From: Candidatus Kapaibacterium thiocyanatum
GTDB taxonomy: Bacteria > Bacteroidota > Ignavibacteria > Kapaibacteriales > Kapaibacteriaceae
Direction: 5' to 3'
NCBI GenBank assembly: GCA_001899175.1
Contig: MKVH01000024.1
Coordinates: 620,001-684,000 of the forward strand
Length of the DNA: 64,000 bases
The notes under the pieces are model-generated. The model was not told where the DNA came from and made no database searches. It was given only the letters and a program-made list of their open reading frames with translations. The position numbers and the translations under genes are program-made. Below are positions 1-64,000 of this stretch, in pieces (position 1 is the first letter of the stretch; the number at the start of each line of letters is the position of its first letter).

Positions 1-1
1 G

Positions 2-478
2 CCGGAACAACTCCTGGAAGCATTTTCCAATCATATACTTATAGCTCATCGTCTGACGTCGGTTCTCGTCCCTGGAATGAAGGCCGCGGGCTACGGCCGC
101 ATTGTCAACATCATATCCACATCGGTCAAACAGCCGATCGAAGGGCTCGGTGTGAGCAATACCATCAGGGGGGCGATGGCATCGTGGTCCAAGACGCTCG
201 CGACGGAACTGGCGCCGTACGGAATCACCGTGACGAACGTATTGCCTGGGGCGACGGAGACGGAGCGGCTCACCCAGATCATCGACCGGAAGGCCGAGGG
301 GGCGAGGATCGCGGTCGATGACGTCAGACAGGAGATGCTGGACGAGATTCCGGCGGGCCGTTTCGCCCGCCCGGAAGAGATCGCGAATGCCGTCGGTTTT
401 CTCGCCTTGCCGATGTCCGGCTACATCACCGGAACCAGTATCCTGGTGGATGGTGGGCGTACCAGGGCTCTCTCCTGA
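2..478 (+). CDS. SDR-family oxidoreductase, 3' part (truncated by window edge)
   Basis: The open frame runs from base 2 with no stop upstream, so the gene begins outside the window; an ATG at 77 is internal. The visible 158 residues are the C-terminal half of a short-chain dehydrogenase: the strand GYGRIVNIIST, a helix ending WSKTLATELAPYGITVTNVLPGATET, and the usual C-terminal segment (RFARPEEIANAVGFLA, GTSILVDGG). The catalytic Tyr-x-x-x-Lys of classical SDRs is not present where expected; the segment reads SNTIRGAM. That fits the divergent beta-ketoacyl-reductase-like SDR subgroup, known to lack a perfect catalytic tetrad. The substrate cannot be told. The Rossmann glycine motif lies outside the window. 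Confidence 0.85.
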   Translation, partial: PEQLLEAFSNHILIAHRLTSVLVPGMKAAGYGRIVNIISTSVKQPIEGLGVSNTIRGAMASWSKTLATELAPYGITVTNVLPGATETERLTQIIDRKAEGARIAVDDVRQEMLDEIPAGRFARPEEIANAVGFLALPMSGYITGTSILVDGGRTRALS

Positions 479-493
479 GTTTCTCCACGTGAT

Positions 494-502
494 GTGGATA
501 AC
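494..502 (-). promoter_or_regulatory. DnaA-box-like site (perfect consensus)
   Basis: TGTGGATAA on the + strand reads TTATCCACA on the minus strand, an exact match to the consensus DnaA box. It lies in the gap between the SDR gene and ftsQ, 16 bases after the SDR stop. Two further TTTTCCACA sites follow at 657 and 687. Binding is inferred only. Confidence 0.45.
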
Positions 503-656
503 TTGTTCTGAAATGGGGCTATCATGAATGGTCCTTCGTTTGTTTCTTCCACACGAACGCTCTAGTTTTGCGGTGGTCGTAAGCCGTTGCACTGTGCAAG
601 GATATCGACCAAAAGCACGGGAAACCGAGCTTGAGGGTAGGAGACGAGGCTTGAAG

Positions 657-695
657 TTTTCCACAGGTGTGTGAATTTCAGTCGAGTTTTCCACA
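657..695 (+). promoter_or_regulatory. Pair of DnaA-box-like sites TTTTCCACA at the ftsQ start
   Basis: Two identical TTTTCCACA 9-mers lie at 657-665 and 687-695, 30 bp apart (about three helical turns). Each differs from the consensus TTATCCACA at one base. They flank the GTG at 671. If translation starts at the GTG at 710 instead, both sites fall in the leader. They could couple division-gene expression to DnaA, but this is inference. Confidence 0.35.
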
Positions 696-1504
696 ACGCG
701 AGGCATGCAGTGACGGCAAGAGGAAGAGGCCAGCGCCAACGTCAGCACGCACCCCACCCGGGGACGGAGCAGCAGGCCGGAGTACGACGTCGTGCTCCGG
801 GATTGGTCGTCGCGCTCCTGGCAGTCGTCTTCCTGGCATTGGTGGCAAGCCAGTGGCAGGGTCGGCAGGCGATCGGGAGGGTGATCATCACCGGTGCTTC
901 GGGATTGAGTCTGGCGGCGGTGCACATGGTGGTGGACACGCTGGCCGACAAGTCGGTGCGATCGATCTCGCTGGCCGACGTCCGCGAAGTCGTCGAGCGA
1001 CTGCCTTACGTCCGTTCGGCATCCGTGCACCTGTCCGGAGTTCGGGACATCACCGTCGATGTGCAGGAACGTCTTCCCGTTGCCCATATCGTCGTCCAGG
1101 GCGGCGAGCTGCGCTACGTCGACGCCGAAGGCACGGTACTTCCGCCCGCATCGATCCGTACGGGCCATAATGTTCCGATCCTCCAGTCGTCGCAAGGTGA
1201 CACGTTGTCGAAGGCCGACGTCCGTACGCTGGCTGCGATGCTGGTGGCGGCGGCGCAGAATCTCGACCCGGTTCTCTATCAGTCGATTTCCGAAGTGCGC
1301 CTCGACGGTGCACGCCAGCAGGCCATCGTCACCACGGACGAAGCGGTATGGCGACTGCCGATCCGCGACGTCGCCGTCGCACGGCAGGCCTTGGCGGATA
1401 TGGATCTGTTCTGGAAACGGACGTCGACACGGCTCGACATGACTACCGTCAACGAAATCGATCTTCGCTGGCGCAACCAAGTGATCGTACGCTACAAGGG
1501 ATGA
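671..1504 (+). CDS. ftsQ: Cell division protein FtsQ/DivIB
   Basis: 277 residues with a basic, disordered cytoplasmic N-terminus (about 1-43), one transmembrane helix (GLVVALLAVVFLALVASQW, about 44-62), then a POTRA-like domain (IGRVIITGASGLSLAAV... LPYVRSASVHLSGVRDITVDVQER) and a beta domain. FtsQ links early and late divisome proteins in the periplasm. The position seven bases before ftsA, in the order ftsQ-ftsA-ftsZ, confirms the call. The start is uncertain: GTG at 671 has little Shine-Dalgarno sequence, while GTG at 710 has GAGG six bases upstream and would give 264 residues. Sequence conservation in this family is low, so context carries much of the weight. Confidence 0.88.
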   Translation: MNFSRVFHNARHAVTARGRGQRQRQHAPHPGTEQQAGVRRRAPGLVVALLAVVFLALVASQWQGRQAIGRVIITGASGLSLAAVHMVVDTLADKSVRSISLADVREVVERLPYVRSASVHLSGVRDITVDVQERLPVAHIVVQGGELRYVDAEGTVLPPASIRTGHNVPILQSSQGDTLSKADVRTLAAMLVAAAQNLDPVLYQSISEVRLDGARQQAIVTTDEAVWRLPIRDVAVARQALADMDLFWKRTSTRLDMTTVNEIDLRWRNQVIVRYKG

Positions 1505-1511
1505 CACTGCA

Positions 1512-2801
1512 ATGAATTCGACGAACATCTACGTCGGGCTCGACATCGGTACCACGAAGGTGTGTGCCGTCGTCGCCGCGTCCGACCCGGTGACGCGGCG
1601 TACCGACATCCTCGGTACGGGGATGTCGGAGTGTGAAGGATTGAAGCGGGGCGTCGTCACCAACATCAACAAGACCGCCGAAGCGATCCGCAAGGCCGTC
1701 GAAAAGGCCGAACAGCAATCCGGTATCAGCATCAGGCGTGTCGTCATCGGCATCGCGGGTGACCATATCTCGTCGTTCATCACACGCGGTATCGTCACGA
1801 TCTCGTCGCCCACGCGCGAGATCAGCGGGGCTGACGTCAGGCGTCTGCTCGACGATGTCCGCAAGGTGAAGATCGACGGCGACCGGCGCATCCTGCACGT
1901 GATACCGCAGGACTTCATCATCGACGGACAGGACGGCATCACCGATCCGGTGGGAATGAGCGGCATCCGTCTCGAGGCGAACGTCCTCGTCATCACTGGA
2001 TCCCTCACGGCCATCGAGAACATGTATCGCTGTGCCGAGCGCGCGGGGCTGACGGTCGATTCCATCGTCCTGCAACCCCTGGCGAGTGCCTGTGCCGTGC
2101 TCGACGAAGCGGAGAAGGAACTCGGCGTCGCCATCATCGACATCGGTGGCGGCACCACCGACATCGCCATCTTCAAGAACAGCATCATCCGGTCGACGTC
2201 GATCTTCGGCATCGCCGGACAGAAAGTAACCGACGATATCATGGCCGTCCTCGGCATCCGTCAGGTCGAAGCCGAGCGTATCAAGCTCGAATTCGGTCAC
2301 GCGCTGAGCGACAGCATCAATCGCGACGAAGTGTTTCAGGTTCCCGGGGTAGGAGGACGCACGCCGACGGAAGTGACGAAGAGCGTGCTCTGCCAGATCA
2401 TCGAACCGCGCATGGAAGAAATCTTCGAGTTCTCCCTCCAGGAAATCATGAAGTCCGGTCTGGCCCATCAACTGGCCGCCGGTATCGTGATCACGGGAGG
2501 ATGTTCGCTGGTACGTGGTGCTGATCAACTCGCGCAGCGGGTCTTCCGCTTCCCGGTCAAGATCGGTATCCCCACGGGATTCAGCGTGGACGGTCTGGCA
2601 CGCGAGGTGAGCAATCCGATGTACAGCACGGCTGTAGGATTGATCCTGTATGCGGCGCAGCAGGCACAGGAACACGAAGCCGAGTCTGTTCCTGTGACCA
2701 AGGAAACCCAACAAGACGAGGCAGTAACCGCGGAACCGCTCGTACCGGAGGAGAAGGCCGGTGTGGTGGACCGCCTCAAACGATGGTTCGAAAATCTATG
2801 A
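1512..2801 (+). CDS. ftsA: Cell division protein FtsA
   Basis: 429-residue actin-fold ATPase that anchors FtsZ to the inner membrane. The phosphate-1 loop GLDIGTTKVCAVV is near residue 9, the phosphate-2 loop AIIDIGGGTTDIAIF near 208, and the adenosine motif IVITGGCSLVRGA near 330. The C-terminus ends in a short basic amphipathic helix (VVDRLKRWFENL), the membrane-targeting sequence typical of FtsA, after an acidic linker. The gene starts seven bases after ftsQ and its stop lies 33 bases before the ftsZ start, so the three genes are probably cotranscribed. Nothing is truncated. Confidence 0.97.
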   Translation: MNSTNIYVGLDIGTTKVCAVVAASDPVTRRTDILGTGMSECEGLKRGVVTNINKTAEAIRKAVEKAEQQSGISIRRVVIGIAGDHISSFITRGIVTISSPTREISGADVRRLLDDVRKVKIDGDRRILHVIPQDFIIDGQDGITDPVGMSGIRLEANVLVITGSLTAIENMYRCAERAGLTVDSIVLQPLASACAVLDEAEKELGVAIIDIGGGTTDIAIFKNSIIRSTSIFGIAGQKVTDDIMAVLGIRQVEAERIKLEFGHALSDSINRDEVFQVPGVGGRTPTEVTKSVLCQIIEPRMEEIFEFSLQEIMKSGLAHQLAAGIVITGGCSLVRGADQLAQRVFRFPVKIGIPTGFSVDGLAREVSNPMYSTAVGLILYAAQQAQEHEAESVPVTKETQQDEAVTAEPLVPEEKAGVVDRLKRWFENL

Positions 2802-2834
2802 TGTCCAATGTTTCCGTATTCCTTGGGGGGAAGT

Positions 2835-4190
2835 ATGGCAATTGAGCTGGATACCACGCAGACCTACGATGCGCGGATCCGGGTTGTGGGAGTCGGCGGC
2901 GGCGGCGGTAATGCCGTACGCACGATGATTACCCGCGGCCTGGAAGGCGTCGAATTCGTAGCGGCGAATACCGACCACCAGGCACTGATGAACAATCCGG
3001 CCGGAATCAAGATCCAGCTTGGAAAGAGCGTCACACGTGGCCTCGGTGCGGGCGCCAATCCCGATAAGGGACGCCAGGCCGTTGAGGAAAGCATCGACGA
3101 TGTGCGCGATGCTCTCGACGGCAGCGACATGATCTTCGTGACGGCAGGCATGGGCGGCGGGACGGGAACCGGAGCAGCACCGGTGATCGCCAAGGTCGGC
3201 CGTGAACTGGGGGCCCTCGTCGTGGGCATCGTCACGAAGCCGTTCTCGTACGAATCGCGCCGCCGCATGCAGATCGCCGAGCAGGGGATCAAGGAATTGC
3301 GCGAACACGTCGATGCACTCATCGTCATTCCGAATCAGCGCATCCTGACGATCGTCGACAAGAACACGTCCTTCATCGAAGCGCTCGCCAAGGTCGACGC
3401 AGTTCTCTACAATGCCACGAAGGGCATTTCCGACATCATCTCCGGTGTCGGCTACGTGAACGTCGACTTCGCCGATGTCCGCACGGTCATGGCCAACATG
3501 GGCGATGCCCTGATGGGTATCGGTATGGCACGCGGCGAACACCGCGCACTCGAAGCAGCAACGAGTGCCCTCAATTCGCCGATCCTCGAAGGCATGTCCA
3601 TCAGCGGGTCACAGGGGCTGCTCGTCAACGTCACGGGCGGTCTGAGCATGACGATGCACGAAGTGAGCGAAGCCGTCTCCATCATCGAGAAGGCCGCAGG
3701 AGACGACGTCAACCTCATTCACGGCGTCGTCGTGGATGAAGGTATGGACGACGAGATCGCCATCACCGTCGTCGCGACGGGCTTCCGTCGTGCCGAGGAT
3801 ATGAAGGCTACCAAGCCGGCCATCACGATCATCAAGGCGGAGCCCGCAGCAGAACAGCAAGCTCCCGTACAACAACAGCAACAATCCGCTCCCGCACCGG
3901 AACCGGCCGCCTATCGTCCGGCCGCTGTCGAAACGAGGTCTCAGCCCGCTCCCGCTGCACCTACGCCGAGCGGTTCGCGTCAACTGCAGGAGTTCGACAC
4001 ACCCGCCGTATGGCGTAACCGTCCTGCACCGCAGTCGGGCGGACAGTCGACCGCAACCGGAGGTACACCTGGAAGCATTCCCGTGACGCCGAACGCGACG
4101 GGCGAAGCCTATACGCCGAGCGTACGTCGTGCCGCAGGTAGCGGTGGCGATAGCGACGCTCCCGCCTTCCTCCGCCGGATCATGGACTGA
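2835..4190 (+). CDS. ftsZ: Cell division protein FtsZ
   Basis: Tubulin-like GTPase that polymerises into the Z-ring. I chose the ATG at 2835 because GGGGGG lies five bases upstream (2825-2830) and the protein then begins MAIELDTTQ; an in-frame ATG at 2808 lacks a good ribosome site. The nucleotide-binding motif GGGTGTGAAP is near residues 105-115, and RILTIVDKNTSF and the T7-loop region follow. After about residue 330 comes a long Gln/Pro/Ala-rich linker, then the conserved C-terminal peptide APAFLRRIMD, which binds FtsA and other partners. Length is 451 residues, longer than E. coli FtsZ because of the linker. A hairpin follows the stop. Confidence 0.98.
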   Translation: MAIELDTTQTYDARIRVVGVGGGGGNAVRTMITRGLEGVEFVAANTDHQALMNNPAGIKIQLGKSVTRGLGAGANPDKGRQAVEESIDDVRDALDGSDMIFVTAGMGGGTGTGAAPVIAKVGRELGALVVGIVTKPFSYESRRRMQIAEQGIKELREHVDALIVIPNQRILTIVDKNTSFIEALAKVDAVLYNATKGISDIISGVGYVNVDFADVRTVMANMGDALMGIGMARGEHRALEAATSALNSPILEGMSISGSQGLLVNVTGGLSMTMHEVSEAVSIIEKAAGDDVNLIHGVVVDEGMDDEIAITVVATGFRRAEDMKATKPAITIIKAEPAAEQQAPVQQQQQSAPAPEPAAYRPAAVETRSQPAPAAPTPSGSRQLQEFDTPAVWRNRPAPQSGGQSTATGGTPGSIPVTPNATGEAYTPSVRRAAGSGGDSDAPAFLRRIMD

Positions 4191-4218
4191 TCCTGCCTCC
4201 GACATCGATACCATGCGT

Positions 4219-4252
4219 ACGGCCATCCATATCGGATGGCCGTCGTCGTTTT
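4219..4252 (+). terminator. Hairpin terminator after ftsZ
   Basis: A perfect 10-bp stem (ACGGCCATCC at 4219-4228 with GGATGGCCGT at 4234-4243, loop ATATC) is followed by CGTCGTTTTC, a weak T tract. It lies 29 bases after the ftsZ stop and would close the ftsQAZ transcript. Confidence 0.7.
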
Positions 4253-4337
4253 CAGCCCGGTGAGCGATGTCTGATACTCGTGTGGTAGTTTGCGGCAAAG
4301 ACCATGTAGCGCCGAGGCCGACAGACCTCACACGTAT

Positions 4338-4985
4338 ATGATAGAGATGTGGCGTATTTACATCGTCGATGGCCATGTCTTCATACGCGACGGTTTGAAA
4401 CTGCTTCTGGCCGGACACGGCGATCTGTCCGTCGTCGGAACGGCAACCAGGGGAGACGGGGCGATGGAGTGAATGGAGCACCACGGAACCGGCGCCGACT
4501 CCGTCATCCTCGACGCATCGGCGAAGCCGATGGATGGCATCAGGACATGCAGGGAGAACGAGGATATGACGCCCGCATGTAAGGTCGTCATGCTCATGCC
4601 CCATGGCGATCTGGGCATGCAGGCCAAGGCCGTCGAAGCGGGCGCACATGGAGTCGTCCTCGAATCGTCGACGTCCGACGAACTGATCGGGACCATCGAG
4701 TTCACACGGCACGGAAGGAGTCTCTTCCCCGGTGTACCGATCGTGCAGGACATTTCCCGTGGACAGCTCACGCCACGCGAATGTGACGTCCTGCGATACA
4801 TCGTGTGCGCCGAACTGACCTCGACCGAAATCGCCAACGAGCTGTTCCTCTCCATCCATGCTGTGGAGCAGCCTCGCAAGAACATCATGACGAAGCTCGG
4901 CCTGAACAATACCGTCGGGCTCACGAAGTGGGCCATCCTGAACGGTATCTGCTCACTGGACGACGGACGGGAACAGGCACACTGA
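4338..4985 (+). pseudogene. NarL/LuxR-family response regulator broken by an in-frame stop
   Basis: One reading frame carries a receiver start (MWRIYIVDGHVFIRDGLKLL), an in-frame TGA at 4470-4472, and then the rest of the receiver and a LuxR-type helix-turn-helix (LTPRECDVLRYI ... STEIANELFLSIHAVEQ). The phosphoacceptor Asp survives (VILDASAKPMDG), but the second acidic residue is Gly (VDGH for VDDH), the conserved receiver Lys is Glu (VLES), and the HTH helix reads VEQPRKN where VEQHRK is expected. Together these indicate decay rather than a sequencing slip. The closest relative in the window is the intact regulator at 46467-47120, which shares the run SIH-VEQ-RK-IM-KLG-N-T-GL. A product from the ATG at 4473 would contain mainly the HTH. 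Confidence 0.75.
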
Positions 4986-5010
4986 CGATACGTCCGTGCG
5001 GTGGCCGACG

Positions 5011-6315
5011 TCAGTCGGCAGCTTCCTCGATGGCACGTCCGACGTCGACGTTCGCCAACACGATCATGCCCGCGATGAAGAACACGACGAGGGAAAGGAC
5101 CGCTGCCCGATAGCTGCCCGTGATGTTCAACGCCAGGGCGAAGACCAGGGGGCCGATCCACGATGTGCCCTTGTCGCTGATCTCGTAGAGCGAGAAGTAT
5201 TCCGCCTCGCGTCCGTGCGGAATCATCTGCGAGAACATCGAGCGACTCAGGGCCTGCGTACCGCCGAGAACGACGGCGATCACCGCCGCCATGATGTAGA
5301 AGTGGGCTTCGGTGGATACCACCGTATAGGCGGCGAATAGAACGGCCGACCATATCACGAGCGAGATCATGATGGCGCGCTTCGTGCTCGTCACGTGAGC
5401 GATGCGCTCGAACAGCAGCGACCCGCCGATGGCCACGAACTGTACCATCAGGATGGCCGTCGTCAACGTATCGAGGCCGAGGCCCAGCTCTTCCTGCCCG
5501 TACTGCGACGCGAGGGCGATGACGGTCTGGACCGCATCATTGTAGAGCAGATAGGCTACCAGGAAGAGCAACGTCTGACGGTAGCCGGTCATGTGCTTGA
5601 GCGTCGACCACAACTGGCGGAACGCCGCACCGGTCTTCAATCTGCCTGGCGTGGTACCTGTCGCGGGCCGGTCCCGCAACATCATCATGGGAACGATGGT
5701 GAAGAGGGCCCACCAGATACCTGCGCTCGCCAGGATGATGCGTACGGCCAACCCTACCGGACCATCCGTGCTCTTCACGTAGGAGAAGTACAGCAGGTTG
5801 AGCAGCAGCAGCAGGCCTCCACCCAGATAACCCAGCGCCCATCCGCGCGACGAGACCTTGTCCCGTTCCTCCGGCGATGCCAGATCGGGAAGGAAGGAAT
5901 TGTAGACGACGACGCTGGCACCGAAGCAGAGGTTGGCGAGTACGAAGAGTCCGCCACCGATCAGGTAGTTGCCGAGATCGACCTGGAGGAAGTAGAGGGC
6001 CGTCGTAGCGACGGCGCCCGTGAAGGCGAACATGCCGAGGAGCCTGCGCTTGCGATGCGACGTATCCGTCAATGCCCCCACGACGGGAAGGATGATGACC
6101 TGCAGGACGACGGCCAGCGAGACCATGAGCGGGAACCACGAGCCGGGATTCACGGTGAAGCCCATTACGTGCAGCTTGCCGTCGACGGCCGCCGCCTCGG
6201 CGACGTTCGTCAGGTACGGGCCCAGGAAGACCGTCACGACCGTGGCATAGAAGGCGCTGTTCGCCCAGTCATAGAAATACCATCCGATGCGCTGTGTTCT
6301 GATGGATGCTGCCAC
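5011..6315 (-). CDS. MFS transporter, UMF1/Atg22-like family
   Basis: 434 residues with about 12 hydrophobic segments. The N-terminal signature (RIGWYFYDWANSAFYATVVTVFLGPYL) and the central YNSFLPDLASPEERDKVSSRGWALGYLGGG match the UMF1 (Atg22-like) group of major facilitator proteins. These are inner-membrane transporters, often annotated as permeases of uncertain substrate. ALSRSMFSQMIPHGREAEYFSLYEISDKGTSWIGPL is also a family hallmark. The gene is divergent from speB; a TATCTTTG element on the minus strand at 6354-6361 sits 38 bases upstream of the start. Substrate not deducible. Confidence 0.9.
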   Translation of the reverse strand: MAASIRTQRIGWYFYDWANSAFYATVVTVFLGPYLTNVAEAAAVDGKLHVMGFTVNPGSWFPLMVSLAVVLQVIILPVVGALTDTSHRKRRLLGMFAFTGAVATTALYFLQVDLGNYLIGGGLFVLANLCFGASVVVYNSFLPDLASPEERDKVSSRGWALGYLGGGLLLLLNLLYFSYVKSTDGPVGLAVRIILASAGIWWALFTIVPMMMLRDRPATGTTPGRLKTGAAFRQLWSTLKHMTGYRQTLLFLVAYLLYNDAVQTVIALASQYGQEELGLGLDTLTTAILMVQFVAIGGSLLFERIAHVTSTKRAIMISLVIWSAVLFAAYTVVSTEAHFYIMAAVIAVVLGGTQALSRSMFSQMIPHGREAEYFSLYEISDKGTSWIGPLVFALALNITGSYRAAVLSLVVFFIAGMIVLANVDVGRAIEEAAD

Positions 6316-6353
6316 TGTTCACCATGTCTGTGACTGAATGCTGCGGATGGTGC

Positions 6354-6361
6354 CAAAGATA
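6354..6361 (-). promoter_or_regulatory. -7 promoter element (TATCTTTG) for the MFS gene
   Basis: CAAAGATA on the + strand reads TATCTTTG on the minus strand, a full match to the Bacteroidota -7 element TAnnTTTG, 38 bases before the MFS start. An identical element for speB faces the other way at 6378-6385. Confidence 0.55.
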
Positions 6362-6377
6362 CAAGCCGTGCCGACAC

Positions 6378-6385
6378 TATCTTTG
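6378..6385 (+). promoter_or_regulatory. -7 promoter element (TATCTTTG) for speB-dapD
   Basis: TATCTTTG, identical to the element on the other strand 16 bases away, 45 bases upstream of the speB ATG. The two form a compact divergent promoter pair. No clear -33 TTTG is seen. Confidence 0.5.
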
Positions 6386-6430
6386 CGCTTACCGGACGAC
6401 AACGACGTTGTACACCATCCATCACGAATC

Positions 6431-7333
6431 ATGAAGACTCTCGGCCCGACGAAGAACTTCCTGGCCATCGACGAGCGCTATTCCGCGCTCGAATCATCCG
6501 CTATCGCCATCGTGTCGGCTCCATACGAACATACCGTGAGTTACGGCGGAGGTGCAGCCAAAGGACCGAAGGCGATCGTCGACGCGAGTGCCTACGTGGA
6601 ATTCTACGACGACGAATTCGACCGCGAGCTGTGCTTCGACAAGGGCATCGCCACGCTCAAGCCGCTGCGCTTCGGCAAGGCCGTCGACAGGGATGCTCTC
6701 GACATCATCGAAGAGCAGGTGGATGCCCTGATCGACATGGACAAGTTCGTGGTGACGCTCGGTGGCGAGCATACGATTTCGACGGCTCCCATCGCCGCCC
6801 ACTTCCGGAAGTATTCGAAGATGAGCGTCCTGCATTTCGATGCCCACTCCGATCTCCGCCAGGAGTATCAGGGATCGCCGTATTCGCACGCCTCCTTCAT
6901 GGCACGTGTGGCCGAGTTCTTCCCGACGAAGCGCATCAGCCAGGTCGGCATCCGTGCACAGTGTATCGAGGAAGCACGGTTCATCAAGGAGAAGGGCATC
7001 AATACATTCTATGCCTCGGCCATCCGTCGCGGCCTCCACGGCAAGGCATGGCAGAAGAGCGTCGTGGACACGCTCGCGAAGGATGTCTATGTGACGTTCG
7101 ACGTCGACTGTTTCGATCCCGCCATCATGCCGTCGACGGGCACCCCGGAGCCGGACGGTCTGCTCTATAGCGAAACCATCGACGTGCTTCGTGAAGTCGT
7201 GAAGAGCGGGCGCCGCGTCGTCGGCTTCGACGTCGTCGAACTCGCACCTGTCAAGAACGTATCTCATACCGATCTGACGACCGCACGACTCATCTACAAG
7301 ATGCTCAACATCGCTTTCTCGAAAGGAAGATGA
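6431..7333 (+). CDS. speB: Agmatinase (ureohydrolase family)
   Basis: 300 residues. Ureohydrolase metal motifs are all present: [21 protein letters not shown] and [21 protein letters not shown]; the His and Asp residues bind the two Mn ions. These proteins hydrolyse agmatine to putrescine and urea; the length and the GTPEPDGL segment fit agmatinase better than arginase, but a related guanidino substrate is possible. I chose the ATG at 6431 ([11 protein letters not shown]) because the upstream in-frame extension overlaps the promoter element at 6378-6385. dapD follows after two bases, so both are likely cotranscribed. Confidence 0.88.
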
Positions 7334-7335
7334 TC

Positions 7336-8178
7336 ATGAACGACCTCGAGAGCAGGGTGGAAGCGCTGGCAGCACTGCCGGCACATGAAATCCAGTACGA
7401 CCGCGGCACGACGGAAACGCTGCAGCACTTCGTTCAGGGATTGAACGACGGTACCATCCGGAGCGCATCGCCCCAGGACGACGGATCGTGGCAGGTGAAT
7501 CAGTGGGTGAAACGCGGTATCCTCGTCCTGTTCCGCAAGGGACGTCTCATCGACGTATCGACCGACGAGAACTTCCAGTTCTTCGACAAGGACAGTCTGC
7601 CGACGCGTATGCTGACGCTGGCCGATAACGTTCGCGTCGTTCCCGGCGGCTCGACGATCCGGAATGGAGCGTTCCTCGGTCATGGCGTCATCTGCATGCC
7701 GCCCATGTACATCAACATCGGCGCCTATGTGGACGAAGGAACGATGGTCGACTCGCACGCCCTGGTAGGAACCTGCGCCCAGATCGGCAAGCGTGTCCAT
7801 CTCAGTGCCGCATCGCAGATCGGCGGCGTACTCGAGCCCGCAGGCGCCCGGCCCGTCATCGTCGAGGACGACGTCATGATCGGCGGCAACTGCGGTGTCT
7901 ACGAAGGTGTCCTCATCCGCAGTCGTGCAGTGCTGGGCAGCGGCGTCATCCTCAATGCCAGCACGCCGGTCTACGATCTCGTCAACCAGACCATCCTGCG
8001 CAGCACTGCCGAGCAGCCGCTCGAAATACCAAGGGGAGCCGTCGTCGTCGCGGGGTCGAGGGCGGTGACGTCGGACTTCGGGCGCGCGCACGGGCTCTCC
8101 ATCAGCACACCGATGATCGTCAAGTACCGCGACGAGAAGACCGACGCGAAGACGGCTCTGGAAGCCGCCCTGAGGTAG
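7336..8178 (+). CDS. dapD: 2,3,4,5-tetrahydropyridine-2,6-dicarboxylate N-succinyltransferase
   Basis: About 280 residues of left-handed beta-helix acyltransferase. The first 90 residues are helical. Hexapeptide repeats then run from [20 protein letters not shown] through [39 protein letters not shown] to [18 protein letters not shown]. The enzyme transfers succinyl from succinyl-CoA in the lysine/diaminopimelate pathway, supplying peptidoglycan. ATG at 7336 is preferred: AAGGA sits eight bases upstream, whereas the ATG at 7330 abuts it. The gene starts two bases after the speB stop. Confidence 0.93.
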
Positions 8179-8229
8179 CATCGGCACGCGGGGCGAATGA
8201 TATCAAATGGAAAAATAACCTTCGCTCAC

Positions 8230-8259
8230 TTGCGTATCTGGATCGAATCCCTATCTTCG
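8230..8259 (+). promoter_or_regulatory. Putative promoter of the met operon (TTG ... TATCTTCG)
   Basis: TTG at 8230-8232, a 19-base spacer, then TATCTTCG at 8252-8259, close to the Bacteroidota pattern TTTG-N19/20-TAnnTTTG. The leader-peptide ATG is at 8270, ten bases after the element, so the transcript would be leaderless or nearly so. Confidence 0.5.
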
Positions 8260-8269
8260 CACTCCGACA

Positions 8270-8371
8270 ATGAACACGACGCTTCGCCATACCACCCCTT
8301 CCAATCACGTCGCCCCGATGATGTGTTGGTCTATGATGATGCCCATGCATCATAAGGGGACTGGCGTCTAG
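8270..8371 (+). CDS. Methionine-rich leader peptide of the metY-metX-hom operon
   Basis: A 33-codon frame from ATG 8270 to TAG 8369-8371. The C-terminal third reads APMMCWSMMMPMHH: six internal Met codons within ten codons (8318, 8321, 8333, 8336, 8339, 8345), far above chance in a GC-rich sequence. It sits just upstream of an intrinsic terminator and of three genes for methionine synthesis. This is the layout of trpL- or hisL-type leader peptides, where ribosome stalling on the scarce amino acid controls the terminator. No Shine-Dalgarno sequence is seen; the promoter element lies ten bases upstream. One Cys codon (8324) sits among the Met codons. Confidence 0.75.
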   Translation: MNTTLRHTTPSNHVAPMMCWSMMMPMHHKGTGV

Positions 8372-8431
8372 CGAACCAACTACGAGCAGCTATCTACAAC
8401 GCCACTCTCCTTCCGGGGGGTGGCGTTTTTT
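8285..8431 (+). promoter_or_regulatory. Transcription attenuator with alternative hairpins (methionine)
   Basis: Four segments can pair in turn. Segment 1 (8285-8300) has CGCCA and CCCCTT, which pair with TGGCG and AAGGGG of segment 2 (8354-8367). Segment 2 also pairs with segment 3 (8399-8412) at 13 of 14 positions, with only 8361:8405 mismatched (C-C) and one G-T. Segments 3 and 4 form the terminator. A ribosome stalled on the Met codons at 8318-8345 would cover the gap between 1 and 2 and favour 2:3 (read-through). One reaching the stop at 8369 would cover segment 2 and free 3:4 (termination). Hand-folded, not energy-computed. A small hairpin, ATGATGC/GCATCAT (8336-8353), lies over the Met codons. 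Confidence 0.7.
8398..8431 (+). terminator. Intrinsic terminator of the met attenuator
   Basis: A 13-bp stem (8398-8410 with 8415-8427, two G-T pairs, loop TTCC) runs directly into six Ts (8426-8431). It is 27 bases past the leader-peptide stop and 76 bases before metY, so it must be bypassed for the operon to be expressed. Confidence 0.88.
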
Positions 8432-8482
8432 CGTTCGTGCACAGCGGAAAACCCATCGATACCCGAAAGAACGGCGACATGA

Positions 8483-10845
<2,363 letters not shown>

Positions 10846-10852
10846 TCACCAC

Positions 10853-12034
10853 ATGGCAACTTCCGCTCTCAATCTCGGTCTCTTCGGTTTCGGCTGCGTC
10901 GGCCAGGGACTGTACGACGTCCTGCACCGCACGCCCGGCCTGCAGGCACGCATTACACGCATCTGCGTGAAGGATCGCTCCAAGCAGCGCCCGGTCATCG
11001 CCGAAGCGTTCACGTTCGATCGCGACGATATCCTGAACGACGATGACGTCAATGTCGTGGTCGAACTCATCGACGATGCCGATGCGGCCTTCGACATCGT
11101 GTCGACGGCACTCCGCCGCGGCAAGGCCGTCGTGACGGCCAACAAGAAGATGGTCGCGACGCGGTTCCACGAACTGCTGGCCCTGCAACGCGAGACGGGT
11201 GCCCCCTTGCTCTACGAAGCTTCGTGCTGTGGCAGTATTCCCATCATCCGCAACCTCGAGGAGTACTACGACAACGATCTGCTCGACGGGGTGCAGGGGA
11301 TCGTGAACGGTACGACGAACTTCATCCTTACGCGGGTGATGGCCAGTGGCGATGCGCGATACGGTGAAGTCCTGGCCGAAGCGCAGCGTCTGGGATTCGC
11401 GGAAAGCGATCCGACGCTCGATGTGGAAGGATACGATGCGTCATTCAAGACGCTGATCATCGCAGCCCATGCCTTCGGTGTCGTGCTCGAGCCGGGTGAC
11501 GTCATCCGCCGCGGTATCACCAGCGTCACATCCTTCGATGCGGCCACCGCACGCGCACGCGGTGCGACCATCAAGCTCGTGTCGAACAACGTTCTCGTGG
11601 ACAACAAGCTCACGTCCTTCGTGCTGCCTCGCTTCGTTCCCGAATCGACTACGTTGGCGAAAGTCGACGACGAATACAACGCGGTCCTTCTGCACGGTGC
11701 GTTCAGCGACGCACAGTCGTTCATCGGCAAGGGGGCGGGTGGGCATCCTACGGCATCGGCTGTCCTGTCGGACATCGCCGCACTGCGGTACAACTATCGG
11801 TACGAGTACAAGAAACTGGAACAGGGACGTGCGCCGCAGTTCACGACGGACGTCCCTGTCAGGGTATATGCTCGTTCTTCGGACGAGAAGCTGCTCCGGA
11901 CCATTCCGTGGTCGGAGATCGATGTCGACTATCGTGGCCGGAGCGACCACTACGTGATGGGGACGACGACCTTGTCGGCCTTGCGCGACAGCGAAGCCTT
12001 CCGGTCGGATCGAGCCTTCATCGCCCTCCTGTAA
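10853..12034 (+). CDS. hom: Homoserine dehydrogenase
   Basis: 393 residues. N-terminal Rossmann fold (LGLFGFGCVGQGLYDVL), then VVTANKKMVATRF, the substrate-domain EASCCGSIPIIRNL, GIVNGTTNFILTRV and AEAQRLGFAESDPTLDVEGYDASFK with the conserved Glu/Asp/Lys set. No clear C-terminal ACT domain is visible, so direct feedback by threonine or methionine is not obvious; the attenuator may carry more of the control. It reduces aspartate semialdehyde to homoserine, feeding MetX. It begins seven bases after metX and completes a three-gene homoserine-to-homocysteine operon. Confidence 0.94.
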   Translation: MATSALNLGLFGFGCVGQGLYDVLHRTPGLQARITRICVKDRSKQRPVIAEAFTFDRDDILNDDDVNVVVELIDDADAAFDIVSTALRRGKAVVTANKKMVATRFHELLALQRETGAPLLYEASCCGSIPIIRNLEEYYDNDLLDGVQGIVNGTTNFILTRVMASGDARYGEVLAEAQRLGFAESDPTLDVEGYDASFKTLIIAAHAFGVVLEPGDVIRRGITSVTSFDAATARARGATIKLVSNNVLVDNKLTSFVLPRFVPESTTLAKVDDEYNAVLLHGAFSDAQSFIGKGAGGHPTASAVLSDIAALRYNYRYEYKKLEQGRAPQFTTDVPVRVYARSSDEKLLRTIPWSEIDVDYRGRSDHYVMGTTTLSALRDSEAFRSDRAFIALL

Positions 12035-12052
12035 GGGGGCGATGGGGGCAGA

Positions 12053-13006
12053 TCATGACAACGTCGGATCGCCCTTCTCGATGTTCAGGCGTACGGCTTG
12101 GCGAACGAAGGATTCGAACAACTCACGGCGTACGTCGTTGACCTGGCTGATCCTGACGTGACGCATCTTGATGCCGTCTCCGATGAGGAGATGTTCGGGA
12201 TCGTCCAGTTCCGTTCCGCGCCAGAAACCGAAGTTCACGTGGTCGCTGAATGCCTTCATGTAGCAGACGGGACCGTTGCCTTCGAAGACGGGCTGGGACC
12301 ATTTGATGGATTCTTCCAGTGCCGGTGCGGAGGTACGGACGATGTCGCGGAGCTTCATCAGGACTTCGCGCTGCCAGCCGCGATGATTGCTCACGTATCC
12401 TTCGACCGTCGTCGCCGGTGGTACTGGTGCCGACGGAATGACGGGATCGTCGTCGTAGACGTCCTTGACCGGTTCGATGCGGGACATGCGGCGCTGCAGG
12501 GCATTACCGCGGGAAGGCGGTTCCTTCTTCTCGGAACGCTCGGGTTGCTCGGAACGCTCGTTGCCTCTGCGGTCGCGATCACGGCGTCCACGTCCCTGCT
12601 TTTCGGGTTTGTCAAGCTTCTCCTGGGGTGCTGCGGCAGGTTGCTGTGGTGCGGCATCCCCTGCAGGGGCGGCTGTGCCGTCCTGTTCGGCGGATTGCTC
12701 GTCACCACCTTCGCCACCGCGCTTCTTCTTCTTGCGGCGACGCTTCTTCTTGCGTTCCGGATCGCCGCCGGCTGCGTCGTCGGCCGATGCAGGGCCACCG
12801 TCTCCGGTGTCCGTATCGGGACCGTCGTCATCGCCATCGTCGTCGGATACCTGGCCTTCGGCCTGATCCTGCGGAGCCCCTTCGCCCTTGTCACGATTGC
12901 GTCCGCGCCGACGGCGGCGACGCTTGCGTCCGGCTTCGCCGGACTGCTCACCCTGTGCCTGGTCGGTATGTGGTGCGCGTTCTGCTGATTCTTCGGATGT
13001 CGTCAT
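12053..13006 (-). CDS. DUF1801-domain protein with long charged N-terminal tail
   Basis: 317 residues. Roughly residues 1-185 are low complexity: runs of Lys/Arg (RKRRRRRRGR, RKKKRRRKKKKRGG) alternate with acidic and Ala/Pro/Gln-rich stretches, suggesting a disordered nucleic-acid-binding tail. The C-terminal part (VEGYVSNHRGWQREVLMKLRDIVRTSAPALEESIKWSQPVFEG...FWRGTEL) is a DUF1801/YdhG-like domain. The domain's function is not established. A minus-strand TATATTTG element at 13039-13046 lies 33 bases upstream. It converges with hom, 18 bases apart. A 296-codon frame on the opposite strand is a shadow. Confidence 0.85.
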   Translation of the reverse strand: MTTSEESAERAPHTDQAQGEQSGEAGRKRRRRRRGRNRDKGEGAPQDQAEGQVSDDDGDDDGPDTDTGDGGPASADDAAGGDPERKKKRRRKKKKRGGEGGDEQSAEQDGTAAPAGDAAPQQPAAAPQEKLDKPEKQGRGRRDRDRRGNERSEQPERSEKKEPPSRGNALQRRMSRIEPVKDVYDDDPVIPSAPVPPATTVEGYVSNHRGWQREVLMKLRDIVRTSAPALEESIKWSQPVFEGNGPVCYMKAFSDHVNFGFWRGTELDDPEHLLIGDGIKMRHVRISQVNDVRRELFESFVRQAVRLNIEKGDPTLS

Positions 13007-13038
13007 GGATCAATGGGTTGGTGCATTCATGTAGCTGA

Positions 13039-13046
13039 CAAATATA
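13039..13046 (-). promoter_or_regulatory. -7 promoter element (TATATTTG) for the DUF1801 gene
   Basis: CAAATATA on the + strand is TATATTTG on the minus strand, a full TAnnTTTG match, 33 bases upstream of the start at 13006. Confidence 0.5.
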
Positions 13047-13071
13047 CGGAGTAGCTGGCCCAGAGGCGTGG

Positions 13072-13078
13072 TATTTTG
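13072..13078 (+). promoter_or_regulatory. -7-like element (TATTTTG) abutting the thioesterase start
   Basis: TATTTTG ends four bases before the ATG at 13083. The same word sits five bases before the antiporter start at 35981. If functional, the mRNA starts at or very near the start codon. Confidence 0.4.
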
Positions 13079-13082
13079 TGCC

Positions 13083-13514
13083 ATGTATGCAACCTTCGAA
13101 ACCGATCTGGCTGTGCGGCCCGATGACATAGACATGAACAAGCATGTTCATAACAGCCGGTACCTGGACTACGTTCTGGCCGCCCGCTACGATCAGATGG
13201 ACCGCTGCTACGGGATGTCCATGGAAGAATTCCTCGACCACGGCTATTCGTGGGTCAACAGCTCCTGTACCATCGACTACAAACGCCCCTTGCACATGGG
13301 GGACATGGTGACCGTGCGAACGCGCATCGCTTCCTTTTCCGAGCGTGGCGTGCGGGTCGAGTTCTGGATCGTCAACAAGGGGACCGGAAAGGTGGCGGCC
13401 CAGGGACATCAGGACTTCATCATGGTGAACGTGACGACGGGCCGGAGTCTCGTCATTCCGGACTGGATCGTCGAGCGCTATGCCATCACCGAAGATGCTC
13501 GAGGATCATCCTGA
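13083..13514 (+). CDS. Acyl-CoA thioesterase, 4HBT/YbgC-like hotdog fold
   Basis: 143 residues. The start YATFETDLAVRPDDIDMNKHVHNSRYLDYVLAARYD carries the hotdog-fold motif D-x-D-x(2)-x-H-V-x-N, with the Asp typical of 4-hydroxybenzoyl-CoA-thioesterase-like enzymes; CTIDYKRPLHMGDMVTVRTRI follows. It likely hydrolyses an acyl-CoA; chain preference unknown. I chose ATG 13083; an in-frame GTG at 13068 would overlap the promoter-like element. The last 29 bases overlap the 3' end of the kinase on the other strand. A second thioesterase of this type is at 38580. Confidence 0.88.
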   Translation: MYATFETDLAVRPDDIDMNKHVHNSRYLDYVLAARYDQMDRCYGMSMEEFLDHGYSWVNSSCTIDYKRPLHMGDMVTVRTRIASFSERGVRVEFWIVNKGTGKVAAQGHQDFIMVNVTTGRSLVIPDWIVERYAITEDARGSS

Positions 13515-15000
13515 GCAGTTCCGCCGGTTCGAAGGGTTTGGGCAGCACTCCGTTCATCCCTGCCTTGTTGGCCAGGATCCGCGCCTTGTCCGTCGACGTG
13601 GCCGTCAATGCGATGATCGGCACGTCGGGATCGGTCTTGCGGATGTTCATTGCGGCTTCGAGACCGTCCATGAGTGGCATGACCAGGTCCATCACGACGA
13701 GATCGGCCCCTTCCTTCCTGTAGATGTCCACGGCTTCGAGGCCGTTCTCGGCCACGACGAGGCGTGCACCCCAGGGTTCCATGATCCGGCGCATGAGCCG
13801 TGCGTTCAGCGAGTGGTCCTCCGCGAGCAGGATGCGCTTTCCTTCGAGCGGACGTTGTGAGGTAGGCCTGTCATCGGTCGTCACTGCCATGGGCGATACG
13901 ACGCCGAAGCGCAGGACGGCCGTGACGGACGATCCCTTGCCGAGCTCGCTTGTGACGGTGATGTCGCCGCCGAACATCTGTGCCAGTTCACGGCTGATGG
14001 CCAGGCCGAGGCCCGTGCCGCCGTACTGCTTCGAAATGGACGGATTGGCCTGACGGAAGCGGTCGAAGACGTGGGGCAGTTCCTCTCTCGAAATGCCGAT
14101 GCCCGTATCGCGTACGGTGACGGCCAGGGTAACGGTCAGATCGTCCCGTTCCCGCACCTGGACTTCGACGCGGATGATACCATCCTTGGTGAACTTGACG
14201 GCATTCGAGATCAGATTGTTGAGGATCTGGCCGAACCGGATCGGATCGCCGATGACCATGAAGGGCACTTCACCCATGTAAGCCACCGTGAGCTCGGTAC
14301 CGTGCTCGCGTGCCTTGATGGCGAGCGGAGCACAGAAGGTGTCGATGAGATCGTGCAGCCCGAACGTTTCCGGATTCAGGGTGATGCCACCTGCTTCGAC
14401 CTGGTTCAGGGTCAGGATATCGTTGATGAGGTCCAGAAGATTCTTCGTCGAGAATTGCAGCATGTCCACGTATTCGAGCTGCGCCGCGCTGAGCTGTTCG
14501 AGCTGGAGCAGGTGACAGATGCTGAGGATGGAATTCAGAGGAGTACGGAATTCATGACTCATGCGTGCGATGAAGTCCGACTTCGAGCGGTTCTCTTGCT
14601 CGAGCTGCTGGCGGAGCCGTTCCTCGCGGGTGATGTCCAACACGCTGCCGATGACGAGGCGGAGTGCGCCGTCGTCATCGGTTTGCGGTGTAGATGTCAC
14701 GTGGAGATACCGGATTTCCCCCGTGGGCAGGATGATCCTGTAGGTAAGGCTGTAGGCCGTCTTCGTCTTTTCGCTCTGTGCCTTGGCCTTGAGTACCGAG
14801 GCCATGTCGTCGGGGTGGATGGCCTTGAACCATCCGAGGCCCAGGGATTCGTCCATCGACAATCCCGTGACCTGCACCCAGGCCTTGTTCACGTATGTGC
14901 ACTGACCGTCTCTGTCGGACAGGAAGATGCCGACTGGTAGATCGTCCAATGCGGCAATGGTATCCGCATTGGACATACCGGAACGGTCGAGAGAGATCAT
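13486..15000 (-). CDS. Hybrid sensor histidine kinase / response regulator (PAS-HisKA-HATPase-REC)
   Basis: 504 residues with no membrane segment, so probably cytosolic. A PAS domain spans about 15-130 (LPVGIFLSDRDGQCTYVNKAW), followed by HisKA with the phospho-His near 149 (MSHEFRTPLN), then HATPase with N box (NNLISNAVKFTKDG), G1 box (VRDTGIGIS) and G2 box (GGTGLGLAIS), and a receiver about 385-504 with the phospho-Asp near 438 (VVMDLVMP) and the Lys in LPKPF. No output domain is attached, so it probably signals through another protein. The signal bound by PAS is unknown. The rhlE-like helicase gene lies 17 bases beyond its start, same strand. Confidence 0.92.
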   Translation of the reverse strand: MISLDRSGMSNADTIAALDDLPVGIFLSDRDGQCTYVNKAWVQVTGLSMDESLGLGWFKAIHPDDMASVLKAKAQSEKTKTAYSLTYRIILPTGEIRYLHVTSTPQTDDDGALRLVIGSVLDITREERLRQQLEQENRSKSDFIARMSHEFRTPLNSILSICHLLQLEQLSAAQLEYVDMLQFSTKNLLDLINDILTLNQVEAGGITLNPETFGLHDLIDTFCAPLAIKAREHGTELTVAYMGEVPFMVIGDPIRFGQILNNLISNAVKFTKDGIIRVEVQVRERDDLTVTLAVTVRDTGIGISREELPHVFDRFRQANPSISKQYGGTGLGLAISRELAQMFGGDITVTSELGKGSSVTAVLRFGVVSPMAVTTDDRPTSQRPLEGKRILLAEDHSLNARLMRRIMEPWGARLVVAENGLEAVDIYRKEGADLVVMDLVMPLMDGLEAAMNIRKTDPDVPIIALTATSTDKARILANKAGMNGVLPKPFEPAELLRMILEHLR

Positions 15001-15017
15001 CTCATCTCATTTCACTG

Positions 15018-16274
15018 TTAGTGCCTGCGTGTACGGTGCGATCCCGATCCCGAACCGGAACGATAGGGGGCCGAGGAGCGACGATACTGTCCGCCCTGGC
15101 GCTGCTGTCCTCCGGACGAACGTTGCTGCGGAGCCTGATACTCGTGCTCGGGTGTCGAAAACGGGTGATCCTTGACGACCGGAATACGGCGGCGGATGAG
15201 TCGCGTGATGGCATGGAGCGAATCCTGCTCGTCCGGGCTGCAGAGCGATAGGGCCGTGCCCGACGCGCCTGCCCGGCCAGTACGGCCGATGCGGTGGACG
15301 TAGTTCTCCGGCGAATCGGGAAGCTCGTAGTTCACCACGAATGCAAGATCGTCGATGTCGATGCCCCGTGCCGCGATATCGGTAGCAACGAGAACGCGTG
15401 TACGACGTTCCTTGAAATTACGCAGTGCGCGCTGGCGTGCCTGCTGGGACTTGTCACCATGGAGCGCTTCGGCTCGTACACCCGTACGTTCGAGGTCCTT
15501 GACGACGCGGTCGGCATTGTGCTTCGTGCGTGTGAAGACGAGAACGCTGCCCTGGATCTGATGTTCGAGCAGATGGGCGAGCAGTTCGCGCTTCTGCAGT
15601 TTGTTCACGAAATAGAGAAGTTGCTCGATGGTTTCCATCGTCGTGGCCTGAGGGGCGACTTCGACATGAACGGGATCGCGGAGCAGATCGTTGGAGAGCT
15701 TCTTGATTTCGTTGGGTACCGTTGCCGAAAAGAACAGCGTCTGACGTTCCTTCGGCAGCATGGGCATGATGCGACGGATGTCGGTGATGAAGCCCATGTC
15801 CAGCATGCGGTCGGCTTCGTCGAGGACGAGCACTTCCACGCGTTCCAGCGTCAGCGCACGCTGTTCGATCAGATCGAGCAGACGTCCGGGCGTGGCGATG
15901 AGGACGTCGACGCCGCGACGCAGGGCGTCGATCTGGGGACGTGACGATACACCACCATAGACGACGGCATGGCGGAAGCGAATGAATTTCCCGTACGTAC
16001 GGAAGCTGTCGCTGATCTGATGAGCGAGTTCGCGCGTCGGTGCGAGGATGAGGGCGCGCGGCCCCTTGGTGAAGGGCGTCGTGCCGAGACGTTGAAGGAT
16101 GGGCAGGGCGAACGCCGCCGTCTTGCCCGTACCCGTCTGGGCGCAGCCGAAGAGATCCTTGCCTTCCAGGCAGGGAGGTATTGCCTGCTGCTGGATGGGC
16201 GTGGGATTGGAATACCCTTCCGCCTCAAGCGCACGGAGAATAGGGTCAATAAGGGACAGATCGGAAAAGGTCAT
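15018..16274 (-). CDS. rhlE: DEAD-box ATP-dependent RNA helicase, RhlE-like
   Basis: 418 residues from the ATG at 16274 (MTFSDLSLIDPILRAL); the in-frame upstream extension lacks the Q-motif context and is probably leader. Motifs in order: NPTPIQQQAIP (Q), AQTGTGKT (I), PTRELAHQI (Ia), TPGRLLD (Ib), VLDEADRMLDMGF (II), FSATVP (III), VFTRTKHNAD (IV), VATDIAARGIDID (V), HRIGRTGRAG (VI). The C-terminus is a Gln/Arg/Gly/Ser-rich tail of about 50 residues. RhlE-type helicases remodel RNA in ribosome assembly and decay. A possible promoter (TAGATTTG, minus strand, 16443-16450) would leave a leader of roughly 160 bases. Confidence 0.93.
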   Translation of the reverse strand: MTFSDLSLIDPILRALEAEGYSNPTPIQQQAIPPCLEGKDLFGCAQTGTGKTAAFALPILQRLGTTPFTKGPRALILAPTRELAHQISDSFRTYGKFIRFRHAVVYGGVSSRPQIDALRRGVDVLIATPGRLLDLIEQRALTLERVEVLVLDEADRMLDMGFITDIRRIMPMLPKERQTLFFSATVPNEIKKLSNDLLRDPVHVEVAPQATTMETIEQLLYFVNKLQKRELLAHLLEHQIQGSVLVFTRTKHNADRVVKDLERTGVRAEALHGDKSQQARQRALRNFKERRTRVLVATDIAARGIDIDDLAFVVNYELPDSPENYVHRIGRTGRAGASGTALSLCSPDEQDSLHAITRLIRRRIPVVKDHPFSTPEHEYQAPQQRSSGGQQRQGGQYRRSSAPYRSGSGSGSHRTRRH

Positions 16275-16442
16275 TGACCGTTCCTTGGAAGATGAAACAA
16301 CACGATCGCACATCCCTCGCGTGCACGGCGCCTTGCCGTGACACAATTCATGCTAACCGTGTCGTAAACCCAAGCGGACAATGGAAACGGAAGGCAGGAG
16401 GAATATGAGAGGCTACGTATACCCGTAGCTCTAAGACGATTA

Positions 16443-16450
16443 CAAATCTA
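16443..16450 (-). promoter_or_regulatory. -7 promoter element (TAGATTTG) for the helicase gene
   Basis: CAAATCTA on the + strand is TAGATTTG on the minus strand. Transcription would give a leader of roughly 160 bases before the helicase ATG. It contains the hairpin GCTACG/CGTAGC at 16415-16432. Confidence 0.4.
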
Positions 16451-16468
16451 ATCAATTATCGGATGCCG

Positions 16469-16476
16469 TAGGTTTG
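16469..16476 (+). promoter_or_regulatory. -7 promoter element (TAGGTTTG) for the OsmC-type gene
   Basis: TAGGTTTG, a full TAnnTTTG match, 35 bases upstream of the ATG at 16512. It is divergent from the helicase promoter element. Confidence 0.4.
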
Positions 16477-16511
16477 CAGTGTTTTCATCACGATACGAAC
16501 GGGATATCGGT

Positions 16512-16928
16512 ATGGCGACTCACAGGACGGAAACGACATGGAAGGGCGGGGTTCGGTTCGATGTCCACCAGCAGGGCTTCACGATTCCGATCGACACCGC
16601 CATCGAAGCCGGAGGAACGGGACAGGGCATCAGCCCGAAGACACTGCTCCTGAGCGGCCTGGCGGGGTGTACGGGAATCGACGTCGCACTGTTCGTGGCC
16701 AAATCGCGTGTGACGATGCGGTCGCTCGTGATCCGCGTCGAAGGGGATCTAACCGAAGATCATCCCAAGGTCTACAAGACGATTCGTATGGTCTATGAAG
16801 TCGGCGTCGATCCGGCCGAACGTCCCAAGGTCGAGCGCGCCGTCCATTCCTCCATCGAGAAGTACTGCGGCGTCTATGCCATGCTGGCGAAGACGGCCGA
16901 CATCCGGCACGAGATCATCCTCGTTTGA
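16512..16928 (+). CDS. OsmC/Ohr-family protein (putative peroxiredoxin-like)
   Basis: 138 residues. OsmC-fold features: ISPKTLLLSGLAGCTGIDVALFVAKSRV with the first Cys, and VERAVHSSIEKYCGVYAMLAK with the second Cys. These two cysteines are the thiol pair that reduces organic hydroperoxides in OsmC and Ohr; this sequence is closest to the general OsmC (YhfA-like) branch. ATG 16512 is chosen over the in-frame GTG at 16479, which lies just downstream of the promoter element. The gene ends ten bases from the convergent lipoprotein gene. Confidence 0.86.
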   Translation: MATHRTETTWKGGVRFDVHQQGFTIPIDTAIEAGGTGQGISPKTLLLSGLAGCTGIDVALFVAKSRVTMRSLVIRVEGDLTEDHPKVYKTIRMVYEVGVDPAERPKVERAVHSSIEKYCGVYAMLAKTADIRHEIILV

Positions 16929-16938
16929 TGGGAGTGCT

Positions 16939-17928
16939 CTATAGCGGCGCCACGTCGAACAGCGGGGCACCGGTGCGTCCCTGCGAATCGTAGAAGTCGA
17001 GGAAGCGGAGCTTCGTGTACTGACCGTAGACGTCGTGGATGACGTAGGTGGTCGTCGTATCGATGGTATAGGTTCCCGCGTTGAGATCGTAGGACTTCCA
17101 CGAGTATCCGATACCGTCGCGGTCCTTCGTGAACGTCATCGCTTCCGCAGCGGTACGGTCGATGGCCACGAAGGGAGTCTTCCTCGTCTTCGCTGTTTCG
17201 ATGCGTGTCGTGTTGACCAGGGCACCGGTCACGGCATAAGGCGTGAACGCCGGTTCCCAGAAGACGTGCGTATAGCGCGTGAAGACGATGTCCCAGTTGT
17301 CCGCCGGCGGTTCGTGCGTCACGACCTGGACCGTCGGTGCCAGCCGTATGCCGGTCGTACGGCGCAGGGGATCCTTCGCGACGGTGACGGTCGTATCCGA
17401 CGATCCGTCGAGGGTGGCTGCCCGCAGGACGATATGATCCGCTTCGGCGGACACGAGCTGGATCTTGCGGAAGCCGAGGTCCCTGCCCTTCGTATCGTAG
17501 CCGAGGTGGACGACGTAAACATGGCCGTCGCCACTACCGTCGGCATTCCACCATATACCGATGGCCATGGAATCGGTCCTGCCCGTCGGATGATCGTAGC
17601 GCGACTCAGTCGCCGGCGCGTTCCGTACATCGTCGAACGGGACTTCTCCTGCATCCTGGACGGAAGCCACGAGACCCGTGTTGAGACGGATCGTATGGTC
17701 GTCGGGCCGTGAGTTCACGCAGAGATTCCACGAATCGAGCGGGACGGTGAGGACGGTGTCCAACGTGGCGAGATCGACGAAGACCTGCCTGTCGTAGGTC
17801 GATCCGACGAGCACCTGCATGCGTTTCGAACTGCCGGGTGCGGGCGGAGCGACGAGCTTGTCGGACGGCAGGCAGGACTGGAGACAGGGAATCAGCAGCA
17901 GGGCTGAGAGCAGGCGAGTATAGGGCAT
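16939..17928 (-). CDS. HmuY-like heme-binding lipoprotein
   Basis: 329 residues beginning MPYTRLLSALLLIPCLQSC, a signal peptide with a lipobox (LQSC, Cys 19). The rest is beta-rich. The C-terminal part carries the HmuY-type pattern: NWDIVFTRYTHVFW, AVTGALVNTTRIETA, IGYSWKSYDLNAGTYTIDTTTTYVIHD and YTKLRFLDFYDSQGRTG. HmuY proteins capture heme at the cell surface and hand it to a TonB receptor, and the receptor gene ends two bases upstream. The N-terminal half may be a diverged duplicate. The axial heme ligands cannot be assigned by eye. Frame upstream of 17928 is non-coding extension. Confidence 0.75.
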   Translation of the reverse strand: MPYTRLLSALLLIPCLQSCLPSDKLVAPPAPGSSKRMQVLVGSTYDRQVFVDLATLDTVLTVPLDSWNLCVNSRPDDHTIRLNTGLVASVQDAGEVPFDDVRNAPATESRYDHPTGRTDSMAIGIWWNADGSGDGHVYVVHLGYDTKGRDLGFRKIQLVSAEADHIVLRAATLDGSSDTTVTVAKDPLRRTTGIRLAPTVQVVTHEPPADNWDIVFTRYTHVFWEPAFTPYAVTGALVNTTRIETAKTRKTPFVAIDRTAAEAMTFTKDRDGIGYSWKSYDLNAGTYTIDTTTTYVIHDVYGQYTKLRFLDFYDSQGRTGAPLFDVAPL

Positions 17929-17930
17929 GA

Positions 17931-19922
17931 TTACATCTCGTAGCGAATCGTGAAGAGCATGGACCTGCCCCACATCATGGGAATCGATCCGGTCGACGGC
18001 GAATGCGCCGTACCTCCGGCACTCGTCGACTGCAGCATCGTGACGTCCAGAAGGTTGCGTACGCCGATGGATGCACGGAAGAACGAAAGGATGACGGGCA
18101 GATCGGCCGTGACGTCGATCACCGTATAGGCGGCGATCGAACCGTTCGTCAGGGTGCCGTCTTCCTGCAGCTGGACCGTGGGTTGCGATCCGGTGACCTT
18201 TGCGAAGCCGTTCCAGCGTATGCCCACCCAGGGATCGGACCACGTGCATTGGAGGTTGCCTTCGGGCGACATCATCCAGGAGCTCATCGTACCCGTTTCG
18301 AACCGGCGCTGCGTACCGGTCAGCGCACCCGACAGTTTGATCTGGAGATCGGAGACGTCGACGACGACGTCGGTCCGCGCCATCATCGTACGCTGGCGTC
18401 CGATGTTCACGTACTGGTAGCGCGTCGCATCGACCTGTGCGAGCGTGATCTGGTCGCTGATGTCGTTGAACACGATCGACGGCCTGATCGACAGGAGGGC
18501 CCGTTCACCGGCAAGGCCGATGTCCATCGACATGCCGGCATGATGCGAATACTCCGCACGCAGGTTGTCGTTGCCGGTGATGTTGTGATTGATGTCGATG
18601 AATTCCATCGCCAGTTCACGCAGTGAGGGCGCCCGAAAGCCGCGCCCGTACTCCAACCGGAAGGTGACGTCATGCGACGCCGACCAGCGTACGTTCAATG
18701 CCGGCGTGAATGGTCCACCGTATCGGGAGTTGTAGACATAGCGAAGGCCCGGCTGTACGATCAGTTGCCGGATGGGTTGCCACTGTAGTGCGGTGAAAAG
18801 GCCCACGTCGACCATCGTGGCCCGACCCTGTGCGATCCTGTTACCCGTCACGACGTCGGACGTTCCTTCACCGCCGACTTCGAGTGCGAAAGCGTCGGAG
18901 AATGCCGGTGGGCGAAGCATCCATCGCGTCATGACCGTGCGCTGCGTATTCGTATCGCTCGATCCCGGTTGCATCGATGTCCGTTCCACGCCCGTCACAA
19001 GATCCTTGACGATGCCGATACGCATTCTGTCGAAGGTGGAGAAGCTCGTAAGGCCGGAAAGTTTCCATCCTTCCACGATATCGCCGAGCAGCGACACCGA
19101 GTGCTGCATGCGGCGCGTCGTCGTATGCTCGTCGATGGCCGACGTTCCGAAAGGCGAACGCGGTTCGCCGCGCGTGAGGATCAGATCGTTCCACCACGAA
19201 CCGTCGTATTTGAGCTGCATGGACGAGACGTTCAGACCGAATCCTGCATCGACGAGATACTGTTCGCGAGGCTTCCATTGGAACGAACGTTCGGCGATCG
19301 TACCCGGAGGATTCCAGCCCCGGAAGAGATTGCGGGTGAAGGAGCCGTGGACATCCACGTCGGAGACCATGCCGCGTACCGTCGTGCCTGCATTCCATGC
19401 GCCGACCGTTTCGTGCTGGCCGTATGCCGACACATGGAGCGAGTCCACCGCTCGTGCGGCAGTGATGATGTTGATCACACCGCCCAATGCATCGGTGCCG
19501 TACATGATGGACATCGGGCCTTCGACGATTTCGATGCGTTGTGCCCGTTGGACCGGTACCTGTGAAAGATCGATCGAACCATCCAGACGCCCGATCACGG
19601 GAACTCCGTCGACGAGGATCTTGACGTTGTTGCCCGAGATACCCCCGAGGCTCAGACCCGTACCCAGAGCCATGTCCTGCTGAAGGCGAATGCCCGATTC
19701 CTGTACCAGGACGTCGCGAAGCGTCACCGCCTGCTGTGCGCGAATGCGCTCCGCATCCACGATACGGACGCGATGGACGCTGCGGCTTATCGACGTCGGC
19801 AGCAGTTGTCCCGTCACCACGACCTCGTCGGCACGATACGAACGTATCGTATCGTGCCGGGCCGGGATCGAGTCTTGCTGCACTGCAAGCACGCTTGCTG
19901 CGATCAGCGAAAGAAGGATCAT
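17931..19922 (-). CDS. TonB-dependent outer-membrane receptor (heme, HmuR-like)
   Basis: 663 residues from the ATG at 19922, with a signal peptide (MILLSLIAASVLAVQQDS). The plug domain is clear: YRADEVVVTGQLL (TonB-box-like), VTLRDVLVQESGIRLQQD, ILVDGVPVIGR, IEIVEGPMSIMYGTDALGGVINIIT. A beta-barrel follows, ending in the outer-membrane signature MLFTIRYEM. YGRGFRAPSLRELAMEF and the downstream NITGNDNLRAEYS match heme/siderophore receptors. The ATG overlaps the stop of the preceding HmuY-like gene by four bases, and the lipoprotein gene follows after two bases, so all three are one operon. Heme as ligand is inferred from neighbours. Confidence 0.9.
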   Translation of the reverse strand: MILLSLIAASVLAVQQDSIPARHDTIRSYRADEVVVTGQLLPTSISRSVHRVRIVDAERIRAQQAVTLRDVLVQESGIRLQQDMALGTGLSLGGISGNNVKILVDGVPVIGRLDGSIDLSQVPVQRAQRIEIVEGPMSIMYGTDALGGVINIITAARAVDSLHVSAYGQHETVGAWNAGTTVRGMVSDVDVHGSFTRNLFRGWNPPGTIAERSFQWKPREQYLVDAGFGLNVSSMQLKYDGSWWNDLILTRGEPRSPFGTSAIDEHTTTRRMQHSVSLLGDIVEGWKLSGLTSFSTFDRMRIGIVKDLVTGVERTSMQPGSSDTNTQRTVMTRWMLRPPAFSDAFALEVGGEGTSDVVTGNRIAQGRATMVDVGLFTALQWQPIRQLIVQPGLRYVYNSRYGGPFTPALNVRWSASHDVTFRLEYGRGFRAPSLRELAMEFIDINHNITGNDNLRAEYSHHAGMSMDIGLAGERALLSIRPSIVFNDISDQITLAQVDATRYQYVNIGRQRTMMARTDVVVDVSDLQIKLSGALTGTQRRFETGTMSSWMMSPEGNLQCTWSDPWVGIRWNGFAKVTGSQPTVQLQEDGTLTNGSIAAYTVIDVTADLPVILSFFRASIGVRNLLDVTMLQSTSAGGTAHSPSTGSIPMMWGRSMLFTIRYEM

Positions 19923-21181
19923 CGTACGATGAAGGCTTGTGTCGTGATACCGAACGGACTTCGCACGACGGCGCGATACATGCCGTTGGCGAGCGTGGAC
20001 GTCGAAAGGACCGTCGAAGTAAGACCTGCTTCGATGGAGAGATTCACGACTTCGCGTCCCGTCGCATCCACGATGGAGCACGCAGCAGCCGACGGCAGAT
20101 CGGTCACGATGCGGACGCTGGAGCCATGATCGACCATCGACGGCATGAGGGCGAGGGACGTCCGGCCGTTGTCGTGTTCGGTGACGGACGTCGTGATTGC
20201 CTCCGTCGTGAACGACGTCGTTCCCGTACCTCCACCGCTGAATCGCGTCGGCTTGAAGACGACGATGTTGCCGCTCGCCCTGCGGACGATCCATGCGATG
20301 GAATCGCGGACGACGTAGACACCGCCCGTATAGGACTTCCAGGTGCTGCCGATGATCATCGCGGAACTGTCCCATGCCGGTTCGACGGGAAGGACAGGAT
20401 TCAGGGCGGCTTCGCCGGTGAGCCTGATGGCCGCTACACCGGGAGCCGTGAGGATGCCCGTCACCGGATAGTCCATCATGATCTGACCGTAGGGAATGGG
20501 TTCGACGTATCGGGTGAACGTGATGTCCCAGTCCGTGCGTGCCGGTTCACGATCGATGGTCTCATGTTCGGACAGCGATCGATAGATCAGGTTCTTCGTC
20601 GCGTAGTCCTTGCGGTTGATCGTGATCGTCTGCTCGTCCGTGCCGTCAAGGCCGGCATGGGTGACGGTGAAGACACCGCTCACGAGGCCGTCGACCCTGA
20701 TCTTGCGGACCGTGCCGTCGGGCAGGGTGATGACGAAGACGCGCTTGCCGACGACCGTATGCGTGATCATGCTGTAGCTGCCCCAGCCGAGGTCGAAGGG
20801 ATCGTTCTCGTCGCGGGTACGGCTGAAGGCGCCTTCCGACCAGTCCTTGGCATCGTTGTAGACGATGGGCCATGCACCGGAACCAGCCGTGTCGATGGTC
20901 GCCCAGTCTCCGACCGTCTTGCCGGGCACGCATTGCAGCTTCACGCCGGCGGCGCCGTTCGTGAGAATTGTGCCCGACGTGCCGGTCGTGGAGAAGGCGA
21001 TGTGCCAATTGGCATTCGATGAACGACCTCTTTCTCCCGATCCGAACTGATAGAAGACCTGATCGGCGTACTGCGCGCCCATCGAAACGGAATCGTGGGT
21101 TTCGGCCACCACGGGTACGGACCCGAGCAGGGCCAGCACTGCAATCGCCTTGGAAATCATGTAGTTGCGTACCATCGTCAT
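19919..21181 (-). CDS. HmuY-like heme-binding protein with T9SS C-terminal sorting domain
   Basis: 420 residues. Signal peptide (about 1-27), then a HmuY-like region (DWDITFTRYVEPIPYGQIMMDYPVTGIL ... STWKSYTGGVYVVRDSIAWIV) that parallels the lipoprotein two genes away. The last 80 or so residues (SLALMPSMVDHGSSVRI ... LANGMYRAVVRSPFGITTQAFIVR) form a type IX secretion sorting domain, so the protein should be exported across the outer membrane and anchored or released. The ATG at 21181 has AGGAG four bases upstream on the minus strand. It is the first gene of the heme operon. Confidence 0.8.
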   Translation of the reverse strand: MTMVRNYMISKAIAVLALLGSVPVVAETHDSVSMGAQYADQVFYQFGSGERGRSSNANWHIAFSTTGTSGTILTNGAAGVKLQCVPGKTVGDWATIDTAGSGAWPIVYNDAKDWSEGAFSRTRDENDPFDLGWGSYSMITHTVVGKRVFVITLPDGTVRKIRVDGLVSGVFTVTHAGLDGTDEQTITINRKDYATKNLIYRSLSEHETIDREPARTDWDITFTRYVEPIPYGQIMMDYPVTGILTAPGVAAIRLTGEAALNPVLPVEPAWDSSAMIIGSTWKSYTGGVYVVRDSIAWIVRRASGNIVVFKPTRFSGGGTGTTSFTTEAITTSVTEHDNGRTSLALMPSMVDHGSSVRIVTDLPSAAACSIVDATGREVVNLSIEAGLTSTVLSTSTLANGMYRAVVRSPFGITTQAFIVR

Positions 21182-21205
21182 TCACTCCTGTCGATTACGT
21201 ACAAT

Positions 21206-21213
21206 CGAAAATA
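21206..21213 (-). promoter_or_regulatory. -7-like promoter element (TATTTTCG) of the hmuY-receptor operon
   Basis: CGAAAATA on the + strand is TATTTTCG on the minus strand, 25 bases upstream of the start at 21181. Its expected -33 region falls inside the palindrome at 21227-21245. Confidence 0.4.
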
Positions 21214-21226
21214 TGGCTGAGCCCTT

Positions 21227-21245
21227 ATTTGGACTAAGTCTAAAT
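21227..21245. promoter_or_regulatory. Palindromic operator between the two heme operons
   Basis: A 19-bp odd palindrome centred on 21236 (ATTTGGACT-A-AGTCTAAAT) with eight of nine pairs; only 21231:21241 (G-T) breaks it. It lies between the divergent heme-uptake operons, overlapping the -33 region of the minus operon. Half-site TTAGAC resembles operators of DtxR/MntR-type metalloregulators. The 9-mer AATTTAGAC recurs in front of the Nramp gene at 49560-49568. No regulator gene of that family is in the window. Confidence 0.5.
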
Positions 21246-21323
21246 TAAGATATGTTGGTGAAATACGGTAACTTCGAATTCAGATCGAGAACGATTCATT
21301 ATCTGGCAGAAGGGATAGAGACT

Positions 21324-22370
21324 ATGGAACCAGCAAGCATCCGTGAGACATGGAATAGGATGCGTACGTCGGCACGCCCCCCGCGTGCACGGGACGCCGC
21401 CGCCCAGATGGGCATCAGCGAAGGGGAGCTTGTAGCTGCGCTGGTAGGAACCGAGAACGTGCGTCTGGACGTTTCGTGTCTGGACATCATGAAGGGGGCC
21501 GGGACCTTCGGCTATGTGATGGCGCTGACCCGTAACGAAGCCTGCGTCCACGAACGCAAGGGTATCTACAAGAATGTCTCCGGGTCTCCCGAACACGTCC
21601 TCGTCGTCGGCGCCGACATCGACCTCCGGATGTTTCCGCGTCATTGGGCCTATTCGTTCGCATGCGAAACCGAGTCGCCCCGCGGCACGCTGCGGAGCAT
21701 CCAGACGTTCGATGCTTCGGGTACGGCCGTCCACAAGATCTATCTGACGGAGACGAGCGACCTCGACGCCTACAGGAAGTTCGTGGAACAGTACCGTAGT
21801 GGTACGCAGGATGACGGTCTCGCCGTTCGCCCGGCTCCCGCGCCGCCCGTATCGTCCACCGATGTGGACGTCGAACGGTTCCGTGCCGACTGGCGCGCAC
21901 TGCGCGATACGCACGACTTCTTCCCGATGCTTCGCAAGCACCGTGTGACGCGCATCGCGGCCATGCATGCTGCCGGTGACGACCTCGCACGTTCCATTCC
22001 TCGCGAATCGATCACGACGATGCTGAATGCCGTGAGCGAACGCAATGCCGAAATCATGTGCTTCGTCGGCAACGATGGTGCGATCCAGATCCATTCCGGG
22101 CCTGCATCGAACATCATGGCGACGGGTCCGTGGATCAACGTGATGGATCCGCTCTGGAACCTTCACCTCAACCTCGATCGCGTACATACCGTATGGGCAG
22201 TCGAGAAGCCGTCCGACGACGGGCCGATCCACTCCATCGAAGCCTTCGCGGAGAACGGAGACTTCATCGTCCAGTTCTTCGGTAAGCGCAAGCCCGGCGT
22301 TCCCGAACGCGAGGACTGGGCATCGCTCTGGCAGGAACTGCGTCAGGCGGGAGAGGTGGTCAATGGCTGA
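21324..22370 (+). CDS. hmuS: Hemin-degrading/heme-trafficking protein HmuS (HemS/ChuS family)
   Basis: 348 residues from the ATG at 21324 (MEPASIRETWNRMRTSARP); AAGGG upstream supports it, although an in-frame ATG lies at 21252. The protein is a tandem duplication typical of HemS: the N half has RARDAAAQMGISEGELVAALVG and VMALTRNEACVHERKGIY, and the C half has VDVERFRADWRALRDTHDFFPMLRKHRVTRIAAM. HemS proteins bind heme in the cytoplasm and, in several bacteria, cleave it to release iron. First gene of the hmuSTUV operon; hmuT overlaps its end by eight bases. Confidence 0.88.
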   Translation: MEPASIRETWNRMRTSARPPRARDAAAQMGISEGELVAALVGTENVRLDVSCLDIMKGAGTFGYVMALTRNEACVHERKGIYKNVSGSPEHVLVVGADIDLRMFPRHWAYSFACETESPRGTLRSIQTFDASGTAVHKIYLTETSDLDAYRKFVEQYRSGTQDDGLAVRPAPAPPVSSTDVDVERFRADWRALRDTHDFFPMLRKHRVTRIAAMHAAGDDLARSIPRESITTMLNAVSERNAEIMCFVGNDGAIQIHSGPASNIMATGPWINVMDPLWNLHLNLDRVHTVWAVEKPSDDGPIHSIEAFAENGDFIVQFFGKRKPGVPEREDWASLWQELRQAGEVVNG

Positions 22371-23214
22371 TCGTATGGCCGCGATGCGCCGCCTGTGTCT
22401 GATCGCGATGATCATGACGATGGCCGTGTCGTCCCTTTCCGCGCAGCGTATCGTCTCCGTCGGCAGTGTCGTCACCGAGACGCTCTTCGCCCTCGGTCTC
22501 GGCAGGTACGTCGTCGGCGTCGACGTCACGAGTACGTATCCCGCTTCCGTGCATTCGCTCACGAATGTGGGATACTTCACGGCACTGTCGACCGAAGGAC
22601 TGCTGAGTCTGAAGCCTACGCACATCGTCGCCATCGGCGAAGCCGGTCCCCCGCACGTGATCGGACAACTCAAGGCGGCAGGGGTGAAGATCGTTACCGT
22701 CGAACGTCCCGAGACACTCGACGAAACCTGCCGCTGCATCGAAACCATCGGTGCATCGTTCGGTGCGGCGGCGAAAGCCAGGGAGCTCACGGCGAAGTTG
22801 CGTTCCGACATGACCGCCTTGTGGAAGGAAATCACCGCGAAGCCAGTCGGTAAACGTATCCTCTTCCTCTATCTGCGCGGCAAGAGCGTCACCTACATTT
22901 CCGGCAAGGGCACGGTGTCCGATGCGATGGTACAGTCCGTGGGAGCCACCAATGCCATCGATGCCAAGGGCAACATCGCCATCACGGCGGAGTCCGTGAT
23001 CGGCGCGAATCCCGACATCATCGTCGTCACAGAGCATGGCGCGGCGAGCGTCGGGGGAATGGATGGAGTGAGAGCCCTGCCCGGGGTGGCGGCCACCCGT
23101 GCCGGTAAGGCCGGGAAGATCGTCAAGGTCGACGATGCGTTGATGCTTACCTTCGGTCCGCGCCTTGCGGAAGGAACGAAGACGTTGTACGACCTGTTAC
23201 GGAACGCGCAATGA
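22363..23214 (+). CDS. hmuT: Hemin ABC transporter, periplasmic substrate-binding protein
   Basis: 283 residues. Signal peptide (MRRLCLIAMIMTMAVSSLSAQ within the first 28). Class III binding-protein fold: RIVSVGSVVTETLFALGLGRYVVGVDVTSTYP with the Tyr that ligates heme in HmuT, then VGYFTALSTEGLLSLKPTHIVAIGEAGPP. NPDIIVVTEHG and RAGKAGKIVKVDDALMLTFGPRLAEGTKTLYDLL are also typical. It ferries heme from the outer-membrane receptor to HmuUV. The start overlaps hmuS, and its stop overlaps hmuU (ATGA), so the genes are translationally coupled. Confidence 0.93.
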   Translation: MADRMAAMRRLCLIAMIMTMAVSSLSAQRIVSVGSVVTETLFALGLGRYVVGVDVTSTYPASVHSLTNVGYFTALSTEGLLSLKPTHIVAIGEAGPPHVIGQLKAAGVKIVTVERPETLDETCRCIETIGASFGAAAKARELTAKLRSDMTALWKEITAKPVGKRILFLYLRGKSVTYISGKGTVSDAMVQSVGATNAIDAKGNIAITAESVIGANPDIIVVTEHGAASVGGMDGVRALPGVAATRAGKAGKIVKVDDALMLTFGPRLAEGTKTLYDLLRNAQ

Positions 23215-24287
23215 CGACGGATGCGATGACGATGCCGGAGATGGTCATCATGCGCCGACGTGTGCGCAGGGCCGTCATGGTACTGACCGGACTCGCCGTC
23301 CTGCTGGCCGTGGCCTTCGTGATGGCCATCAGTCTTGGTGCCCTTCCTATTCCGGTTTCGGACGTCGTCGATACGTTGGTGGATGTCGTGACGGGTCGTT
23401 CAGCGAGCGACCCGTTGCATACCACCGTGATCCTGACGATACGTCTGCCCCGTGTGCTCGCATCGGCGGCGGCAGGCGTCATCCTCGCACTCAGCGGTGT
23501 CCTGCTGCAGGGACTATTCCGCAATCCGCTGGCCGACCCGGGACTGCTCGGTATCAGCAGTGGTGCCGCGAGCGGTGCGATGATCTTCATTCTGACGAGC
23601 GGTGGCACCGCACTCGCGGCCTCTGCATTCTCCCTTCCTGCCGCTGCCGCCATCGGTGGTCTCACTGCCGTCGTGCTGGTATGGCGTCTTGGAAGTATCG
23701 GCGGTACATCGTCGGTGTCGCTGATGATTCTCGCAGGCGTCGCCCTCAATGCCCTGCTCGGAGCCATCATCGGTTTCTGCAGTTACGTGGCGACGGAAGC
23801 ACAGCTCAAGAACATGTCCTTCTGGCTGCTCGGCAGTGTCGGTGCGGTGGATGCCACGATGGCCGGCATCATGTGCGTGATCGCCATCGTGAGTCTGATC
23901 TGTGCCCAACCGCTGGCCCGCGGTCTCCACGTCCTCGCTCTCGGAGAACGGGAAGCCGCCCATGCCGGTGTGCCCGTACGGCGTCTGACGACGAGCGTCA
24001 TCCTGCTCGTCGCCGCAGGTGTGGGAATCGTCGTGGCCTACTGTGGTCCGATCGGCTTCGTCGGTCTCGTCGTTCCTCATATCGTGCGCATGCTCATCGG
24101 ATCCGATCTGCGTACGGTGATACCGGGCTCGGCCCTTCTGGGCGCTACGCTGCTCATCGCATCGGACTGCCTGGCACGTACCATCGTCATCCCGCGCGAA
24201 CTGCCGATCGGAGTGGTAACGGCAGCGATCGGCGCGCCCTTCTTTCTCAGCCTGCTGATTCGTCAGCGCAGACGGGAGTTCGTATGA
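23211..24287 (+). CDS. hmuU: Hemin ABC transporter, permease (FecCD/BtuC family)
   Basis: 358 residues, about ten transmembrane segments. FecCD hallmarks: RLPRVLASAAAGVILALSGVLLQGLFRNPLADPGLLGISSGAASGA, the EREAAHAGVPVRRL coupling region, and AYCGPIGFVGLVVPHIVRMLIG. It forms the membrane channel for heme with the HmuV ATPase. Four-base overlaps with both hmuT and hmuV. Confidence 0.94.
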   Translation: MTTDAMTMPEMVIMRRRVRRAVMVLTGLAVLLAVAFVMAISLGALPIPVSDVVDTLVDVVTGRSASDPLHTTVILTIRLPRVLASAAAGVILALSGVLLQGLFRNPLADPGLLGISSGAASGAMIFILTSGGTALAASAFSLPAAAAIGGLTAVVLVWRLGSIGGTSSVSLMILAGVALNALLGAIIGFCSYVATEAQLKNMSFWLLGSVGAVDATMAGIMCVIAIVSLICAQPLARGLHVLALGEREAAHAGVPVRRLTTSVILLVAAGVGIVVAYCGPIGFVGLVVPHIVRMLIGSDLRTVIPGSALLGATLLIASDCLARTIVIPRELPIGVVTAAIGAPFFLSLLIRQRRREFV

Positions 24288-25057
24288 TCACAGCATCATC
24301 CATTGCCGTACGACGCAAAGACACCGCGATTCTCGACGGCGTTTCCCTCACGGCCGAACCCGGTACGATCACGATGATCATCGGGCCGAACGGTGCGGGA
24401 AAGAGTACGTTCCTGGGGGTTCTGGCGGGGGACGTCCGCCCTTCATCGGGTATGGTGGAAATGGGCGGTCGTGACATCCGGCAGTATCATCCGCGTGAGC
24501 TGGCTGCGTTGCGTGCGGTGGTACCCCAGCATACGGCCACGAACGTTCCGCTGCCCGTCATCGACGTCGTGCAGGGAATGGCCCAGTCCCGCTCGTGGTG
24601 GCGGGGAAACGGGGACTATGGAGCGATGGATATACTCGAACAGGTCGAGTTGCGACACAAGGCCTGCGATATGTTCTCCACGCTTTCGGGGGGAGAACGC
24701 CAGCTCGTCATGATCGCACGCGCGCTCCATCAACTGCGACAGGGAAAGTCGTCGAAGTCCGTGCTCCTGCTCGATGAGCCGACATCCGCCCTGGACCTCC
24801 GTCATCAGCGCATCGTCTATCGTCTGATGCGCGAAGCCGCCGATCTGCATTCGATGTCCGTCATCTGCGTATCGCACGACGTTCTCGCGTCGGCCGAACG
24901 GGCGGACCGCCTTCTGGTACTGGACAGGGGAACGTGTGCCTTCGTCGGCAGACCGGTCGACCTGGTAGGAACGGACCTGCTGACGGATCGCTTCGGCGTA
25001 CCGATCGAAGTGCAGCGCTACAACGAACTGCAGGTACGTCTCGCCCTCGTGGGGTGA
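24284..25057 (+). CDS. hmuV: Hemin ABC transporter, ATP-binding protein
   Basis: 257 residues from the ATG at 24284 that overlaps the hmuU stop; the open frame extends far upstream inside hmuU but is not coding there. Walker A is GPNGAGKST, the Q loop VVPQH, the signature LSGGERQ, Walker B VLLLDEPTSALD, and the switch His lies in CVSHD. A short insert after the signature (HQLRQGKSSKSV) is typical of HmuV. It powers heme import. Last gene of the operon; no terminator hairpin is seen downstream. Confidence 0.94.
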   Translation: MITASSIAVRRKDTAILDGVSLTAEPGTITMIIGPNGAGKSTFLGVLAGDVRPSSGMVEMGGRDIRQYHPRELAALRAVVPQHTATNVPLPVIDVVQGMAQSRSWWRGNGDYGAMDILEQVELRHKACDMFSTLSGGERQLVMIARALHQLRQGKSSKSVLLLDEPTSALDLRHQRIVYRLMREAADLHSMSVICVSHDVLASAERADRLLVLDRGTCAFVGRPVDLVGTDLLTDRFGVPIEVQRYNELQVRLALVG

Positions 25058-25178
25058 CTCCTCTGGCATCCTGTCACGATCGTATCGATGACTACATTGA
25101 CAGGCCAATGCCCACATGAAGAAGGACAACTGCTCTCACGATCAGCCGCCCTTCCATTCATCGGATGTGCATTAAAGC

Positions 25179-25517
25179 CTATGCCGATGCTTCCTTCTCA
25201 TGACCGGGAGAAAGCAGCATCTCCCAGAACAAGGGAGATGTAACACCGAGGATCACGAAGAACAAACTGCTTTCGATCCCCTCGTGTGTGCCACGAGGTA
25301 GTACCGTCGCCGACAGCACCGATACACCCAGGATGCCGGCCATGATCAGCATACGTACGAGAGGCTTGATGTCCCAACGCGGGACCAGCATGCTTGTCGC
25401 GATCGACGATACGACGGCTGCGATATAGGCAACACCAGGCATCTCGAAGCCCAGCATGTCGAGAATGCCAATCGTGAAAATCGACGATGCCAAAGGCTCA
25501 AACGTTCTGCGGTTCAT
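25179..25517 (-). CDS. Small hypothetical inner-membrane protein
   Basis: 112 residues from the ATG at 25517 (MNRRTFEPLASSIFTIGIL), which has AGGAAGA just upstream. Three or four hydrophobic segments: IFTIGILDMLGF, VAYIAAVVSSIATSMLVP, LVRMLIMAGILGVSVLSATVLP and LFFVILGVTSPLFWEMLL. The family is not recognised. It converges on hmuV and may simply be an accessory gene between the heme and potassium loci. Confidence 0.6.
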   Translation of the reverse strand: MNRRTFEPLASSIFTIGILDMLGFEMPGVAYIAAVVSSIATSMLVPRWDIKPLVRMLIMAGILGVSVLSATVLPRGTHEGIESSLFFVILGVTSPLFWEMLLSPGHEKEASA

Positions 25518-25791
25518 ATTCTTCCTGTCTTCATTGTTATCTCGCCACGATATGCAACATGGCTTCACAGTAGCGCGAACGGTGCATCGAACGATATGAA
25601 GATGCGGAATGTCCGGTCGTAACGCAATTGACGAATAGCACACGTAATTTATGAACGGGGAGCTCTATCTCCGTCAGGAGCTATTATGATGTAGTATCTA
25701 TGGATATCGAGAGGATGCTGCCATTGAATGCCCTTTCCGTCGTATTACTATGGGGCGTTGGATCGTTCACACAACGAGAAGCGAGATACAC

Positions 25792-26202
25792 ATGAACTTC
25801 ATTGGGTTCAGGATCGATCATACACAATTGATCGTCGGCGAGGACTTCTATGATCTTCACAACTACTATGTTTTTCGTAGCCTGACCTACGATGTCGTTG
25901 CGCGGATAGTGACGCTCGAATGGATCGTTTCCGTGGCGGATTATGTCCCGGAGGATTGCCCACGCGCGATCACCCTCATCATGTCGGACGTGTCATTCTT
26001 CGCCGCATCGCCACGCAACCCTGAACATGGTTATCGCGAGGATACTTGCCTTGGCTTGAGTCAGTTCGTCAGTGAGGACATCATACAGTCCTTCGGTGCG
26101 GATTTCGTAGGAGCCGACAGGCCACACTATATGTTCGATTTCATGTCCGACTTCATCCTGAGGGTCTATGCAGCCGAAGTCCATTGCAGAATCGAAGCGT
26201 AG
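25792..26202 (+). CDS. Hypothetical protein
   Basis: About 136 residues, acidic and aromatic-rich (MNFIGFRIDHTQLIVGEDFYDLHNYYVF), no signal peptide or membrane segment. Unlike most frames here it has a less GC-biased codon pattern, which may mark recent transfer. An in-frame ATG at 25750 is an alternative start without a visible ribosome site. I do not recognise the family. It ends 71 bases before the MerR-type regulator gene and may share its control region. Confidence 0.5.
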   Translation: MNFIGFRIDHTQLIVGEDFYDLHNYYVFRSLTYDVVARIVTLEWIVSVADYVPEDCPRAITLIMSDVSFFAASPRNPEHGYREDTCLGLSQFVSEDIIQSFGADFVGADRPHYMFDFMSDFILRVYAAEVHCRIEA

Positions 26203-26235
26203 TGTCTTTCCGGATCGGTGGCTTGAACGTTTCCC

Positions 26236-26268
26236 TTGACTCTCACGTAACGTCAGCCCCTATCTTCG
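26236..26268 (+). promoter_or_regulatory. MerR-type operator-promoter of the TipA-like gene
   Basis: TTGACT (26236-26241), a 19-base spacer, then TATCTT (26261-26266). The spacer holds the imperfect palindrome CTCACGT-A-ACGTCAG (26242-26256). A 19-base spacer with a central palindrome is the hallmark of promoters activated by MerR-family proteins, and CTCACGT-ACGTGAG-like sites are known for TipA-type members. The regulator's own ATG follows at 26274, so autoregulation is likely. Confidence 0.55.
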
Positions 26269-26273
26269 ATACC

Positions 26274-27038
26274 ATGCAACAGACAACGGCATACTATACC
26301 GTACAGAGGCTGGCGGAACTGGCTGGCGTAAGCGTCCGGACCTTGCACCACTATGACCATCTCGGCCTTCTGAAGCCGTCGCATCGAAGCGAAGCCGGCT
26401 ATCGGCGCTATTCCGATGCCGACCTTCTGCGGCTCCAGCAGATCCTGTTCTATCGGGAACTGGATGTTCCGCTCAGGAAGATCGCGACGATCCTCGACGA
26501 TCCGGACTTCGATCTGGTCTCGGCATTGAAGGGGCATCGCCACGAGCTGACCCTGCGTGTCGAGCGGCTGCGCCGTCTGTTGCAGACGATCGGTCGAACA
26601 ATCACTACACTGGAGGACAAGACAATGCCTGTATCACGTGAGGATCTATATGAAGGCTTCGCACCCGATACTATCGAACGATATGAACGGGAGGCGAAGG
26701 AGAGATATGGCGAAGATGCCGTCGAAGACACGACGAAGCGTCTGTCCGCACTTTCGAAGGGCGAGTGGGATGCGGTAAAGAAGGAGGGCGAGGCGATCGC
26801 GCAGGAACTCGTTCCATATCTGGGAACGGATCCTGCAGGCACCGAGGTACAACGTCTGGTGGTACGCCATCATCGCTGGATCGAGAACTTCTATCCGTGC
26901 AATGCCGAGAGGTACCGTGGCCTGGCCGAACTCTACGTGAGCGATCCGGAGTTCAGGCGATATTATGACGACCGGCATCCTGGTCTGGCGGATTTTCTGG
27001 GTACGGCGATGAAGGAGTTCGCGAAAGCTCTGGAATAG
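26274..27038 (+). CDS. MerR-family regulator with TipAS antibiotic/effector-recognition domain
   Basis: 254 residues from ATG 26274 (MQQTTAYYTVQRLAELAGVSVRTLHHYDHLGLL); upstream codons in frame overlap the promoter. The N-terminal winged helix includes RRYSDADLLRLQQILFYRELDVPLRKIATIL, then a coiled-coil dimer helix (about 75-110), then a TipAS-type all-helical domain (about 125-254: FYPCNAERYRGLAELYVSDPEFRRYYDDRHPGLADFL). TipAL-type regulators bind hydrophobic ligands, often thiopeptides, and activate their own gene. The ligand here is unknown. The kdp operon follows 119 bases on but has its own KdpDE regulators. Confidence 0.88.
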   Translation: MQQTTAYYTVQRLAELAGVSVRTLHHYDHLGLLKPSHRSEAGYRRYSDADLLRLQQILFYRELDVPLRKIATILDDPDFDLVSALKGHRHELTLRVERLRRLLQTIGRTITTLEDKTMPVSREDLYEGFAPDTIERYEREAKERYGEDAVEDTTKRLSALSKGEWDAVKKEGEAIAQELVPYLGTDPAGTEVQRLVVRHHRWIENFYPCNAERYRGLAELYVSDPEFRRYYDDRHPGLADFLGTAMKEFAKALE

Positions 27039-27157
27039 GCTTCGTACCAGGGCATGGGGACGATCTTTATACGGTCTTAATGCCATGCCCCTGACTATTG
27101 ATCCGGCCTTGATGGATGTCGTGGCAAGTTGCAGGTGTTCATTCAGAAAGGATCACG

Positions 27158-28849
27158 ATGTCTTCGATGATGTGGGTTCAGCTCACCGTCTTCCTCGGTG
27201 TGCTGATGCTGGTGGGCCCCTCGCTCGGCAGGATCATCGCGGCGATAGCGACCGGAGAACGGTCGTCGTTACTGCGATGGCTGGGACCGGTCGAGGGGTT
27301 CGTCTATCGCTTGACCGGTGTGGACGCCGGTCGTGAAATGACGTGGTGGCAGTATTGCCGTACCATTCTTGTCGCCAATGTCGTTGGCGTCGTCGTACTG
27401 GTGCTGTTGCAACAGGTGCAGCAGTGGCTCCCGCTGAATCCGGATCACGCCGGCAGGGTTCCGTTCCTGCTTTCGCTGAACACGGCGGTCAGCTTCGTGA
27501 CCAATACGAACTGGCAGGCCTATGCAGGAGAAACGACGCTCAGTCATCTCACGCAGATGATCGGCCTCGGTGTGCAGAACTTCCTCAGTGCGGCTGCCGG
27601 CATGGCCGTGCTGTTCGCACTGGCCCGCGGTATCGTCCGTACGGAAACCGACAAGGTCGGCAATGCATGGGCCGACATGACGCGCTCGACGATCTACATT
27701 CTTCTCCCTCTCAGCGTCATCGTTTCCATCCTCCTGCTTGGCCAGGGTGTGATCCAGAACTTCGATGCCACAACGCAGATCGCGACGGCAGGTAGTATGG
27801 AGCAGATGGTGCCGATGGGGCCGGCGGCCTCGCAGGTCGCCATCAAACAGCTCGGCAGCAATGGAGGGGGGGTCTTCAATGCGAACAGCGCTCATCCTCT
27901 TGAGAATCCGACACCGTTCTCGAATCTCGTCGAGATGCTGAGTCTGCTCCTGATTCCCGTCGCATTGGTCTTCGCCTATGGCCGTATGGTCAATGACCGC
28001 AGACATGGGCGCATCCTCGTCGCATCGTTGATGGCCCTCTTCGTGACCTTCATCGGCTTTTCCATGTGGGCCGAGTTCTCTTCCAATGGAGCCGTGGGCA
28101 TGACGACGGCGATGGAAGGGAAGGAAGTGCGCTTCGGCATCACGAACAGCATCCTCTGGAGCAATGCCACGACGGCGAGCTCCAACGGTTCGGTGAATGC
28201 CATGCACAGCTCGCTTTCGCCCGTCGCCGGTGGACTGGCGATGCTCAACATGATGCTCGGTGAAGTCGTGTTCGGAGGCGTTGGGTCTGGTATGTACGGT
28301 CTCATCGTCTTCATCCTGCTGACGGTCTTCCTCGCAGGGCTGATGGTAGGGCGTACGCCGGAATATCACGGCAAGCAGATCGGATCGTTCGAGATCCGGA
28401 TGAGTATGATCGCCGTGCTGTTGCCCAGCACGTGCATCATGGTCGGTGCGGGGCTCGCTCTCGCCACGGAGGCCGGACGTGCGTCGATGCTGCACGGCGG
28501 TGCGCACGGTGTATCCGAAGTCCTGTATGCCATGGCCAGTGCGGCCGGCAACAACGGAAGTGCCTTCGCAGGCCTCGATGCGTCGAAGGACTTCTATACG
28601 ATCGTCACGAGCATCTGCATGCTCGTCGGACGCTATGGCGTCATCATTCCCGTGCTTGCGATCGCCGGCCGCATGGCGTCGAAACGCAAGGTGCCGATGG
28701 GGCCGGGAACCTTCCCCACGGATACGCCGATCTTCGGTATGCTCCTTCTCGTCGTCCTTCTCATCATCGGCGCACTGACGTTCTTCCCGGTGCTGTCGCT
28801 CGGACCCATCGCAGAACATCTGATCATGAGTACAGGAGGTGTGCAATGA
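27158..28849 (+). CDS. kdpA: High-affinity K+ transport ATPase, channel subunit KdpA
   Basis: 563 residues from the ATG at 27158 ([12 protein letters not shown]), with AAAGGA upstream. About ten transmembrane segments and four P-loop filters: [42 protein letters not shown], the [23 protein letters not shown] region and [15 protein letters not shown]. KdpA is the potassium-selective channel-like subunit. No kdpF-type short hydrophobic peptide is seen upstream. The stop overlaps kdpB (ATGA). Confidence 0.96.
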
Positions 28850-30906
28850 TCTCCCGTGAAGCAATGAAGACGGCGTTGGTCGACGCCGCAAGGAAATTCC
28901 ATCCGAACGATCTTCGCCGCACGCCCATCATGGCCCTCGTCGCCATCGGTGCCGTCGTCTGTACCGCCATCGGCTTCTACAATCTCGCGAACGGTATTCC
29001 GGCTTCCTTCGATCTGCAGATCGCCGGCTGGCTGTGGGCCACGGTCTACTTCGCCAATATCGCCGAAGCCGTCGCCGAAGGCCGCGGCAAGGCCCAGGCC
29101 GAAGCATTGCGCAAGATGCGTACCACGGCTATGGCACGACGTCTGCGCGACGGCAGAGAACAACGCATTCCCGCATCGGAGCTCGTCGTGGACGATCTCG
29201 TCGTCTGCGAAGCGGGTGACCTCGTACCGTCCGACGGCGAAGTGGTCGAGGGTATCGCCTCGATCGACGAGTCAGCGATCACGGGCGAGTCTGCCCCTGT
29301 CATCCGCGAGAGCGGTGGCGACCGCAGTGCAGTTACCGGTGGCACGACCGTCATCAGCGACCGTATCGTGGTGCGCATCACTGCGGCACAGGGTAGCGCC
29401 TTCCTCGACCGTATCATCGGCCTCGTCGAAGGTGCCTCGCGCCAGCGTACACCGAACGAGATCGCACTTTCGAACCTTCTGCTCGGCCTTACCGTCGTAT
29501 TCCTCCTCGTCGTCGGCTGTCTGCCGATGTTCACCGGCTTTCTCCGTGACGGGGGATTCGGCATCGCCGATACATCGCCTACGGTCCTCATCGCCCTCGC
29601 CGTCTGCCTCATTCCCACCACCATCGGTGGTCTCCTCAGTGCCATCGGTATCAGCGGTATGGACCGCATGGTACGCCGCAACGTGATCGCACGCAGCGGT
29701 CGTGCCGTCGAAGCGGCGGGGGACGTCGACGTCCTCCTGCTCGACAAGACGGGCACGATCACGTACGGCAACCGTATGGCGACATCGCTGATGCCCGCAC
29801 CGCACGTGAGCGCCACGGATCTCGCAAGGTCGGCCATGATCGCATCCCTGGCCGACGATACGCCAGAAGGGCGCAGTATCGTAGCGCTCGTCCAGACCCG
29901 TCATGCCGAAGCCAACGATACGTCGGGCTCGCTACGGTATACGGCCATTCCGTTCACGGCCCAGACGCGCATGAGTGGTGCCGATGTGGATCGTAACGGT
30001 ACGGTCATGGAGATCCGCAAGGGTGCCGTCGATGCCGTGCGCTCGTATCTGCAGGAGCGTCGTGCCACGATCCCACCCGAATGCGAAGCCGATGCACGCC
30101 GCATCGCACAGCAGGGATGTACGCCGCTGCTCGTATGCCAGGACGATCGTGTGATGGGCGTGGTGGAACTCAAGGACGTCGTCAAGGAAGGCATCCGCGA
30201 ACGATTCATGCAGTTGCGGTCGATGGGTATACGCACGGTGATGATCACCGGCGACAATCCGTTGACGGCTGCCGCCATCGCCGCCGAAGCCGGCGTGGAC
30301 GACTTCATCGCCGAGGCGCGACCCGAGGACAAGCTCGCCCGGATCCGCAGCGAACAGGGCGAAGGCCGCATGGTGGCGATGATCGGCGACGGTACGAACG
30401 ATGCGCCCGCTCTTGCCCAGGCCGACGTAGGCGTGGCGATGAATACCGGCACGCAGGCGGCACGCGAAGCAGGGAACATGGTCGATCTGGACAGCAACCC
30501 TACGAAGCTCATCGAGATCGTCGAGATCGGGAAACAGCTCCTCATGACGCGTGGTGCCCTGACGACGTTCAGTATCGCCAACGACGTATCGAAATACTTC
30601 GCCATCCTGCCTGCGATGTTCGGTGCATTGTACGTGGTATCGGGCGGTGAACACGGACCGCTCGCCGTACTGGATATCATGCGACTTCATTCCCCGCACA
30701 GTGCCATCCTGAGTGCCGTCATCGTGAATGCACTCCTCATCGTACTGCTGATTCCACTCGCACTTCGTGGCGTTGCCTACGTACCCGCAGGTGCCGCCGT
30801 CGTCCTGCGCCGCAACGTCCTGATCTACGGCGTGGGCGGTCTGCTGGCCCCCTTCCTCTTCATCAAACTGGTCGATATTCTTCTCACAGCATTGGGATTC
30901 GTATGA
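28846..30906 (+). CDS. kdpB: K+-transporting P-type ATPase, catalytic subunit KdpB
   Basis: 686 residues from the ATG at 28846 overlapping the kdpA stop; the open frame extends upstream into kdpA without meaning. P-type ATPase motifs: [11 protein letters not shown] (actuator), the phosphorylated Asp near 300 in [26 protein letters not shown], and [21 protein letters not shown] (hinge). The KdpB-specific membrane end [23 protein letters not shown] is intact. It drives K+ import with KdpA. The stop overlaps the porin-like gene by four bases. Confidence 0.97.
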
Positions 30907-31979
30907 GACGGATGTTCATGGCAGGACTGATCGTGGGTTCCTGCTCGTTTTCGGATATGGCGTTATCGGCAGCGCAGGACTCTTCGCTGACCATCAACGG
31001 TAACGTCGATGTCATGTATTCGTGGTCGGGCAATCAGCCGAGGAATCATCAGCGGTCGTTCCAGACGCAGCCGTCGCGTAACGACGAGATCATCGTCAAT
31101 CATGCACTGCTCGCCTTCAGGTACGGCTCGGATGACTATCGTCTGCGCGTTGCCTTGCAGGCCGGTACCTTCGCCGAAGCCAACTACGTGGGCGCCGACG
31201 CCGCGTGGAAGAACGTCCACGAGCTCTCGGCAGGTGCACGGATCGCGAATGGACTGTGGATCGATGCCGGCATCATGCCGTCGCATATCGGTTACGAGAG
31301 CATGATCGCGCGTGACAACATCAACGTGAGCCGCTCCCTCATCGCCGACTATACCCCCTACTACGAAGCCGCGGTGAAGCTGACGTGGTCACCGAGCCCG
31401 ATGATCGATGCCAGTATCCTTCTGCTCAATGGCTGGCAGCAGATCGTCGACGTCAACGACGACAAGGCCTTTGGATCGCAGATCGTCGTCAGGCCCACAT
31501 CGGCGTTGACGATGAACTGGAGTACGTACGTCGGCAACGAGCCTACGCCGTCGGGATCGGGCCTTCGTATCCACAATAATGTTTGGGTGCAACTGCAGGC
31601 GTCGGACGACCTGTTACTGGCTCTTCTCGCGGATGCATGCATTCAACATCGCCCGGCCGATTCGACGAGTGGTACCGACGCGACCCACAACATGTGGTAT
31701 CTCGCACTGCAATCCCGATACTCCGTTTCCGATGCGGTGCGGATCGGAGCCCGCATGGAATGGTTCGACGATCCGAACACGATCCTGATCGCACCGGCCA
31801 ATGCAACGTCGTTCAGGACCGGCGGCGCCTCGCTCAACATCGACGTCCTTCCTTCGACTCCCGTTCTGCTGCGTGGTGAGGTGCGTTGGCTCGGCGCCGA
31901 TAACGATGTCTTCCCATCCGATAACGGTTTCCGTTCATCCGACGTCTTCGTGACGGCGTCGATGAGCGTGGCATTCTGA
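30903..31979 (+). CDS. Outer-membrane beta-barrel protein inside the kdp operon
   Basis: 358 residues with an N-terminal signal peptide (about 1-24). Alternating beta strands run throughout ([65 protein letters not shown]), and the C-terminus VTASMSVAF ends in Phe, as in outer-membrane proteins. It resembles the family of putative beta-barrel porins (BBP2/OmpL-like) found in kdp operons of Bacteroidota-type bacteria. It may let K+ cross the outer membrane. It overlaps kdpB by four bases and ends 11 bases before kdpC, so it is an integral operon member. Confidence 0.78.
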
Positions 31980-31990
31980 GGAGCATGACG

Positions 31991-32545
31991 ATGAACAAGC
32001 TCATCACTCTGATATGGCAGTCCGTGGCATTCCTCGCCGTCATGACGATGCTGACCGGAGTCCTGTATCCCGGCCTGATCGCCGGGTTGGGACTGGTCAT
32101 GGGGCCATCGAAGGACGATATCGCGATGTCGATCGGCCCTGTCGTCGAATCGCCGACGTACTTTATCGGCCGTCCTTCGGCCGTGAACGGCCAGCCGTTA
32201 CCGAGCGGTGGCTCGAATCTCGGACCCATCAACGCGAAGCTGAAGACGCGGATCGCAGAACTGCGGGATTCGCTGTCGAAGCGCTTCAACGTACGACCGT
32301 CCGACGTACCCGATGATCTGGTGACGATGTCGGCGAGCGGTATCGATCCGCACATCAGCCCGCAATCGGCACGGATACAGGTCGGGTCCGTGGTGAAGGC
32401 ACGGGGATGGCCGGAATCCTGGCGCGGTGACGTCGTGGACCTGATCGACCGCATGACGGAATCGCCGCAATACTTCATGCTCGGCGAGTATCGCGTGAAC
32501 GTCAGGAAGCTTAATGTTGCGCTGGACCAACTGCCGCAACAGTAA
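31991..32545 (+). CDS. kdpC: K+-transporting ATPase subunit KdpC
   Basis: 184 residues from the ATG at 31991; GAGGAG lies seven bases upstream, whereas the in-frame ATG at 31985 touches it. One N-terminal transmembrane helix (TLIWQSVAFLAVMTMLTGVLYPGLI), then the periplasmic domain with YFIGRPSAV, SGGSNLGPIN, LVTMSASGIDPHISPQSARIQVGSVVKARG and the C-terminal VNVRKLNVALDQL. KdpC is needed for assembly and activity of KdpAB. Confidence 0.95.
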   Translation: MNKLITLIWQSVAFLAVMTMLTGVLYPGLIAGLGLVMGPSKDDIAMSIGPVVESPTYFIGRPSAVNGQPLPSGGSNLGPINAKLKTRIAELRDSLSKRFNVRPSDVPDDLVTMSASGIDPHISPQSARIQVGSVVKARGWPESWRGDVVDLIDRMTESPQYFMLGEYRVNVRKLNVALDQLPQQ

Positions 32546-32553
32546 CGGAACGT

Positions 32554-35256
32554 ATGAGCAGCGAAGAACCGACACGCCCCGATCCCGACAGACTTCTCAC
32601 CTCGCTCATCCAGGCAGGTGAACGGGAGGGGCGTGGCCGGCTGAAGATCTTTCTCGGAATGTCGGCCGGCGTAGGGAAGACCTATGCCATGCTCACGGCT
32701 GCGCACCGGCTCGTACGGGAAGGACGCGTCGTCGTCGTCGGTGTCGTGGAGACGCACGGACGTTCGGAGACGGCGGCCCTGCTGGATGGGCTGGTCGTCA
32801 TCCCGCGCATGGCCGTCGGTCATCGCGATACGACCATCATGGAAATGGACCTGGATCACCTTCTGGCGCTGCATCCGGATGTCGTCCTCGTCGATGAACT
32901 CGCCCATACGAATGCACCAGGAACGCGCCATCCCAAGCGGTATCAGGACGTACAGGAACTGCTCGATGCAGGCATCGACGTCTATACGACGCTGAACGTC
33001 CAGCACCTCGAGAGCCGAGCCGACAACGTCCGCCGTATCACCGGCATCCGCGTACTGGAAACCTTGCCGGACAGCGTGGTGGACCAGGCGGACGATGTCG
33101 AACTCGTCGACATATCGCCCGAAGATCTTCTGCAGCGCATTCGCGAAGGACGTGTCTATACGGGTGATCGGCGCGAACAGGCCGCCAGCAACTTCTTCCG
33201 TGTCGGCAATCTGACGGCCCTGCGTGAGATGGCGTTGCGTACCACGGCCGACCACGTCGACAAGGAATTGCTGGACTATCGTGTCGACGAACGGATCGAT
33301 ACGGTATGGCCTGCGCGCGAGCGCTTCCTCGTCGCCATCGGTCCGAGTCCGTACGCAGCCAGGCTGATACGCTGGACACGGCAGGCTGCCGCCGCACGGG
33401 ACATACCGTGGTTCGCAGTCTATGTACGGACACCACGTATGGTGTCCGAAGAGCAGCGTGAGCAGTTGACGCGGAACATCTCCCTTGCCCGTGAACTTGG
33501 GGCACAGGACGTCATCGTTCTCGACGACGATGACATAGCATCGGGACTGCTGACGGCGGCTCGGCGTATCAATGCATCCACCATCGTCGTCGGCAAACCA
33601 CGCGTCCGGGGACGCCTTGCATGGACGTTCCGCACGGGGCTCGTGTCGCAGCTGGTGGAGAAGAGTCGTGACGTCGACATCGCCATCGTGCAGGGTATCG
33701 ACGACGACAATGCCGGCGGACAGCGACGACCGATCTCACTGACGCCGATGTCCGGTTGGGCGGCCTATCCCGTACCCTTGCTGATCGGCCTCGCCTTGAC
33801 GATGTCCTGCCTGCCTCTTCTGCCCATCGTAGGATATCAGGCCGTCGGGCTCATCCTCCTCGTCTATGTTGCGATACTGCCCATGCTGGCGGGTAGGGGA
33901 CCGGTCCTCGTCACGGCCGCATTGATGGCGGTAATGTGGGATTTCTTCTTCATCCCGCCGCGATTGACGTTCAGCATCGGCAGGATAGAGGATCGATTGA
34001 CCTTCGTCCTGTATTTCATCGTCGCACTCACGTCATCCGTACTCAGTACACGGATACGGCTGCGGGAGAAGGTGATCCGGCGACGTGAACGTCGTACCGA
34101 TACTTTGTACCGTCTTGCCCATGATCTCGGCGATGCCGCAGGGCTGGACGCGATCTCCGTCGTCGTCTCCGAGCGGCTCGGACAGATGCTCGACGTCGAT
34201 GTCTGTCTGATGATGCCGGATGCGGACGACAAGCAGTTGTCCGAGATCGTGCTGCCGGGCGCCACCTATGTTCCGGCGGACAAGGACGTCGGTGTGGCCA
34301 CGTGGAGTTACCGTAACGGAAAGTCGGCGGGCAACGGAACGGACACGCTGCCTTCGGCGGATGGGACGTTCCATCCGCTCATCGTCGGAGATCATGTGGT
34401 CGGCATTCTGGGGCTTCGTCTGCGGGCACAATCGCGCGAGGCCGTGGACATCGTTTCCCTCGGGTCCGTTCTCCAGCAGATCGCACGTGCCATCGAACGG
34501 GAGCGGCTCCGCTCCGAAGCGGAACGGCTACGCATGACGGACGAACGGGAACGATTGTATCGATTGCTATTGAACACCGTTTCGCACGAGATACGAACGC
34601 CGTTGGCGGCAATCGGCGGATCGGCCGGAGTCATCCACGAACTGCTCGGCGAGGATGGTGACGCGCGTATCGTCGAACTGCTCGAGCAGATACGCCAGGG
34701 AACGGTGCGTCTGGACAGGCTCGTCGCCAATCTGCTTGATATGACGCGTATCGAAGGCGGAGGCGTGATGCTTCGGCCGGAGTGGACCGATATGCATGAT
34801 CTCGTCCGCAGCGTCGTCGGAGCCCTGGAACATGAGCTCGCCGACCATCCGGTCCGGATAGAAAGCTCCGTCGTGCATCCACTCGTCAAATGCGACGCCG
34901 TGTATATGGAACACGTTCTGCGGAACCTGTTGCTGAATGCGGCCATCTACACGCCGCCCGGTACGGACATCGTCATCCGGCTCATCCCGGAGGTGGCTTC
35001 TTTCCGTATCGACGTCGAAGATCATGGACCGGGCATTCCGGATGAAGAGCGTCCCCACGTCTTCGACAAATTCTATCGAGGCAGCTCCGCACCGAGCGGT
35101 GGTACGGGCCTGGGCCTGGCCATCGTGGATGGCCTCGTCACCGCACATGGCGGCACGGTGCGTGTCGAAGTGGCCCATCCCGATCGGAAGGAGAATGCTG
35201 GCACACGATTCGTGATCACCATTCCGAACGAGGAAGATTCAGAGGTGAAGACATGA
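32554..35256 (+). CDS. kdpD: Osmosensitive K+ channel histidine kinase KdpD
   Basis: 900 residues. The N-terminal KdpD domain has a Walker-A-like loop near 35-43 (GMSAGVGKT) and VDELAHTNAPG; a USP-like domain covers about 245-375; a four-helix membrane block about 395-510; a GAF-like region about 520-650; then HisKA with phospho-His near 678 (SHEIRTPLAAIGG), and HATPase motifs (LRNLLLNAAIYTPPG, DHGPGIP, GGTGLGLAIVDG). It senses low K+ or osmotic stress and phosphorylates KdpE. It follows kdpC by eight bases, and kdpE overlaps its end by four. Confidence 0.95.
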   Translation: MSSEEPTRPDPDRLLTSLIQAGEREGRGRLKIFLGMSAGVGKTYAMLTAAHRLVREGRVVVVGVVETHGRSETAALLDGLVVIPRMAVGHRDTTIMEMDLDHLLALHPDVVLVDELAHTNAPGTRHPKRYQDVQELLDAGIDVYTTLNVQHLESRADNVRRITGIRVLETLPDSVVDQADDVELVDISPEDLLQRIREGRVYTGDRREQAASNFFRVGNLTALREMALRTTADHVDKELLDYRVDERIDTVWPARERFLVAIGPSPYAARLIRWTRQAAAARDIPWFAVYVRTPRMVSEEQREQLTRNISLARELGAQDVIVLDDDDIASGLLTAARRINASTIVVGKPRVRGRLAWTFRTGLVSQLVEKSRDVDIAIVQGIDDDNAGGQRRPISLTPMSGWAAYPVPLLIGLALTMSCLPLLPIVGYQAVGLILLVYVAILPMLAGRGPVLVTAALMAVMWDFFFIPPRLTFSIGRIEDRLTFVLYFIVALTSSVLSTRIRLREKVIRRRERRTDTLYRLAHDLGDAAGLDAISVVVSERLGQMLDVDVCLMMPDADDKQLSEIVLPGATYVPADKDVGVATWSYRNGKSAGNGTDTLPSADGTFHPLIVGDHVVGILGLRLRAQSREAVDIVSLGSVLQQIARAIERERLRSEAERLRMTDERERLYRLLLNTVSHEIRTPLAAIGGSAGVIHELLGEDGDARIVELLEQIRQGTVRLDRLVANLLDMTRIEGGGVMLRPEWTDMHDLVRSVVGALEHELADHPVRIESSVVHPLVKCDAVYMEHVLRNLLLNAAIYTPPGTDIVIRLIPEVASFRIDVEDHGPGIPDEERPHVFDKFYRGSSAPSGGTGLGLAIVDGLVTAHGGTVRVEVAHPDRKENAGTRFVITIPNEEDSEVKT

Positions 35257-35939
35257 CGACGGACAGTCCTACAGCCTTGCTGGTCGACGACGAGGTCGCC
35301 ATTAGACGTATGATACGTATCGCCCTGGAATCGCAGGACTGGCGTGTGATCGAAGCCGGAAGCGTGCGTTCGGCTTCCGTCGAGGCGGCGATGACGCGTC
35401 CCGACGTCATCCTCCTCGACCTCGGTCTGCCGGACGGAGAAGGGGTCGACGTCGTCCGTACCGTACGCTCATGGAGCGATGTTCCCATCATCGTCATCAC
35501 GGCACGGGATGCGGAGCACGAGAAGGTCGCCCTGCTCGATGCCGGTGCCGACGACTACATCACCAAGCCGTTCTCCATCCCCGAACTGCTCGCACGGATG
35601 CGTGCCCACGTGCGCCGGCGGGCGCGCACCGAGACGCAGGCCGACGTCGTGATCGGACCTCTGAGCATCGATCTCGCGGGTCATGTCGTCATGCGCGACG
35701 GGGAGCGCATACATCTCACGGCCACGGAGTTCGCCGTGTTGCGCGTGCTCGCATCAAATGCCGGGCGCGTCGTCACGAATCACCATATCCTCCGCAGCGT
35801 ATGGGGACCGGGTGCGCAGGAAGAGATGCAGTACGTCAGGGTATACATAGCGGCACTCAGGAAGAAACTCGAAGTCGATCCAGACCGCCCTCTCATCATC
35901 AGGACGGAGATCGGCGTGGGCTACCGGATGGTACCGTAG
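35253..35939 (+). CDS. kdpE: Response regulator KdpE (OmpR family)
   Basis: 228 residues. Receiver with acidic pair VDDE, phospho-Asp near 56 (VILLDLGLPDG), Thr in VITARD and Lys in ITKPFS; then an OmpR-type winged helix (HLTATEFAVLRVLASNAGRVVTNHHILRSVWG ... YVRVYIAALRKKLEVDPDRPLIIRTEIGVGYRM). It activates kdp transcription. Here the sensor-regulator pair is cotranscribed at the end of the operon. Confidence 0.95.
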   Translation: MTTDSPTALLVDDEVAIRRMIRIALESQDWRVIEAGSVRSASVEAAMTRPDVILLDLGLPDGEGVDVVRTVRSWSDVPIIVITARDAEHEKVALLDAGADDYITKPFSIPELLARMRAHVRRRARTETQADVVIGPLSIDLAGHVVMRDGERIHLTATEFAVLRVLASNAGRVVTNHHILRSVWGPGAQEEMQYVRVYIAALRKKLEVDPDRPLIIRTEIGVGYRMVP

Positions 35940-35968
35940 CGGATGTATCGGGATGGCGCCGGGGAAGC

Positions 35969-35975
35969 TATTTTG
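35969..35975 (+). promoter_or_regulatory. -7-like element (TATTTTG) abutting the antiporter start
   Basis: TATTTTG ends five bases before the ATG at 35981. The same word precedes the thioesterase at 13083. It suggests that the antiporter gene can be transcribed independently of kdp, with a leaderless or very short-leader mRNA. Confidence 0.4.
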
Positions 35976-35980
35976 CCACC

Positions 35981-37582
35981 ATGCTTCCCTACAAGCTCCT
36001 GCTGATCCTCAGCCTCCTGTTCGCCGTATTCATGCTCGTCATGCTCGGGCAGAGACTGCGGATATCATATCCCATCCTCCTCGTGATCGCAGGATTGCTG
36101 ATCGGTGTCGTACCGGGCATTCCACAGGTAGGCATCAATCCGGAATTCATCTTCCTGCTCGTCCTGCCGCCCTTGCTGTACGAAGCGGCATGGTATACGT
36201 CATGGTACGAATTCTGGAGGTGGAAGCGGCCCATCGCGCTGCTTGCCTTCGGTCTCGTGATCTTCACATCGGCGGCCGTCGCCCTCGTTTCCTCGGCCAT
36301 GATACCCGGCTTTACGCTGGCGCTCGGCTTCCTCCTTGGGGGTATCGTATCGCCGCCCGATGCCGTCGCCGCTACGTCCGTCCTGAAAGGCATGGCGATT
36401 CCACGACGCGTTCTGACCGTCCTCGAAGGCGAGAGCCTCGTCAACGATGCATCGAGTCTGATCGTATTCCGCTTCGCACTGGCGGCCGTGGTATCCGGAC
36501 AGTTCGTTCTCCGTGCCGCCGTCGTCGACTTTTTCGTCGTTGCTGGCATGGGAGTCGTCATTGGCCTTGCCATCGCCCATATCATGTACGTCATCCATCG
36601 GTGGATGCCGACGACTCCGAGCATCGATACGGCATTGACGCTGATGACGCCCTATCTCATGTACATCGTCGCGGAGCAGTTCCATTTCTCCGGCGTCATG
36701 GCCGTCGTCAGCGGCGGACTGTTCCTGTCCTTCCGTTCGCACGAGATACTCAGTTACCGTTCGCGTATCCAGGCGACGGGGACCTGGTCGACGGTCGTCT
36801 TCGTTCTGAACGGCCTCGTCTTCATCCTCATCGGTCTCGAACTTCCGGCCATCGTGGCGGGGCTTGGCGACTATTCCCTGATGCAGGCCATCATGTATGG
36901 TGTATTCATCAGCCTGCTCACGATCGCGATCCGTATTGCATGGGTCTATCCGGCCGCTTACATTCCGAGGATCCTGAGTAAGCGCATACGTGAACGCGAG
37001 AGCAATCCGGGATGGAAGGGCGTCTTCCTCGTGAGCTGGTCCGGTATGCGTGGCGTGGTGTCCCTCGCATCGGCATTGTCCGTTCCGTTCGTCGCCGCCG
37101 ATGGTGCCACCTTCCCGCAACGGAACCTCATCCTCTTCATCACCTTCGTCGTCATCCTCTTCACGCTCGTCCTGCAGGGATTGAGCCTGCCGGTCCTCAT
37201 CAGGGTACTCGGCATCCACGAAGTCGATGAACGTATGGACGAGGAGGAGCAGGAGGCGGCGATACGGCTTCGCATGACGGAAGCTTCGTTGAGTCATCTC
37301 AACGCACGGTTCTCCGCGGAGCTCCACGAGAATGAGCTGGTGCGGTCGCTGCGGACGCAGTACGAGCAGGATATCAGGATGATCGCGCAGCATCTGGATC
37401 AACTGGAATGCGACGAACACGAGAAGGCATTGATGAAGCGTTATCGTGAAGTCGTCGCCGAACTCATCGGTATACAGCGCAAGGAACTTGTGGCTCTGAG
37501 GAAGGAGCAGCGGTTCGACGACGAAGTGCTGCGCAAGCACGAAATGCATCTCGACATCGAAGCCGTTCGCATCGCCGACTGA
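35981..37582 (+). CDS. CPA1-family cation/proton antiporter (NhaP-like)
   Basis: 533 residues from the ATG at 35981. About 12 transmembrane segments; the CPA1 ion site LEGESLVNDASSLIVFR with the Asn-Asp pair is clear, as are FLVSWSGMRGVVSLASALSVP and the PPLLYEAAWYTSWYEFWRWKRPIA region. The last 110 residues are a charged, helical cytoplasmic tail with coiled-coil character. It exchanges Na+ or K+ for protons. Its position after kdp suggests a joint role in K+ and pH balance. The open frame continues upstream through kdpE without coding meaning. Confidence 0.9.
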   Translation: MLPYKLLLILSLLFAVFMLVMLGQRLRISYPILLVIAGLLIGVVPGIPQVGINPEFIFLLVLPPLLYEAAWYTSWYEFWRWKRPIALLAFGLVIFTSAAVALVSSAMIPGFTLALGFLLGGIVSPPDAVAATSVLKGMAIPRRVLTVLEGESLVNDASSLIVFRFALAAVVSGQFVLRAAVVDFFVVAGMGVVIGLAIAHIMYVIHRWMPTTPSIDTALTLMTPYLMYIVAEQFHFSGVMAVVSGGLFLSFRSHEILSYRSRIQATGTWSTVVFVLNGLVFILIGLELPAIVAGLGDYSLMQAIMYGVFISLLTIAIRIAWVYPAAYIPRILSKRIRERESNPGWKGVFLVSWSGMRGVVSLASALSVPFVAADGATFPQRNLILFITFVVILFTLVLQGLSLPVLIRVLGIHEVDERMDEEEQEAAIRLRMTEASLSHLNARFSAELHENELVRSLRTQYEQDIRMIAQHLDQLECDEHEKALMKRYREVVAELIGIQRKELVALRKEQRFDDEVLRKHEMHLDIEAVRIAD

Positions 37583-37624
37583 CGTCGGTGAAATGAACGG
37601 ATGACAGGAACGTCGTAAGACCCC

Positions 37625-38623
37625 ATGTATACCAATCCGATCCCGACACGCTTGAATGTCGACGGAGCCATGTGGGATGCCTTCAAGAGGTATGCCCGGC
37701 GCCCGAAAGGAATCGGCAGACCTCCCGATCCCATTACCGTCCATCCCATCGCGTCGGCCGATCTTTTCGCGTCGGCCTCGCAGGCGCCGAAGGTGTGGTG
37801 GCTCGGCCATGCCTCCCTGCTGATGGAGATGGGTGGTCAACGCTATCTGCTCGATCCCGTCCTCAACGAGCGCGCGTCGTTCTCGCAATCGATCGGGCCG
37901 CGTCGTCTCCATGCCTCGCCGATTCATCCGTCCGACATTCCCTACGTCGATGCCGTCGTCCTTTCCCACGATCACTACGATCACATGGACAAGTGGACGA
38001 TCCGCATGGTGGCCGAGCGCACGCGCCAGTTCATCGTGCCGATGGGTCTCGGCGCGATCCTGCGTCGATGGGGTGTCCCTGCCGAGCGTATCGTGGAACG
38101 GAACTGGTGGCAGGACGTACGGCACGGTGACAACACGATCATCTGCACGCCTGCACGGCACTATTCGGGTCGTACGCTGTCGACACGCATGATGTCGACC
38201 TACACCACACTGTGGGCATCATGGTGTTTCGTCAATGGGGATCATCGCGTCTACTTCGGCGGCGATTCTGGCTTCATGCCGCAATACGACGATATCGGAA
38301 AGGGCTTCGGTCCGTTTGATCTCACGTTGATGCCCATCGGGGCCTACGACAAGGCCTGGGCGGAAATCCATCTCTTTCCCGAAGAGGCCGTTGCCGCACA
38401 TGGTATGGTGGGCGGAGAGCTTCTCCTGCCGATACACTGGGCCACCTTCGATCTCGCCATCCATCCGTGGGCCGAACCCATCGATCGTCTGCAGAACGAA
38501 GCACGGCGGACCGGAACACGGCTCGTCGTTCCCGATCCGGGAGAAGTCGTTTCATTGAACACGGATCTGTCGAGGTCTCATGATGACGGAACATTCGCTG
38601 GATCTCAGGATCGACTGGAGTGA
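37625..38623 (+). CDS. Metallo-beta-lactamase-fold hydrolase (UlaG/NAPE-PLD-like)
   Basis: 332 residues. The zinc motif SHDHYDHMD, later PARHYSGRT, YFGGDSGF and PIHWATFDLAIHPWAEP match the branch that includes N-acyl-phosphatidylethanolamine phospholipase D and UlaG-like hydrolases. WWLGHASLLMEMGGQRYLLDPVL is typical of that branch. A lipid phosphodiester substrate is possible but unproven. No signal peptide. The 3' end overlaps the next gene by 44 bases. Confidence 0.87.
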   Translation: MYTNPIPTRLNVDGAMWDAFKRYARRPKGIGRPPDPITVHPIASADLFASASQAPKVWWLGHASLLMEMGGQRYLLDPVLNERASFSQSIGPRRLHASPIHPSDIPYVDAVVLSHDHYDHMDKWTIRMVAERTRQFIVPMGLGAILRRWGVPAERIVERNWWQDVRHGDNTIICTPARHYSGRTLSTRMMSTYTTLWASWCFVNGDHRVYFGGDSGFMPQYDDIGKGFGPFDLTLMPIGAYDKAWAEIHLFPEEAVAAHGMVGGELLLPIHWATFDLAIHPWAEPIDRLQNEARRTGTRLVVPDPGEVVSLNTDLSRSHDDGTFAGSQDRLE

Positions 38624-38972
38624 CCTGGATCGCTTCGGTCACGTCAACAACATCGCCTACTTCCAGTACATCCAGGCTGCACGCGTCTCATACTGGGAAG
38701 AGGTGGGTCTGATGCATATCTACAACACCACGAACGTCGGTCCCATCCTGGCATCCACGAAGTGCGACTTCAAGAAGCAGTTGCACTATCCCGGTACGAT
38801 TACCGTACGGACATCGTTGGCGTCGACGGGCAGGACGAGTTTTACGCTTCGTCATCTCCTTATCGACCAAGCGGGGGACGTCGTGGCAGAAGGAACGGAC
38901 GTCATCGTCCTGTACGACTTCACGACGCAGAAGAAGATGGCTGTACGCCACGTGCTTGGTGATCCTTCGTGA
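38580..38972 (+). CDS. Acyl-CoA thioesterase, 4HBT hotdog fold
   Basis: 130 residues. DLRIDWSDLDRFGHVNNIAYFQYIQAARVSYW holds the hotdog motif D-x(2)-D-x(2)-G-H-V-N-N with the catalytic Asp. CDFKKQLHYPGTITVRTSLASTGRTSFTL follows. Start 38580 or 38583 (tandem ATGs) both fall inside the preceding gene. The 3' end overlaps the convergent desaturase by 53 bases. Together with that gene it may act on lipid acyl chains. Confidence 0.88.
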   Translation: MMTEHSLDLRIDWSDLDRFGHVNNIAYFQYIQAARVSYWEEVGLMHIYNTTNVGPILASTKCDFKKQLHYPGTITVRTSLASTGRTSFTLRHLLIDQAGDVVAEGTDVIVLYDFTTQKKMAVRHVLGDPS

Positions 38973-39855
38973 GCGTTTCCGCAGCCATGGTCTTCGACGT
39001 TCCTGCCATCCGTTCGAGGCGCCGTGAGCGCGTGCGATAGGAGGGAATAATGATGGAAAGGAAGTAGACACGGATGATATACCACCAGAAACTGCGCTCG
39101 TTCAGGTCCGGTGCGATCTTGTCCGCGATCTTGGCATGCAGTTCGGGGGTCTTGCTCCAGTGCGTTCCCGCCTTGTCATGGTGGACGGTGTGATAGCCGT
39201 TGTTGAAGAGCAGTACGTTCAGGAAGCCCGTGAAATTGCGGGAGTGATCGAACTCGGATTCTTCGTCGGCATGAACGTGTTGTACGTAGTTGAAGACGAG
39301 AACCGCGAACAGGCCGAACTGTTGGGGAATGATGATGTAGAGCAGGGCCTTCTGCCAGTCGATGAGCAGGCCGGTAACGATCCAGGCGACGAGGAATGCA
39401 TACTGCATGACCGCGAGCCAGTATTTCCGGCGGTTGTCCTTCCTCAGCATCTTGAGGTAGTCACGAATGGGCTTCTGTTGATAGAAGGAGCTGACCGAAG
39501 GATAGAGGAGAAGCATCAGCAGGTGATTGTGCTCCGTCAACCGATAGGTGATCGTATAGTCTCCCTCGCGGTTGTTGAGGGCATGATGGTTCATGTTGTG
39601 CGTTGGTATCCAGGCGAATGCCGGGAAGCCATAGAACACGGTGAGCCAGTAATCCGTAAGATTATTGAGCGTCTTGTTCCGGAAGATCGGCAGGTGATTG
39701 TGATTGTGGGCTATGACCGTCACCGCGACCGACAGAAAGAGATAGATGACGTAGAGCCACGGACTGAAGCCCTCCGATATCCAGAGGAAAAAGAACAGGG
39801 TTGTCGTCATTGCCATATAGGCAAGTGTTCGGCGGTCGGCTTTGTATCGCAGCAT
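38920..39855 (-). CDS. Membrane fatty-acid desaturase
   Basis: 311 residues with four or more membrane segments and the three diiron His boxes: HNHNH (near 50), HNMNHH (near 88) and HTVHHD (near 223). This family introduces double bonds into acyl chains or modifies related lipids. The C-terminal 40 residues are basic and low complexity. No TAnnTTTG element is obvious upstream. Substrate cannot be told. Confidence 0.88.
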   Translation of the reverse strand: MLRYKADRRTLAYMAMTTTLFFFLWISEGFSPWLYVIYLFLSVAVTVIAHNHNHLPIFRNKTLNNLTDYWLTVFYGFPAFAWIPTHNMNHHALNNREGDYTITYRLTEHNHLLMLLLYPSVSSFYQQKPIRDYLKMLRKDNRRKYWLAVMQYAFLVAWIVTGLLIDWQKALLYIIIPQQFGLFAVLVFNYVQHVHADEESEFDHSRNFTGFLNVLLFNNGYHTVHHDKAGTHWSKTPELHAKIADKIAPDLNERSFWWYIIRVYFLSIIIPSYRTRSRRLERMAGTSKTMAAETLTKDHQARGVQPSSSAS

Positions 39856-40166
39856 GTTGTCCGTTGCGTTGAGAGGGTGGAAGGAAAGTTAGCCCCAGAT
39901 ACCCATTATTTCTAGTCATTTTCTGACTACGTCCGGAAATAGGTAGAAATCCGGTCGCAAGCCGTTGATTCCAATGTGGTTGATTGTTCTGACGCATACG
40001 TGTTACAGCCGCAGTGTCCGGACCGGATCCGGGGAGCCTGCCTCCGACAGATCCCGTCAGGAAATCCCTTCTGCGGGACCGGACGAAGTATGATCTTTGC
40101 ACCCGGTATTGAGAGGGTGGCACGCATGGATCGCAGATGGATACGGATCATTCAACGGGGCTGACG
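39856..40166. other. Intergenic region between desaturase and TonB receptor (divergent)
   Basis: About 310 bases without a supported gene. It must hold both promoters. TATGATCTTTG at 40089-40099 partly matches the -7 element for the receptor, 68 bases before its start. GGACCGGATCCGG near 40018-40030 and GGGACCGGAC near 40076-40085 repeat the word GGACCGGA. No strong hairpin-plus-T terminator was seen. Confidence 0.3.
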
Positions 40167-42437
40167 ATGGCTGTGCGAATAACGACGTCGCTGATGATTC
40201 TGGGCATTCTCGTATCGACAGGGTGGGCGCAGGACAGCACAGAGGTCCAGAGGAACGTCATGGGCGGTATCGTCAGCGGTACCGTTGTCGATGCAGCTAC
40301 GCAGCAACCATTGCCTGGTGTGAGCTTGCGGGTACGGAATTCCGACAAAGGAGCCGTTTCGAAGAAGGACGGTACCTATCGGATCACGGGTGTCGACGTT
40401 GGGATCGTACAGATCGAAGTACGTCTGCTCGGCTATCGACCACGCGTGGAGTCCGACGTCTTCGTGCGGTCCGGACGGGTGACGATCGTGAACACAGGGT
40501 TGCACGAGTCTTCCGTGGATATGGACGAAGTGCTGGTGACGGCGAACTACTTCGACAATGGTGCCGATGCCAACGTCAGTACGGTGTCCTTCAATGCCGA
40601 GGAACTACGTCGTTCCGCTGCATCCGTCGGTGACCTCAACAGGGCACTGCTCAATCTGCCGAGCGTAACGCAACCGGAGGACGAGGCGAACGATCTCGTC
40701 GTCCGCGGCGGCAGTCCGATGGAGAACGGCTACTATATCGACGGGCTCTATACGCCGAATATCAATCACTTCCCACAGCAGGGCGCGACAGGTGGAAACA
40801 TTTCCATCGTCAACATGGACTTCGTGGAGAATCTCACGATGTCGGCCGGTGGCTTCGACGCGACCTATGGGGATCGGACGTCGGCCATCATCGATGTATC
40901 GTTCCGCGAGGGTAATCGCGAACGTCTTCAAGGACAGATCGATCTCAACATGACGGGCTTCGGTGGCAATATCGAAGGTCCGATCGGCAATGCAGGCTCG
41001 TATATGGTGTCGGGCAGGCGAAGCTATCTGGACGCCATCGTCGCCCTGCTGGATGTCGGCAAGGCTCCGAACTTCGGCGACGTCCAGGGTAAGATCGTCT
41101 TCGATCCCGGAGCGGGACATCGCATTTCCGCTCTTGGTATCTACGGTGTCAGCGACTTCAAACGTCCCAAGGATGTGGCGCAGACCGAAGGGAACAGTAC
41201 CTACGGTGACGAAGGATATCATGTGTCGACGTCTGGGCTGACCTGGCGGGCACTGTGGGGCGAGTCGGTAGTGACGAATACCGCACTGTCCTATTCCCAT
41301 ATCGATGCGCGCAACACATGGTCGTCGGTCGATCGCGACAGTCTGGTGGAGCTGACGACGGTGAATGACGATGTCTTCAATCTGCGCAGCGTAACGGCAT
41401 GGACGATAGCCGACGGTAGCCATCTCGAAGGCGGTATCGAAGCGCGTCAGCGCATCATGCGTTCGGAAGATTCCGAACGGCCGACATCGCAGTCGTTCGA
41501 CGCAGGATGGATGGCGGGCTTCGCATCGTTCCGTCAGCGGCTCGGACGGTTGACGTTGACGGCAGGTATTCGTGGAACGTATTCGACGGCGATGAGACGC
41601 TGGACTGTGGACCCTCGATTCCAGGCATCGTATCAGGTATCCGAACCGTTCTGGATCACGGCCTCCGCAGGCGTCTTCCACCAGGAGCTGCCGCCCTTCC
41701 TTCTGGCGCAGGATCCGTCCAACCTGCGGCGCGACGTTCCTCGTGCGATGCACGGCATCGTCGGCGTGAACTGGCTGCCGATGCCCGACGTCAAGATATC
41801 ACTGGAAGGGTACGTCAAGGAATACGATCGATTTCCGTTATCCGCAAACGTGCCGTACCTGTTCGTCGTCGACCAGGTCGCAGGCGACGTCTCGAATTAC
41901 GGTCAGTACGGAGTTTTCAGCGACAGCGGTTCCGCCTACACACGCGGTGTCGAACTCCTCGTCCAGAAACGCCTGTCGGGGCATTGGTACGGCACTGCCG
42001 GTGCATCGTACTTCCGGAGCCGCTATCGGGACTTCGACGGAACATGGAGAAACCGGACGTTCGACAATCGTCTGGTACTCAATCTGCTGATAGGCTATGC
42101 GCCGGACAGTGCCTGGATCTTCAGTGCACGGTTCGTCTATGCAGGTGGCAAGGCCGTGACACCGGTCGATCCCGTCGCCTCGCGCGCGCTGGGCAGGACG
42201 GTGCGGGATGTCGCGAATACGAATACCGACTACCTCCCTGCCTATCACTCGCTATCACTTCGGGCGGACAAGCGCTGGTACTTCATGGGGGCATCGCTGA
42301 CGACGTATCTGAACGTCGTCAACATCTACAACCGCAAGAACACGAAGCTGTACTACTGGGATATCAAGGATCAGAGCGTCGAGGCCGAACCGATGTGGGG
42401 AATCATTCCCATCTTCGGTGTCGAACTGGAACTGTGA
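40167..42437 (+). CDS. TonB-dependent receptor with carboxypeptidase-like regulatory domain
   Basis: 756 residues from the ATG at 40167 (MAVRITTSLMILGILVSTGWAQ signal peptide); ATG 40137 is an in-frame alternative. An N-terminal CarboxypepD_reg-like domain (GIVSGTVVDAATQQPLPGVSLRVRN ... GTYRITGVDVG) comes first, then the plug (VRGGSPMENGYYIDGLYTP ... GGFDATYGDRTSAIIDVSFREGN), then a barrel ending VELEL. This architecture is usual in Bacteroidota. No SusD partner gene follows. The ligand is unknown. Confidence 0.9.
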   Translation: MAVRITTSLMILGILVSTGWAQDSTEVQRNVMGGIVSGTVVDAATQQPLPGVSLRVRNSDKGAVSKKDGTYRITGVDVGIVQIEVRLLGYRPRVESDVFVRSGRVTIVNTGLHESSVDMDEVLVTANYFDNGADANVSTVSFNAEELRRSAASVGDLNRALLNLPSVTQPEDEANDLVVRGGSPMENGYYIDGLYTPNINHFPQQGATGGNISIVNMDFVENLTMSAGGFDATYGDRTSAIIDVSFREGNRERLQGQIDLNMTGFGGNIEGPIGNAGSYMVSGRRSYLDAIVALLDVGKAPNFGDVQGKIVFDPGAGHRISALGIYGVSDFKRPKDVAQTEGNSTYGDEGYHVSTSGLTWRALWGESVVTNTALSYSHIDARNTWSSVDRDSLVELTTVNDDVFNLRSVTAWTIADGSHLEGGIEARQRIMRSEDSERPTSQSFDAGWMAGFASFRQRLGRLTLTAGIRGTYSTAMRRWTVDPRFQASYQVSEPFWITASAGVFHQELPPFLLAQDPSNLRRDVPRAMHGIVGVNWLPMPDVKISLEGYVKEYDRFPLSANVPYLFVVDQVAGDVSNYGQYGVFSDSGSAYTRGVELLVQKRLSGHWYGTAGASYFRSRYRDFDGTWRNRTFDNRLVLNLLIGYAPDSAWIFSARFVYAGGKAVTPVDPVASRALGRTVRDVANTNTDYLPAYHSLSLRADKRWYFMGASLTTYLNVVNIYNRKNTKLYYWDIKDQSVEAEPMWGIIPIFGVELEL

Positions 42438-42466
42438 CGGTGTGGGCGCATGCGGAAGACGCCATA

Positions 42467-43936
42467 TCAGGCCGTGATCGTACCACCCGTATGCTGCAGC
42501 AACGGTTCGATGACCCTGCGCGTCCACGAATTCCTGAACGTACCGCGGGGATCGAGGGCGAGAAGAACCTCGCACCACGTCTGCCATCGGGGATACATCG
42601 TGCGTACCTGTTCGGCGGTGAGAGCATCGAATTCCAGTCCCCAGTGCATCCGCGCATCGCACGTGGTCTGCAGGCGCCGCTGGATGTGATTCAGGATGAG
42701 GACGCTTTCTTCCGTCACACCGATGTCGGGCAGGGACATGAACGGCAGTTCGATCATGCACGTCGGACGTCCGTACTGCGGAGCCAGGTAGTGCGCAGAT
42801 GCCGCGACGAAGCGCAGGGAGAACGGTGACGTCACGTACGTACGCCAGTTCTTCGGTACGCGGAGCTTGTTCAACGTTTCGATGATGATGTCGACGGCCG
42901 TGGCAGTCTGCTCGAAGGGCACGGCGATCTCGTTCGCATAGCCGTCGATGCCGCCCAGGCCGAGCGTCAGGACGCCGTCGTAGTGCGAGCAGAACGTTCC
43001 ACGCAGGGCGCTGAGGCCGGAATCCAACAGACCTGGGATCTGGGTCGGATGATTGACGATATGGGATTGCAGTCCGATTCCGACGAGCTCCTGGGCTACG
43101 TTCGCTATCGCCAGCCAGGGACTGTCCCGTGTCGGCTGAGGGGAAAGGGCTTCGGTCGTGCGTGTACGTCGTGCCGTGACGAGGACCTTCGGTGCTCCGT
43201 CGGTCGAATACGGATTGACGAGTATCTCCTGGTGCCGGAATCGTGAGAAGATGGCGTGGTCGACGTCGATCATCGATCGTGCTTCCGTCCACCGTCCGAG
43301 GCGACGGTCTTCGAAGAGTTCGTAATCCGGAATGCCTTCGATGACGAGGGAGTGTACGAGTCCCATGCAGCCCATCGATACGACGACGCTGTGGAACCAG
43401 TCGTCGTTCTGTACGAGCGTTACGCCGGTCTCGGGTACGGCCGGATCCGTGATTCCGTTGGACGGCTCGATGCGGAAGACGCGGCCACCCGAAGCGACGA
43501 TGAGGACGGATCTGACCATCTCGGCGATCGGCCCCAGTGTGAGCCCGCTTCCGTGCGTACCGGTCGTGATGGCGCCGATCAGCGCCTGCCCGGTATAGCT
43601 GCCCATGTTCGGCAACGCGAGGGGAGTCTTCAACGAACGCAGATGCCTGATGAGCTGTGCGAGCGTGATGCCCGCTTCGACGTTGACGAGACGCGGATTA
43701 CCCGCCAGATTCCGCATCGGTGGCAAGGGGAGGGGAGAGGCATAGGAATGCGTCCGTACCATGACGTCGTCCGTCACCGCCACGGAACTGAAGGAATGAC
43801 CGTCGCCGAAGCCGCGTACGGTGAGGCCGTGGGCCTCCGCATTGCGAACGATGTCGATGAGCTGTTGCAGCGTCGTCGGTTGTTCTATCCGCTTCGGTTT
43901 GACGACGATGTTGCCGCCGTAGTTCGACCATGTCAT
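42467..43936 (-). CDS. FAD-linked oxidase, D-arabinono-1,4-lactone / gulonolactone oxidase-like
   Basis: 489 residues. FAD_binding_4 domain at the N-terminus: QLIDIVRNAEAHGLTVRGFGDGHSFS, whose His could hold FAD covalently, and PNMGSYTGQALIGAITTGTHGSG. The C-terminal part has the sugar-lactone-oxidase type ending: ARMHWGLEFDALTAEQVRTMYPRWQTW ... LDPRGTFRNSW. The HWxK motif common in this family is HWGL here, so the Lys is absent and the substrate may differ. Convergent with the TonB receptor, 29 bases apart. Confidence 0.84.
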   Translation of the reverse strand: MTWSNYGGNIVVKPKRIEQPTTLQQLIDIVRNAEAHGLTVRGFGDGHSFSSVAVTDDVMVRTHSYASPLPLPPMRNLAGNPRLVNVEAGITLAQLIRHLRSLKTPLALPNMGSYTGQALIGAITTGTHGSGLTLGPIAEMVRSVLIVASGGRVFRIEPSNGITDPAVPETGVTLVQNDDWFHSVVVSMGCMGLVHSLVIEGIPDYELFEDRRLGRWTEARSMIDVDHAIFSRFRHQEILVNPYSTDGAPKVLVTARRTRTTEALSPQPTRDSPWLAIANVAQELVGIGLQSHIVNHPTQIPGLLDSGLSALRGTFCSHYDGVLTLGLGGIDGYANEIAVPFEQTATAVDIIIETLNKLRVPKNWRTYVTSPFSLRFVAASAHYLAPQYGRPTCMIELPFMSLPDIGVTEESVLILNHIQRRLQTTCDARMHWGLEFDALTAEQVRTMYPRWQTWCEVLLALDPRGTFRNSWTRRVIEPLLQHTGGTITA

Positions 43937-44067
43937 TCGTTCTCTCCTCGGGGTTCACGATGCCTGCGATCATTTGCGCATAAATACCGTAGCGCAACAT
44001 TCGGCAATTCTACATATTTCTGTGATGCGGACCTTGCTCGACCCGGCAGGTCCCCATACACGACGAA

Positions 44068-44098
44068 GCCCCCGGTCATCGTCTCGATCACCGGGGGC
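44068..44098 (-). terminator. Strong hairpin downstream of the small gene at 44144
   Basis: GCCCCCGGT (44068-44076) pairs with ACCGGGGGC (44090-44098), and inside it ATCG pairs with CGAT around TCT. The stem is 9 plus 4 bp. No T run follows on either strand, so it is either a T-poor terminator or a stable structural element between two minus-strand genes. Confidence 0.45.
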
Positions 44099-44143
44099 CC
44101 CGCAGTCTCTTCTCTACATTTCCATCGCACTCACAACACCATG

Positions 44144-44443
44144 TCACTCTTCAGGAGGAGCCGGCACGGTTACGTCGACCGGTTGTGCCGTTTCGGCGGC
44201 GAGGTTGATCAAACTGGGATTCGAGCAGGAGGCGATGACGATAAGGGACGGATATGCGATCCTGTACGTCACACCGCCTACGGGAATCAAGCAGCGGCTA
44301 TCGACGATGACGACCGTACCTATCGGCAACATTGCCTTGGGGCCTCGGACGAGGCCTGCAGGTGTAAGGGTGAGGAGATTGACTTCGCAAGCCATAAAGC
44401 TCAGCGTCTTGAGGTCTGCGCCAGGTATAGGATTCTCATCCAT
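44144..44443 (-). CDS. Small hypothetical protein
   Basis: 99 residues (MDENPIPGADLKTLSFMACEVN...); the frame continues upstream on this strand as the shadow of the kinase gene, so only the part from 44443 is proposed. Hydrophobic beta-like strands (MLPIGTVVIVDSRCLIP, VTYRIAYPSLIVIASCSNP) and three cysteines, then a Pro-rich end. No signal peptide. Not recognised. The hairpin at 44068-44098 follows it. It is divergent from the kinase gene, starting 97 bases away. Confidence 0.45.
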   Translation of the reverse strand: MDENPIPGADLKTLSFMACEVNLLTLTPAGLVRGPKAMLPIGTVVIVDSRCLIPVGGVTYRIAYPSLIVIASCSNPSLINLAAETAQPVDVTVPAPPEE

Positions 44444-44539
44444 AGGATATGGCTTCTTCCGGAAATGGTGATGTAATGGGGGAGGACGGTTTCGACATGA
44501 TGCCGACGTATCCATACTTGTACGCAAATTGTGGTTCCT

Positions 44540-46441
44540 ATGGCTCCTTTGGCAATCCCTGGAAGTAGGTATTCTGAAGAAATATTCTCGTTTCTCTGGA
44601 ATATCAATCGTGTCGGAGTTGAGCGGCGTTTCGACCAGGCCGTTGGAGAGGGGCGTGTCCTTTCCGCATTGTATGATCTGAATCAGGCGATTCTCGTTCG
44701 TGACGACGTCACGTCCAAAGCCCTGATGGATCGGCATTACGATCCTCTGGATAAGGGAATCATGTTCGTGGACGAACTCGTCCGCAGCAGATGGTGTGCT
44801 ACGTTTGGAAACCCATCCGACGTCGTCGTCCATCTCGATCTGGCTGAAGCTCTTGCCGAGGGAGGTCACGCACTCGTTCTCGCGGCATTGCTGCACCGCC
44901 AGGGGCACCTTGCGCGCAAGCGGAGCGAGTACGCGCGCAGTATCTCGATGCAGCTTCGCGCCGAAGCTACGTTCCAGGAACATGGATGGATCCTCGATGC
45001 GGCGTTCTGTCGTGTGGAGATCGGATCGGTTTTGTTGATCAATGGAGATGTTGCTGCCGCCACGACTGCATATCTTGCGGCCCTCGACGTCGTCGAGAAG
45101 GAGGGAAGTTCCCGTCAGACGCAAGGTATCCGTGCCAACGTAGCCGCCACCTTGCAGCGAACGGGCGATCATGGTCGTGCCAAGGTGATGCTGCGCGAAG
45201 CGCTTGCACAACCCCCTTTCGATTCGCCATCGACAGGGAGGGCGATTCTTCTTCAAAATCTGGCAGTGATGGAAAAGATCGAACAACAACACGTCGAAGC
45301 GCTCAGGTTGTATGACGAGGCGCTGGCATGTATCGACGCGACGCCGCCGACATCCCAGTTCATCAGATTGATCGTCGGCAAGGCAGAGTTGTTGGTGAGG
45401 ATAGGAAAGCACGAAGAGGCCAGGAATCTGGTGGAGAGCATCTCGATGGACGATGTCGCCTCGGCATCGGCAGTCGCGCGGGTAGAGGTCTACTCCCTGC
45501 GCGGACGCATCCATGGAGTGCTCGACTCACCGGCGGACGCGGCGCATTGGTTCGAACTTGCGAGCGCCACCGCCTACGAGCATCGCCTCTACGAGGAACG
45601 CGCCAACGTCCTCAGGGAACATCTCGTCATCATACCCGGCGACGACGAGCGCTACAGGGCGCGCCTGTTGCAGGAACTCGCCGACGTGCAGACGCAAAGA
45701 CTGGATGAAATGTCGGGATCGATCGGACGTATCGTGGACTTCCGTGCCAGCTACGAACGTCAGCTCGGACAGATCGAAGTAGAACGGCAACAGGAGAAGA
45801 CACGCGTCATCATCGAAACGCAGGATCGCGTCAGCAGATCGATCGCACGGGATCTGCACGACAGCGTCGGACAGGACCTGACCATCCTGCGCCTGCTGAT
45901 CGATCAGCTGGGCCGCGGCGAACAGTTGTCGGAACAATCCATGCAGGACGTCATGGTACGTGCCCGGGAGAAAATCGTCGAAGTGGCCAACGACGTCCGG
46001 CGTATCTCCCATGAGCTATCCAATACGGTACTGGAATCGCAGGGCCTCGCGGCGGCGATGCAGATACTTGTCCAGGACACGGCCCTGGCCGTGAATGGCC
46101 TTTCGATCAACTACGGTGCACATGGAGACATCGACACCATCCATCATGATCTCGCCCGATGCCTCTACCGGTGCGCGCAAAGCCTGCTGCAGAACGTATT
46201 GCGGCATGCCAACGCAACGGTCATCGAAATGCAGCTCATCGTCCATGAATCCACGGTCGATCTCTCGATCGAGGATAACGGTACGGGATTTGATGTCGGG
46301 ACGACCAGCAAAGGACTCGGACTCCGCGAGGTTGCTGCACGTGTGGGTACCTACGGAGGAACGCTCCATCTCGATACTACGGTTGGACACGGCACGTTCA
46401 CGCACGTGAGCGTACCATTGGCGGAAGCAACGACATACTGA
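44540..46441 (+). CDS. Soluble histidine kinase with N-terminal helical (TPR-like) repeats
   Basis: About 633 residues (ATG 44540; GTG 44531 is possible). Residues 1-400 are helical pairs resembling tetratricopeptide repeats (AALLHRQGHLARKRSEYARSISMQLRAEATF, RANVAATLQRTGDHGRAKVMLREAL, EALRLYDEALACIDATPP). A coiled coil follows, then HisKA_3 with phospho-His near 440 (SIARDLHDSVGQDLTILRLLID) and an HATPase end (SLLQNVLRHANATVIEMQL, DNGTGFDVGTTSKGLGLREVAARV). NarL-type kinase without membrane helices. The paired regulator begins 25 bases downstream. Confidence 0.88.
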   Translation: MAPLAIPGSRYSEEIFSFLWNINRVGVERRFDQAVGEGRVLSALYDLNQAILVRDDVTSKALMDRHYDPLDKGIMFVDELVRSRWCATFGNPSDVVVHLDLAEALAEGGHALVLAALLHRQGHLARKRSEYARSISMQLRAEATFQEHGWILDAAFCRVEIGSVLLINGDVAAATTAYLAALDVVEKEGSSRQTQGIRANVAATLQRTGDHGRAKVMLREALAQPPFDSPSTGRAILLQNLAVMEKIEQQHVEALRLYDEALACIDATPPTSQFIRLIVGKAELLVRIGKHEEARNLVESISMDDVASASAVARVEVYSLRGRIHGVLDSPADAAHWFELASATAYEHRLYEERANVLREHLVIIPGDDERYRARLLQELADVQTQRLDEMSGSIGRIVDFRASYERQLGQIEVERQQEKTRVIIETQDRVSRSIARDLHDSVGQDLTILRLLIDQLGRGEQLSEQSMQDVMVRAREKIVEVANDVRRISHELSNTVLESQGLAAAMQILVQDTALAVNGLSINYGAHGDIDTIHHDLARCLYRCAQSLLQNVLRHANATVIEMQLIVHESTVDLSIEDNGTGFDVGTTSKGLGLREVAARVGTYGGTLHLDTTVGHGTFTHVSVPLAEATTY

Positions 46442-46466
46442 ACACATAGCCTGGAGCAAGCCGAAC

Positions 46467-47120
46467 ATGACGACAAGCAATCCGATCCGCGTCTACATGG
46501 TCGATGACCATCGCAGTGTCCTTGAGGGTATCAAGGCCGCATTGCTGCTGACGTCGGACATCCATATCGTGGGATCCGCCACCGATTCCGTGGCCGCCCT
46601 CGAAGAGATCGGTCAGCGTCGGAACGAGATCGACATCGTCCTGTCCGATGTCGGTATGCCTGTCATGGATGGTATCGAGTTGTGTCGCAAACTGAAATCG
46701 GGCGGCACGCTTCCCTATGTGATCCTTCTTACACAATACAGTGAAGCGGAAGTACGTTTTCGCGCCGTTCGGGCCGATGCCGACGGTTACGTCCTGAAGG
46801 TCGCGGGAATCGACGAAATCCTCGCCTGCCTCCGCAACGTCATGAACGGTTCCTTCGCCCAGTTCGAGCGTTCCTATTATCAGCCCACCATCAGCAATCG
46901 CCGTCTCGGCCTGACCGAAACCGAACTCAAGATCCTGAAGATGATTGTCTACGACGAACTGACGTCGCGGGAGATCGCCGAGCAACTGTTCCGCAGCATT
47001 CACACCATCGAACAGCACCGCAAAGCCATCATGGCCAAGCTCGGCATCAATTCCACGATCGGCCTCGTGAAGTACGCTTACGCCATAGGCCTCTACAATC
47101 CGGATTCCGAGAACATCTGA
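46467..47120 (+). CDS. NarL/LuxR-family response regulator, partner of the upstream kinase
   Basis: 217 residues. Receiver: VDDH acidic pair, phospho-Asp in IVLSDVGMPVMDG (near 59), Lys in YVLKVAG. C-terminal LuxR HTH: LTETELKILKMIVYDELTSREIAEQLFRSIHTIEQHRKAIMAKLG. All key residues are intact, unlike the decayed relative at 4338-4985. Targets unknown. The gene is 25 bases after the kinase and likely cotranscribed. Confidence 0.92.
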   Translation: MTTSNPIRVYMVDDHRSVLEGIKAALLLTSDIHIVGSATDSVAALEEIGQRRNEIDIVLSDVGMPVMDGIELCRKLKSGGTLPYVILLTQYSEAEVRFRAVRADADGYVLKVAGIDEILACLRNVMNGSFAQFERSYYQPTISNRRLGLTETELKILKMIVYDELTSREIAEQLFRSIHTIEQHRKAIMAKLGINSTIGLVKYAYAIGLYNPDSENI

Positions 47121-47318
47121 TCCCCTGAACATGGTATTTCCGTGGCGCTCCCCGGTTGGCGGGATGCCTGGCTCCATGGAAAGTAGGAAGTTCGTACCCA
47201 TGCAATGCAGGTTCATGGAGTAGCGTAGTGCTGTGCTGGAACCGCGGTACGTGTATGGTCCAGCGCAGCTACTCCTCCGATCCCGGGCAAGGATCATGCA
47301 CTCTTATCAGAGGTGTTC

Positions 47319-47651
47319 ATGTATACGACCGTTCACGTCCAGTTCTCGAAAGACATCGACCTCAATCATTTCAAGATTATCGACATCACGTCGACGGGCG
47401 ATGAAATGGAGATCAATGATCAACTGGAAGTGCGTATGGGAACAGCCGAAGGTGTGCGTGGTGCCTGGCTTCGTGACCTGCATGCCCAGGTCATCCTCAG
47501 GTTTTCCGCCGCTGGCGGCCGCGCCGGAGAGGAGGCGCAGCTCGTCGTCGAATTCGATCGCGCGACGGGAACGAAACGTCACGTCATCGAGATGCAGTTC
47601 GATGATCGGGGCTATTGTTCCACAGGCAGCATGGTATTGCCGACGAGCTGA
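47319..47651 (+). CDS. Small hypothetical protein
   Basis: 110 residues from ATG 47319 with AGAGG upstream (GTG 47313 is an alternative). Beta-rich, acidic: VHVQFSKDIDLNHFKIIDITSTGDEMEIN, VILRFSAAGGRAGEEAQLVVEFDRATGTKRHVIEMQFDDRG. No signal peptide or membrane helix. Not recognised. It converges with the Nramp gene, 25 bases apart. A longer antisense frame looks like a shadow. Confidence 0.55.
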   Translation: MYTTVHVQFSKDIDLNHFKIIDITSTGDEMEINDQLEVRMGTAEGVRGAWLRDLHAQVILRFSAAGGRAGEEAQLVVEFDRATGTKRHVIEMQFDDRGYCSTGSMVLPTS

Positions 47652-47676
47652 ACGATGATCGTGATGTGGGATGGGC

Positions 47677-49548
47677 TCAGACCACCAGCATCGGGATCGA
47701 AATCTTGTGCCGGATGGCGTCGATCGTCGCACCATGGACGATGTCGCTGATGCCGGAGTGACCATGCCCTGCCATGACGAGCAGATCGGCGCCGCTTTCC
47801 GCGACCTGCCCGACCAGGACCTTGCGGGGCTCACCGTGACATATCCGTACTTCCGCACTGCGTCCGGTCCGACGTATCTCATCGGCGTAGCGCTCCAGAC
47901 GTGTACGGTCAGCGCTCGTCTCCCTGTCGTAGGCCTCTTCACCCATGACCAGTGCGCCCGGTGTCTCCACGGCATGGAACAGGATGATCGTACTGCCGGT
48001 GTCTCCCATCGAAACGGCTGCACGGAGCGCATTCTCGTCCACATCCGAGAAATCGACCGTCACGGCGATGCGGGAATAGCGTATGTCGACGTTCAGATCC
48101 ATCGCGCCATGCTGCTCCTTGTGCGGCATGAGAATGTGTCGTCTGCGATGTGTGCGTAAGGGCATGACGGTGGCATAGACGAGGATTGCGACGAAGAACA
48201 GGCAGGCGGGTACGACCGTCAGCCAATAGATGTAGGGTGTTGCACTCGATTCCATCCATCCGGCGATCTCCGCGTAGACGAGGCGGCCGTTCAGACCGAT
48301 GATGACGAAGGCACTCAACCACGCGAGGAACCTCACGATTCGCCCAATGGCGAATTCCCCCATCTCCCGGCGGTCGCTGACGAAATGGATGAGGGGAATG
48401 ATGGCGAAGCCCAACTGCAGACTGAGGATCACCTGCGACAGTACCAGAAGCTCGCCGACGGCTTCTTCTCCAGCCACGAGAATGACGATGACGGCAGGAA
48501 TGATGGCGATGGCACGTGTAACGATGCGGCGCAGCCAGGGGCGCAGGCGCAGCCCCAGATATCCCTCCATGACGACCTGACCGGCAAGCGTCCCCGTGAC
48601 GGTACTGCTTTGTCCCGCCGCGATCAGTGCCACGGCGAAGAGAATGGGTGCGATGTCGCTGCCGAGCAGTGGAGCCAGAAGCTTATGGGCGTCCTGGATC
48701 TCCGTGACGTCATGCAGTCCGCGCGTATAGAACGCCGAGGCCGCGACCACCAGGATGGCAGCATTGACGAAGAGTGCCAGGTTCAGGGCCACGGCCGAGT
48801 CGATGACGTTGAACTTCAACGCTTCGAGGATACCGCGTCGGTCGCGCGAGAACAGGCGGGTCTGTACGAGGGCGGAGTGGAGATAGAGGTTGTGCGGCAT
48901 GACCGTCGCACCGATGATTCCGATGGCGATATAGAGGGCCTCGGTATTCGGAATGCGTGGAACCAGTCCCGTTACCAGCGTCCCCGCATCGGGTTTCGAC
49001 ATGATGACCTGGGAAAGAAAGGCCAGGCCGATGATGGTGATGAGGCCGAGGACGATGGCTTCCAGTCTGCGCACGTTTCCGCGCATGATGGCCATCAGGA
49101 TGAACGTGTCGAGCAGCGTGATGACGACACCCCAGAGAAGAGGGATGCCGAAGAGGAGTTGCAGGCCGATGGCCATACCGAGAACCTCGGCCAGGTCGCA
49201 GGCCGCGATGGCGAGTTCGGCCAGGCCATAGAGGACGAAATTGACGAAGGGCGGATAGGTCTGTCGCGAAGCCTGCGCAAGGTCCATGCGACGTACGAGA
49301 CCGAGCCGGGAACTGAGGCTCTGCAGCAGCAATGCAATGAGATTGGACAGGACGAGCACCCACAACAGCGTATAGCCGAACTTGCTGCCCCCGGCGATGT
49401 CCGTTGCCCAGTTGCCCGGATCCATGTAGCCGACGGCGACGAGATATGCCGGCCCCATGAAGGCCAGCAACCTGCGGAAGAAGCCATTGCGGCTGCGCGT
49501 ATCGACGCTCTGATGTACTTCCTCGAGGGACGGACTAGGGTGTTTCAT
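47677..49548 (-). CDS. mntH: Nramp-family divalent metal transporter fused to a UspA domain
   Basis: 623 residues. Residues 1-460 are an Nramp transporter: AVGYMDPGNWATDIAGGS holds the metal-binding Asp-Pro-Gly-Asn motif, and GATVMPHNLYLHSALVQTR holds the Met-Pro-His-Asn motif; about 11 membrane segments. From about 480 a universal stress domain follows (YSRIAVTVDFSDVDENALRAAV ... LLVMAGHGHSGISDIVHGATID), with a G-2x-G-9x-G-type nucleotide loop. It imports Mn2+ or Fe2+; the Usp part may sense ATP. A TTAGAC palindrome lies just upstream. Confidence 0.9.
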   Translation of the reverse strand: MKHPSPSLEEVHQSVDTRSRNGFFRRLLAFMGPAYLVAVGYMDPGNWATDIAGGSKFGYTLLWVLVLSNLIALLLQSLSSRLGLVRRMDLAQASRQTYPPFVNFVLYGLAELAIAACDLAEVLGMAIGLQLLFGIPLLWGVVITLLDTFILMAIMRGNVRRLEAIVLGLITIIGLAFLSQVIMSKPDAGTLVTGLVPRIPNTEALYIAIGIIGATVMPHNLYLHSALVQTRLFSRDRRGILEALKFNVIDSAVALNLALFVNAAILVVAASAFYTRGLHDVTEIQDAHKLLAPLLGSDIAPILFAVALIAAGQSSTVTGTLAGQVVMEGYLGLRLRPWLRRIVTRAIAIIPAVIVILVAGEEAVGELLVLSQVILSLQLGFAIIPLIHFVSDRREMGEFAIGRIVRFLAWLSAFVIIGLNGRLVYAEIAGWMESSATPYIYWLTVVPACLFFVAILVYATVMPLRTHRRRHILMPHKEQHGAMDLNVDIRYSRIAVTVDFSDVDENALRAAVSMGDTGSTIILFHAVETPGALVMGEEAYDRETSADRTRLERYADEIRRTGRSAEVRICHGEPRKVLVGQVAESGADLLVMAGHGHSGISDIVHGATIDAIRHKISIPMLVV

Positions 49549-49562
49549 GTCGTAAAAATAAT

Positions 49563-49576
49563 TTAGACATGACTAA
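49563..49576. promoter_or_regulatory. Palindromic operator upstream of the Nramp gene
   Basis: TTAGACATGACTAA, six of seven pairs, 14 bases upstream of the Nramp start. With preceding bases it contains AATTTAGAC (49560-49568), the same 9-mer as in the heme-operon operator (reverse strand 21238-21246). It resembles MntR/DtxR-type sites; binding not shown. Confidence 0.45.
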
Positions 49577-49580
49577 TCTA

Positions 49581-50004
49581 GTGAAATCGTCACTGAGTAC
49601 AAGAATAACACGTCAGAACCCTATGTCGCCGTGGAATACGTCATCCCTACCCGTCTCGAGTTCTGGAGGTGGGGTAACGGGACGAACCCGACCGGATGGA
49701 GCGAGCCGCAGGACGACCGCGATTCCGGCATCGATGGCGATAGGGAAGAGCCGGAGGATGCGATGGAGTTGAGCGACACGGACGGCATCATCGGTACACC
49801 GCCGGAGAAGGCAGCCCCCGATGACCGGGCCGGGCATGGTGGTGGTAGCGCCCCCGCCTATGTCGAGGCCGATGAGGGGAAGGATACTGCCGGACCGCAC
49901 GGTCCGGGTACGTGGAACACGTATGGCGATGGGCGGATGGAATCCGATGAACTGACACGTGGAATGCCGAGATTTGCGTCGTGAAGAACGTATGGAACGA
50001 GCGA
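49581..50004. other. Region without a supported gene
   Basis: About 420 bases. Open frames exist on both strands (plus 49631-49984, minus 49613-49900), but both have unnatural composition and neither has a ribosome site I trust. The minus frame is Gly/Ile/Leu-rich (LPLIGLDIGGGATTTMPG) and could be a decayed fragment. The upstream control region of the Nramp gene occupies its left end. No hairpin terminator or repeat was found. Confidence 0.3.
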
Positions 50005-50781
50005 ATGACGACTACCATGAAAAGACTGCTTCCTGAAGTAGAGGCCCTGCATGTGAATCGTGTGCTCGCCGCCGAGAGGAAGAGCAGCACGATGCCCGTG
50101 ATCGTCGATACGGATGCAGGACCGTACTTCGTCAAGCTTCACGGAACGGCACAGGGAAAGTCGGCCCTCGTCGCGGAAATCATCGTTGCCGAGCTTGCCG
50201 AAGCGCTCGACCTCGATGTTCCGGAACGCAGGCTCATCATGCTGGGACATGACGTCGTCAGCGACGACAAGAACGACGAGCTCGCAGATCTGCTGAATGC
50301 GAGCCGCGGTCTCAATCTCGGATTCCACTACATGAAGGGTGCCCGGGATATCCGTCCCGACGACATTCCCTCGATCGATGAAGATATAGCGTCGCGCATC
50401 GTATGGCTCGATGCCCTGGTGATGAACATGGATCGTACGGCTCGCAATCCGAATCTTCTGCTGTGGATGAAGAAGCTCTGGTTGATCGATCACGGTGCGT
50501 CGCTGCCGTTCCAGTACAACTGGAATAACGTGACGGAAGAGTCGCCGCGCCGCCGTGCTCCGGAGCACCATGTGCTGGAATCGCGGGCGAAGCGTGTACG
50601 TGAGTGGGACCCGATCCTTGCGCAGACTCTCACCCGTGATGTCCTGATCCATGCCGTCGACTGCGTACCCGACGAGTTCCTGAACCACGATACCGACGAT
50701 GTAACGAGACGTCGAGCGGCCTACGTTGCCTATCTCTGGAAGCGCCTGAAGGATCCACGGCCGTTCATTCACCAAGCGTAG
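50005..50781 (+). CDS. HipA-like kinase-fold protein
   Basis: 258 residues from ATG 50005 (MTTTMKRLLPEVEALHVNRVL); ATG 50017 and GTG 49981 are alternatives. HipA-like kinase features: VDTDAGPYFVKLHGTAQGKSALVAEIIVAELAEAL (nucleotide loop and Lys), VWLDALVMNMDRTARNPNLLLW (catalytic loop Asp and Asn) and LWLIDHGASLPF (metal Asp). No HipB-like antitoxin gene is adjacent, so it is not an ordinary hipBA toxin pair. Possibly a solitary housekeeping member of the family. Confidence 0.8.
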   Translation: MTTTMKRLLPEVEALHVNRVLAAERKSSTMPVIVDTDAGPYFVKLHGTAQGKSALVAEIIVAELAEALDLDVPERRLIMLGHDVVSDDKNDELADLLNASRGLNLGFHYMKGARDIRPDDIPSIDEDIASRIVWLDALVMNMDRTARNPNLLLWMKKLWLIDHGASLPFQYNWNNVTEESPRRRAPEHHVLESRAKRVREWDPILAQTLTRDVLIHAVDCVPDEFLNHDTDDVTRRRAAYVAYLWKRLKDPRPFIHQA

Positions 50782-50928
50782 TATCCGACCGGACTGGACG
50801 TCGATGTACGAACACGTTCCGCAGTTCTGATGGCTGCGATGGTAACGGCGCTGATTACCTGTGCGGTATACTATGGAAGCATCGTATTCCGAATCTCATC
50901 GCCGGGTCGTACGGAGGCGGTATCGGCG

Positions 50929-52296
50929 TCAGAAGCTGATCTGGTACTGAAGAACGACCTGGTTCTTCCGCTCGCCACGGACGATCGTTTCCTGCCGTTC
51001 ACCCGCTCCGTTGGCAAGAAGTCCGAAGGTCGGTCTGTTCTCCAGGTCGACGGATACCCGGGCCCGTATACCGTCGATGAGCAGTGATGCACCCAGACGA
51101 TAGACGTCCACCGTACTGCCGAGGCGGTCGTAGTTGCCGAAGAAGGCGCTGACGTACGGCATGATGCCGGCCTCGCCGATGATCTTCGGAAACAGTACTC
51201 CACAATGACCGTAGACGACCGTACCGGTACCGTAGATCGGATAGGCGTTACCGTATGTAGCGCCCACGTTAGGGATCGGTTGCAACGTGGAACCCGACTG
51301 TGGCGCGGTACCCGTCCCCGGGTTCATGATGCCGTTGTATCGAAGATGGTTCTTGCCGTAGTTGTTGCGGAAGACACCCGCATAGGCGCTGAGTGTCGTA
51401 CCTGACGCATCGATCGGCGCATCGTACAGGGATTCCACGGCGATGAGGAGCAGATCATCGTAGACCGTATCGGCACCGGCCGTACGCCACATCGCATTCG
51501 GCTGATGCATCACGCCCGCTGCGACGTTGAAGACCTTGCGTGTGCCGAAGTACGATCCGGCCATATTGGCGATGGTATGAGGTTCATGATCACGGAACTG
51601 CCAGATCACGTAGGCCTGTTTCTGCAGGTGATGTCCCTGTTGCGCGAACGTCGCGGTGGCATTGATGGCTGGCTGCGGACTTCCCGTCGACGTGACGGGG
51701 AAGGGGTCGGACAATGCGAGGCGGTAGTCGATCGGACCGATCTGTCCACGTGCAGTCATGCTGAGTTTCCGTCCGAAGACATCGATCTGTTCCACCGTCG
51801 CCTGGCCGAAGACGGGAATGTCGGTCGTGGCGATGGCGATCACCGCAGGCTGCGAGAATCGCGAGAGGCCATTGACGAAGGTCAGCCCCATGCCGAGCTT
51901 GAGTTCGTTACGTTCCGACACACGATACTCTCCGAAGACGTCGTGGAAGAAAGCCTGAAGCCTGCGATTTCCTCCGATGGCGAAGTTCGTGTTGTAGTTG
52001 TTGAAGCCGTAGTGGAGGAAGAGGGATGCTCTCTCCGTGATCTGGGCGTAGCACTGGATCCGTGCCCTGCGGATGCCGATGTCGAACGTGGTGGCAGCGG
52101 GCTCTCCCTGTTGCACCGTTCCCGGATTGCTCTCGTTGTATCGTGCCCAGAACTGCGCCATCATCGAGAGCTTGACGTACTGGCTGCTGTCGTCACTCAG
52201 ATTCCATCGCAGGTCCTGGGCCGACAGGCCGATGGACGCGACGAAACAAAGGACGACGAGGAGAGGCGGGGTATTTCGCTGCAGGCAGGCATTCAT
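50929..52296 (-). CDS. Outer-membrane porin
   Basis: 455 residues from ATG 52296 (MNACLQRNTPPLLVVLCFVASIGLSAQ signal peptide); the frame upstream is leader. Beta strands throughout; FDIGIRRARIQCYAQITERASLFLHYGFNNYN resembles the start of phosphate-selective porin (OprO/OprP-like) barrels, and the C-terminus NQVVLQYQISF ends in Phe. It probably forms a diffusion channel. Its substrate is unknown; the neighbours give no strong hint. Confidence 0.78.
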   Translation of the reverse strand: MNACLQRNTPPLLVVLCFVASIGLSAQDLRWNLSDDSSQYVKLSMMAQFWARYNESNPGTVQQGEPAATTFDIGIRRARIQCYAQITERASLFLHYGFNNYNTNFAIGGNRRLQAFFHDVFGEYRVSERNELKLGMGLTFVNGLSRFSQPAVIAIATTDIPVFGQATVEQIDVFGRKLSMTARGQIGPIDYRLALSDPFPVTSTGSPQPAINATATFAQQGHHLQKQAYVIWQFRDHEPHTIANMAGSYFGTRKVFNVAAGVMHQPNAMWRTAGADTVYDDLLLIAVESLYDAPIDASGTTLSAYAGVFRNNYGKNHLRYNGIMNPGTGTAPQSGSTLQPIPNVGATYGNAYPIYGTGTVVYGHCGVLFPKIIGEAGIMPYVSAFFGNYDRLGSTVDVYRLGASLLIDGIRARVSVDLENRPTFGLLANGAGERQETIVRGERKNQVVLQYQISF

Positions 52297-52442
52297 GCTG
52301 CCGAAGTTATGGAAATAGGACACTATGTTCGGTCCCGGAAGAGCGATAATCATGGTTCGGATACGTCGAAGGACCGGATTCGTATATTGACGACTTGACG
52401 TCGGGCCATGACGTCGCACCAACCACATACTGTGAGCTGATC

Positions 52443-52859
52443 ATGGGGAAGAAGCACTATGTCGCAGTGATGATCGCATTGCTCGTCGTCGTTGCGAAGG
52501 CCTTCGCAGGGGATACCGGTGACGTCACCGTGGAACAGGCGCGGAAGATGATCGACAGGAAGAACGTCATCGTCCTCGACGTGCGCAAGGCCGATGAATA
52601 TGCAGCTGGACATCTCGCCAATGCCGTATGGATCGACTTCTATTCGGACAAGTTCGAGAGCAGGGTGAAGAAGCTCAGCAGGAAGAAACAGATCGTCGTC
52701 TACTGTGCAACCGGACGCAGGAGTGCAGCGACGCTGGAAATGATGAAGAAGAACGGTTTTACCAATGCCCATGACATGCTCGGTGGATACAAGGCATGGG
52801 CGGAGAAAGGTCAACCCGTCGTCATTCCGAAATCCTCTGGCGGCAGGAAAGGCAAGTAA
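52443..52859 (+). CDS. Exported single-domain rhodanese
   Basis: 138 residues from ATG 52443 (MGKKHYVAVMIALLVVVAKAFA signal peptide). Rhodanese fold: VEQARKMIDRKNVIVLDVRKADEYAAGHLANAVWIDF and the active Cys in IVVYCATGRRS, then MLGGYKAWAEKG. A periplasmic sulfurtransferase. The sterol-desaturase-family gene follows after 20 bases, and a TsdA-like cytochrome gene comes next; sulfur chemistry may connect the first and third. Confidence 0.9.
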   Translation: MGKKHYVAVMIALLVVVAKAFAGDTGDVTVEQARKMIDRKNVIVLDVRKADEYAAGHLANAVWIDFYSDKFESRVKKLSRKKQIVVYCATGRRSAATLEMMKKNGFTNAHDMLGGYKAWAEKGQPVVIPKSSGGRKGK

Positions 52860-52879
52860 TCCTACGGATCGAAGCGCAC

Positions 52880-53761
52880 ATGACAGAGATCGTCGATATC
52901 GTCGTCAATGCCTATCTGGGATACGCGAACTACCTGTGGTATGAGATCACGACGCCATCGTGGAACAACTACTTCTACTGGCTGATTGGCGTCTCGCTCG
53001 TCGTCTGGGGCCTGGAAATCGTCGTTCCATGGCGGAAGAAGCAGGCAATCGTCCGCAAGGACTTCTGGCTCGACGCCTGGTACATGTTCTTCAACTTCTT
53101 CGTCTTTTCCCTGATCGGCTATGCCGCCATTTCGAACGTCGTCGTCTATTTCGTTCGCTCGGGTGCCGCATCGCTGCTCGGAATCAACGAATTCGACATC
53201 ATCGACGTGCGCGGTTTGCCGTGGTGGTCGCAGCTTCTCATCCTGTTCGTCGTAAGGGACTTCATCCAATGGAATGTCCATCGACTTCTCCATGCGGTGC
53301 CCTGGCTATGGCGGTTCCACATGGTACACCATAGCGTCGAGCAGATGGGATTCGCGGCCCATCTGCGATTCCACTGGATGGAAACCGTCGTCTATCGCGT
53401 GCTGGAGTATCTTCCGCTCGCATTGATCGGCTTCGGACTGAAGGACTTCTTCGCGGTCCATATCTTCGCCCTGGCCATCGGCCATCTCAACCATGCGAAT
53501 CTTTCCCTTCCGATAGGACCTCTGAAGTACATCTTCAACTCGCCGCAGATGCATATCTGGCATCATGCGAAAGAGCTTCCGCACGACGTGAAGGGCGTGA
53601 ACTACGGCCTCTCGCTTTCCTTGTGGGACTACCTGTTCGGAACGGCGTATATCCCGGTGAACGGCCGGGACATTCCGCTCGGCTTCGACGGCGTGGAGCG
53701 ATATCCGGACAGCTTCCTCGGACAGATCGTCGAACCGTTCCGCCGCCGGAAAAATATCTGA
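52880..53761 (+). CDS. Sterol desaturase / fatty-acid hydroxylase superfamily protein
   Basis: 293 residues from ATG 52880; the open frame extends 28 codons upstream into the rhodanese end. Several membrane helices. The His boxes HRLLHAVPWLWRFHMVHH and HIWHH, with HLNHANLS between, are those of the diiron hydroxylase superfamily. It oxidises a lipid or isoprenoid substrate in the membrane; which one cannot be told. Confidence 0.88.
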   Translation: MTEIVDIVVNAYLGYANYLWYEITTPSWNNYFYWLIGVSLVVWGLEIVVPWRKKQAIVRKDFWLDAWYMFFNFFVFSLIGYAAISNVVVYFVRSGAASLLGINEFDIIDVRGLPWWSQLLILFVVRDFIQWNVHRLLHAVPWLWRFHMVHHSVEQMGFAAHLRFHWMETVVYRVLEYLPLALIGFGLKDFFAVHIFALAIGHLNHANLSLPIGPLKYIFNSPQMHIWHHAKELPHDVKGVNYGLSLSLWDYLFGTAYIPVNGRDIPLGFDGVERYPDSFLGQIVEPFRRRKNI

Positions 53762-53844
53762 AGGTGAAACCAAAATCATGGTCGTGGGTTATTGATCCTG
53801 CACAGGGGAGCAGAGTATAACCAACGTCAAGGGCAGGACGATTC

Positions 53845-54834
53845 ATGCGTCGTAACATCCTGTATCTCGCCGTCATCGTGATGGCCATAGCCTCGTGTCA
53901 ACCGCCGGCTGATCGGCAGGAAGAACCGACAGTCGCCGCAACGGCGATACCTCTTCACACTGCACCGGATACGTCCACCATTCCGAGTGGCCCGACCGGG
54001 GAGATGATCCGCTACGGACGTGAACTCATCGTCAACTTCCCGTACTACCTCGGTCCGAAAGGAACGGTCGGCAAGTTCGGGAACAACGGGCTCGGTTGCC
54101 AGAACTGCCATCTCGATGCAGGTACCCGACCCTACGGTCTGAACTTCTTCTCCGCACACGCGCGATACCCTCAATACAGAGGACGTGAAGGACGCATCCT
54201 GACGCTCGGTGATCGCGTCAATAACTGCATCGAGCGTCCGATGAACGGCACGCCGATGCCGCTGGACAGCAAGGAAATGGTCGCTATTCTTGCCTACATG
54301 AAGTGGCTCAGTGCCGGAGTTCCCGTCGGCGGTCACGTTCCTGGCGATCAGCTCAAGGAAATCGTACTGTTGAACCGTCCGGCCGACCCGCATAAAGGAC
54401 GTGACATATACACCCGCCACTGCATGCGCTGCCACGGAGATGACGGCCAGGGCGTACTGAAGGAGGACGGAAAGTCCTACGTCTATCCTCCGGTATGGGG
54501 CAAGGAGTCGTATCAGCCCGGATCGAGCATGCACCGGCTCATCAAGAGCGCGCAGTTCATCAAGTACAATATGCCCTTCGATCTCGCACGCTGGGACAAG
54601 CCTGTCCTGACCGACGAGGAAGCGCAAGACGTCGCCTCCTATATCAACGACGACAAGCTTCACCAACGTCCGCATACCGAGCTGGATGACGACTATCCCG
54701 TTCAGGTCGATAAACCCGTCGATTATTGCGATGGCCCGTACTCCGATCCGTTCACCCAGGAACAGCACAAGTACGGTCCGTTCAAACCCATCCTCGAATG
54801 GCGCAAGAAGAACAAGCAACCGACAGGCTACTGA
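53845..54834 (+). CDS. Diheme c-type cytochrome, thiosulfate dehydrogenase TsdA-like
   Basis: 329 residues; lipoprotein-type signal (LAVIVMAIASC). Two heme c motifs: CQNCH near 87 and CMRCH near 193. The surrounding text (GRELIVNFPYYLG ... NGLGCQNCHLDAGTRPYGLNFFSAHARYPQYRGR ... VNNCIERPMNGTPMPLDSKEMVAILAYMKWLSAGVPVG) follows the TsdA/SoxAX-like pattern. Such enzymes oxidise thiosulfate to tetrathionate or the reverse. Activity is inferred. Confidence 0.85.
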   Translation: MRRNILYLAVIVMAIASCQPPADRQEEPTVAATAIPLHTAPDTSTIPSGPTGEMIRYGRELIVNFPYYLGPKGTVGKFGNNGLGCQNCHLDAGTRPYGLNFFSAHARYPQYRGREGRILTLGDRVNNCIERPMNGTPMPLDSKEMVAILAYMKWLSAGVPVGGHVPGDQLKEIVLLNRPADPHKGRDIYTRHCMRCHGDDGQGVLKEDGKSYVYPPVWGKESYQPGSSMHRLIKSAQFIKYNMPFDLARWDKPVLTDEEAQDVASYINDDKLHQRPHTELDDDYPVQVDKPVDYCDGPYSDPFTQEQHKYGPFKPILEWRKKNKQPTGY

Positions 54835-54962
54835 CAAGGCTATGACGATCGTGCGGGAAGCGTCGTTGAACGATGGAGATGGCTTCTCCGTCAGTCCTCG
54901 CTTCCCGATACTACCTGCTTGTCGGTATTCGTTCGTATCGGGTGAGAATCGGCAAATTGTTC

Positions 54963-55154
54963 TTGCTTGCCTTCGATATTGTAGTATAATTTGCATTCGT
55001 AGTGCAAGGTTGTGGTCCGCTGAATGTAGTGCCTGGTTCGCCCTGTAAGGTTTCCTTCCCGTGATAGATAGGCCGAAGTATCCGATACTCCATACCGGTA
55101 AAGGGTCGGAGACGGAGGTCCCATATTCTTACATTTCTTACTGGAGTAGTGCGT
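54963..55154 (+). promoter_or_regulatory. Promoter and long leader of tandem secreted-protein gene 1
   Basis: TTGCTTG (54963-54969), then TATAATTTG (54985-54993), followed by TTCGTAGTGCA (54996-55006) and a leader of about 150 bases containing CTCCATACCGGT (55088-55099) and the ribosome site GGAGTA before ATG 55155. The same elements in the same order recur upstream of gene 2 (55736-55944), so the leader was duplicated and kept. It may contain a structured RNA; no known riboswitch was recognised. Confidence 0.45.
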
Positions 55155-55598
55155 ATGCGACGGATAGTTCACTCAATGGCGATTCTTGCCATTTGCATGG
55201 TTGGGGTGGTTTCTGTGGCTCATGCAGACAAAACGACCACGACGACGACGATAACGGTCGAGCGCTACGATAACGGATTCGGTCTGCCGGATTGTGAGTC
55301 CTCGGGTACGGGATGTACCGTCACGATAACGAGAACGCAGGAAAAGGGTTCGGTCATCGCCCCAAGTGGAGGAGGCTTCATTCTTCACGTTGCGAATACG
55401 GATATGGTCGGTGTCGTACCACGTGGTACGGGACCGGTTACCAAGCCTCTGGTCAATCGCGCTGTCACCCTTCCCCCGACGACGACGGTAACGATCGACG
55501 ACAGTCCATCCTATCCCTTCCTCAACGGTCGTATCATCAATATCAGCGGTATCGCGACAGACGTCAACGGCGGGTATTCCGTATCCTTCCTTCCATAA
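55155..55598 (+). CDS. Secreted small protein, tandem family copy 1
   Basis: 147 residues with a signal peptide (MRRIVHSMAILAICMVGVVSVAHA) and a mature part starting DKTTTTTTITVERYDNG. Conserved in all three copies: a Cys pair (DCESSGTGC), a Gly/Ser loop (IAPSGGGFIL), then PPTTTVTIDDSPSYPFLNGRIINISGIATDVNGGYSVSFLP to the end. Beta-rich, probably periplasmic or outer-membrane. Family not recognised. ATG 55155 has GGAGTA upstream; the GTG at 55149 lacks spacing. Confidence 0.78.
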   Translation: MRRIVHSMAILAICMVGVVSVAHADKTTTTTTITVERYDNGFGLPDCESSGTGCTVTITRTQEKGSVIAPSGGGFILHVANTDMVGVVPRGTGPVTKPLVNRAVTLPPTTTVTIDDSPSYPFLNGRIINISGIATDVNGGYSVSFLP

Positions 55599-55735
55599 CG
55601 TGAACAAGGACTGGCGATGGAGCAGGTTGTCGCGTGATGGATGGAGCCATGGTTACTGAGAAGCAGGAGGAGAGTGCCGGACGTCCCCGGTAACCGGTAT
55701 TTCCTGTTGCCGAAACATTGGCACATCGATTCTCC

Positions 55736-55944
55736 TTGCTTGTGCTCATCGTGTCCGTCTATATTCGCTTCGTAGTGCAGAAACATGACCGCATCGTTGT
55801 CCGTTGTAGTGACCGGGCATGGAGGACGGATCTTCTTCTTTCGATATCGTTCGTATCCGGGCGTCGGGGGCTCCATACCGGTTAGGAGTACTCGATGTCG
55901 TGGGATACTCTTTCTTATCCATTCTATTTTTCGGAGTAGTGAGT
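55736..55944 (+). promoter_or_regulatory. Promoter and long leader of tandem secreted-protein gene 2
   Basis: TTGCTTG (55736-55742), TATATTCG (55760-55767), TTCGTAGTGCA (55769-55779), GTATCCG and CTCCATACCGGT (55872-55883), then the ribosome site before ATG 55945. Order and spacing parallel the leader of gene 1. The 346-base gap after gene 1 is explained by this element. Confidence 0.45.
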
Positions 55945-56388
55945 ATGCGACGACTGACCAGATATGCCGCGATGCTCGGCATCTGCCTTATCGGTGCCAT
56001 GTCCACGGCACACGCCGACAAGACGACGACGACGACGACCAAGACCGTCCAGCGGTACGATGCCGGATGGGGTACGCCCGATTGCGAGTTTTCCGGCTCC
56101 GGATGTACCGTTACGGTGACGACGACGACGGAGACCGGTTCGATCATCTCGCCCAGTGGTGGCGGCTTCATCCTTCAGGTCCTCAATACGAACATGACGG
56201 GCGAAGTGGTACGCGGCACCGGCCCCGTACCGGTTCCCGTCGTCAATCGTGCCATCATCTTTCCGGCAACGACGACCGTGACGATCGATAATAGCCCAAG
56301 CTATCCGCTCCTCAACGGTCGTATCATCGACATCAGCGGTATCCCGACGAACGTCAACGGTGGATACACCGTGTCCTTCCTTCCTTGA
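55945..56388 (+). CDS. Secreted small protein, tandem family copy 2
   Basis: 147 residues from ATG 55945; the frame upstream is leader. Signal peptide MRRLTRYAAMLGICLIGAMSTAHA, mature start DKTTTTTTKTVQRYDAG, Cys pair DCEFSGSGC, ISPSGGGFIL, VTIDNSPSYPLLNGRIIDISG and the end GGYTVSFLP. Clearly paralogous to copies 1 and 3. GGAGTA precedes it. Copy 3 starts 41 bases after its stop, so those two are likely cotranscribed. Confidence 0.8.
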   Translation: MRRLTRYAAMLGICLIGAMSTAHADKTTTTTTKTVQRYDAGWGTPDCEFSGSGCTVTVTTTTETGSIISPSGGGFILQVLNTNMTGEVVRGTGPVPVPVVNRAIIFPATTTVTIDNSPSYPLLNGRIIDISGIPTNVNGGYTVSFLP

Positions 56389-56429
56389 TCCTGGTTGTTT
56401 CATCCCTCAATCATTCCGGAGTAATGAGT

Positions 56430-56882
56430 ATGCGACGAATCATCCGTTCTGCCGCCGTTCTCGGAGTATGCCTCCTGGGCATCCTGTCGGCAGCCCATGC
56501 CGACAAAACGACGACGGTGACGACGATGACGGTACAGCGCTATGACGGTGGAACGGGACTTCCCGACTGCAATTCCTCGGGTACGGGATGCACGATCACC
56601 ATTACGAAAACGGTCGTGACCGAGTCTATCATCGCCCCGAGCGGTGGAGGTGGCGGGGGACTCATCCTTCAGGTGCCCTATACGGACATGACGGGAACGG
56701 TCCCGCGTATTACCGGCCCTGTCACGATACCGTTGGCCAACAGGGCTATCACGTTCCCCCCGACGACGACGGTAACGATCGACAATAGCCCGACATATCC
56801 GCTCCTCAACGGACGTGTCATCAATATCAGCGGTATCGCGACCGACGTGAACGGCGGTTATACGGTACTGTTCATGCCATAA
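56430..56882 (+). CDS. Secreted small protein, tandem family copy 3
   Basis: 150 residues from ATG 56430 (in-frame ATG 56424 also possible). Signal peptide MRRIIRSAAVLGVCLLGILSAAHA, mature DKTTTVTTMTVQRYDGG, Cys pair DCNSSGTGC, an expanded Gly stretch (SGGGGGGLIL), VTIDNSPTYPLLNGRVINISG and the end GGYTVLFMP. The extra Gly codons explain the three-residue length difference. Paralogous to copies 1 and 2. Confidence 0.8.
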   Translation: MRRIIRSAAVLGVCLLGILSAAHADKTTTVTTMTVQRYDGGTGLPDCNSSGTGCTITITKTVVTESIIAPSGGGGGGLILQVPYTDMTGTVPRITGPVTIPLANRAITFPPTTTVTIDNSPTYPLLNGRVINISGIATDVNGGYTVLFMP

Positions 56883-56909
56883 GAACATCGACGAAGCGAA
56901 GCGACACGG

Positions 56910-56941
56910 CGTGTCCGCTCCCGACTGTGGGTGCGGGCACG
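56910..56941 (+). terminator. Hairpin after the tandem family
   Basis: CGTGTCCGC (56910-56918) pairs with GCGGGCACG (56933-56941), and CCC with GGG inside, 27 bases after copy 3. The following TCATTGTAT has only a weak T content, so termination is plausible but not strong. Confidence 0.35.
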
Positions 56942-56975
56942 TCATTGTATCCATCGATATAGATCCGGAGTGTTC

Positions 56976-58481
56976 GTGAACTGGAAGATCCTGTACATCT
57001 CGATCTGGGCCATATTCCTGACGATCACGGTGTGCCATGCCGGTGAAGGATTGCCTGAAGTCGGAAGCAAGGTCCGCATGCTCCGATCCTCGAACGAAGC
57101 AGCGGCCAGCATCTATCTCTATACCGATGTCGCCGCATGCAACCTCTGCATGCAGTCCGTGGGTGGCATCGTTACGGATCTGAGGCGGTCGATGAAGATC
57201 GACTTCAAGGTCTTCGTTCTTGGCCTCGACAACGAAGGGGCGGAGCGATATCGTGAACAGTGGCCCTCGGCCAGCGCCGTCATTGCGGACGAGCTCGGTT
57301 TGTACAGGGATAAAGTATCGGCATCGAAGGAATCGTTCTACATCGCACTCGGCAAGGATGGCAAGGTGCTTGCCGTGGACAAGTCCGGAGGCCAGATGAC
57401 GGCTGAAATGATCCTCGCGGCGATTCTGTCGGACGAAGGCGGATCGTCGGCCGGACGAGGGAACGGAATGTCTGGACGGGAGCAGGCCTCCTATACGGTG
57501 GATCTCGGAACCTATGCCCCGAGTGCCGGACGACGGGAGCATATCTACGATCGGAAGCATGGTGTGATCTACACGATGCTGCAGCATTCGCTCGTGATGG
57601 TCCGTACCGATGTCAGGACGGGAGAGAGCAGGCAGATGCGCATCGACTCGGTCGTCAAGGACCCGATGATCGGATTGCTGTCTGCCAGTTGGGCGATACG
57701 GGACTCGCTTCTTCTCGTTCCCTGCAATGCCTACGACGACTACCGCAAGGTGATGACCTACGATGTCGTGAAGGATACGTTCACGACGCTGGACTACTAT
57801 CGCGGATGCTCGTCCGATACGACGGTCAATATCTCGACATGGATGTTCTACGATACGGACCGGAACGGTATCATCGCGAACACGTTCAGCGTCAACAGGT
57901 GCGAACGGCTGACGGCGAGCGACACCAACATCCGCATCATGGCCGTCAACGGTACGGAATGCAGGCCGTTCCGGAGCGCCGAACCCGAATACCGGACAAG
58001 GAAATGGAGTGGATTGAATTATGCCCTGTATCGCCGTGGACCGGGTGGACAGCTATACGAATGGCAGAATCTCATTCCGCGTATCAGCCTGCTCGATGGT
58101 CGTGGACGAACCGTCGAACAGTATCCATTGAGTCTCGACACTACGGTCTGGCGAACGTACCGGAATGACTTCCCATACGGTGAAAGCCGGAAGAAGATCG
58201 ACGAGGCATACAACCAGCGATCTTTCATCGTGGACTACGATTGTTCCGGAGATCGTATCGTCGCCATCTACAACAACTATACGTTCGGTGATACGGCGTC
58301 GGTCAAGCCCTATACCATCAGTTACGGGCTGTACCGGGGTACGATCGACGGGAAGCGCCTGCAGCCGCGAGATCTCCACTTTCCTGATGGAGTGGTGCCG
58401 GCCGTGATCGACGACCGCAGCTTCCTGGTTTCGACCGTCGAAGGCAGTACGATGAAGATCGGTATCCGGTCTTTCGAGTGA
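56976..58481 (+). CDS. Exported protein with thioredoxin-like N-terminus and beta-rich C-terminus
   Basis: 501 residues from the GTG at 56976, preceded by CGGAG as in the tandem family. Signal peptide (ILYISIWAIFLTITVCHA), then a thioredoxin/TlpA-like domain with CNLC near 55-58 (IYLYTDVAACNLCMQSVGGIV), a strand-helix pattern to about 155 (FYIALGKDGKVLAVD), and a long beta-rich region (about 170-501) that could be a six-bladed propeller (EHIYDRKHGVIYTM, FTTLDYYRGCSSD, WMFYDTDRNGIIAN). Function unknown; perhaps a periplasmic redox or sensor protein. Confidence 0.68.
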   Translation: MNWKILYISIWAIFLTITVCHAGEGLPEVGSKVRMLRSSNEAAASIYLYTDVAACNLCMQSVGGIVTDLRRSMKIDFKVFVLGLDNEGAERYREQWPSASAVIADELGLYRDKVSASKESFYIALGKDGKVLAVDKSGGQMTAEMILAAILSDEGGSSAGRGNGMSGREQASYTVDLGTYAPSAGRREHIYDRKHGVIYTMLQHSLVMVRTDVRTGESRQMRIDSVVKDPMIGLLSASWAIRDSLLLVPCNAYDDYRKVMTYDVVKDTFTTLDYYRGCSSDTTVNISTWMFYDTDRNGIIANTFSVNRCERLTASDTNIRIMAVNGTECRPFRSAEPEYRTRKWSGLNYALYRRGPGGQLYEWQNLIPRISLLDGRGRTVEQYPLSLDTTVWRTYRNDFPYGESRKKIDEAYNQRSFIVDYDCSGDRIVAIYNNYTFGDTASVKPYTISYGLYRGTIDGKRLQPRDLHFPDGVVPAVIDDRSFLVSTVEGSTMKIGIRSFE

Positions 58482-58603
58482 TTTCAGCACGGCCACGGGA
58501 ATCGGCCCGACTCGTTCATTGATGGAGAGCAGGTTCCGATCGAAGTATCTTGCCTGCAGGACGAGGCGAACGTTCGGATACTTCTATGAACGGGAGTGGT
58601 CGT

Positions 58604-59014
58604 ATGGCTGAACTCAAGACGAAGAAGACGGATATGAACGCCGAAGCCTTCATCGGGAGTGTTGCGGATGAAGGCAAACGCGACGATTGCAGGACCATCG
58701 TGTCCATGATGGCGAAGGTCACGAAGTCCCCTCCGGTGATGTGGGGCCCTTCCATCGTCGGCTTCGGCGACTATCGCTATGTCTACGCGAGCGGGCGCGA
58801 AGGGGACTGGTTCGTGATGGGTTTCTCGCCGAGAAAGCAGAAGCTCACCATCTATCTCACCGAAGGATTCGAGCATCATGCCGATCTGCTGTCGGAACTC
58901 GGGAAGTTCACGACCGGCATGGGATGTCTCTACGTCAAGCGACTTGGCGATATCGATATCAACGTGCTCGAAAAGCTCCTGGCCGCTTCAGCGAAACGTC
59001 TCATGAAGAAGTAG
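58604..59014 (+). CDS. DUF1801-domain protein
   Basis: 136 residues from ATG 58604 (MAELKTKKTDMNAEAFIGSV) with GGGAGTGG upstream. DUF1801 text: RDDCRTIVSMMAKVTKSPPVMWGPSIVGFGDYRYVYASGREGDWFVMGFSPRKQKLTIYL, and a C-terminal GCLYVKRLGDIDINVLEKLL. Free-standing, unlike the tailed DUF1801 protein at 12053. Biochemical role unknown. Confidence 0.88.
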   Translation: MAELKTKKTDMNAEAFIGSVADEGKRDDCRTIVSMMAKVTKSPPVMWGPSIVGFGDYRYVYASGREGDWFVMGFSPRKQKLTIYLTEGFEHHADLLSELGKFTTGMGCLYVKRLGDIDINVLEKLLAASAKRLMKK

Positions 59015-59081
59015 CGGGCCATAAACACCGACGGCCATCCCTTCGTGCGGAAAGGGATGACCGTACAGCATGCACCGGATG

Positions 59082-59576
59082 TCACTTCTTGTTGGTGTTG
59101 GGAGCCAGCTTCACACCCGTACCGGCATTCTTGTCCGGCTTCGGTTGCGTGTTGTAGTTCGGTTCCCAGAAGCGATTCCGTTCCTTCAATGAGTCGAAGC
59201 GTCGTTTCAGATCCTGGTAGGCTTCTTCCGAAGCCGTCCGGACCTCCATATACCGATGTCGCATGGTATCGCGTACCGCCGACAGTTCTGAAATCCGTTT
59301 GCGCATCTCGACTTTCACATCGCCTTTGGCCTGACCATAGACGGTTTCGAGTGAGTCGAGATAGGCATTCAGGCGGACCATGTGTTCGTCGACGCTGGCA
59401 TAGTAGGCCTCGCGTTGACGGTCCAGTTCCGCCTTGGCCCTGGTAGCCTGCTCGTCGATGGCGTCTTTCTTCGCGGCGATATTCTCGTCGAACTTCCGAT
59501 CGGCTTCCGTTCTCTTCGTGCATCCTGTGAGCATACAGGACGACACGAGGATGATAGCCAGACAGACGATGTACAT
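59082..59576 (-). CDS. Coiled-coil lipoprotein
   Basis: 164 residues. Lipobox MLTGC (Cys 19). The mature part (about 25-125) is an almost continuous charged helix (AAKKDAIDEQATRAKAELDRQ ...), ending in an Asn/Pro/Lys-rich tail. No family recognised. It is on the strand of the RND operon but separated from it by 110 bases and downstream of it. Confidence 0.75.
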   Translation of the reverse strand: MYIVCLAIILVSSCMLTGCTKRTEADRKFDENIAAKKDAIDEQATRAKAELDRQREAYYASVDEHMVRLNAYLDSLETVYGQAKGDVKVEMRKRISELSAVRDTMRHRYMEVRTASEEAYQDLKRRFDSLKERNRFWEPNYNTQPKPDKNAGTGVKLAPNTNKK

Positions 59577-59686
59577 GGCTTCACCTGCAGCGAATGTGAA
59601 CGTGACATTTCGACGGTCGTCGATGTCTTCGACTTTGATGATGAAAAAGTGTTCCAGCTATCGATGTCCGGAGGTTCCACAGGGTA

Positions 59687-62600
59687 TCATACCGTCCCCG
59701 AGAGCGGCGCTTCGGCCGGTCGAGCTTCGACGTCCGGAGGAAGAAGCAGGTACATGACTGGCGTCACCAGACGGGACAGGAGGGTGGAGCTGACAAGCCC
59801 GCCGATGATGACGATGGCCAGGGGAGAGTAGAGCTGATTGTATTCGATGACCAGCGGCAACAGTCCGCCGATGGCCGTGAGGGATGTAAGGACGATGGGC
59901 ACGAACCGTATTTCGCCCGCTTCCTGGATGGCCTCGATCAGGCCTTTGCCCTGGGCACGAAGCTGATTCGTGAAGTCTACCAGCAGTAACGAGTTCTTCA
60001 CTTCGATTCCCACGAGGGCGATCATACCGATCGTCGCCGTGAAGGAGAACGTCTCGCCGGCAAGCAGGAGTGCCGCCACGGCACCGATGATGCCGAGGGG
60101 AATCACGGACAGGACGATGGCGATGCTCTTGAACGTCTTGAATTCGAGGATGAGGACGGCGATGAAGCCGAAGACCGTCACGAGGATGATGATGCCCAGT
60201 CCGGAGAAGCTCTCGCTGCGGCTTTCCTGCTCTCCGGCGACCTGATAGCGGACACCGGTCGGAAACGGGAACGTCCTGAGTTGCTCGACGATGGCCGCAT
60301 TCACACGCGCCGTGTTGTAGCCGGTCTTCAGGAACGAGGAGACGGTGACCGTGCGTTCCTTGTCGTAGTGCCGTATCAGGTTGGGTGACGTCTCGAACTC
60401 GACGTCGGTGACGTTCCGGAGCGGAATCGTCGTGCCGGTCAGTGACTGGACGTAGAGAGCATCGAAGACATCGAACGAGGCCGTCGGTCCCTTGTGCGGT
60501 ATCGAGACATTGATGTTCATCTCGTCCTCGTTACCGTTGCGATAGGTGCCGATGTTCAGCCCTGCGATGCCGAGGCGTACCGTCCTGTCGATCTCTCCCG
60601 TCGGAATACCGAGCATGCCGGCCTTGTCCTTGTTGATGCGGATACGTGCATCGGTAGGCTGGACGCTGAGGGGGTTGTTCACATAGAGCGTGCCGCCGGT
60701 CCGTTTCAGCAATGTTTCGATGCGTGCTGCGACAGCACGTAGCGTATCCAGATCCTCACCGTAGATGCGATAGGCGAGAGGGGCATCGATCGGCGGTCCC
60801 TGCTCGAAGTCCTTGACCTCGATCTTCACCCCGGCGATATGGTTCAGGCGTTCGCGCAAGTCGTCGATGACGGCGATCTTCTCCTTCGTTCCGGTCTCCG
60901 GCTGGAGCTGGACGAAGATCTGGGCGAAGTTCTCGGCCTCGTTACGCTGCGTCACGTTGTAGTAAATGCGGGGATTTCCCTTGCCGACGTTGGTAGAGAA
61001 GTTCCGGATGACCGATCCCTTCGACCGTAGCACCCGTTCCACGTCGCGTGTGACCTCGTTCGTCGCATGGATATTCGTACCGTTCGGCATCTCGATGTTC
61101 ACGAGGAACATCGGCTTCTCCGACTTCGGGAACAGACTGAAGCCGACGACGGGGACGAGGGCGATGGCTCCCGCGAAGATGGAGAAGGCGATGACGAGGG
61201 TCATCTTCGGACGGTGCAATGCGGCATCGAGCACCTTGCTGTAGCTGCCGCTGATGATCTTCTTCAGACCACGGAGGAAGAAGTTCTCTTCGCCGACGCC
61301 ATGATTCCTGAGCAGGTGACTGGCGAGGAAGGGGACCACCGTGAGCGATACGACCATCGATGCGAAGACCGTCGTGATCACGGCCATGGGCAGGCTGCGG
61401 ATGAAGGCGCCTGCGGCTTCGGGCAGGAACATCAGCGGCAGGAAGGCGAACATGAGGAGAACGGTACAGCCGAGTACCGCAAGGGATATCTGCGAGGTGG
61501 CGCCGATGGCTGCCTTGGTACGTTCCACACCCATGCGCAGGAATCGTTCGATGTTCTCGACCACGACGATGGAGTCGTCGACCAGGATACCCAGGGCGAC
61601 GATCATGCCAACGATGGATAACTGGTTGATGTTGAATCCGAAGAGATTGAGCAGCGTGAGTCCGATGGAAAGGGACAAGGGGATGGAGATCATCACCACG
61701 ACCGAAGCACGGAAACCGAGCGGAAGCAGAGTGATCAGGACGAGGAGGATGGCGATGCTGAAATCCTTGGCGAAGCGTAGCAGACGTGTTGAGACGCTTT
61801 CCGTCTGATCGAAGACGGTGAGGAAGTCCACCGACGCCGGAAGGGTGGATCGGAAGTCCTGGATGACCGGCTCCACGTCCTTGCGGACATCGATGATGTT
61901 CTGCCCGCTCTTCTGGCTGGCCGTTACGAACACGCAGCGGTGGCCGTCGAGACGTGTGATGTGCGTCTCGTCCTCGTACCCCATCGTGACCGAAGCCACG
62001 TCGGAAAGACGAACGATCGATCCTCCCGTCGAGGCGATGACCGTCGCCGCTATCTCGTCGAGTGAGCCGTAGTCGCCGCTCGTCTTCACGTTGAACTTCC
62101 GGTTTCCGGCCGTGATACTGCCACCAGGCATGTTGACGTTCTCGCTCTGGAGCGCACCGAGTACGGCAGACGTCGGAACGTGCATCTGCGCCATCTTGTC
62201 GAGGTTCAGCTCTACCTGCACCTGCTGATCGGGGAAGCCCTGTGCATCGATGTTCTTCAGCCCACGTACCTTCTCGAGCCTGTCCTTCAACTCGTCGGCA
62301 TGATGCTGCAATACGGAATAAGGGACGCTCTCGCTGACCAGGGCGAACTGGAGGATGTTCACGTCCGTCGGCGTGAACTTGCGAATGGTGATGCTGTTGA
62401 TGTCTGCGGGAAGGTCCTTCCTGATGGAATTCACTTCGCGTACGATTTCCTGATACTTGTCGTCGGCATTCGATTCGAACTTGTATTCGACCTGGATGAC
62501 AGCGAGGCCGTCGTTGATGTCGGTCTTGATGCGCTTGATGTCGTCGAGTTCGTTGATCTTCTTCTCGAAGGGGTCGACGACGAGCTGTTCCATGTCGGAT

Positions 62601-62767
62601 GGTGTCGTACCGGGGTAGACGATGACGATGGCGAACTGGGGCGAGATGATGTCGGGGTCCTCGCTCCTGGGCATGGTCAGGAGGGATGTGATGCCCAGCG
62701 CCAGCACGGCGATGAACATGACGAGGGTGAACCGATAGTTCTCTACCGAGAATCGTGTGATGTTCAT
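59687..62767 (-). CDS. RND-family efflux permease
   Basis: 1026 residues, 12 transmembrane segments in two repeats. N-terminal SVENYRFTLVMFIAVLALGI, porter-domain text PRSEDPDIISPQFAIVIVYPGTTPSDMEQLVVDPFE, TM4 with the proton-relay Asp pair near 395 (GILVDDSIVVVENIERFLR) and the second-repeat GMIALVGIEVKNSLLLVDF. An AcrB/MdtB-like inner-membrane pump. It lies downstream of the fusion-protein gene by 35 bases. Substrate unknown. Confidence 0.94.
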   Translation of the reverse strand: MNITRFSVENYRFTLVMFIAVLALGITSLLTMPRSEDPDIISPQFAIVIVYPGTTPSDMEQLVVDPFEKKINELDDIKRIKTDINDGLAVIQVEYKFESNADDKYQEIVREVNSIRKDLPADINSITIRKFTPTDVNILQFALVSESVPYSVLQHHADELKDRLEKVRGLKNIDAQGFPDQQVQVELNLDKMAQMHVPTSAVLGALQSENVNMPGGSITAGNRKFNVKTSGDYGSLDEIAATVIASTGGSIVRLSDVASVTMGYEDETHITRLDGHRCVFVTASQKSGQNIIDVRKDVEPVIQDFRSTLPASVDFLTVFDQTESVSTRLLRFAKDFSIAILLVLITLLPLGFRASVVVMISIPLSLSIGLTLLNLFGFNINQLSIVGMIVALGILVDDSIVVVENIERFLRMGVERTKAAIGATSQISLAVLGCTVLLMFAFLPLMFLPEAAGAFIRSLPMAVITTVFASMVVSLTVVPFLASHLLRNHGVGEENFFLRGLKKIISGSYSKVLDAALHRPKMTLVIAFSIFAGAIALVPVVGFSLFPKSEKPMFLVNIEMPNGTNIHATNEVTRDVERVLRSKGSVIRNFSTNVGKGNPRIYYNVTQRNEAENFAQIFVQLQPETGTKEKIAVIDDLRERLNHIAGVKIEVKDFEQGPPIDAPLAYRIYGEDLDTLRAVAARIETLLKRTGGTLYVNNPLSVQPTDARIRINKDKAGMLGIPTGEIDRTVRLGIAGLNIGTYRNGNEDEMNINVSIPHKGPTASFDVFDALYVQSLTGTTIPLRNVTDVEFETSPNLIRHYDKERTVTVSSFLKTGYNTARVNAAIVEQLRTFPFPTGVRYQVAGEQESRSESFSGLGIIILVTVFGFIAVLILEFKTFKSIAIVLSVIPLGIIGAVAALLLAGETFSFTATIGMIALVGIEVKNSLLLVDFTNQLRAQGKGLIEAIQEAGEIRFVPIVLTSLTAIGGLLPLVIEYNQLYSPLAIVIIGGLVSSTLLSRLVTPVMYLLLPPDVEARPAEAPLSGTV

Positions 62768-62802
62768 TGGATATGCGGAGTGGATGATGGAGAAGGGCGA
62801 TA

Positions 62803-63876
62803 TCAGCGGACCACACGGATCGTGGCGCCGTCGGTGACGTAGGCCGAACCACCCGTGATGACGGACGTGACGCCGTCGAGCGGACCTGTGATGGAGACGT
62901 CGTTCGTACGGATCCTGTCGATACGAATGGAGACCCTGCGTGCCTTGCCATTATCGGCTGCGAAGACGAAGGCCTGGGAACCGTTCCCTTCGATGATGGC
63001 ATCGATGGGAACGAGGGCCATAGCCGATGCCTGACCTGTCGCCGGTGTGATCGTCGCACGGGCGAACAGTCCTGCGGCGAGTTCACGAGGAGCGTCCGTC
63101 AAACGGAGTTCCGCCTGATACAGGCCGGACCGTGGATCGGCACCCTGACCGACCGTCGTGATGGTGGCTCCGAACGTCCTGTCCGGGAATGCATCGAGCG
63201 TTACCGTCGCACGATCTCCTGCGCGCAGGCGTACCCAGTCCTTGTCGGGCACGGACACAATGATCTTCCAGTTCTGTGGTCCGGTTCCGTTGAGGACGAG
63301 AACCGGCGTACCGGGTGCCGTCAGTTCGCCTTCGTTCGAGAGTTTCTTCAGGATCACACCATCGTTCGTGGCGCGTATCTCGGAGAAGGACCGGTTGTAG
63401 CGTGCGATCTCCAACGTGCGTTGAGCGAGCTCGTAGGCCGTCGTGGCATTCTGTATCTGTTCGAGTGTCGCCACGGAATCGCGATAGAGGTTGCGGACAC
63501 GGTGCATGTCGCGTTCGGTCTTCGCCAGTGCCTCCTGCGCCTGTCCGACCTGGGCATCGATCTCCGTCAGGTCGAGTGTGGCCAGGAGCTGTCCCTTTCG
63601 TACCCGTTCACCTTCGCGGACATCGATGGTGCGGATGATACCACCTGTCTTGAACGACAGCCGTGCCTCCAGTTCCGATGCGACGAGGCCGGATGCGGTG
63701 ATGGGGTCGACGTCGGTCGTCGTCTGATGGACGACGGGCGCGGTATGGACCGGGATGGATTGCGCTGCTGCCTGGTGGCCTGCCGCGGCCTTGCCCGTAT
63801 CGTGTGAGCATGCGGTGACGATCAGGGCTGCGCCCAATGCCATCGATGCGAGGATGGAATGATGGTTCATGTTCAT
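62803..63876 (-). CDS. RND efflux periplasmic adaptor (membrane-fusion) lipoprotein
   Basis: 357 residues from ATG 63876 (ATG 63870 is also possible). Lipobox VTAC. Lipoyl-hairpin-barrel order: SGLVASELEARLSFKTGGIIRTIDVREGERVRKGQLLATLDLTEIDAQVGQAQEAL, a coiled-coil hairpin (about 95-160), then FSEIRATNDGVILKKLSNEGELTAPGTPVLVL and a beta-barrel. It bridges the RND pump and a TolC-type channel, whose gene ends 29 bases upstream. Confidence 0.92.
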   Translation of the reverse strand: MNMNHHSILASMALGAALIVTACSHDTGKAAAGHQAAAQSIPVHTAPVVHQTTTDVDPITASGLVASELEARLSFKTGGIIRTIDVREGERVRKGQLLATLDLTEIDAQVGQAQEALAKTERDMHRVRNLYRDSVATLEQIQNATTAYELAQRTLEIARYNRSFSEIRATNDGVILKKLSNEGELTAPGTPVLVLNGTGPQNWKIIVSVPDKDWVRLRAGDRATVTLDAFPDRTFGATITTVGQGADPRSGLYQAELRLTDAPRELAAGLFARATITPATGQASAMALVPIDAIIEGNGSQAFVFAADNGKARRVSIRIDRIRTNDVSITGPLDGVTSVITGGSAYVTDGATIRVVR

Positions 63877-63905
63877 TACAGGAATTCGTGAGCGATCGTT
63901 GGAGG

Positions 63906-64000
63906 TCAATGAAGGGGATAGGATGCCGAGGCGCGTTCCAGTTCGGCCGTGCGGATGAATACGTCCATACGTGCGAGGGATTCGCGCAGGCGGGCCGTCA
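63906..64000 (-). CDS. Outer-membrane efflux protein (TolC family), 3' end only
   Basis: Only the last 31 codons are in the window; they translate to TARLRESLARMDVFIRTAELERASASYPLH and stop. The gene runs off the right edge. The short helical C-terminus and its place just upstream of an RND adaptor suggest the TolC-like channel of the same operon. The identification rests mainly on context. Confidence 0.55.
   Translation of the reverse strand, partial: TARLRESLARMDVFIRTAELERASASYPLH

Follow-up and report, generated by a model that had tools for sequence, protein, structure and literature searches.

A putative methionine- and cysteine-codon attenuator upstream of metY-metX-hom in Candidatus Kapaibacterium thiocyanatum and related Bacteroidota

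The window, a stretch of 64,000 nt from the genome of Candidatus Kapaibacterium thiocyanatum, carries the methionine genes metY, metX, and hom behind a short leader ORF and an intrinsic terminator (Table 1). The sequence-only reading had described a 33-codon frame with six Met codons within ten codons, and the ORF reads so, with internal ATG codons at 8318, 8321, 8333, 8336, 8339, and 8345 and one Cys codon at 8324. This cluster ends seven codons ahead of the stop codon. Further upstream, the agmatinase and dapD genes (6338–8178) on the same strand end 91 nt ahead of the leader ORF.

Table 1. Coordinates of the leader elements and genes in the window.
Feature	Position	Strand	Details
Promoter-like site, Bacteroidota-type	8230-8259	+	TTG 8230-8232, 19 nt, TATCTTCG 8252-8259
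Leader peptide ORF	8270-8371	+	33 codons, MNTTLRHTTPSNHVAPMMCWSMMMPMHHKGTGV (then stop)
Segment 1	8285-8300	+	pairs with segment 2 (8285-8289:8362-8366 and 8295-8300:8354-8359)
Sensing cluster	8318-8347	+	six Met codons and Cys codon 8324
Segment 2, antiterminator strand	8354-8367	+	between last Met codon and stop codon
Segment 3, terminator 5' arm	8398-8410	+	
Segment 4	8415-8431	+	terminator 3' arm 8415-8427 and T run to 8431
metY, O-acetylhomoserine sulfhydrylase	8507-9808	+	TIGR01326, 664 bits, above cut-off
metX, homoserine O-acetyltransferase	9805-10845	+	NF001209 above cut-off; TIGR01392 380 bits, below its cut-off
hom, homoserine dehydrogenase	10853-12034	+	NF004976 above cut-off

Promoters of Bacteroidota follow the consensus TTTG-N19-TAnnTTTG, and in the promoter-like site of the window the -7-like TATCTTCG has its 3' end 10 nt ahead of the leader ATG, at the distance noted earlier. 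A transcript from this site would start at the leader ATG or a few bases before it, giving a near-leaderless mRNA. A TANNTTCG or TANNTTTG element was seen by eye 4–10 nt 5' of the leader start in 12 leader–terminator units of the same family, so the earlier proposal of a leaderless message also fits the relatives.

The terminator (8398–8427) consists of 13 bp (8398–8410:8415–8427), a 4-nt loop, and a T tail. Its stem is as long as first described, and the gap from the stop codon measures 26 nt rather than 27. On recomputation, segment 2 pairs with 8399–8412 at 13 of 14 positions, exactly as claimed, and this 2:3 pairing and the 3:4 pairing of the terminator exclude each other. The proposed pairing of segment 1 with segment 2 is present in the minimum-energy fold of the window leader (p about 0.03 versus shuffles), and the 181-nt leader region is more stable than 200 of 200 dinucleotide shuffles (z = -4.2). 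Partial transcripts were folded on the assumption that the ribosome masks 12 nt past the A-site codon. With a stall at 8318, 8333, or 8339 and the RNA ending at 8413, the antiterminator forms, the free part having -19 to -27 kcal/mol; with a stall at the last Met codon (8345), it is only partly free, and with the ribosome on the stop codon, the terminator forms in place of the antiterminator. After synthesis of all four segments, the terminator beats the antiterminator at equilibrium even when the ribosome is stalled (-28.5 versus -21.1 kcal/mol), so the switch must be kinetic, depending on the order of folding, as in trp.

Control of metY-metX-hom by ribosome-mediated transcription attenuation is considered highly probable. 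The transcript, nearly leaderless, would open with a short frame that carries a series of Met codons, joined by Cys, in its middle part. As long as charged Met-tRNA, and probably also charged Cys-tRNA, is in good supply, the ribosome would reach the stop codon at 8369 and cover segment 2, whereupon the terminator would form and transcription would stop. When charged tRNA is short, the ribosome would stall within 8318–8341 and leave segment 2 free. Segment 2 would then capture the 5' arm of the terminator ahead of synthesis of the 3' arm, and the polymerase would continue into the methionine genes. On a transcript carrying no ribosome, segment 1 would hold segment 2 and the terminator would form, as it does in the window folds. 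Translation of the leader, stalling by tRNA shortage, and read-through under starvation are the steps that we infer here from sequence. A shortage of Met also lowers the charging of initiator tRNA, which should cut translation of the leader itself and counts against an attenuator of this kind.

Upstream of metY, ORFs rich in Met and Cys recur more often than by chance. The scan covered 91 loci of the same class, each with 300 nt or more of sequence ahead of metY, and looked within the 600 nt before the gene for short ORFs in which six or more of twelve codons specify Met or Cys. Such an ORF was found on the coding strand at 31 of the 91 loci, versus one on the other strand and zero or one in each of five shuffles; a wider search over 80 named loci gave 24 versus none on the other strand, with zero or one in shuffles. 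Among 190 residue pairs, Met plus Cys had the largest excess (31 versus 1 in 93 loci), followed by Met plus Asn (25 versus 0). The residue-pair test took all 93 loci, including L015 and L028, whose short upstream sequences put them outside the 91-locus scan. The metY set excluded loci L008–L010 (truncated metY) and L179 (61 bases), and L014 (contig end, wrong offset) and G280 (no upstream sequence) were dropped.

Candidate Met/Cys leaders also occur outside the class, at L093, L099, L101, and L081, in MAGs labelled Balneolaceae, Acidimicrobiia, Saprospiraceae, and Gemmatimonadetes, and the first three have a terminator 22–31 nt after the stop codon. In other Bacteroidota, among them Mucilaginibacter, Hymenobacter, Lewinella, Bernardetia, and Pontibacter, metY is preceded by ORFs whose stop codon directly follows, or lies close to, a run of Cys codons (L038, L041, L044, L045, L062, L070, L074, L077, L084, L097, and L107). 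The terminator scan caught no terminator at these Cys-run ORFs, and a SAM-I riboswitch lies further upstream of the ORF in all six of these loci that were scanned with Rfam (L038, L041, L045, L062, L070, and L077). The Cys-run ORFs resemble the poly-Cys leaders of Actinobacteria and are perhaps Rho-dependent.

A total of 36 leader–terminator units were collected from 17 genera and seven families, comprising 32 from 27 class loci and four more from the family of the window; units of one family are kin, and the 36 are thus not 36 independent events. Selection admitted a terminator 15–40 nt after the stop codon (10–44 nt for the four added units), and leaders with no terminator at 15–40 nt, such as those of L032, L119, L131, and L137 and the second leaders of L019 and L140, were not counted. 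All units share one order: Met/Cys cluster, segment complementary to the terminator 5' arm, stop codon, and terminator. The last Met/Cys codon lies 1–17 nt (median 10) ahead of the 2:3 duplex, and the terminator 20–37 nt (median 25) after the stop codon, in units selected with a limit on that distance. The duplex in turn stands at a median of 2 nt ahead of the stop codon (-9 to 23).

The 2:3 duplex has a median of -15.8 kcal/mol and beats both an N-terminal decoy (mean -3.8) and a spacer decoy (mean -1.8) in 36 of 36 units. Against shuffled segments, it reaches p < 0.05 in 32 of the 36 and fails in four; the earlier set of 32 units had given 28. Terminator arms pair better with the segment of their own unit (mean -15.7) than with those of other families (-9.8; 32 units). 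The 1:2 stem, which had been put forward as part of the device, is significant versus shuffles in 10 of 36 units and not in the remaining 26, and it is therefore not a universal part. To our knowledge, a 1:2 protector hairpin is also absent from some known attenuators.

The sequence-only reading had proposed a comparison of the same region in related genomes. There, the Met codons, the frame, the terminator, and the 2:3 pairing recur, and the 2:3 stem covaries; among the loci viewed, no family genome was noticed that keeps the terminator and has lost the Met codons. Among 23 family genomes, MetX (counted at E 1e-40 or better) is present in 13, and 12 of these 13 have a leader–terminator unit, that of G005 having been found by eye in the sequence after the automatic scan had missed it. 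The thirteenth genome, G001, has a SAM-I/IV match upstream of a diverged metY. In G002, G011, and G012, the metY start that follows the leader lies at the end of a contig, and metX is on another contig. In G003 (of the same genus as the window), G005, and G013, the unit lies directly before metX with no metY match at E 1e-100. The loci with a leader ahead of metX in genomes lacking such a metY match are L275, L276, L277 (minus strand), and L284, with two ORFs in between at L275.

A whole-region alignment of nine family units with hand-set ends aligned poorly, and covariation was tested on the 10-nt cores of 12 family units (10 distinct) instead. The 3:4 stem was paired in 100% of cells, with double-sided changes at three pairs. 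The 2:3 stem had 90% of its cells paired and double-sided changes in 5 of its 10 pairs, in a test that leans towards a 2:3 structure because the register was chosen by best pairing. Its covariation score and percentage paired were reached by none of 500 shuffles, and its weak measures, double-changed pairs and pair types, by 16 and 498 of 500. Six of the 12 family units beat mononucleotide shuffles on the 10-nt cores (p < 0.05), and the longer-duplex shuffle test over the 36 units is the stronger of the two.

The mechanism put forward by the sequence-only reading is supported by the units, their 2:3 pairing, and its covariation, with the correction that Cys stands beside Met in the sensing cluster of 33 of the 36 units. 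The 12-codon windows hold 189 Met versus 92 Cys, and the Cys codons are divided between TGT (55) and TGC (37), which speaks for selection on the residue. The device may thus sense sulfur amino-acid status through Cys as much as Met, a refinement rather than an exclusive rival of the attenuator, and one towards which we lean slightly. Besides the share of Cys codons, this fits a unit in G040 (L231; cluster near 1500) upstream of a gene for a sulfate ABC transporter substrate-binding protein (1931–3001), which extends the device beyond methionine synthesis. It also fits the unit of G016 (L275), which precedes two ORFs, the second with DUF6691 and Sulf_transp domains, and then metX, with no metY match at E 1e-100. 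Against equal weight for Cys stand the window leader itself, with six Met and one Cys, and three f18 clusters lacking Cys.

No upstream ORF with at least six Met/Cys in twelve codons was found at 12 metH-type and 12 MTHFR-type family loci (S-methyltransferase-domain and MTHFR-domain loci, from 23 genomes each, with metH of the genome that holds the window included and its MTHFR gene left out). Some ORFs with four or five Met/Cys at these loci run in alternative frames of coding sequence and seem fortuitous. Matches to a Met/Cys DNA pattern outside the units, in the 23 family and 294 class genomes, were likewise set aside, since most of those viewed fell in coding sequence or in frames of no relation.

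Peptide stretches rich in Met, Cys, and His can bind copper, and the ORF might accordingly encode a genuine small protein rich in Met and Cys, such as a metal-binding peptide, next to an unrelated terminator. This is extremely unlikely, as the leader peptide matched no Pfam family, and the peptides of different families share by eye little beyond their Met/Cys content. Moreover, their C-terminal codons hold the complement of the terminator arm at a fixed spacing, and units retrieved by their sequence pattern, irrespective of position, likewise precede metY, metX, or the gene of a sulfate-binding protein. The same antiterminator and stalled ribosome would serve a nascent-peptide sensor like TnaC, which would bind SAM or free Met in the exit tunnel. 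Such a sensor is very unlikely, since the peptides show many Met/Cys orders and no common motif beyond composition, and stalling in times of plenty would activate the genes, the opposite of what an end product should do.

The other control to be weighed at this position is a riboswitch. SAM-I or SAM-I/IV matches lie on the metY strand upstream of metY in 56 of 92 class loci (Rfam scan), that is, in 7 of the 27 loci with a unit versus 49 of the 65 others (Fisher p = 1.5e-5, kinship uncorrected). The SAM-I riboswitch (S-box, RF00162) thus occupies the same position before the same gene in many relatives, and this frequency at loci without a unit is what would favor SAM-I, SAM-I/IV, another known aptamer, or a T-box within the leader of the window. 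The probability of this is nonetheless close to negligible: Rfam gave no match of any kind, riboswitch and T-box included, at gathering score over the whole window, and RF00162 gave none in the genome at E 1e-3 (105 of 180 first-look candidates scored). The two devices also differ in what they read, the SAM-I aptamer sensing SAM. By the locus counts above, the device largely replaces the SAM-I riboswitch at metY. Among the 23 family genomes, eight have a SAM-I match at E 1e-3, three of them above gathering score, and G003, G012, G016, and G019, among these eight, also carry a unit, so that the exchange is shown for the metY leader rather than for whole genomes.

Leader and riboswitch may also be combined. 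In all seven loci with both, the order is leader, terminator, SAM-I, and metY. Units can be doubled as well: two tandem counted units precede metY in L017, L020, L152, L155, and L156, and the Melioribacter MAG L088 has two tandem leaders and two terminators before metY. In L019, L131, and L140, two leaders precede metY, and the scan did not catch every terminator. A leader in L020, which belongs to the same class, is identical to a leader of L088.

The trp, his, thr, and leu leader-peptide attenuators of Proteobacteria work by ribosome-mediated transcription attenuation. Common to these and to the present device are a short ORF with codons for the end product, an antiterminator overlapping the terminator 5' arm, a stop codon that lets the finishing ribosome mask the antiterminator, and, in the window, a 1:2 protector stem. 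Unlike them, the present device has Met and Cys as its residues and a seemingly leaderless mRNA, is found in Bacteroidota, and can be doubled or precede a SAM-I riboswitch.

A comparable leader in the literature is metL of Streptomyces lividans, a leaderless Met/Cys-containing leader (MSTTSDRTPATEATTTPGARCMCRRMCAF) before metNIQ, which is described as a proposed attenuator in the relevant passages of PMC8079986. It shares with the present device a leaderless Met/Cys-containing leader peptide ahead of a methionine gene cluster. However, it precedes a transporter, its authors found no typical Rho-independent terminator and left termination unclear, and those passages contain no comparative test (PMC8079986). 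The actinobacterial cys operons have poly-cysteine leaders, leaderless in mycobacteria (PMC1262725; Canestrari 2020 as cited in PMC9031893). The passages of the comparative study of Actinobacteria report that the Cys leaders lack conserved terminators and that no RNA structure is conserved upstream of methionine operons (PMC1262725). As far as these sources go, such leaders also have sulfur amino-acid codons, but their Cys run stands near the stop with no conserved terminator hairpin, whereas the window cluster lies seven codons before the stop and is followed by a terminator. In Bacteroides thetaiotaomicron, the passages of a transcriptome study mention short ORFs that resemble the leader peptides of attenuators and lie within long 5' UTRs, with methionine unnamed (PMC7366714). 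The earlier remark concerned well-characterised Met leader-peptide attenuators in Bacteroidota-like bacteria, and among the matches listed no paper on such an attenuator in Bacteroidota appeared, which is weak evidence, as preprints and most subscription papers were not covered; a Met leader peptide had, however, been proposed before in S. lividans.

In textbooks, methionine genes are controlled by MetJ, SAM riboswitches, or T-boxes, and leader-peptide control, long known for tryptophan and histidine, is hardly documented for methionine. As far as the literature search reaches, three features of the putative attenuator appear to be new, namely its Met (plus Cys) specificity with a full terminator and antiterminator, its occurrence across a class of Bacteroidota, and the way in which it is exchanged for or combined with SAM-I before metY. 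It seems plausible, and just on the probable side, that it is a widespread sulfur-amino-acid attenuator in which one codon run reads the charging of both Met-tRNA and Cys-tRNA, and which controls synthesis as well as sulfate or sulfur uptake, has replaced SAM-I before metY in several lineages, and elsewhere precedes SAM-I. If true, transcription through leader and SAM-I in series would pass only when Met/Cys charging and SAM are both low. These loci would provide natural examples of leader-peptide and riboswitch control exchanged or combined before the same gene, and would show the classical attenuator layout in Bacteroidota. A conserved Met/Cys attenuator would also fill a gap among the amino acids sensed by ribosome stalling, and it raises the question of how a lack of methionine can be sensed through translation when methionine also starts every protein.
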